From IMG/VR virus record IMGVR_UViG_3300007276_000367, positions 1-21,644 of that record: DNA of 21,644 nt; one strand, written 5' to 3'. The notes below the pieces were generated by a model that saw only the letters and a program-made list of their open reading frames with translations, made no database searches and had not been told where the DNA came from. This stretch comes from a virus. Below are positions 1-21,644 of this stretch, piece after piece; position 1 is the first letter of the stretch, and every line of letters begins with the position of its first letter. A program made the position numbers and the translations under genes.

Positions 1-1
1 A

Positions 2-2050
2 GATGATACTGGAACAGGTGCTTTAATTCTGCGTGGAAACAGCAATGTTACTATAGGCAAATACACTGGCGAAACAATGGGGTATTTTGAAACTGACGGT
101 GCAGTTTCTCTGTACCACGACAACGCAATTAAACTGGCAACAACAGCCACAGGCGTAGACGTCACAGGCACAGTCCAAGCAGACCAGTTTAACAACGACG
201 AAGCCCTCCCCGACATTCGCCCCAGCCTATTGCTAGACTTTGCGAACTCCAAAACGCTAGACCCACGGATTACGTTTACCAGAGGCTCCACTGCGACTTA
301 CTGGGATGGTAAGACCACGGGGAAGGCTGAAGAGAATTTGCTGTCTTATAGCCAAGATTTGAGCAATGCGGCTTGGCTTGTATCAGGAACAACAGTAACA
401 GCAAATAACACAGCGGCACCTGATGGAACGACTACCGCTGAAAAGGTGGCGATTAGTACTGAGGGCGACTACCGTAACATAAGCCAACGTCCGACAGGTT
501 TGGCGTCCACGGCGTATACGCTGAGTGTTTACTTGAAGAAATCAAACTGGGACTATGTTTCTGTTAATTTGCAATCAAGAACTAGCAGCAACGGTTACAT
601 AAACACTTTTGGTCAAAAAATAATAAACCTATCAAATGGTACAACAATTGGCAACGACATTGGAACTGCCACTACAACTGATGTGGGCAACGGTTGGTAT
701 CGGGTTACTGTTTCTGGAACATCTGCAAGCAATGCAGAAATGATATATATTGATTTCCAGTTTACAAACAGCAGCGGTCAAGCAGCCCCATCAACAAGCG
801 TTGCTAACGGCTCTGCTATTTTCCTCTGGGGCGCACAGCTAGAACAACGCAGCGCAGCTACAGCCTACACAGCGACAACCTCTAGCCCCATCGTGAAGTA
901 TCAACCAGTGCTGCAAACAGCGGCTAGTGGTGCAGCACGGTTTGACCACGACCCAGTGACGGGTGAAAGCAAGGGGCTGTTGATTGAGGAAGCACGGACG
1001 AACTTAGCTACCCATTCTAAAATGAATGAAAGTCTGGACAACTTTAACCGTGGCACAGTATTTGCCAACTCAATCATTGCGCCCGATGGCACACAAACCG
1101 CCAACGTCTATCGTGAGGATACCGCAAACGGAGCGCATCACATTCAAGAAATTATTCCGAATGAAACAGCGAATACCGTTCACACCGCAAGCGTTTATGT
1201 GAAAAACTACGGAGTTAGTGATTGCCAGCTTGCCATGCGTATTTCTGATAGCGGCGATGTCTACAAGAAAGTCTTTTTTGATTTGGACAATATTGTGGTC
1301 AGTTTTTCGGGAGATACTGGCTACACTGGGACGATTACGGATGTTGGAAACGGCTGGCGGCGATTAACAATTACCGGAGACGTAGGTGATGGAACCAACG
1401 ATTTGCGTGTGCATTTGTTCAACTGTCAAGGCACTGGTACAACCAGCAGTTACACAGGCAATGGCTGGGATGGATTGGGGTTCTGGGGCTTGCAAGTCGA
1501 GGTCGGCAGTTTTGCAACGTCACATATTCCGACCACTGGTGCTGCGGCGACGAGGGCTGGTGAACTAACAAGCGTACTTACGTCAACGGTTATGAGTGCG
1601 CATGACGGTTCGATTTATGTCGAAAGTACCAGCGGTCCCGCAGGTTGGGACACTACGGGACAATACAATTTGTTCCAGTTTGGTGATAGCAATGCTGATG
1701 GACTAGGAGTTTTTAAAGAGAGCGGCTCAAAGAAATTTTGGTATCACGCTCGTCGAGCAAATTCGTCATTTACAAACGTCAACGGAAGCCTGGCTTGGGC
1801 TGACAACACGACAAGTAAGGTTGTGTTAGGCTTTAACAATTCAAGTCAGCGGTTTTACGTTGATGGCACTTTAATTGGGACGGAACAAACAGCGGCGTTA
1901 ACGCAGCTAGACCCTAACCAAGTCACAGAATTAAATATCGGAACAAGCGGAAATGCGGCTTATCATCAATTTAACGGATATATCAAAAAAGTCGCTTGCT
2001 GGCCCAAACGCTTGTCCAACGCCACCCTGCAAGCAATGACAACGGAGTGA
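2..2050 (+). CDS. Large tail fibre / adhesin with tandem carbohydrate-binding-like modules and a LamG-like end (5'-partial)
   Basis: The frame is open to the left edge, so the ATG at 77 is internal and the true start lies outside. The first visible part (LILRGN, IGKYTGE, then LYHDNAIKLATTATGVDVTG) is the repeat style of phage fibre shafts. RPSLLLDFANSKTLDPRITF and TRGSTATY follow, a signature common in phage structural proteins. Two similar beta-sandwich-like modules come next; each contains DVGNGW (about nt 680 and 1340) and ends in an LWGAQLE or FWGLQVE turn, as in carbohydrate-binding modules. The last 150 residues, with an FYVDGTLIG strand and a W-containing end, resemble LamG/concanavalin-like domains. 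Expected role: receptor or surface-glycan binding at the tail end. The next gene starts 4 bp after the stop. GC is clearly higher here than in the tail-tip genes downstream. Domain names are by eye; structural fibre role is fairly secure. Confidence 0.85.
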   Translation, partial: DDTGTGALILRGNSNVTIGKYTGETMGYFETDGAVSLYHDNAIKLATTATGVDVTGTVQADQFNNDEALPDIRPSLLLDFANSKTLDPRITFTRGSTATYWDGKTTGKAEENLLSYSQDLSNAAWLVSGTTVTANNTAAPDGTTTAEKVAISTEGDYRNISQRPTGLASTAYTLSVYLKKSNWDYVSVNLQSRTSSNGYINTFGQKIINLSNGTTIGNDIGTATTTDVGNGWYRVTVSGTSASNAEMIYIDFQFTNSSGQAAPSTSVANGSAIFLWGAQLEQRSAATAYTATTSSPIVKYQPVLQTAASGAARFDHDPVTGESKGLLIEEARTNLATHSKMNESLDNFNRGTVFANSIIAPDGTQTANVYREDTANGAHHIQEIIPNETANTVHTASVYVKNYGVSDCQLAMRISDSGDVYKKVFFDLDNIVVSFSGDTGYTGTITDVGNGWRRLTITGDVGDGTNDLRVHLFNCQGTGTTSSYTGNGWDGLGFWGLQVEVGSFATSHIPTTGAAATRAGELTSVLTSTVMSAHDGSIYVESTSGPAGWDTTGQYNLFQFGDSNADGLGVFKESGSKKFWYHARRANSSFTNVNGSLAWADNTTSKVVLGFNNSSQRFYVDGTLIGTEQTAALTQLDPNQVTELNIGTSGNAAYHQFNGYIKKVACWPKRLSNATLQAMTTE

Positions 2051-2054
2051 CGCA

Positions 2055-2441
2055 ATGACACAAACATATTATCTTAAAGCAGCCTCCGAAGCCGCACTCT
2101 GGACAGCCCTTGGCGCAGCGGGATTGGCACACAAAGAATACGACCAGACAGACCCGCTAAACGTGGCACCTGATAACCTCGGCTACGAAGAAACTTGGGA
2201 ACCTACAGGCGCATACGAGTGGCAAGCAGACACGCAGATGCTGGATGTAATTGGCACGATTTACGCCAAGACGGGCAACACGCTGACCGACAGTGAAGGT
2301 TTTGAATACGACGAAACACAGGCGGTTGCGGGGTTTCATGCGAACCTACGGGAAACACTGACAGACGCACAGGTGGCGGCATTGCCAACAGTAAGCGCAC
2401 CAGCAACGCCCTATCGCATTTGGGCAGGAGATAACACATGA
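2055..2441 (+). CDS. Small tail-fibre-associated protein of unknown function
   Basis: 128 residues, no membrane segment or signal peptide. It is acidic with many Trp/Tyr (YEETWEPTGAYEWQ) and an Ala-rich N-terminus (AASEAALWTALGAAG). CGGAG at the end of the upstream gene serves as ribosome binding site. Its stop overlaps the next start (ATGA), so it is probably translationally coupled to the collar protein. Proteins of this look often sit between fibre genes in phages, but I do not recognise a named family. A fibre chaperone or small structural part is possible; this is inferred from position only. Confidence 0.75.
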   Translation: MTQTYYLKAASEAALWTALGAAGLAHKEYDQTDPLNVAPDNLGYEETWEPTGAYEWQADTQMLDVIGTIYAKTGNTLTDSEGFEYDETQAVAGFHANLRETLTDAQVAALPTVSAPATPYRIWAGDNT

Positions 2442-3019
2442 CAAAATTAATAGGGACTGGCGCAAACCAAGTGCCAACAAACGCTGATTTAGGCAAGTTG
2501 GCGTATCAAGACGCCATTGCGCTTGGCACAGGCACAGCGGGACAAGTACTGCAATCTGGTGGAGCTACGGGTTCGCCTACGTGGGCTGATGCTGGCGGTG
2601 GAGTTCCAGCGGGGTCAGTCATTTACCACGCAGCTAATACAGCCCCTACAGGCTTTTTAAAGGCAAATGGTGCGGCTGTTTCACGTTCAACTTATTCTGA
2701 CTTGTTTACAGCTATTGGCACGACCTTTGGTGCGGGTGATGGGTCTTCTACATTTAACGTGCCTGATCTTCGTGGTGAGTTCCCTAGAGGCTGGGATGAT
2801 AGTCGTGGTGTTGATAGTGGGCGTTCCTTTGGTTCTGCTCAGACAGACGCGTTTAAGAGTCACAACCACAGTTATAACCTTTATGGATTAATTCCAGCCG
2901 TTACCAATAAAATAGGTTCATCAGGTGCAGGATATGGGGCAACTAACACCACAACATCCACAGGCGGCACAGAAACTCGCCCTCGCAACATAGCCCTGCT
3001 TGCTTGCATTAAATACTAA
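2438..3019 (+). CDS. Phage tail collar domain protein (short tail fibre)
   Basis: 193 residues. The N-terminal part (LAYQDAIALGTGTAGQVLQ, then WADAGGG) is a shaft or adaptor sequence typical of phage fibres. From about residue 58 the collar domain (PF07484 type) begins: GSVIYHAANTAPTGFLKANG, SRSTYSDLFTAIGTTFG and FNVPDLRGEFPRGWD. The C-terminal SHNH plus ETRPRNIALLACIKY is the usual end of such fibres; the His-rich motif is known to bind metal ions in fibre needles. The gene overlaps the previous one by 4 bp and precedes a tail-assembly-chaperone-like gene, the usual fibre-plus-helper order. The WADAGGG element recurs in the fibre at 3515, suggesting related attachment segments. Confidence 0.92.
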   Translation: MTKLIGTGANQVPTNADLGKLAYQDAIALGTGTAGQVLQSGGATGSPTWADAGGGVPAGSVIYHAANTAPTGFLKANGAAVSRSTYSDLFTAIGTTFGAGDGSSTFNVPDLRGEFPRGWDDSRGVDSGRSFGSAQTDAFKSHNHSYNLYGLIPAVTNKIGSSGAGYGATNTTTSTGGTETRPRNIALLACIKY

Positions 3020-3031
3020 GGAGACACAACT

Positions 3032-3421
3032 ATGAACGTATATCAAACCGACATTGATGGTGTTTATGTAGGCACTACAGTAGCAGATCAAGATCCTTTG
3101 GATAGCACTAACTGGCTTATTCCAGCGGGGTGTGTAGAAACTGCACCACCGACTATCACTGACAAGCAACTTGCTAAGTGGAACGGTACAGAGTGGGTTG
3201 TAGAAACTCTACCCGTTGTAGAGTCTGCCCCAGAACCAGAGCCTATCGCACCAGAAGTTTTAGTCCGTGGAGAACGTAACGCTAAACTATCTGCTTGCGA
3301 TTGGATGGCTTGCAGTGACGTAACTATGCCAACCGCGTGGCGCACCTACCGACAAGCCTTGCGTGACTTACCAGAACAGGACGGGTTTCCAGACACAGCC
3401 TTTCCAGTGGCCCCCAGCTAA
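3032..3421 (+). CDS. Tail fibre assembly / tail assembly chaperone-like protein, copy 1
   Basis: 129 residues with an AAGGAGA ribosome binding site. The C-terminal half carries the pattern of the phage tail assembly chaperone family (Phage_tail_APC type): RNAKLSACDWMACSDVTMP, then WRTYRQALRDLPEQDGFP and a Pro-rich end. The N-terminal half is a short domain with a Pro/Glu-rich linker (PEPEPIAPE). These proteins usually follow a fibre gene and help it fold or trimerise, which matches its place after the collar protein. A second, more diverged copy closes the next fibre block at 5874. Family assignment is by pattern; the chaperone role is inferred from the family and context. Confidence 0.8.
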   Translation: MNVYQTDIDGVYVGTTVADQDPLDSTNWLIPAGCVETAPPTITDKQLAKWNGTEWVVETLPVVESAPEPEPIAPEVLVRGERNAKLSACDWMACSDVTMPTAWRTYRQALRDLPEQDGFPDTAFPVAPS

Positions 3422-3425
3422 TGTC

Positions 3426-3430
3426 GGAGG
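3426..3430 (+). promoter_or_regulatory. Strong Shine-Dalgarno (GGAGG) that fixes a tiny ORF start
   Basis: GGAGG lies five bases before the ATG at 3436. It favours that ATG over the in-frame ATG at 3421, which overlaps the upstream stop codon and lacks any purine-rich site. Confidence 0.7.
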
Positions 3431-3435
3431 ATCGC

Positions 3436-3522
3436 ATGGATAAAGCTTTTTCTAAAATAGAGTTTTTAGACAGGAGAGTAACTGTAATTGAAGACAACCT
3501 TAAGGAGAAGGTAAATGACTAA
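3436..3522 (+). CDS. 28-residue coiled-coil-like peptide between the two fibre blocks
   Basis: A short frame with a near-perfect ribosome binding site (GGAGG, 5 bp spacing), ending 8 bp inside the next gene. The peptide contains FSKIEFLDRRVTVIEDNL, with hydrophobic residues in an approximate heptad pattern and alternating charge, so it may form a small coiled coil. The overlap suggests translational coupling to the fibre at 3515. It could be a real micro-protein (a fibre nucleator or assembly aid) or a leader whose main effect is on translation of the next gene. An in-frame ATG at 3421 would extend it by five residues. Confidence 0.55.
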   Translation: MDKAFSKIEFLDRRVTVIEDNLKEKVND

Positions 3523-5170
3523 GACAAGAGATACCGCTTCTGGGTCTACTAAAAAGAAATTTGGCGGTCAAACTAAACTAGAAGCTCACACTTCAGGAGT
3601 GACTGTTACTGGCAATATTAGCGCAACAGGCACCGTTGATGGGCGTGATGTTGCAGCTGATGGGACTAAGCTAGATACTGTAGCGACTTCTTCAAATAAC
3701 TACGTACACCCAACAGGTGCGGGTAACAATCACATACCAACAGGAGGCGCTGCTGATCAAGTATTAACTTACAGTAGTTCTGGGGTGGCTGCTTGGGCAG
3801 ACGCTGGTGGTGGTGCTTCTGCCTCTGCTGACCTTTATATTGCCAATCCTAGTTCAGCCACAAGTCCTACGGCGGCGGGTACTAATTCAATTGCTATTGG
3901 CTCTCAGGCGGCTTGTGCTGGGGAAAACGCATTTTCTATAGGTCTGCAAGCAAGGTCAGCTACGGAATCTATAGGGTTGGGATTTCAAACTCATGCAGAT
4001 GGTTTAAGAAGCATAGCGATAGGGCATGGCACTGACGTAGATGGGGAGTTTGCGCTTGGAATTGGTTATAGCGTAGATATTCCGTCAAACTCAGCACAAT
4101 CAATGGCTATAGGGTATGATGCCCAAATATCATCAAATAAATATGGTGCGATGGCCATTGGTCATTCTGCTATTGGTGCTGGGCAATTTGCACTTGCCCT
4201 TGGTAAGTCTAGAGCAAGTGGAGGAGATAGTTGTGCAATAAGTATTGGAAGCAATTCAAGCAGCTACGGTTCAAGTGCAAATGAGTCTGTGGCGATTGGG
4301 TATTTAGCTAAGGCATCTGGCAGTCAATCTAACGCTCTAGGAGCAAAGGCGGTCGCGGCTGGTGTAAATTCTACGGCCCTTACAGACAGCTATGCTGGTG
4401 GAGTTGATAGTTTTGCGGCTGGTATATCTGACAACTCAACTAGCTACGGAGCCGTTGGAGATTATTCTTTAGCTATAGGGTATCATGCGAAGGCACATGG
4501 CAATGAATCAATCGCCATAGGCTATTCGGCAGATGTCGGTACAAATCAAGGTGCAATCGCAATTGGTACAGGGGCAACAGTAAGCGGTACAGCCTTAAGG
4601 GGCATTGCTATAGGCCGAGATGCAAAGGCTCAAAGTAATGGTGCAATAGCTTTAAGAGCTACTTATAGCGCTACTGAAACCGTAGCTAGTGGCTATGGGT
4701 CTGTAGCAATTGGTGACGGAGTTAAAGCTGCACAAACTGGGAAATATGCGTTTGGTCAAGGGCGCTTTGCCGCAACAGGCGATGCTCAAGGTGGCATGTT
4801 TATTTTAAGATGTGATACGACAGATGCGACAGCAACACGTATGACAACGAATAATGCAACAGCGGCTTCTAGTAATCAAATAGTAGCGGCACAGGATACT
4901 TGCATTACATTCTCAGGCACAGTCGTTGCAATGCAGAATGGCGCACAGGCTTATGGGTCTTGGAAAATAGAAGGGCTGATAGTCAATGATTATGGTGCAT
5001 TAACTGTACCTAATTCTGCAATCACAGTGATCCACAACAGTTCAAACTGGGGGCTGGCATTATCAGCAGACGATACGTGGGACGCATTGGCTATTACCGT
5101 CACAGGAGAAGCATCACACAACATCAGATGGGTGGCGAACATCCAAACGGCAGAAGTCACCTATGCTTAA
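3515..5170 (+). CDS. Tail fibre with about 20 YadA-head-like (SIAIG) repeats
   Basis: 551 residues. The N-terminal 110 include HTSGVTVTGNISATGTVDG and DVAADGTKLDT, an attachment/shaft signature widely seen in phage fibres, and a WADAGGG element shared with the collar protein. From about residue 124 to 420 there are roughly 20 imperfect repeats of about 14-16 residues around SIAIG (SIAIGSQA, SIAIGHGT, SMAIGYDA, SVAIGYLA, SLAIGYHA, SIAIGYSA and others). This is the Hep_Hag/YadA-head repeat, which in trimeric autotransporters folds as a trimeric left-handed beta-roll. The last 125 residues look like a compact beta-rich tip (SWKIEGLIVNDYGALTVPNS). There is no signal peptide and no membrane anchor, so a phage fibre fits and an autotransporter does not. 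Start at 3515 follows AAGGAGA. Binding specificity cannot be read. Confidence 0.88.
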   Translation: MTKTRDTASGSTKKKFGGQTKLEAHTSGVTVTGNISATGTVDGRDVAADGTKLDTVATSSNNYVHPTGAGNNHIPTGGAADQVLTYSSSGVAAWADAGGGASASADLYIANPSSATSPTAAGTNSIAIGSQAACAGENAFSIGLQARSATESIGLGFQTHADGLRSIAIGHGTDVDGEFALGIGYSVDIPSNSAQSMAIGYDAQISSNKYGAMAIGHSAIGAGQFALALGKSRASGGDSCAISIGSNSSSYGSSANESVAIGYLAKASGSQSNALGAKAVAAGVNSTALTDSYAGGVDSFAAGISDNSTSYGAVGDYSLAIGYHAKAHGNESIAIGYSADVGTNQGAIAIGTGATVSGTALRGIAIGRDAKAQSNGAIALRATYSATETVASGYGSVAIGDGVKAAQTGKYAFGQGRFAATGDAQGGMFILRCDTTDATATRMTTNNATAASSNQIVAAQDTCITFSGTVVAMQNGAQAYGSWKIEGLIVNDYGALTVPNSAITVIHNSSNWGLALSADDTWDALAITVTGEASHNIRWVANIQTAEVTYA

Positions 5171-5182
5171 AGGAGCAAGATA

Positions 5183-5485
5183 ATGGCTATAACTAACAAC
5201 ATTACTACAGAAAATTCACAGTACGGCATCGCTTTCAACGGGGCTTACTACCGTATTGTTACAGCGGCAGTCTCACGACAACGTGGTACTGATCCAAAGT
5301 TTAGCGTCATGATTGACCTGTCTGGTTATGCTGCAACTCCTGATGATGACACCCGTGAGGTGGATTTCAAACGGTATAACGCAACGTTGGACGCTGTGGA
5401 AGCAGCTTCTGGTGCTACATTTCTAGCAAAATGCTATGCTTGGGTGATGAATCAAAGCGATATGGCTGGCAGTTCAGCAGCATAG
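5183..5485 (+). CDS. Small fibre-block protein of unknown function
   Basis: 100 residues, AGGAG ribosome binding site, no membrane segment. It begins MAITNNITTENSQYGIAFNG and has a compact, mixed alpha/beta-looking sequence (RGTDPKFSVMIDLSGY). It lies 12 bp after the YadA-like fibre and 9 bp before another small structural gene, so it is probably part of the fibre operon. Similar short proteins next to phage fibres are common, but I know no function for them. Confidence 0.72.
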   Translation: MAITNNITTENSQYGIAFNGAYYRIVTAAVSRQRGTDPKFSVMIDLSGYAATPDDDTREVDFKRYNATLDAVEAASGATFLAKCYAWVMNQSDMAGSSAA

Positions 5486-5494
5486 GAGAACAAT

Positions 5495-5839
5495 ATGAGT
5501 CTAACAATTAATCATCAAACAAACGACATATCAGCAAGCAGTGGTTCAATGACGATTGATGGTGCTGCCGCTGGTAGTAGTACAACATGGGGCGCTGTTG
5601 GTACTTATACTGTGGCATCAGGAGGTTCATCGATGAGATCGGCTAATTCTACTATTTCAGGAAGCACTCTTAAGACAAATGCTTATAGTTCAGGTCATAA
5701 AAGACCGCTTACTCATGAGTGGAATTCTGGTGAAAACAGCACTCTTGGTGTATCAGGCACATGGCGTAACATGACAGGTGCTGCTGGTAGTACACAATTT
5801 GGTAAGCAAGTGAATTGCTTATGGGTCAGAATATCTTGA
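5495..5839 (+). CDS. Small fibre-tip-like protein
   Basis: 114 residues, rich in Ser, Thr and Gly, starting MSLTINHQTNDISASSGSM. The segment TTWGAVGTYTVASGG and the ending SGTWRNMTG...LWVRIS resemble the C-terminal knobs of phage tail fibres, where the terminal strands often read GTWR and LWVRIS. It may therefore be a separate fibre tip or a stand-alone short fibre. It has an AGGAG site 9 bp after the previous gene and is followed by the second chaperone-like gene. The assignment rests on these motifs and on position. Confidence 0.7.
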   Translation: MSLTINHQTNDISASSGSMTIDGAAAGSSTTWGAVGTYTVASGGSSMRSANSTISGSTLKTNAYSSGHKRPLTHEWNSGENSTLGVSGTWRNMTGAAGSTQFGKQVNCLWVRIS

Positions 5840-5873
5840 TTAATAAATACAACAATAACAACAGGAGGCGTTT

Positions 5874-6293
5874 ATGCCAACAGTAACAATAACAGAAGTG
5901 CGTAACGCACAATCACTTAACGCAGAAAATACCGCATTTGATGTAGAGATTAACCATCCAGAATATGATTGGATACCGTACACATTAGACCCTTCTGATA
6001 CAGATACAACAATCGACAACGCAGAAGTCATGGCTCTTATAGGCACAAATTTTGCAGCATATGTTGCTCCTACACAGGCAGAGTTAGACGAAGAAACGGC
6101 GGCTAATGTTCGTGCTGAACGTGATAATATTTTAGCTACAGTCGTTGACCCTCTTGTGTCCAACCCTCTCCGCTGGGCTGAAATGACCGCTGACAAACAA
6201 ACAGAGTGGTCGCAGTATCGCACGGACCTGTTGAATGTCCCGCAACAGTCAGGATTTCCGAATAACATCACATGGCCTGTGGAGCCTATCTGA
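5874..6293 (+). CDS. Tail assembly chaperone-like protein, copy 2
   Basis: 139 residues with a strong AGGAGG site 5 bp before the ATG. The C-terminal third has the same layout as the protein at 3032: a charged helix (VRAERDNILATVVDP), a Trp (LRWAEM), then QYRTDLLNVPQQSGFP and a WPVEP ending. The N-terminal half differs, suggesting a fibre-specific or adapter region. It closes the second fibre block, as copy 1 closes the first. The reverse-strand frame over the same bases is a shadow. A role in folding or attaching the YadA-like fibre or the small tip protein is inferred. Confidence 0.75.
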   Translation: MPTVTITEVRNAQSLNAENTAFDVEINHPEYDWIPYTLDPSDTDTTIDNAEVMALIGTNFAAYVAPTQAELDEETAANVRAERDNILATVVDPLVSNPLRWAEMTADKQTEWSQYRTDLLNVPQQSGFPNNITWPVEPI

Positions 6294-6361
6294 TGATATA
6301 CATGAGAATGACCAGAACACCTGATGGCTCAGATGTATAATTTAACCACAAAGCCCGTACA

Positions 6362-6574
6362 ATGATACATGTATTTGCTCTAATGCTGTACATAGGAGCG
6401 GGTGAGGACAAGAAGCTTATAAGTGATGACATGTACTTTCGCAAGATTGAAAGCTGTAACTACTACGCAGAACAACTTATTAAGTCTTTTGGTTCTCACC
6501 CTAACAATGACCCTAGAAGGGCTTACTGTGTACCTAAAGTTGTAGACCCTGCTAAAGAACAAATTTACTACTAA
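6362..6574 (+). CDS. Small conserved-looking marine-phage protein, unknown function
   Basis: 70 residues: a hydrophobic N-terminal segment (MIHVFALMLYIGAGED) followed by a hydrophilic part with SDDMYFRKIESCNYYAEQL and a Cys near the end (RAYCVPKV). The start lacks a clear Shine-Dalgarno; it is chosen because the hydrophobic leader plus GEDKKLISDDMYF is the arrangement I recall from similar small proteins in marine phages. The first segment is short for a membrane span but could be a signal-like anchor. Its stop codon overlaps the conserved 25-bp element described at 6571, which precedes phoH. No function can be given. Confidence 0.7.
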   Translation: MIHVFALMLYIGAGEDKKLISDDMYFRKIESCNYYAEQLIKSFGSHPNNDPRRAYCVPKVVDPAKEQIYY

Positions 6575-6597
6575 AAATAGAGATCGCTAATGATAGG
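6571..6597 (+). promoter_or_regulatory. Conserved intergenic element, copy A (candidate phage-RNAP promoter)
   Basis: CTAAAAATAG, one variable base, GATCGCT, one variable base, ATGATA, then GG. 23 of the first 25 bases match copy B at 16189. It overlaps the stop of the upstream gene and lies 33 bp before the phoH start. AT-rich 5' part, central GC core and ATA followed by GG are similar in layout to T7-family promoters, where transcription starts at GG. This is inference; a host sigma-70 site is a weaker fit because no -35 box sits at the right distance. Confidence 0.5.
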
Positions 6598-6629
6598 TCT
6601 CTCTAGAAATACCAACTAAAGGATCCTTT

Positions 6630-7334
6630 ATGTCAAGAAGATCAGAAAAGAAAAAGTCCCGTTATGCTGATAAGAAAGAAGGTAATGTTCACGTATTACC
6701 TAGATTTCATGTTCTTCCTAAGAATGAAAAGCAAAACTACTTAATACAAGCTATTAAGACAAGTCCAGTTGTAGTGACCATTGGTTGTGCTGGTACTGGG
6801 AAGACTTACTGTAGTGCTGGAACGGCAGCACAACTTTTTCTGAAGGGTGGCTATCGAAAGATAGTGCTTACCCGCGCTAACGTACCTACAGGCAAAAGTC
6901 TAGGACACTTCCCAGGAACTATTGCTGAGAAGATGACTCCTTGGTTACTTCCTATGTTGGAAGTCCTTAAGAAAGCCTTTGGTACAGGTAAGTATGAGTA
7001 TTTACTGAGTAAAAATGACATTGAGATTCAGCCCATTGAAACTATACGAGGACGTTCTTATGAAAACACTCTTGTACTAGTTGATGAGGCTCAAAATTTA
7101 AACATGGATGAACTAAAAGCCATAAGTACACGCATCGGAGAAAACTCTAAACTAATTCTCATGGGAGATCCTGCTCAGTCAGACGTAAAGGCTGGAGCTG
7201 ATCTTATGAAATTCTGTAAACTTATACAAGTTAATGGTCTTGGCCTTCCTGTGATTGAGTTTGGTATAGAAGATATTGTTAGAAGCGATATAGTTGCTGA
7301 CTTAGTAAGGATGTTTATAGCAGAAAAAATCTAA
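6630..7334 (+). CDS. phoH: PhoH-family P-loop ATPase
   Basis: 234 residues, the usual size for the phage PhoH-like ATPase domain. Walker A is GCAGTGKT at residues 52-59. TRANVPTGKSLGHFPG, typical of PhoH proteins, follows at about 81-96. Walker B is TLVLVDEAQN at about 147-156, and the sensor-like LMGDPAQSD at 177-185 is also characteristic. The N-terminus is a short Lys/Arg-rich tail. PhoH is related to superfamily-1 helicase-like ATPases and is a frequent gene of marine phages; its role in infection (RNA metabolism or phosphate stress) is unsettled. It has an AAAGGA ribosome site and follows the conserved element at 6571, so it may start a transcription unit. It sits oddly between fibre and tail-tip genes. 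Confidence 0.95.
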   Translation: MSRRSEKKKSRYADKKEGNVHVLPRFHVLPKNEKQNYLIQAIKTSPVVVTIGCAGTGKTYCSAGTAAQLFLKGGYRKIVLTRANVPTGKSLGHFPGTIAEKMTPWLLPMLEVLKKAFGTGKYEYLLSKNDIEIQPIETIRGRSYENTLVLVDEAQNLNMDELKAISTRIGENSKLILMGDPAQSDVKAGADLMKFCKLIQVNGLGLPVIEFGIEDIVRSDIVADLVRMFIAEKI

Positions 7335-7349
7335 TTTAAGGAAATAACT

Positions 7350-7994
7350 ATGAAAACTTATTACTATAAAGGGGCGCAAATACTTACTCCTTTTACAATT
7401 ACATCAAACGAACCTATGTTCGATATGACTACTGTATCTTTAAAAACACAAAGAGCGTCTCAGGGTGCTCAACGTTGGGAACTGTCTTTTGACGTTGTTG
7501 CTGAAACTAGTAATCAAGCAGATCTTTTCCTTAGTTCCTTTGAAGACTTAGAATCCTCAAATACTATGATTATGCCGCAATTAAATAATTCTACAAGCAT
7601 AGCATCTAATATGTATGCAACAGAGGCTATAGGCGCAAATTTAAATGAAATTACCCTGCCTATTTCAGTTTCAGCTGCAGCAGGTGCAACACAAGTTAGC
7701 GTTGGAAGTGGTACTGCGGTGGTTCATGGCCTAATGCCAAAAGGAACTTTTATCAAATTTAGTAATAGTGATAAAGTTTATATTACAACTTCCGATGTAA
7801 CTTTTTCAAACTCAGGGACAACTATTAATATTTATCCTAGATTAAAACAAGCTTTAACTACTGGTAATAATATGGTAATGAAAGATCTTGTTCAATTTTC
7901 CTATTACAGAGATATAGGAAACCAACAAGGTATTACTTTTATAGATGGTATTCTTTCTGATATTGGACGAATAACTTTAATTGAGGCAGTGTAA
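7350..7994 (+). CDS. Tail protein, probable distal tail (Dit / lambda M-like position)
   Basis: 214 residues, beta-rich, no signal or membrane segment. It starts MKTYYYKGAQILTPFTITSN after AAGGAAA and ends with a strand-rich segment (ITFIDGILSDIGRITLIEAV). The TGA/ATG junction with the next gene overlaps by one base. Position, directly before a hub-like protein and a TipJ-like protein, matches the distal-tail proteins of lambda-like phages and gene transfer agents. The central part (LPKGTFIKFSNSDKVYI-like strands) looks like an inserted beta domain. No tape-measure gene precedes it here, unlike the usual order. Structural role is likely; the exact tail part is inferred from position. Confidence 0.65.
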   Translation: MKTYYYKGAQILTPFTITSNEPMFDMTTVSLKTQRASQGAQRWELSFDVVAETSNQADLFLSSFEDLESSNTMIMPQLNNSTSIASNMYATEAIGANLNEITLPISVSAAAGATQVSVGSGTAVVHGLMPKGTFIKFSNSDKVYITTSDVTFSNSGTTINIYPRLKQALTTGNNMVMKDLVQFSYYRDIGNQQGITFIDGILSDIGRITLIEAV

Positions 7995-8599
7995 TGGCTA
8001 GAACTTTTTCAACTAATTTTACAACTGCCCTTAACAGTGACTTTGTTAAGTATTTCTTTTTAATTGAAATTGAACTAGAAAGAGTTTCTGCCAATAATCC
8101 TAATAGAGTTACTTACTATTATACAAGCTTTAATCGAGATATTTCTTGGAATGGTCAAACATGGGTAGGAGATGGTGGTGTTTTTGAAATAGATTCTCCT
8201 AGGTTTTCTTCTATAGTTGATAGAGAGGCTTATATCATTACGCTTACAGATGCAGCCAATGGGTTATCAGATACTTTTAAACAAGGTGTTATTGGCAATA
8301 AAATAAAAGTTAGACTCGGCTTACTTAACAGCAATGAGCAACCAATGACAGGCACTGACAGTAACGGGGTTAGTGATATTATTTTTCTTTATTCTGGCTT
8401 TATTGATGCTCCAACAGTTTCTATTAATTGGGACAGCAAAATTGCTAAAATTGAAGGAACTTCTCCTATGGCTGATTTAGATCAAATAAATTTGACCATG
8501 ATTTCTAAAGATGGAATGGACCAAAAAAATTCTACAGATACTTCTTTTGACAGTATTTATGAAGATAACGAAACTGCTATTTCATGGGGGAAAATCTAA
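7994..8599 (+). CDS. Tail hub / baseplate-like protein (DUF2163- or lambda L-like)
   Basis: 201 residues. MARTFSTNFTTALNSDFVKY is followed by FLIEIELER, a Tyr-rich strand, WNGQTWVGDGG and a repeat of beta strands (KIKVRLGLL, FLYSGFIDAP, AKIEGTSPM). The C-terminal KDGMDQKNSTDTSFDSIYED...WGK is the ending pattern of phage hub proteins of the DUF2163/minor-tail-L kind. Such proteins connect the distal tail to the tip and, in GTAs and lambda, sit just upstream of the large tip protein, as here. The stop overlaps the start of the next gene (TAATG). Confidence 0.65.
   Translation: MARTFSTNFTTALNSDFVKYFFLIEIELERVSANNPNRVTYYYTSFNRDISWNGQTWVGDGGVFEIDSPRFSSIVDREAYIITLTDAANGLSDTFKQGVIGNKIKVRLGLLNSNEQPMTGTDSNGVSDIIFLYSGFIDAPTVSINWDSKIAKIEGTSPMADLDQINLTMISKDGMDQKNSTDTSFDSIYEDNETAISWGKI
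8586..8591 (+). promoter_or_regulatory. Ribosome binding site deciding the start of the tail-tip gene
   Basis: GGGGGA lies seven bases before the ATG at 8599. This supports 8599 over the in-frame ATG at 8584, which would place five extra residues (MGENL) before the natural hydrophobic N-terminus. Confidence 0.65.
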
Positions 8600-11370
8600 T
8601 GGGATTAGGTATTGCCAATATTATTAGTATTGGGCTAAGTATTGCGTCTGCAGCTTATCAACAAAAGCTTGCAAGAGAGGCTGAAAGAAGGCGTCAGGCT
8701 GCGCTTGATAAAGCTCGCGGTCAAAAGTTTAATATAACTTCTGAAGCTGCACCTTTACCTGTTATTTATGGAAAACAAATAGCAGGGGGTACAAAGACAG
8801 GTCATAAGGTTAAAAACAACTATACCGCTTCAGGCTCTACTGATTATGATACTGCTTTTGAAAAAGCGTTTTCTAATACTACTCAACCTGGGTCTAAAAA
8901 AGAATTTTTAGCAGTTCAAACAGCACTCTGTCACGGAGGAATTGAAGGTGTTCAACATATAAAAGTTAATGGAATTGACTATCGCGGTGCAACTAGTGAC
9001 ATGAAGAATAACAAAAGTACTTATAGACACAGGTTCCACATTCATAATTCTGGTGGTGGTGACAGTGCCTCTGTTAGCATGGGGTTTCCTATAACCAATA
9101 CTTTTACTGATACTGCGTGGGTTGCTTCTTTTTTTAAACTTAATAGAGAAACACCGCAATATAGCGGCTCTCCAGAAGTTGAGTATATTCTTAAAGGACG
9201 TAAAATAAGAAAAATAAATAGTTCTAATTTTACTTTAAATACTAGCTATGAATACTCTAACAACCCTGCATATTGTTTATTAGACTATTTATTAAATAGC
9301 GATTTTGGCAGAGGACTTAGCTCTAGTGATATTGATTTAGAGTCTTTTTATAACTCATCAGTTATTTGTGATACAATAAAACTATCGAATGCAACTCTTG
9401 GTGGCTCTGTTAATGGCGCAAAACCTATTTTTAGTTTTTCTACTAATGACGCTTTTCCTGGAGTTAATGACTTTTCAGCAAGTAACTTTAGCACTGCAGA
9501 CGCTTCTGATGCAGATTATTTATATTTTGCAGAAGATATTTCTCAGCTTTATTCGTTAGCTGTTGCATCCAATGGAACTCCAACTTATACAACCATAAGT
9601 ACTCCAAACTCTGAAATTATAAGACTATATGAGTGTAATATTACTTTAGATACTACAGAAACTTTAAGAGACAACATAGAGAGAATTCTTGCTACTATGG
9701 GGATAGCAAGTCTTACATGGACGCCCGAAGGCAAGTATAAGCTCTCGTTAGAATACCCCGCAGACGAGGCAGGAGTTGTTTCCTTAGTCAATAGTAATCA
9801 TTCCTTTACTGAAGATGATATTATAAGAAATGAAGCTACTGTTGTTTGGCCAACTGCTCAAGAAAGATTTACTCAAGTTACTGTACAATTCCCAAATGAA
9901 GCTGAAAACTTTGATATGGACTCTGTAACTTGGCCTCCAACTTCTTCTTTATCTACCACACCTTACGCTATCTTTTTAGCTGAAGACAACAATAATCCTC
10001 TAACTAAAAGTTTTTCTCCTGAAGGAATTACTAATAAGTATAACGCACAAGCTTATGCTGAACAACAAGTCAGAAAGTCTAGAGGAATTTTTACAGTAGA
10101 TCTTACTTTATCTAGAAAAGCCTTAACAGTAGAACCTGGAGATATTATACATATTAAATCTGATAATCTTGGTTTAATTCAAAATAAAGGGACGGTTAAT
10201 GAAACAGGTTATAATTTTAAAGTAGAATCTGTAGCAATTAATGATGATTTTTCAGTAAAAGTAAAATGTTATCATTTTCATTCTGGTTTTTTAGCTTGGA
10301 ATGTTTTAGACGATACTGCTTACTCAATACTTCCTGAAATTGACTTTTCAGTAGCGGCCCCTGTTGGATTAGCTTTTACAGCTTCAGGGAATCAACTTTA
10401 TGGAACTTCTGCTGGAAAATTAACTTGGACTGCTTCTGATGATATCTCAGCTAAAGATTATGTTATCGAAGCAAAGCTTTCTACTGAAAACGATGATCAA
10501 TACCAACAAATAGGCAGTACAGTTAATACTACTTTTGACATTCTTGGTATGAAAACTGCTACCTACATCTTTTCAGTAAGAGCAAGAAACATAAACAATA
10601 GGCTTTCTGATAGAGTAACACTTCAACAATCTTTACAATTAATTACTAATGGTTCTGTTGAAATTATTTACGCTAATACCGCAAACGCTTCGACTAATAC
10701 ACAGTCTTACACGTTTTCTACTCAAGAGTTTGTTGCTTATTACTCTCATACAGGCAGTCAACCTACACTTCCGATAAGAACAGGGATAACATTTACTAGA
10801 TTTGTAGGTGCAGATGGAACTTCCGGAAATAGTACTTTCCCTATTTATGCGGATAGTGCTTCTGGAACTAATCAATCTTTTAGTGCAGTAGGAAAAACTC
10901 ATGTAAATTTTTATTCTTCAGCAAGTTCTCCGAGCTTACCTGTTAGTGGTTTAACTTTTGTTCCACTAGGAACAGCAGGAACAAGAGGCCCAGGCTGGTG
11001 GCGTTATGTTGATTCAACAAACGCTTCTGCTTATTATACTACTGGCGCTAGTTTACAACAACAAACTAGAATTAATGCGGCATTTACAAGTGCAACTTCT
11101 CTTACGGTTACAGAATCAGACAGATTTATAATTAAGTGTACAGACATTGCTATTGCTTATATTTATAATGGTGCAACTTGGATTGCTCAAGCTGATTTTA
11201 TAGATGGAGATTTAATGGTTACTGGTACAGTTACTTCTGATAAACTTGACGTAACTAACTTGTCTACAGTAACAGCCAATATGGGAACGTTAACCGCTGG
11301 TAAACTTGAAAGTCCTGATGGAAAATTTAAAATAGACCTAACAAATAAAGAAATTTTAATAACGGTGTAG
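8599..11370 (+). CDS. TipJ-like central tail tip / host specificity protein with FN3 domain
   Basis: 923 residues. A hydrophobic N-terminus (GLGIANIISIGLSIASAAYQ) leads into a charged helix (REAERRRQAALDKARGQ) and SEAAPLPVIYGKQIAGG, a signature of phage tip-J and GTA megatron-like proteins. Several hub-type beta regions follow. A fibronectin type III-like domain spans about residues 585-680 (PVGLAFTASG...GKLTWTASDD...YIFSVRARN). Two similar strand-turn segments follow (FVAYYSHTGSQPTLP and HVNFYSSASSPSLP). The end, DGDLMVTGTVTSDKL...GKFKIDLTNKEILI, is the usual tail of J-like proteins. Role: base of the tail tip, binding side fibres or receptor and opening during DNA ejection. It overlaps the hub gene by one base and is followed 4 bp later by the NlpC/P60 peptidase. 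A longer form from 8584 is possible. Confidence 0.85.
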   Translation: MGLGIANIISIGLSIASAAYQQKLAREAERRRQAALDKARGQKFNITSEAAPLPVIYGKQIAGGTKTGHKVKNNYTASGSTDYDTAFEKAFSNTTQPGSKKEFLAVQTALCHGGIEGVQHIKVNGIDYRGATSDMKNNKSTYRHRFHIHNSGGGDSASVSMGFPITNTFTDTAWVASFFKLNRETPQYSGSPEVEYILKGRKIRKINSSNFTLNTSYEYSNNPAYCLLDYLLNSDFGRGLSSSDIDLESFYNSSVICDTIKLSNATLGGSVNGAKPIFSFSTNDAFPGVNDFSASNFSTADASDADYLYFAEDISQLYSLAVASNGTPTYTTISTPNSEIIRLYECNITLDTTETLRDNIERILATMGIASLTWTPEGKYKLSLEYPADEAGVVSLVNSNHSFTEDDIIRNEATVVWPTAQERFTQVTVQFPNEAENFDMDSVTWPPTSSLSTTPYAIFLAEDNNNPLTKSFSPEGITNKYNAQAYAEQQVRKSRGIFTVDLTLSRKALTVEPGDIIHIKSDNLGLIQNKGTVNETGYNFKVESVAINDDFSVKVKCYHFHSGFLAWNVLDDTAYSILPEIDFSVAAPVGLAFTASGNQLYGTSAGKLTWTASDDISAKDYVIEAKLSTENDDQYQQIGSTVNTTFDILGMKTATYIFSVRARNINNRLSDRVTLQQSLQLITNGSVEIIYANTANASTNTQSYTFSTQEFVAYYSHTGSQPTLPIRTGITFTRFVGADGTSGNSTFPIYADSASGTNQSFSAVGKTHVNFYSSASSPSLPVSGLTFVPLGTAGTRGPGWWRYVDSTNASAYYTTGASLQQQTRINAAFTSATSLTVTESDRFIIKCTDIAIAYIYNGATWIAQADFIDGDLMVTGTVTSDKLDVTNLSTVTANMGTLTAGKLESPDGKFKIDLTNKEILITV

Positions 11371-11374
11371 AAAA

Positions 11375-12031
11375 ATGAAATTAAGAGTATTACAACTTAG
11401 ACCTTTGATGACAGCTTCTGAAAGATGGAGAGCAACCTCTATAGAAAATACATATTATGTTCAAGTAGTTAATGGCCACGGAGTGTTTTCTGAAAACAAA
11501 GAAGGAGCCTACGCTGAAATTAAAACTTGTCCAGATCTTTCCTTACTACCTGATAATGTTGAAAAACCCACTTATTATGTAGAATGGCCTAGTGGAAAGT
11601 ATGCTTTCTATGTTCCTGATTCTTGGGAATACGATTCTCCTTTTGAAGGACGCCCTTATTGTGTAGAGGGGCGACTTATCTGGAATTGTTATAGTTTATG
11701 TCAACACTATTACAAAAAAACTTATGATATTGTTTTACCAGTTTTTGACGCTAATCTTTCTAATATCCAAGATGAATTTGTTATTTCTCATTTTGATCAT
11801 AACGAAGAACTACAAGATAACTGGGAGCTTGTATTAGACCCTCAAGTGGGAGACGCTGTTTTCTTTGCAGTAGGAAAACCTGCTTTTGAAAAGCAAGCCC
11901 CTAATCATTGTGGGGTTTATTTAGGAGATAGTAAATTACTTCATCACTTTGTAGGCCGATATAGCTGTATAGACAACTTTGAAGCTTGGGATGAATGGTC
12001 TGTAACATATCTTAGGAACAAAAATGTCTAA
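11375..12031 (+). CDS. NlpC/P60-type tail peptidase (lambda K-like)
   Basis: 218 residues. The C-terminal half has the NlpC/P60 layout: WNCYSLCQHYYKK places the probable nucleophile at Cys105, and NHCGVYLGDSKLLHHFVGR places the catalytic His at 178 with the typical strand and LLHH motif. VGDAVFFAVGKP before the His is also typical. The N-terminal 95 residues are a separate domain with several Tyr/Trp strands (YYVEWPSGKYAFYVPDSWEY). Such proteins are part of the tail tip of siphophages and GTAs and cut cell-wall peptide cross-links during entry. Neighbours (TipJ upstream) agree. The usual Asp-Cys pair is Asn-Cys here, a mild variation. The start at 11375 has only a weak ribosome site, so coupling to the upstream gene is likely. 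Confidence 0.82.
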   Translation: MKLRVLQLRPLMTASERWRATSIENTYYVQVVNGHGVFSENKEGAYAEIKTCPDLSLLPDNVEKPTYYVEWPSGKYAFYVPDSWEYDSPFEGRPYCVEGRLIWNCYSLCQHYYKKTYDIVLPVFDANLSNIQDEFVISHFDHNEELQDNWELVLDPQVGDAVFFAVGKPAFEKQAPNHCGVYLGDSKLLHHFVGRYSCIDNFEAWDEWSVTYLRNKNV

Positions 12032-13559
12032 AACTTTTTGGTCTGGCCCCGTTACCACTGAAACTTTTAACGGTACTTTATCTTCAACTCAAGTGTCTGC
12101 TAGTGAATATGGTTGGTTGCCTATTTTTCCTTCAGACGCTTTTTCTTTGTCTTATGATGGAGTAGACTTAGTTAATCAAACTACTAATTCTACTACCTAT
12201 GATTTTTCAATTTCTCATCATGCTAACGGATCCCGTGTTGATTTTCATAGTAGTTTTTCTTCTAATCTTAACACTTCAAAAATTCTTATTGTTAATACAA
12301 CCGAAGTTAAATGCGCTATTTATAACGGAGATAACACAAATATTGAAAATTATAAAACAGCAGGAAATGATCCAAGCAATATTTCTAATCCTTTAACAGC
12401 TGCTCAAAAATTAAACTATCTTTATTTTCATAGTGATCTTAATTATTTAGGGAACACAGACTCTTCAACTACTGTAATTTATCATCCAGCAAGGGCTGCA
12501 ACTCCTGCTGTTTCAAGTGGAAAATACTCAGGTGTAACCTATAACTTGTCTTCAGGAGAACAAGAGTGGACACTACTAAATCATTCTGGAACTATTGATT
12601 CTCCTTTTATTATAAAAATAAATAATAATCAAATACCTTCTGGATACCCTGTGCAAATGAGTGGTGCAAGTGTAAGGTCAGTAAGCGCATATAATGATGG
12701 AACTTCAATTAAACTTCGTGAAAAATGGATGACTGTTAAAGACTCTTTATCCGCTGCTTTTCAAACTTACACTGTTTATGTTTTTAAAATTTTAGGAAAT
12801 AACACTACAACTTCTTTAAATAAATTACAAGCCACCGCTACTAGTTTTACAGCAGGAGCAGGAAGGCTTAACACAGACTATAAGTATCTTAGAAGAGCTT
12901 CTGGAACTCCTGACTTTTATTTTATAAAAGGAAAAACAGCAGATACAGAAAGAGGCTATATGAAAATAATTGCGCCCAGTGGTTATGTAGCCTATAATCC
13001 TTCTGGTACAGGTCTTTCTTGGAGCCATAGACATAATTCTCAAAACATTCAATCAGGAGTTACCCCTCTTTATGGAACAACTAATAGTTTTTTAACAGGA
13101 AGATCTTATGGTGCAAGAGTCGGCGGAATATATAACACTAGTTACGTTTATGGAACTCCAACTAATCCTGCTTATTCTGGTTTAGGTGCAGGGTATTATA
13201 ATCGATATGGTCCTGCTTTTGTTGTTGGAAGTACTAGACAACTTTGGGCTTATGAATTTTATATTGGAAGTGGTAATACAATAGAAGATCGGAATATTAT
13301 GTGGAACCCCCCTGAGACTCAAGGCTACTTTTACAACCAAGCAGGATTTTGGGCAGGTCAATACAATACTGGAAACGATACTGTAAATAAAAACTGGCCA
13401 CTTTATGGTGGTGATTTTGGTGGAGTAACTGCTTGGGTAATTCCTTTTGGTAGTCCTGCTCAAGGTTTCCCAGCAATCGCAACTGCTGCTGATAGCGATG
13501 AGTTTACTACAATACCCAACTGGGACACTTTGGGAAATTCAATAGGTATGGTGATATGA
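12024..13559 (+). CDS. Large accessory tail protein, unknown family
   Basis: 511 residues, rich in Ser, Thr, Asn, Tyr and Gly, with no signal peptide, membrane span or obvious enzymatic motif. The composition and many short alternating strands suggest a beta-rich virion protein. The C-terminal third is strongly aromatic and glycine-rich (GLGAGYYNRYGPAFVVG, NQAGFWAGQYNTG). Both ends overlap neighbours (8 bp with the peptidase, ATGA with the next gene), so it is translated as part of the tail-tip operon. A receptor-binding or tail-surface decoration protein is the best guess, from composition and position only. Confidence 0.75.
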   Translation: MSKTFWSGPVTTETFNGTLSSTQVSASEYGWLPIFPSDAFSLSYDGVDLVNQTTNSTTYDFSISHHANGSRVDFHSSFSSNLNTSKILIVNTTEVKCAIYNGDNTNIENYKTAGNDPSNISNPLTAAQKLNYLYFHSDLNYLGNTDSSTTVIYHPARAATPAVSSGKYSGVTYNLSSGEQEWTLLNHSGTIDSPFIIKINNNQIPSGYPVQMSGASVRSVSAYNDGTSIKLREKWMTVKDSLSAAFQTYTVYVFKILGNNTTTSLNKLQATATSFTAGAGRLNTDYKYLRRASGTPDFYFIKGKTADTERGYMKIIAPSGYVAYNPSGTGLSWSHRHNSQNIQSGVTPLYGTTNSFLTGRSYGARVGGIYNTSYVYGTPTNPAYSGLGAGYYNRYGPAFVVGSTRQLWAYEFYIGSGNTIEDRNIMWNPPETQGYFYNQAGFWAGQYNTGNDTVNKNWPLYGGDFGGVTAWVIPFGSPAQGFPAIATAADSDEFTTIPNWDTLGNSIGMVI

Positions 13560-14401
13560 GTTTTGAATTAATTAATAATAATATAAAAATAACAGATTCT
13601 AGCGGAGATACTGTTTTTGATACTGACACTCCTATGCCTCATATTATACATCAGGCTTCTGTAGGAGTTAATAACCCTACTTGGAACGCTCCTTTATCTA
13701 CTAACGGGAGCTATGGAGGAACTAATTGGAGTACTTCGCCCCCTATTACCCCTTCATCCCAAGGTCATACTTTTCCTATAGTAAACGAATATTCAATGTT
13801 TTACGCTTCAAATGTTGCTGATTCTGTAAACTATGCTTGTTATAGCCAATGGGTGCATAGGTGGTTTTTTAGCACTTGTTTAGAGCCACTAGAGGCAACT
13901 ACAAGCAAATTAATTGCTACTATTCCAACAGCAGGATTAAACGCAGATTTTGTGCTAGTTCAAGGAAAACTTGCAAGACTTAGTGTTTGGAATGGTCTTG
14001 GTGGAGTTGACGCTCCTCGACAAGACGACTACGGTATTTTTCAATCAGGAATTCCTGATATAGTTACAACAACTTCTTCAGGAGTTACTACTGGAACTTA
14101 TGCAGGGTCTATGTCATTAAATGGAACTACTCTTCTTGAAACAGTGTTTACAGGGCAAGGCGAACAGTGGTTAACTAGAACATTAGATATTAGATACGTT
14201 CCCGCTACGGCTACAACCGGAGGTTCTGTCTATGCAGATTGGAAACACTCAAACTCTAGATGGGAGTCGGATAAACAAGTAGCCCTTCAAGGAGGATGTA
14301 ATAGTGCAGTACCCAGTGGAGCCTATGTTCCCTCCTCTATTTCGACTGTGAGTGTTTGGGACGCTTACTACGAAGTTTTCTTTGGTAAATTTACATTATA
14401 A
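13556..14401 (+). CDS. Accessory tail protein, unknown family
   Basis: 281 residues. The N-terminus (MSFELINNNIKITDSSGDTV then FDTDTPMPHIIH) has the look of small phage tail-tip proteins whose first 30 residues form a beta hairpin followed by an FDT turn. The rest is Ser/Thr/Trp-rich and has two Cys in a Tyr/Trp-rich segment (NYACYSQWVHRWFFSTC). No enzyme motif is visible. It overlaps the previous gene by 4 bp (ATGA) and closes the tail block before the lysis genes. A tail-surface role is inferred from context. Confidence 0.72.
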   Translation: MSFELINNNIKITDSSGDTVFDTDTPMPHIIHQASVGVNNPTWNAPLSTNGSYGGTNWSTSPPITPSSQGHTFPIVNEYSMFYASNVADSVNYACYSQWVHRWFFSTCLEPLEATTSKLIATIPTAGLNADFVLVQGKLARLSVWNGLGGVDAPRQDDYGIFQSGIPDIVTTTSSGVTTGTYAGSMSLNGTTLLETVFTGQGEQWLTRTLDIRYVPATATTGGSVYADWKHSNSRWESDKQVALQGGCNSAVPSGAYVPSSISTVSVWDAYYEVFFGKFTL

Positions 14402-14411
14402 AGGTTAAATT

Positions 14412-14612
14412 ATGAATATATGCGAAATCTTATCGATAAGTCACAACTCTATAGGTAATAAAATTACAGTTCAAGCAGATATTTGGAAGCGTATGGAACA
14501 CTTTTCAAAAAAAGTAGACAGTATAGTTTTAGAATTAGACGGTAATTTTCAAACTCCTAGAGAAAATTTAGAAAAACAAGTTTTAGAAATTTACGAATCT
14601 TCTTTAACTTAA
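14412..14612 (+). CDS. Small protein of unknown function
   Basis: 66 residues, AAAGG ribosome binding site 10 bp after the previous stop. It appears mostly alpha-helical and charged (IWKRMEHFSKKVDSIVLELD, then ENLEKQVLEIYESSL), with no membrane segment. Its position between tail proteins and the holins does not define a role. Codon use matches its AT-rich neighbours, which supports it being real. Confidence 0.6.
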   Translation: MNICEILSISHNSIGNKITVQADIWKRMEHFSKKVDSIVLELDGNFQTPRENLEKQVLEIYESSLT

Positions 14613-14627
14613 ATAAAAGGAAAGTTT

Positions 14628-14834
14628 ATGACAGTAACTATGGAAAGAATTCTTCACTGGAAAATTTTACCAAGGCTAATGATGTTAGCTATGACCTTTA
14701 TGTACGTAACAGTGCTTTATTGGTTTATGGACCTTCCCCCCGAAGCTATGACTTCACAAGCAACAGCCTTAACTGCAACCGTTACAGGCGCTATGACCGG
14801 TGCTTTTGCTGTATGGTTAGGGCATGAACAATGA
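14628..14834 (+). CDS. Two-TM holin-like small membrane protein
   Basis: 68 residues with two hydrophobic segments: LPRLMMLAMTFMYVTVLYWF (about 15-34) and an Ala/Thr/Gly-rich one (about 44-63, TALTATVTGAMTGAFAVWLG), joined by a short acidic/Pro loop (MDLPPEAM). Small size, two spans, a good AAGGAAA ribosome site and overlap with the next membrane protein (ATGA at 14831) fit a class II holin or an accessory holin. The Gly/Ala-rich second span could pack tightly in oligomers. It could instead be an antiholin partner for the 3-TM protein next door; the sequence does not decide. Confidence 0.65.
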   Translation: MTVTMERILHWKILPRLMMLAMTFMYVTVLYWFMDLPPEAMTSQATALTATVTGAMTGAFAVWLGHEQ

Positions 14835-15184
14835 TTGGTAAAATTATAGGTAGCCTTACTGGGCTAGCTACAAGTATTATTGATGGCAAAACTCAGATTA
14901 AACTCACCGAAGCTGAAATAAAAAAGAAACAGCTTACTGGTGAAATTGACTGGAATCTTGAAGCCATGAGAGCTACAGAAAACAGCTGGAAAGACGAGTG
15001 GATTACGCTACTATTTAGTATTCCTCTTATATTAGCTTTTTGTGGTGATTGGGGCAATGATATTGTAGCAAGAGGGTTTGCAGCCTTAGAAGTAATGCCT
15101 CAGTGGTATCAAATTGCTTTAGGAGGCATAGTTAGTGCGTCAATCGGTATGCGCTCAGTAAGTAAGTTTTTTGGAAAAAAGTAG
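14831..15184 (+). CDS. 3-TM holin-type protein (GTA holin family-like)
   Basis: 117 residues. An N-terminal amphipathic/hydrophobic stretch (MIGKIIGSLTGLATSIIDGK) is followed by a charged helix with LTEAEIKKKQLTG and ENSWKDEWITLLFSIPLILA, then a loop (FCGDWGNDIV) and a final span (WYQIALGGIVSASIGMRSVS). The WKDEW followed by a hydrophobic span and a late IALGGIV span are features of the holin family found in gene transfer agents and related phages. It directly precedes the endolysin, giving a holin-endolysin pair. Expected role: forming inner-membrane lesions that release the endolysin. Confidence 0.82.
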   Translation: MIGKIIGSLTGLATSIIDGKTQIKLTEAEIKKKQLTGEIDWNLEAMRATENSWKDEWITLLFSIPLILAFCGDWGNDIVARGFAALEVMPQWYQIALGGIVSASIGMRSVSKFFGKK

Positions 15185-15193
15185 GATAAATTT

Positions 15194-15706
15194 ATGAAAG
15201 AAAATTTTAAAAAATGTTTAGAAATGTTGTTATCTCACGAAGGAGGGTTTGTAAATCACCCTAAAGATCCTGGTGGTATGACAAACTTAGGAGTAACAAA
15301 AGTTACTTATGATCAATTTACAGGGCGCAATAACACTAAAGCGCAAATGATGGCGATAACTTATGATGATGTTGCGCCACTTTACAAAAAAAATTACTGG
15401 GACAAAGCCAAGTGTGACGAACTACCAAGCGGCCTTGACTGGGCTGTGTTTGACTGGGGAGTAAACTCTGGAATGGCTAGGCCAGTAAAAGCAATGCAAA
15501 AAAGTATCAAGACTACCGTTGACGGTGGTGTTGGCCCGATGACACTTGCAGCGGTTAATGCAGCCGATACTGAAAAGACAATAAAAAGCATTAACACTCA
15601 AAGACAAAAGTTCTATGAAAGTTTAAAGACTTTTGAAACTTTTGGAAAAGGTTGGACACGCCGTAATAAGGAGACCCTTGAGCAAGCACTCAAAATGTTA
15701 GAGTAG
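15194..15706 (+). CDS. Endolysin, GH108 family (N-acetylmuramidase-type) with peptidoglycan-binding end
   Basis: 170 residues, standard for the family. LLSHEGGFVNHPKDPGGMTN at the N-terminus holds the HEGG motif with the likely catalytic Glu16, followed by LGVTKVTYDQF. The C-terminal region (FDWGVNSGMARPVKAMQ, then VDGGVGPMTLAAVNA) matches the peptidoglycan-binding domain that normally accompanies GH108. There is no signal peptide and no membrane anchor, so export depends on the holins just upstream. It cuts cell-wall glycan at the end of infection. The reverse-strand frames over this gene are shadows. Confidence 0.92.
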   Translation: MKENFKKCLEMLLSHEGGFVNHPKDPGGMTNLGVTKVTYDQFTGRNNTKAQMMAITYDDVAPLYKKNYWDKAKCDELPSGLDWAVFDWGVNSGMARPVKAMQKSIKTTVDGGVGPMTLAAVNAADTEKTIKSINTQRQKFYESLKTFETFGKGWTRRNKETLEQALKMLE

Positions 15707-15724
15707 AAAGTAAAAGAGGTCACT

Positions 15725-16177
15725 ATGCTGGCAGAACTTGCCGCTGCTAACGCTGCCTTTGCTATTATTAAAAAGACTGTACAAAATACAGGAGACTTAG
15801 CAAGGGTGGCAAATCAAATGTCACAGTTTGTCGGTGCTAAGACCGAACTAGAACAAAAAGTAAAGAAAAAGAAAAGTAGCCTCTTCAGTGATCCTGCAGC
15901 GGTTAACGACATGGAAGAATTTCTTGCACTAGAAGCTATTCGAAAAAATGAAGAAGAATTAAAAGAATTTATGATTTGGTCAGGTAGAGCAAACCTTTGG
16001 AATGACTGGGTTAGGTTTCAGGCAACAGCTAGAAAGAAACGCGCAGCAGAAGAAGCTAGACGACAAAAGTTAATTTCTACTATTATGTTTAGAGTAGGGA
16101 TTGGTTTAATTGTCTTAACCGTGTTAGGCGGTATAGTAAGCCTTATTTTCTTTGCAAGTTTCCTTCAAAACTTATAA
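15725..16177 (+). CDS. Coiled-coil protein with a C-terminal membrane span
   Basis: 150 residues. An Ala-rich N-terminal helix (LAELAAANAAFAIIKKTVQN), a charged helical middle (ELEQKVKKKKSSLFSD, DMEEFLALEAIRKNEEELKE), a Trp pair (LWNDWVRFQ), a basic helix (ARKKRAAEEARRQK) and a final hydrophobic segment at about residues 124-148 (GIGLIVLTVLGGIVSLIFFA). I recognise this arrangement as that of an unnamed protein widespread in marine phages. With lysis genes just upstream and a membrane anchor it might be a spanin-like or structural/ejection accessory, but there is no lipobox and no partner spanin. Function is unknown. It is followed by the longest non-coding region of this half of the window. 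Confidence 0.78.
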   Translation: MLAELAAANAAFAIIKKTVQNTGDLARVANQMSQFVGAKTELEQKVKKKKSSLFSDPAAVNDMEEFLALEAIRKNEEELKEFMIWSGRANLWNDWVRFQATARKKRAAEEARRQKLISTIMFRVGIGLIVLTVLGGIVSLIFFASFLQNL

Positions 16178-16188
16178 AAAGAATATTT

Positions 16189-16217
16189 CTAAAAATAGTG
16201 ATCGCTTATGATATAGG
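16189..16217 (+). promoter_or_regulatory. Conserved intergenic element, copy B (candidate phage-RNAP promoter)
   Basis: Same element as at 6571: CTAAAAATAG, variable base, GATCGCT, variable base, ATGATA, here followed by TAGG. It lies 11 bp after a stop codon and opens the intergenic region before the basic-protein/portal/MuF-RNAP block. Eleven bases of its 3' part (GCTTATGATAT, 16204-16214) are repeated exactly at 16232-16242. The match between two unrelated intergenic sites argues for a DNA-binding signal; promoter function is inferred. Confidence 0.5.
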
Positions 16218-16305
16218 TTTACCGAGGAACAGCTTATGATATCCCTACAAGCTGACCGTTCCTCTTTTGGGGTACTTAGTTAATTCTAGGTACTCCTTTT
16301 ACTTT
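16216..16305 (+). ncRNA. Candidate short structured RNA between element B and a terminator
   Basis: If transcription starts at the GG after element B, the first 90 bases fold into two consecutive stems. Stem 1 pairs 16224-16230 (GAGGAAC) with 16258-16264 (GTTCCTC), extended by AGCTT/AAGCT (16231-16235 with 16249-16253) with a GACC bulge. Stem 2 is the terminator-like hairpin. No open frame fits. It may be an independent RNA, a processed leader, or simply tandem terminators for the upstream operon. Confidence 0.3.
16269..16305 (+). terminator. Intrinsic terminator-like hairpin upstream of the basic-protein genes
   Basis: Left arm GGGGTACTTAG (16269-16279) pairs over 11 positions (two G-U wobbles) with CTAGGTACTCC (16286-16296), loop TTAATT, followed by TTTTACTTT. 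It stands just before the ribosome site (AGGAG at 16306) of the next gene. It could end the tail/lysis transcript made by host RNA polymerase; a T7-like polymerase might read through. Confidence 0.65.
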
Positions 16306-16316
16306 AGGAGAAATAA

Positions 16317-16676
16317 ATGGGTAGAGCTAATCCAAAGAAGTGGGAGCAAGCTAAAAAAGATGCTGTAGCTAAAATGGGTGGACACTCTGCTAGAGCTATG
16401 CAACTAGCTGCTAAACTTTATAAAGACCGTGGTGGCAAGTACACTGGCGGCAAAGATTCAGGTCAAAAGTCTATGACTAAGTGGACTAAACAGAAGTGGA
16501 GGACCAAGTCTGGTAAACCTTCTGTAAGCGGACCAAAAGCTACAGGTGAAAGATATTTACCTACAAAAACTATTGCTGCTATGTCACCTAAAAAGTACAA
16601 AGCATCAACAGCAAAGAAAAGAAAAGATACTGCTGCAGGAAAACAATACTCTTCTCAGCCTAAGAAAAGGAAGTAA
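16317..16676 (+). CDS. Very basic small protein (DUF5872-like)
   Basis: 119 residues with AGGAG 6 bp before the start. By count it has 27 Lys and 7 Arg against 6 acidic residues. Visible motifs: MGRANPKKWEQAKKDAVAKM, then KWTKQKWRTKSGKPS and GERYLPTKTIAAMSPKKY, ending KKRK. The KWTKQKWRTKSG and GERYLPTK motifs are those I associate with the DUF5872 family, common in marine phages and some giant viruses; function is unknown. The charge suggests nucleic-acid binding, perhaps as a packaged or capsid-internal protein, given that portal and MuF-RNAP genes follow. This last point is inference. Confidence 0.75.
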   Translation: MGRANPKKWEQAKKDAVAKMGGHSARAMQLAAKLYKDRGGKYTGGKDSGQKSMTKWTKQKWRTKSGKPSVSGPKATGERYLPTKTIAAMSPKKYKASTAKKRKDTAAGKQYSSQPKKRK

Positions 16677-16678
16677 TA

Positions 16679-16960
16679 ATGTCTTCAGATCCTAGACTAA
16701 AAAGAGCAGGTGTTTCTGGCTATAATAAACCAAAAAGAACTCCTGCTCATGCAACAAAATCTCACATTGTTGTTGCTAAAGTAGGAGATCAAGTAAAAAC
16801 AATTCGCTTTGGTGCTCAAGGCGCTAAAGGTAGCCCAAGGAAAATGGGAGAATCTGCTAAGTATGCCGCAAGACGGAATGCTTGGAAAGCTCGTCATGCA
16901 ACTAATATTGCTAGAGGAAAATTGTCTGCTGCTTATTGGGCAAACAAAGTAAAATGGTAA
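16679..16960 (+). CDS. Second small basic protein, unknown function
   Basis: 93 residues, starting two bases after the previous stop. The N-terminal part (RLKRAGVSGYNKPKRTPAHA) is basic; the middle is a beta-like segment (SHIVVAKVGDQVKTIRFGAQ); the end (FGAQGAKGSPRKMGES, then RRNAWKARHATNIARGK, then LSAAYWANKVKW) is a basic helix with a WANKVKW finish. The combination RHATNIARGKLSAAYWANKVKW-like ending is familiar from small marine-phage proteins without assigned role. Nucleic-acid binding is plausible from charge. It is followed at 10 bp by the portal gene. Confidence 0.75.
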   Translation: MSSDPRLKRAGVSGYNKPKRTPAHATKSHIVVAKVGDQVKTIRFGAQGAKGSPRKMGESAKYAARRNAWKARHATNIARGKLSAAYWANKVKW

Positions 16961-16969
16961 GGAACCCTT

Positions 16970-18535
16970 ATGGCACAGAAAATTACAACTACTAAAACTA
17001 TTAAGAAGTCTGTAGCAGATCCTAGTGATTCTTATCATTCTCTTACTCCTTTGTGGAAAAAATCAAGAGCAATTTTACAAGGTGAGGCTAATGTAAAAGC
17101 TCACGACACTACTCTGGCAACCGACTATTCTAATCTTTTGTTGCCATTTTCTCCTTCTATGACCCAAGCACAGTATAACTTTTATAAAGCCGAAGCAGAA
17201 CTTTCAGGGTTAACTGCGCAGTACTGTAAAGTACTTATTAGTTCTTTGCTACGGAAAAAATCTCAACTTAAATTACCAGAAGAACTTCCAGAAGAGGCGT
17301 TAGACTGGATTGAAACAAATTTTACTTTGGACGGTCGTTCTCTCTTTAATTTTCTTGACGCCGCTTTATGGGAAGAACTTCAGACCTCGCGCTGTTGGGT
17401 GTCAGTTGATTACCCGAAACTTACCGAAGAACAACAAGAAGCCTTAACTCCTGAAGAGCGTGACATGGTTGCGCCTTACCCAGTAATTATTAAAGCTGAA
17501 AACGTAATTAACTATCAAGTAAATGTACACCCTATTACTCGCCAAAGAACTCTTACTCGGCTAGTACTGCGGTACTTAACTGAAGAGTTTGATGAAGAAA
17601 ATCCTTGGCATCCTAACTATGTAGACACTGTTTGTGACCACTACTTAGATGAAGGCGGTAATCTTGTTTTAGACTACTACCGCCAAAAAGATACTTACGC
17701 AGAACTTAAAGTTCTTAATGGAGAAGTAACTCAAGACTATAAAGACATTCGCACAGAAACTCACTTTGAAAAGTATGACACCGTAACTCCCCAAATGTTT
17801 GGTGAGCGTCTTAAGCGTATTCCTGCTTGGCCTCTCAACGGTCATATTGAGCCTATTGAGCCAGTGCTTATGCCGCTCATTGATCGTGAAGTTTCTTTGT
17901 ACAACAAAGTATCTCGCAGAAACCACCTGCTTTATGGTGCTGCAACCTATACTCCTATTGTGTCTTCTGACATGACAGACGAAGAATTTGAAGAGTTAGT
18001 AGGTGCAGGGCTAGGTACGTGGTTACGAGTACGTAAAGACGAGTCAATAAGTGTTCTTGAAACTCCTACTGCAGCCCTCGCTGACATGGACACTGCTATT
18101 ACAAAAACCGTAGAAGAAATGGCTAAAATGGGAATTCGAATGCTTTCCCCTGAAACAGCACAGTCAGGCATTGCTTTAGAAATCCGAAACGCTTCTCAAA
18201 CAGCGCAGCTAGGTACTCTTAACGCTAAAGTGTCTCATATTATGAGAGAAGTAATTTCTTTTATGCTTAACTGGAAGTATGGTTCAACTTACTCAGGAAA
18301 TGATGTCGAGTTTACTTTATCGGCAGACTTTGCACCAGTTGTTGGCGGCGAAGGTGCTATGCGCTTAGTTACTGAATGGTATCAGTCAGGGCTTATTCCA
18401 AGAGAAACTTTTGTGTCTGTTGCTAAATACAATGACTTTATTCCTTCTGACTATGATGATGAAGAAGCAATTCAGTCTATTCAAACAGACCCTTTAACTC
18501 AAGAAACCCCTGATGATCAAATGGAAATAGAATAA
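16970..18535 (+). CDS. Portal protein (DUF4055-type)
   Basis: 521 residues, typical portal size, with AAGGAA before the start. N-terminal WKKSRAILQGEANVKAH, the VSVDYPKLTEEQQEAL segment, YPVIIKAENVINYQVN and the long segment around EPVLMPLIDREVSLYNKVSR...LYGAATYTPIV are the features of DUF4055 portal-like proteins. A long helix region with MAKMGIRMLSPETAQSGIA and IMREVISFMLNWKYGS corresponds to the conserved stem/wing helices. The C-terminus is acidic (YDDEEAIQSIQTDPLTQETP). The portal is the dodecameric gate for DNA packaging and exit. The next large gene is a MuF-type head morphogenesis protein, the usual partner. No terminase gene is in the window. Confidence 0.85.
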   Translation: MAQKITTTKTIKKSVADPSDSYHSLTPLWKKSRAILQGEANVKAHDTTLATDYSNLLLPFSPSMTQAQYNFYKAEAELSGLTAQYCKVLISSLLRKKSQLKLPEELPEEALDWIETNFTLDGRSLFNFLDAALWEELQTSRCWVSVDYPKLTEEQQEALTPEERDMVAPYPVIIKAENVINYQVNVHPITRQRTLTRLVLRYLTEEFDEENPWHPNYVDTVCDHYLDEGGNLVLDYYRQKDTYAELKVLNGEVTQDYKDIRTETHFEKYDTVTPQMFGERLKRIPAWPLNGHIEPIEPVLMPLIDREVSLYNKVSRRNHLLYGAATYTPIVSSDMTDEEFEELVGAGLGTWLRVRKDESISVLETPTAALADMDTAITKTVEEMAKMGIRMLSPETAQSGIALEIRNASQTAQLGTLNAKVSHIMREVISFMLNWKYGSTYSGNDVEFTLSADFAPVVGGEGAMRLVTEWYQSGLIPRETFVSVAKYNDFIPSDYDDEEAIQSIQTDPLTQETPDDQMEIE

Positions 18536-18536
18536 C

Positions 18537-18674
18537 TTGCTACGTTATAAAAGCTTTATAGCATGGTATAAGTGTCTTAGATTAAATCATCACCCAAAGA
18601 AGTGTGGTCCAAAATATAACATTGGTAACTGCCTTCTTTGGGCTTGGTCTAATAGTAAGTCACACCCTCTCTAA
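18537..18674 (+). CDS. Possible 45-residue Cys/Trp-containing micro-protein (TTG start)
   Basis: The portal-MuF gap is open in one frame from just after the portal stop to TAA at 18672. There is no ATG; TTG at 18537 is the only usable start and its ribosome site is weak, so translation would depend on reinitiation at the portal stop. The peptide is not low-complexity: it contains WYKCLRLNHHPKKCGPK and IGNCLLWAWSNS, with Cys at 13, 23 and 32. A frame of this length can arise by chance in AT-rich DNA, and the same bases hold a strong inverted repeat, so an RNA role is the alternative. Confidence 0.3.
   Translation: MLRYKSFIAWYKCLRLNHHPKKCGPKYNIGNCLLWAWSNSKSHPL
18593..18642. repeat. Perfect 10-bp inverted repeat in the portal-MuF gap
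   Basis: CCCAAAGAAG at 18593-18602 and CTTCTTTGGG at 18633-18642, 30 bases apart. A second pairing, GTGTG (18602-18606) with CACAC (18661-18665), is also possible. There is no U-tract after the stem, so it is not a standard terminator. It could control translation or processing between portal and MuF-RNAP messages, or bind a protein. Confidence 0.5.
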
Positions 18675-18693
18675 CTCTACAATGGTGGACTAG

Positions 18694-21644
18694 ATGAACT
18701 ACAATGATAAAATTTTTGATCGTATTGTTGACCACATGGGAGACGTACGGCTGTATGAAGAAGGTGTTCAACTTCAAAATCGCAGGATTTTAAAAAGACA
18801 TAGAAAAAATTTAAAAACGTTATTAAGAGGAAATGTTAGAGCCGATCTTCAGAAAGAAATGAATAGATTTGGTAAAGAACTTTCCGTCCACAATAATACA
18901 AGTTTAAAAGAATTTTCAACTTCTCAGTTAGACTTTTCTACAAATAACTTATACAAAGAAGTAAAAGACTGGTATAAAGTCCAAAGGCCAAAAACTAAAG
19001 AACTTCTTGGCGAAATTGCTGGACCAAATATCAAAGGTACTCGAAGTATCACTAAGAATATTTCTAATATCTCTGCTGGAGAGTTAGTACGTATTCAGTC
19101 TAAAGTGAAAGCAGGGCTTGCTAAAGGTTCTGGTAAAACCGCTATTATTGCTGATGTAATAAAAACTACAAAGTTAACCGAACATCAAGCAAGAACTCTA
19201 ACTCGTACCGCTATTACTTCAACTCAAACTGCTGCTGTACACAAAGTTGCAGAAGAAAACAAAGATATAATTAAGGGTTACATGTTTACCGCTATTCTAG
19301 ACTCTAGAACTAGCCCAATTTGTACTCATCACAACGGAAAAATTTATGACATAGGAGACAGGAGCTATGAACCTCCCCTTCACTGGAATTGTCGTTCCTC
19401 TATGGTACCAGTTCTTAAATCTAAGGAAGAACTACTGCAAGAGAGTCCGTCAAAACGTGTTAACGTTTCTGCGCTTAAAAAGAAAGACCCCCAAAAGCTA
19501 AATGGGCTTCCTCCTAAGACTAAAGATTTTGGCACATGGTTAAAAACTCAGTCTATGGACGTTCAAACTAAAATGTTAGGGTCAGAAGACGCAGCTAACT
19601 TATTCAGACAAGGCAAGTTAAAAGCTGACGAGTTTGTTACTCCTAAAGGGAAAGCACTAAGCATACAAGCATTAAGAGCCAGAGCTACAGCAGCTACCAC
19701 AGTATTTAAGCCTCGACAAAAAATAAAGTCTGAAGGGGTGTCTGTAGATTCAAAGACTCCTAACTCTTTACTAAATAATCCAAAATATAGAGACGATTTA
19801 AGAAATATGCTTTTGTTAGACTCAGATGACTTTAACAAAACTATGTCTCTTACTGACTATAAAGGAACTAGTTTACAAGGTAAGGCTGCTTCTCGAAGAA
19901 GAGTTGGAAATCAATTTGATGAAAGAAACTTTTCAGCAGACCCCTTAACAGGTGAAATTAAAAATAATAACATTTACGATCCTGATTTTAATCTTTATCA
20001 AGAGCGACTTGACTTTATGCGTAACGCTAAAGATCTTACTCTTCAACAAAAAGACTTTATTGAAAACATGGCTTCGTCTTTAAATGACAAGGTTTCTTTA
20101 AATCAACAAACAGTCATTGTTGAAAACTTAAGAGTTGTATTTCAAAGGTATGCTAAAGATAAAGTTCCTTGGGGGGACTTTGCTTCTGTTATGAGAGCAG
20201 AAAACAGATTTGCTGTACAAAACGTTTCAAGATTGTTAGATGTTAGGTCTAGGCAACGTTCAGAAATGTTTGTTAGTTATCTTTCTAAAGATAAACCTCA
20301 AGTTCAAATCATGGGTAAGTATTATACTTTAGATGATTTAAATAAAAACCTTTTAAAAGATCAACGTTTTATAGATAATTGGAGAGCTAAAGAAGGTAAA
20401 AAACTTTCAAGAAAGCTTTACTTTACAGGGCGAGCACCTATGCGGGTCTACTTTCAAAGCCTTTATACTAAGTATCCTAGCAAAAAAGAGTTTAAAGAAA
20501 ACTTATTAAACAAAGTAGTTCCTTTAAGAAAACGTTATAAGGACTTTAAAAAGAAGTTTAACAAAGAACCTTCTGATAGTTGGTGGACAAAAAATGTTGC
20601 ATCAGTAAGAGAAAGCTATCGAGGTGTTGTAGATCTTGAATTTATTAATAGAAAGAAAATTCCTTCTTCAAAAGTAATGGACGATAAGGCTTTAAGAAGC
20701 ATAACTAAAATTGCTAAGTTAATTTCTTCTGGGCAATCTACAGACTACGATACTTTAGCTATTAACATTGGTAAAAAGTTTACTGATGATTTTGGTACAG
20801 TGCTACCTCTTAAAAGAACGTTAAAAGCTCATCATAAAGACGGTTCTCGTATACTAGACTTTATGGCTAAAAGCGGCTACATTAAAGTACAATTTAGAGG
20901 TAAGACTCGAAGAGGTGTTATGGATGTAGAAACGGGTCGCGCAACAGGCGGTTGGGCCGATACTATTTCTAGAGAAGTTACTGTAATAGATAAAAAGCTT
21001 ATTTTGCTACAAGAAGCAGAACGTAGAACTGTTATAGCAAGACGACTTGGTGTAGTTAACGATAGAGATAGACTCTATGTTAAAGCTGGTAAAAAGACTT
21101 TCTTTGATGCTAGAGGTAACGACACAGGAGTTCCTATTATTTCAGCAGACAAGTTCGCTGACTATGACCCTAAACAAATAGACCGAGACATGGCTAAGAT
21201 GATGAATCATGTTTCAAATACAGAGTACCAAGTAGATGGCGAATTTTTTGATTTTATGGACGACATTGTGCGCTTTCGGGATCCTAGAGGGAAAAGCAAA
21301 TACTATGATTCTATCAATGAGCTGCGTCATGAGATTTTAAATCGTGGTGAACAAGGCTATGGTCTAATGGCTACTGCTAAGTGGCATAGACAACGAGGAG
21401 AATCTTTTAAAACTCAAGTGTTCATTGATTCTCGCGGTCGAGTATATCACCGTGGTTACTTAACTCCTACAGGAGGAGAGCTTGTTAGACCTTTTCTTAA
21501 TGCAGGACAAACTGTTAGCATGACTCCTATAGCCATGCGTGAACTACGTATTCAACTTGGCGCAATGATAGGGCCAGGAACGGAAGCACTTACTCAAACA
21601 GGACGTTTAGCTATTTTTCAAAGAAATGAACGGGCTTTGCGAGA
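18694..21644 (+). CDS. MuF head-morphogenesis domain fused to a T7-like RNA polymerase (3'-partial)
   Basis: At least 983 codons with no stop, cut by the right edge. An in-frame TAG directly before the ATG fixes the N-terminus; GGTGG stands 5 bp upstream. Residues about 110-240 form a Mu-F/SPP1 gp7 domain: LTRTAITSTQTAAVHKV, then AILDSRTSPICTHHNGKIY and PPLHWNCRSSMVPV, with the usual Cys210, His230 and Cys233. Residues about 240-825 are Lys-rich, helical-looking and unassigned. From 830 the sequence resembles single-subunit RNA polymerases: MMNHVSNTEYQVDGEFFDF parallels the T7 LNDLSHKPWAINTKVLEV block, and QVFIDSRGRVYHRGYLTPTG (909-928) parallels the T7 NMDWRGRVYAVSMFNPQG, including the T/DxxGR motif at 912-916. 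Palm motifs A, B and C would be downstream. MuF proteins are minor capsid components near the portal, so a virion-carried polymerase is inferred. Catalytic activity cannot be judged from this part. Confidence 0.85.
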   Translation, partial: MNYNDKIFDRIVDHMGDVRLYEEGVQLQNRRILKRHRKNLKTLLRGNVRADLQKEMNRFGKELSVHNNTSLKEFSTSQLDFSTNNLYKEVKDWYKVQRPKTKELLGEIAGPNIKGTRSITKNISNISAGELVRIQSKVKAGLAKGSGKTAIIADVIKTTKLTEHQARTLTRTAITSTQTAAVHKVAEENKDIIKGYMFTAILDSRTSPICTHHNGKIYDIGDRSYEPPLHWNCRSSMVPVLKSKEELLQESPSKRVNVSALKKKDPQKLNGLPPKTKDFGTWLKTQSMDVQTKMLGSEDAANLFRQGKLKADEFVTPKGKALSIQALRARATAATTVFKPRQKIKSEGVSVDSKTPNSLLNNPKYRDDLRNMLLLDSDDFNKTMSLTDYKGTSLQGKAASRRRVGNQFDERNFSADPLTGEIKNNNIYDPDFNLYQERLDFMRNAKDLTLQQKDFIENMASSLNDKVSLNQQTVIVENLRVVFQRYAKDKVPWGDFASVMRAENRFAVQNVSRLLDVRSRQRSEMFVSYLSKDKPQVQIMGKYYTLDDLNKNLLKDQRFIDNWRAKEGKKLSRKLYFTGRAPMRVYFQSLYTKYPSKKEFKENLLNKVVPLRKRYKDFKKKFNKEPSDSWWTKNVASVRESYRGVVDLEFINRKKIPSSKVMDDKALRSITKIAKLISSGQSTDYDTLAINIGKKFTDDFGTVLPLKRTLKAHHKDGSRILDFMAKSGYIKVQFRGKTRRGVMDVETGRATGGWADTISREVTVIDKKLILLQEAERRTVIARRLGVVNDRDRLYVKAGKKTFFDARGNDTGVPIISADKFADYDPKQIDRDMAKMMNHVSNTEYQVDGEFFDFMDDIVRFRDPRGKSKYYDSINELRHEILNRGEQGYGLMATAKWHRQRGESFKTQVFIDSRGRVYHRGYLTPTGGELVRPFLNAGQTVSMTPIAMRELRIQLGAMIGPGTEALTQTGRLAIFQRNERALR

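Follow-up and report, generated by a model that had tools for sequence, protein, structure and literature searches.

Why should a virus carry almost the same 25 nt before phoH and again before its portal and head genes? The window, i.e. the whole stretch of 21,644 nt analysed here, is a 21.6-kb virus record of a siphovirus which encodes a J-like tail protein, a distal tail protein, a portal protein and a MuF head protein. The original prediction had claimed two near-identical 25-mers, and indeed copy A (CTAAAAATAGAGATCGCTAATGATA) and copy B (CTAAAAATAGTGATCGCTTATGATA) agree at 23 of 25 bases, the two differences being A/T swaps at element positions 11 and 19. The repeat is beyond chance, as dinucleotide shuffles produced no matches. 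Neither copy has another near partner in the window, where the next-best match has seven mismatches. A GG said to follow both copies directly adjoins only copy A; copy B runs on with TAGG. The unit common to the relatives is a 19-mer core, AATAGWGATCGCTWATGAT, and not the whole 25-mer. As set out below, the repeated element is very probably a phage promoter of the T7/SP6 class. The coordinates are given in Table 1.

Table 1. Elements, genes and predicted leaders in the window
Feature	Position	Strand	Basis
Copy A, predicted phage-RNAP promoter before phoH	6571..6595	+	recurrence; VP1 site 6579 before PhoH matches
Core of copy A, AATAGAGATCGCTAATGAT	6576-6594	+	sequence
Predicted phoH 5' leader, 38 nt	6592..6629	+	inferred from sequence
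phoH, first gene 3' of copy A	6630..7334	+	Pfam PhoH, E 8e-53
Copy B, predicted phage-RNAP promoter before portal/head genes	16189..16213	+	recurrence; matching VP1 sites, tandem sites of relatives
Core of copy B, AATAGTGATCGCTTATGAT	16194-16212	+	sequence
Predicted 5' leader after copy B, 107 nt, two hairpins	16210..16316	+	sequence
Leader hairpin 1	16224-16264		GAGGAAC..GTTCCTC, then TTTT
Leader hairpin 2, terminator-like	16269-16296		followed by TTTT
Genes 3' of copy B: small ORFs (16317-16676, 16679-16960), portal (16970-18535)	16317..18535	+	
MuF head protein fused to single-subunit RNAP, cut by window end	18694..21642	+	Phage_Mu_F, E 4e-16

Recurrence at conserved gene positions

IMG/VR was scanned with the core pattern and many related contigs matched. 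Because these contigs overlap in origin, sites and not contigs were taken as the independent units of count. The clade contigs (373 kb) hold 26 distinct sense contexts with the exact core and ten more with one or two mismatches, and not a single antisense copy at up to three mismatches. Nearly all copies are intergenic and all are in coding sense, which bears out the expectation that further copies would lie upstream of genes on the coding strand. With other viruses set aside, the core is found at eight distinct gene positions in the relatives: before phoH (A), before portal (B), after the major tail protein (C), before a 5'-3' exonuclease (D), before the terminase block (E), directly after a free RNAP and before an SSB-like gene (F), before ribonucleotide reductase, where it sits in the end of a short upstream ORF (G), and downstream of terminase (H). 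A copy with one or two mismatches inside an ORF of contig L029 is probably due to chance. Exact IMG/VR matches in L050, L061, L066, L072, L077, L080, L083, L095, L098, L099, L048/L096 and L070 were set aside as lying in other viruses, antisense to the genes, distant from them or within one. At site C of L024, L027 and L028 none of the tested element versions was found, and Kolga and EBPR siphovirus 1 yielded no element with the patterns used.

The closest isolated phages are the roseophages DSS3_VP1 and PM1, classified as Naomviridae, with 61% identity over the whole MuF-RNAP protein (see below). With the pattern [AG]ATAGG(G/T)(G/T)(A/G)CGTTAAAGARGGG and up to four mismatches, SP6-like sites (for instance, AATAGGTGACGTTAAAGA) occur 13 times in VP1 and 13 times in PM1, all on the coding strand, compared to 0.03 expected in a Markov control. 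Nine of the 13 VP1 sites are intergenic, in a genome with about 6% intergenic DNA; the other four are inside annotated genes. The gene order around the sites is the same in the window clade and in VP1/PM1, and judged by the neighbouring genes their sites match the clade positions A, B (three copies), C, E and F. Copy B thus has counterparts at 19201, 19236 and 19325 before the portal gene of VP1, and in tandem sites of L022/L109 and of a 63.9-kb contig. One VP1 site also precedes ribonucleotide reductase, as at clade site G; for the VP1 reductase genes no homologue was found in the clade contigs. Site C of L021 shows an intermediate form of the element, AATAGAGATCGCTTAAGAGGGGATCC. A simple word search in the intergenic DNA of VP1 revealed no second, early-gene motif. 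As regards the gene next to site F, a reading of VP1 46619-47248 as dTMP phosphatase was dropped; from its acidic tail and position, the clade homologue looks like a T7 gp2.5-like SSB.

Lineage versions and putative promoter anatomy

At least six versions of the putative promoter are found where gene positions are conserved, and a matching polymerase sequence is available for five of them. Besides the forms of the window clade and of VP1/PM1 there are AATACTTCGCGATTATG at site B of L022/L109 (twice) and at site D of L111, AATACTTGCAGATAATGA at sites D and F of the L121 contig, AATACCCGTGACTAATGA at site F of L122/L125, and AATACCCGCAAATAATGA, which occurs unchanged five times in the 63.9-kb contig, always on the same strand: twice at B and once each at D, E and F. 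Comparison of six lineages shows little change in AATA at -16 to -13, for which some VP1 copies have GATA, or in TWAWGA at -4 to +2, whereas in the block from -12 to -5 three to eight of the eight bases differ; between VP1 and the window clade it is four of eight. Each lineage has changed the letters of the element at all its sites together, the block being swapped as a unit.

This is the layout of the T7 promoter, with an AT-rich part at -17 to -13, a block at -12 to -5, melting at -4 to -1 and a purine start (PMC13029058, PMC11617373). In T7-promoter anatomy the specificity loop makes its contact at -12 to -5 (PMC13029058; see also PMC11617373) and the initiation region begins at -4 (PMC13029058, PMC11617373). 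All three parts are seen in the six lineages: AT-rich sequence from -17 to -13, a lineage-specific block from -12 to -5 and conserved sequence from -4 to the start. The element lacks the CACTA core at -7 to -3 which is common among T7, T3, SP6 and K11 promoters (PMC13029058); the window has CGCTW there and VP1 CGTTA, and the start is GAT or GAR, where T7 has GGG. We treat this core as typical for these phages and not as defining for the promoter class. Closer still is the SP6 promoter, as read in the SP6 genome: the VP1 and L119 versions share TAGGTGAC with it in the same register to +1, as well as T-4, A-3, A-1 and the GA start (VP1 19325). The window version differs by its GWGATCGC block and by T at -1, the base found there in most element versions. 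Furthermore, the SP6 promoter is read by a T7-like single-subunit RNAP, as proposed here, although the present polymerases agree with SP6 RNAP in only about one residue in four and host and virion type are different (a siphovirus in the present case).

Host sigma factors could in principle use such sites, with TATGAT of copy B, which is near TATAAT, as a -10 box. Copy A has AATGAT at the same place, however, and no sigma-70-like pair of -35 and -10 hexamers at 16–18 nt spacing overlaps either copy, for which reason a sigma-70 promoter was rejected. It is the -12 to -5 block, and not any -35/-10 hexamers, which is most strongly conserved, and the replacement of this block as a unit across lineages also argues against sigma factors, making them a very improbable explanation. 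The sites might instead bind a repressor, a replication or a packaging protein without being promoters; AGWGATCGCT is an imperfect palindrome around GATC, and binding sites may well recur through a genome as these do. Yet the palindrome is lost in the versions of other lineages, and a promoter but not an operator explains the uniform coding-sense orientation just 5' of genes, the SP6-like form which the element takes in VP1 without a shift of register, and the constant start region (TWAWGA). There is hence very little likelihood that protein-binding sites of this kind are the right reading. The T7-type promoter which had been suggested for the element from the window is, on the other hand, strongly backed by the sense copies of the relatives, by the matching sites in VP1 and PM1 and by lineage versions which go alongside changes in a polymerase loop (see below).

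Predicted start sites and RNA structure

In a promoter of this type, polymerase-specific recognition would involve GWGATCGC at -12 to -5, downstream of the AT-rich part (-17 to -13), and melting and start would take place in TWAT followed by GAT. Initiation is probably at the G of GATA, i.e. at G6592 in copy A and at G16210 in copy B, because the conserved frame aligns with SP6 in this way; this replaces the later GG, which had been taken as the transcript start. A phoH transcript would begin at copy A and a portal/head transcript at copy B. The predicted phoH leader has no significant RNA fold (z = 0.88). The leader after copy B contains two stable hairpins, which might terminate transcription from upstream, mark sites of processing or be structures of the leader itself.

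An RNA hairpin, serving as a processing site or terminator, might itself be the conserved entity. Copy A can form the predicted 7-bp pairing of AGAGATC with GGTCTCT; 7 bp are also possible in L006 and 6–7 bp at several site C copies, and site H has a 9-bp dyad. For copy B the pairing had been said to be missing: an equal one is indeed absent, but a weaker, imperfect counterpart exists. At B, D, E and one F copy the pairing is weaker or absent, the fold of copy A is of unexceptional stability (z = -1.27), and the 5' arm of the hairpin lies upstream of the predicted +1. A conserved RNA hairpin was rejected on the grounds of this inconsistency across sites and must be regarded as extremely improbable; what is conserved is the DNA motif, as the original prediction had it. 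The virion RNAP of phage N4 uses hairpin promoters. A conserved promoter hairpin of that type was not seen consistently at our sites, as the pairing is weaker or absent at several of them and spans +1 where present.

Some local structures were observed in addition. The dyad at site H (L059 9964, L056 7468, in coding orientation), formed by GGAGATCGC and GCGGTCTCC, extends across the predicted start; a weaker complementarity to AGWGATC is found again 3' of +1 at sites A and C. A GC-rich hairpin such as GGGGATCC TTCG GGGTCTCC starts within a few bases of the predicted +1 in VP1 and in some members of the clade; it resembles a 5' stabilising stem-loop (L021 10096-10135; L041 6579-6625).

The probable reading polymerase

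The original prediction assumed a T7-like polymerase in this phage. A single-subunit RNAP is present in the window, but it is fused to a head protein: the last ORF (MuF) runs on into the RNAP in a longer relative (1456 aa). This full-length relative (L018:10001-14371) matches the RNAP families phrog_414 and phrog_2051, and the MuF-RNAP profile matches T7 RNAP in the PDB (E 2e-5). VP1 has a free T7-like RNAP together with and separate from its MuF-RNAP. Putative cognate single-subunit RNAPs were found in VP1, L103, L064, L088 and L097. Only the MuF-fused RNAP is seen within the window, and judged by the contigs of its relatives the window phage should have a free one, too. The free RNAP can be aligned with the RNAPs of T7 and SP6, and its catalytic residues are conserved; the VP1 and clade enzymes are about 50% identical. 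An AlphaFold model of it from three sequences had a pLDDT of 36, too low for the model to be of use.

The specificity loop of the free RNAP is RLKLKHNDRTLWTQ in VP1. L119, which has promoters like those of VP1, shows RVRLQHGPKTLWVQ there, and the window clade RVRLRYGDEELQIQ; five of 14 residues are the same between VP1 and the window clade. The equivalent stretch of the MuF-RNAP is barely different (RIDFTDPVSGRKIMNIY in VP1, RIEFTDPVSGRKVANIY in the clade). Over six lineages, and with shared ancestry not removed, loop and promoter distances show a modest correlation of 0.63, compared to 0.55 for whole-RNAP distance. Since the loop of the free RNAP changes with the block while that of the MuF-RNAP barely differs, the free RNAP is the likelier reader.

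Were the same sites read by the window's MuF-fused RNAP, perhaps carried in the virion, its loop would not be expected to stay near-unchanged between VP1 and the clade while four of eight bases of the promoter block differ; some of the sites, furthermore, belong to late structural genes, and one directly follows the gene of the free RNAP. This polymerase does keep the motifs of single-subunit RNAPs (DSRGRVY, ENDASSSG, K..Y in KSQNMVSFYG, HDAF), no close relative with a contig across this region lacks it, VP1 encodes it together with a free RNAP, and in L142, the most distant MuF-RNAP lineage, the loop stretch does differ. Taken together we consider it unlikely as the reader. From comparison of sequences we infer with high confidence that copies A and B are T7/SP6-class promoters used by a single-subunit RNAP of the phage, most likely the free T7-like one of about 721 aa known from the relatives.

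In VP1 the MuF-RNAP (NC_055826 21242-25633) is annotated only as head morphogenesis. In EBPR siphovirus 1 (JF412302 25771-31144) an ORF for an HNH endonuclease lies between the two ORFs into which its homologue is split. The MuF-RNAP is a candidate virion RNAP, and the siphovirus in question encodes a free RNAP as well. Phage N4 likewise has two single-subunit RNAPs, one of which is apparently a virion component, as in VP1; the candidate here differs in its fusion to MuF, as the fusion partner of N4-like virion RNAPs is nearly always a peptidase domain (PMC5512222). In these siphophages the MuF-fused RNAP may enter with the DNA and transcribe early genes including that of the free RNAP, which would then use the promoters described here, with a promoter–polymerase pair of its own in each lineage; we regard this scheme as about equally likely to be right or wrong.

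In the DNA of VP1 and PM1 deoxyuridine replaces thymidine (PMC12697855), and their putative promoters would need to function on such DNA. For the dCMP deaminase of VP1 no homologue was found among the window-clade contigs searched; in one sister lineage a dCMP-deaminase-like ORF (L111 1937-2368) lies directly 5' of the site D promoter. Both observations bear on the question which lineages have dU-DNA. In the literature searched we found no promoter map for Naomviridae-like marine siphophages, though the original dU-roseophage paper might mention promoters. The predicted sites provide such a map, based on sequence. Furthermore, the natural series of promoter versions makes the co-evolution of promoter and specificity loop directly testable and offers candidate orthogonal RNAP–promoter pairs.

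Follow-up and report, generated by a model that had tools for sequence, protein, structure and literature searches.

Does the head-morphogenesis gene at the right-hand end of this marine phage DNA encode an RNA polymerase that is loaded into the capsid and starts early transcription in the next host? An earlier note had proposed this role for a MuF protein that runs without interruption into T7-like polymerase sequence. The whole stretch of 21,644 nucleotides that was analysed is referred to here as the window.

A MuF head protein continuous with a T7-type RNA polymerase

The gene (18694..21644, + strand) forms a 983-codon frame that starts with ATG, covers positions 18694-21642 and is open up to the contig end. 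A related contig, L006, carries a frame (538-4911) that is 99% identical across these 983 residues and then continues in frame to 1457 aa. On this basis the window holds 983 of approximately 1457 codons, the rest being truncated by the contig end, and the uninterrupted frame described earlier is confirmed. The fusion is settled because relatives complete the frame; polymerase evidence inside the window is thin, and neither Pfam nor PHROGs gave a polymerase match to the window fragment alone. In phage DSS3_VP1, Pfam RNA_pol (27.1 bits, cut-off 22) and MuF lie in one polypeptide, and RNA_pol also passes the cut-off beside MuF in L095 (46 bits), L018 (34 bits), L119 and L093. In L006 itself it scores 15.7 bits, which is under the cut-off. 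Among the full-length proteins scanned, MuF and RNA_pol were the only domains over the Pfam cut-off.

The protein begins with a region for which long helices are predicted (residues 1-133; 19092 is its last position, 18694..19092), followed by the MuF domain (PF04233, Phage_Mu_F; residues 134-237, 19093..19404; 60.1 bits, cut-off 29.6, E 4.2e-16). Residues 62-337 match the head-morphogenesis family PHROG 241. A linker modelled as mainly helical (residues 251-544, 19444..20325; pLDDT 79, pTM 0.51) leads to the N-terminal part of the T7-type polymerase, which according to the L006 model starts at residue 545 (20326..21644). A PDB search with the predicted model of the N-terminal 560 residues returned no solved homologue at E <= 0.001; the absence of such a match does not make this part a new fold. 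The earlier note had also named two blocks of polymerase similarity. The DSRGRVY block stands: its DSRGR motif (T7 DWRGR; residues 912-916, 21427..21441) is supported by alignment to T7 and by column conservation, and in a plain alignment with T7 RNAP (score 45) residues 900-960 were matched by 1 of 300 shuffles and residues 800-983 by 7 of 300. The block at 836-855 is not above chance in this pairwise comparison, since the stretch 825-865 scored 27 against T7 and 138 of 300 shuffles equalled this.

An assembly or frame artefact might be suspected where a contig stops inside the gene, as it does here. The same one-frame fusion, however, is present in dozens of other contigs and in the deposited phages DSS3_VP1 and DSS3_PM1, which already refutes this explanation; its probability is practically nil. 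The fusion is common to two clades, DSS3_VP1-like and EBPR siphovirus 1-like phages, and is complete in one frame in 59 of the 87 loci with a matching segment (two contigs counted twice); in EBPR siphovirus 1 it is in pieces. DSS3_VP1 and DSS3_PM1 (Naomviridae) encode a homologue of full length, with identities of 60% across the part present in the window and 66% across the last 649 residues at the C terminus; their records label it only as a head protein ('minor head protein-like protein'), the RNAP part carrying no label. The phage group is widespread. Two peptide patterns run against 84,980 genomes of bacteria and archaea gave 33 matches, none confirmed as a relative.

Polymerase fold and catalytic residues

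The earlier note had asked for palm motifs beyond position 21644. All three are present in the L006 continuation, with no early stop: motif A (ENDASSSG), motif B (K-x7-YG) and motif C (IHDAFF). They lie past the contig end of the window and were read from relatives. Conservation was counted over 105 distinct sequences, taking at each column only those sequenced there. The motif A Asp is kept in 102/102, the motif B Lys and Tyr each in 100/100, and the motif C His and Asp each in 90/90; the Asp residues of motifs A and C are the two catalytic Asp of T7-type enzymes. Motif B was matched to T7 by its K-x7-YG spacing because hhalign left that stretch unaligned. In the DxxGR-type motif the D, R and R are present in all 104 sequences that reach it, and the Gly is replaced by Ala in many members of the second clade.

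A predicted model of L006 residues 340-1457 (pTM 0.69) was compared with known structures. It matches T7 RNAP (8dh5_M; Z 31.2, 520 residues aligned, rmsd 4.0), mitochondrial RNAP (Z 28) and the N4 mini-vRNAP (Z 20.4). These matches cover model residues 207-1117; Foldseek TM-scores to T7 reached only ~0.4-0.6. The model thus predicts a right-hand T7 RNAP fold for the C-terminal part of the fusion. Sequence comparisons point the same way: a PDB search with the profile placed T7 RNAP entries on top (whole-sequence E 0.0055), no one stretch being significant by itself (best i-E 0.27 in the alignment shown), and hhalign to T7 gave E 2.2e-5 at a probability of 76%. The same program found no match to the single N4 vRNAP sequence, and a 589-aa piece of the second polymerase of DSS3_VP1 aligned over 53 columns with a probability of 0.9%. 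MuF and a complete T7-type RNAP are combined in a single protein; the polymerase occupies residues ~545-1457.

The polymerase part could in principle be a dead remnant that now serves as filler or in DNA binding. In the window's clade the column aligned to T7 Arg627, the leading Arg of motif B, holds Ala in 72 of 74 sequences and the next one Lys in 70 of 74, an assignment that depends on the alignment; in the other clade it holds Arg in 23 of 27. Against decay, the catalytic Asp, Lys, Tyr and His do not vary at any sequenced position across two clades with a mean identity of 33%, and dN/dS of the RNAP part is low (~0.03-0.12, from the four pairs whose dS could be measured), indicating purifying selection. 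We regard a dead polymerase as highly improbable.

Gene order, a second polymerase and promoter-like elements

The portal protein gene (16970..18535, +; PHROG 145, E 1.2e-53) lies immediately 5' of the fusion gene. This order is the same in relatives, and portal, MuF-RNAP and MCP follow one another in all seven long contigs inspected. A MuF gene directly after the portal gene is the rule (PMC5576092). A second T7-like RNAP is encoded in each of the 11 searched records of at least 60 kb. Its origin by recent duplication was rejected, RNA_pol scoring 272 bits there and 28.8 in the fusion (DSS3_VP1).

A fusion that is never delivered, its polymerase acting late in the producing cell or being cut off during head assembly so that MuF alone is packaged, would be compatible with the linker that lies between MuF and RNAP. 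The second T7-like polymerase of the same genomes, however, already fits late transcription, and 59 of 87 loci retain the fusion as a single frame. Such a role therefore appears very improbable.

A delivered transcriptase would call for an early-type promoter ahead of the second polymerase gene, and in the window's clade a promoter-like element, TGAG-N9-GCATCTATAATGA, is found there. All 49 pattern sites on loci holding this gene are on its strand, 0.8-6.6 kb upstream, and all 75 sites on loci with the tape-measure gene are downstream of that gene. Multiple sites occur in 27 loci, all of which have genes of this phage group. Columns outside the search pattern are also kept, namely an A-tract before TGAG, AAA after TGAG and GA after TATAAT. 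In a pool assembled independently of the pattern, 12 of 15 cases have TGAG exactly 9 nt ahead of GCATCTATAAT. The 80 loci with the pattern include 29 long contigs. Nine of these carry the fusion, eight belonging to the 12 that have neighbour genes of this group and one to the remaining 17. The element was not found in 8 of 16 fusion-bearing records searched, several of which may stop short of the region. It is also missing from the window at up to three mismatches, because the window stops short of the early region. In the other clade, all four contigs examined, out of 14, have a related element, TTATATGA, which is weaker as a -10 sequence. Four of 12 second-clade sites are far from the second polymerase, as is a third core copy in DSS3_VP1 at 67.8 kb, which has no TGAG. 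A covarying hairpin often follows the element, beginning beside TATA (47 of 74 sites); 27 of 74 sites have none, and an N4-like hairpin promoter as the sole signal was rejected for this reason.

As TATAAT is contained in the element, host RNAP could read it. The polymerase might accordingly be packaged and yet serve to pull the DNA in, or transcribe few genes, with host sigma70 RNAP starting the early genes at TATAAT, which in the window's clade matches the -10 hexamer exactly. Several observations speak against this. With a spacing of 15-19 bp allowed, the closest approach to a -35 box has 2 or 3 of 6 positions right at all 74 distinct sites, poorer than in shuffles; the conserved columns and the TGAG at fixed distance extend beyond a -10 box; and the TTATATGA of the other clade is a poorer -10. 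Moreover, the hairpin stem starts 0-1 nt after TATA in 46 of the 47 hairpin sites, so that a start 6-8 nt past TATAAT would cut the hairpin. We consider transcription of the early genes by the host enzyme improbable, if the least so of the alternatives.

A different repeated element, resembling a T3 promoter, lies before other genes. In DSS3_VP1 late-type elements are found at 19.2-19.3 kb, just before the portal and MuF-RNAP genes, so that the fusion looks late-expressed; a repeated element also immediately precedes phoH. The window contains a candidate late promoter for the second polymerase upstream of phoH (6571..6595, +) and a second copy in the gap before 16317 (16189..16213, +). They form the only 23-mer pair with at most two mismatches found in the window and resemble, by eye, a four-copy element of G001. 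No 12-mer repeated three times and no tRNA was found in the window, and Rfam at gathering thresholds gave no match in the window, L004 or L015.

Proposed role and comparison with known systems

The fusion, its intact catalytic motifs, its predicted T7 fold, the gene order, the second polymerase, the promoter-like element and the place where it lies come from computation; from these we infer packaging, entry, activity and reading of the element by MuF-RNAP. Quite probably, a head-loaded virion polymerase of the T7 type transcribes the early genes, among them that of the second polymerase. The MuF domain would dock the polymerase at the portal inside the head, and the enzyme would enter with the DNA at infection and read a dedicated early promoter, which in the window's clade would be TGAG-N9-GCATCTATAATGA. 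Among the early products would be the second, ordinary T7-like polymerase, which would transcribe middle and late genes, including MuF-RNAP for the next virions. The earlier reading is in this way partly supported; its conjectural parts are packaging and injection, catalytic activity, and transcription that does without host RNAP.

The DNA of DSS3_VP1 contains deoxyuridine. A wider proposal, to which we give somewhat less than an even chance, is that throughout this lytic long-tailed group early genes are transcribed only by the head-loaded MuF-T7-type polymerase from its own promoter (~NG[AC]G-N9-G[CT]ATCT-W4-TGA), that a hairpin at the start of many early RNAs protects them, that host polymerase is used at no stage and that the carried polymerase may make uracil-containing DNA a usable template.

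Titles and abstract openings in the literature searched held no prior report of a MuF-RNAP fusion; the DSS3_VP1 genome paper, which lay outside that search, may describe it. The proposed scheme would add a portal-adjacent head protein to the loading routes of virion polymerases, beside the large protein of N4 and the tape measure of P23-45. If it is true, MuF proteins carry infection-starting enzymes as well as toxins. It would also yield a complete account of early transcription, in which two polymerases and two promoter families take part, in a group that includes the cultured Ruegeria pomeroyi DSS-3 phages DSS3_VP1 and DSS3_PM1, and new T7-type polymerase/promoter pairs for laboratory use.

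Like SPP1 gp7, Mu gpF and the polymorphic toxins, the fusion consists of MuF with a C-terminal extension, encoded directly after the portal gene. Toxins and other effectors on MuF are described in PMC5512222 and PMC3482391; here the C-terminal cargo is an RNA polymerase in place of a toxin domain. Polymorphic MuF toxins are a trait of temperate phages, and for the fusion the scan of bacterial and archaeal genomes gave no confirmed relative. The word polymerase does not occur in PMC5576092.

In Thermus phage P23-45, according to PMC10770324, the vRNAP gp96 is fused to the tail tape measure and a pre-early gene encodes a non-virion RNAP. It is a fitting parallel for a polymerase that would ride on a structural protein and be paired with another RNAP, but gp96 has a two-barrel fold on a tape measure and the present enzyme is of the T7 type on a head protein. 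Two-barrel viral RNAPs are marked by a DxDxD metal-binding motif; the fold predicted here is the T7 one. The same paper compares gp66 of the crAss-like phage phi14:2, a two-barrel polymerase, with QDE-1; the earlier note's use of crAss-like phages as a T7-related parallel therefore fails.

The N4 (Schitoviridae) virion RNAP gp50 is a T7-related single-subunit enzyme within a large virion-type protein, and a second T7-like RNAP is made from early genes, with few early promoters (PMC4496689). The earlier note's parallel with N4 is apt. The fusion phages share, by gene content, a T7-related enzyme in a virion-type protein and a second T7-like RNAP, the latter probably also made from early genes with few early promoters. 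Unlike N4, they have the tape-measure gene order of long-tailed phages, and MuF takes the N-terminal place of N4's injection and metallopeptidase regions. A metallopeptidase region follows the RNAP in N4-type enzymes (PMC5512222) and is lacking in the fusion, the L006 chain ending 85 residues after motif C. N4-type early promoters are read as hairpins centred at -11. The promoter-like element here is linear; its hairpin is located after TATA and absent at the 27 sites. Finally, the predicted fold of the fusion polymerase scores nearer to T7 than to N4.

The polymerase part of the MuF fusion

The window spans an entire virus record of 21,644 bases, in which a single open frame of 983 codons runs from the ATG at 18694 to the contig end. 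Pfam Phage_Mu_F matched residues 134–237 with 60.1 bits, confirming the MuF domain claimed by the earlier note. Of the two T7 RNA polymerase (RNAP) blocks reported there, DSRGRVY was above chance (1/300 shuffles as good for residues 900–960, 7/300 for 800–983) and is the only block in the window resembling T7 RNAP to this extent, whereas the other was at chance level (138/300). In the IMG/VR contig L006, which is 99% identical to the window's residues, the same frame extends to 1457 amino acids and is followed by a 223-aa gene. The palm motifs expected beyond the contig end were found here: the C-terminal half contains DSRGRVY, ENDASSSGAQ, K-x7-YGAG and GTIHDAFF in T7-type polymerase order. 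These correspond to the T7 motifs, which also appear in the hhalign alignment to T7. A 1463-aa homologue, annotated solely as minor head protein, is present in the deposited phages DSS3_VP1 and DSS3_PM1, and a more distant one, divided between gp47 and gp49, in EBPR siphovirus 1.

Pfam RNA_pol scored above its cut-off of 22 bits for DSS3_VP1 (27.1 bits), EBPR gp49 (23.8 bits), the relative L095 (46 bits, on a chain that also bears MuF) and likewise L119, L018 and L093; L006 (15.7 bits) and L015 (18.6 bits) were under it. T7 RNAP entries were the top PDB matches of an eight-sequence profile (E 0.0055), with no individual stretch significant. By hhalign, the RNAP part aligned to T7 over 381 columns (E 2.2e-5, probability 76%), covering motifs A and C, not motif B. 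An AlphaFold2 model of L006 residues 340–1457, built with 40 sequences (pLDDT 79, pTM 0.69), supported the proposed polymerase fold: T7 RNAP was the best solved match (Z 31.2, 520 aligned, rmsd 4.0), with mitochondrial RNAPs at Z about 28 and N4 mini-vRNAP at Z 20.4. The fold matches extend across protein residues about 546–1456, and Foldseek TM-scores were about 0.4–0.6. In a viral structure library the top match was a 1463-aa protein (63% identity), phage RNAPs came next and N4-type vRNAPs lower. We compared 105 distinct sequences, 78 from the window's DSS3_VP1-like clade and 27 from the second, EBPR siphovirus 1-like clade (from 48 loci, split or incomplete genes excluded); in every sequence that reaches them, the catalytic residues of motifs A, B and C are unchanged.

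Distribution, gene order and interrupted genes

A first scan gave 20 loci, and the 80 best of 187 relatives from an alignment scan were analysed; seeding with EBPR siphovirus 1 gave the 48 second-clade loci. The matching segment was at least 600 aa long in 87 of 89 loci, a set that counts two contigs twice (L005/L072 and L012/L025), and the entire fusion lies in one frame in 59 of these 87. Mean between-clade identity is 29% for MuF, 28% for the linker and 33% for RNAP; thus, the RNAP part is conserved at least as well as the head part. Its dN/dS was about 0.03–0.12 in four pairs, a fifth being saturated. Two peptide patterns run against 84,980 bacterial and archaeal genomes yielded no confirmed relative, which is consistent with a lytic lifestyle.

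The order portal, MuF-RNAP, major capsid protein was found in all seven long contigs inspected, and in the window the portal gene immediately precedes the fusion gene. Both DSS3 phages carry a tRNA-Asn between portal and MuF-RNAP (L002:19822-19897 in DSS3_VP1); no tRNA was found in the window. Among 24 records searched, all 11 of at least 60 kb contain another RNA_pol gene in addition to the fusion, in several of them in pieces. In DSS3_VP1 this second polymerase lies at 42436-44634, past the tape measure. Those of contigs G008, G010, G012, G017 and G020 also match piecewise.

In EBPR siphovirus 1 (JF412302; L004:15179-16040), gp47-gp48-gp49 resembles one interrupted MuF-RNAP gene, with the insertion point at the motif B codons (QNMV/TFYG). 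The interruption is probably a group I intron carrying an HNH gene; the insert matched Rfam Intron_gpI (E 1.2e-8, 40.5 bits), missing the gathering score of 50. Second-clade MuF-RNAP genes extend over two to five frames in L094, L096, L102, L107, L111, L113, L133, L136 and L138-L141, and introns or comparable inserts seem to be frequent in this group. In L015:1587-6359, about 134 aa are inserted in frame immediately ahead of RNAP motif A. The terminase large subunit of DSS3_VP1 (L002:3149-5169), encoded by one gene in DSS3_PM1, is annotated as two parts separated by a small gene, perhaps another insert.

Promoter-like elements

A promoter-like early element, (G/C)TGAG-N9-GCATCTATAATGA, occurs at 35.8 and 36.3 kb in DSS3_VP1, within the second-polymerase stretch; a third core copy at 67.8 kb is without TGAG. 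Contigs G001–G003 also carry the element, between tape measure and second polymerase. In a pool unselected by pattern, GCATCTATAAT was present 15 times, with TGAG exactly 9 nt upstream in 12, some entries overlapping. A pattern scan of IMG/VR returned at least 80 loci, and site statistics are from the matches listed. The search pattern fixed the letters of TGAG and GCATCTATAAT; columns free of it, namely an A-tract ahead of TGAG, AAA behind it and GA following TATAAT, are conserved in the majority of the 74 distinct sites listed. Genes of this phage group are held by 54 of 80 pattern loci and by all 27 multi-site loci among the matches listed. The element lies 0.8–6.6 kb upstream of the second polymerase on the same strand (49/49 sites in listed loci with that gene) and downstream of the tape measure (75/75 sites in listed loci with a tape-measure gene). 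Among 29 long contigs that we selected from the 80 loci listed, the fusion was present in 8 of the 12 whose site has group genes nearby, compared with 1 of the 17 lacking them. Conversely, 8 of 16 fusion-bearing records contain the element; several of the others may end before the early region.

The best match to a -35 hexamer was 2 or 3 of 6 in all 74 distinct sites listed, and shuffles did better. A perfect stem of at least 5 bp follows the element in 47 of these 74 sites versus 1.8% of shuffles, with covarying arms (TGATAC/GTATCA, TGATATA/TATATCA, TGAACT/AGTTCA), and begins 0–1 nt past TATA in 46 of the 47. If the arms form a 5′-end RNA hairpin, transcription would start right after TATA, where T7-type enzymes start, and not 6–8 nt past TATAAT. 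Covarying short hairpins often directly follow the element, as at L206:491-514 (DSS3_VP1) and in many pattern loci, and might stabilise the 5′ end of early mRNA.

A 14-mer repeated in G008 and G018 led to a second-clade element, G[GCT][CT]ATCTTATATGA, with 12 sites in four contigs examined (of the 14 from this clade in the second-polymerase search) and GCG 8 nt upstream in 11. Eight sites precede the second polymerase by at most 4.5 kb, although for four of these G008 and G018 must be taken as circular; the other four sites are elsewhere. The two clades thus have related polymerases and, compared by eye, related elements.

The repeat ATAGG...CGTTAAAGAGGGG, which we take to be T3-promoter-like, precedes structural and replication genes in DSS3_VP1 and DSS3_PM1 (18 and 15 matrix sites, some weak). 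Three DSS3_VP1 copies at 19.2–19.3 kb stand right before portal and MuF-RNAP; the stretch 29.4–45.9 kb, containing the second polymerase, has weak matches only. CCCGTT(A/G)AATTAAC, repeated in second-clade contigs G009, G012 and G018 (L297-L308), is a candidate second-polymerase promoter. One G012 copy starts 11 bases past the MuF-RNAP match end.

Proposed delivery of the enzyme and related systems

MuF-RNAP is apparently made late, alongside the head genes, and the complete RNAP would ride on the portal-type head domain into the next cell. We favour such a transfer because these three features would otherwise make little sense. DSS3_VP1 is described as having deoxyuridine DNA in PMC12697855, the text of which makes no mention of RNA polymerase; we speculate that a uracil-containing template favours the phage's own polymerase.

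MuF proteins bear toxins and other effectors (PMC5576092, PMC3482391, PMC5512222), and the relevant sections of these papers contain no polymerase on MuF. The crAss-like polymerase, previously cited as T7-related, belongs instead to the two-barrel enzymes according to the pertinent part of PMC10770324. Going by the corresponding sections, N4 (PMC4496689) and P23-45 (PMC10770324) are the nearest systems to MuF-RNAP, whose packaging, entry, activity and promoter choice are predictions. In our reading, MuF-RNAP would follow the logic of N4 but use a new module for loading.
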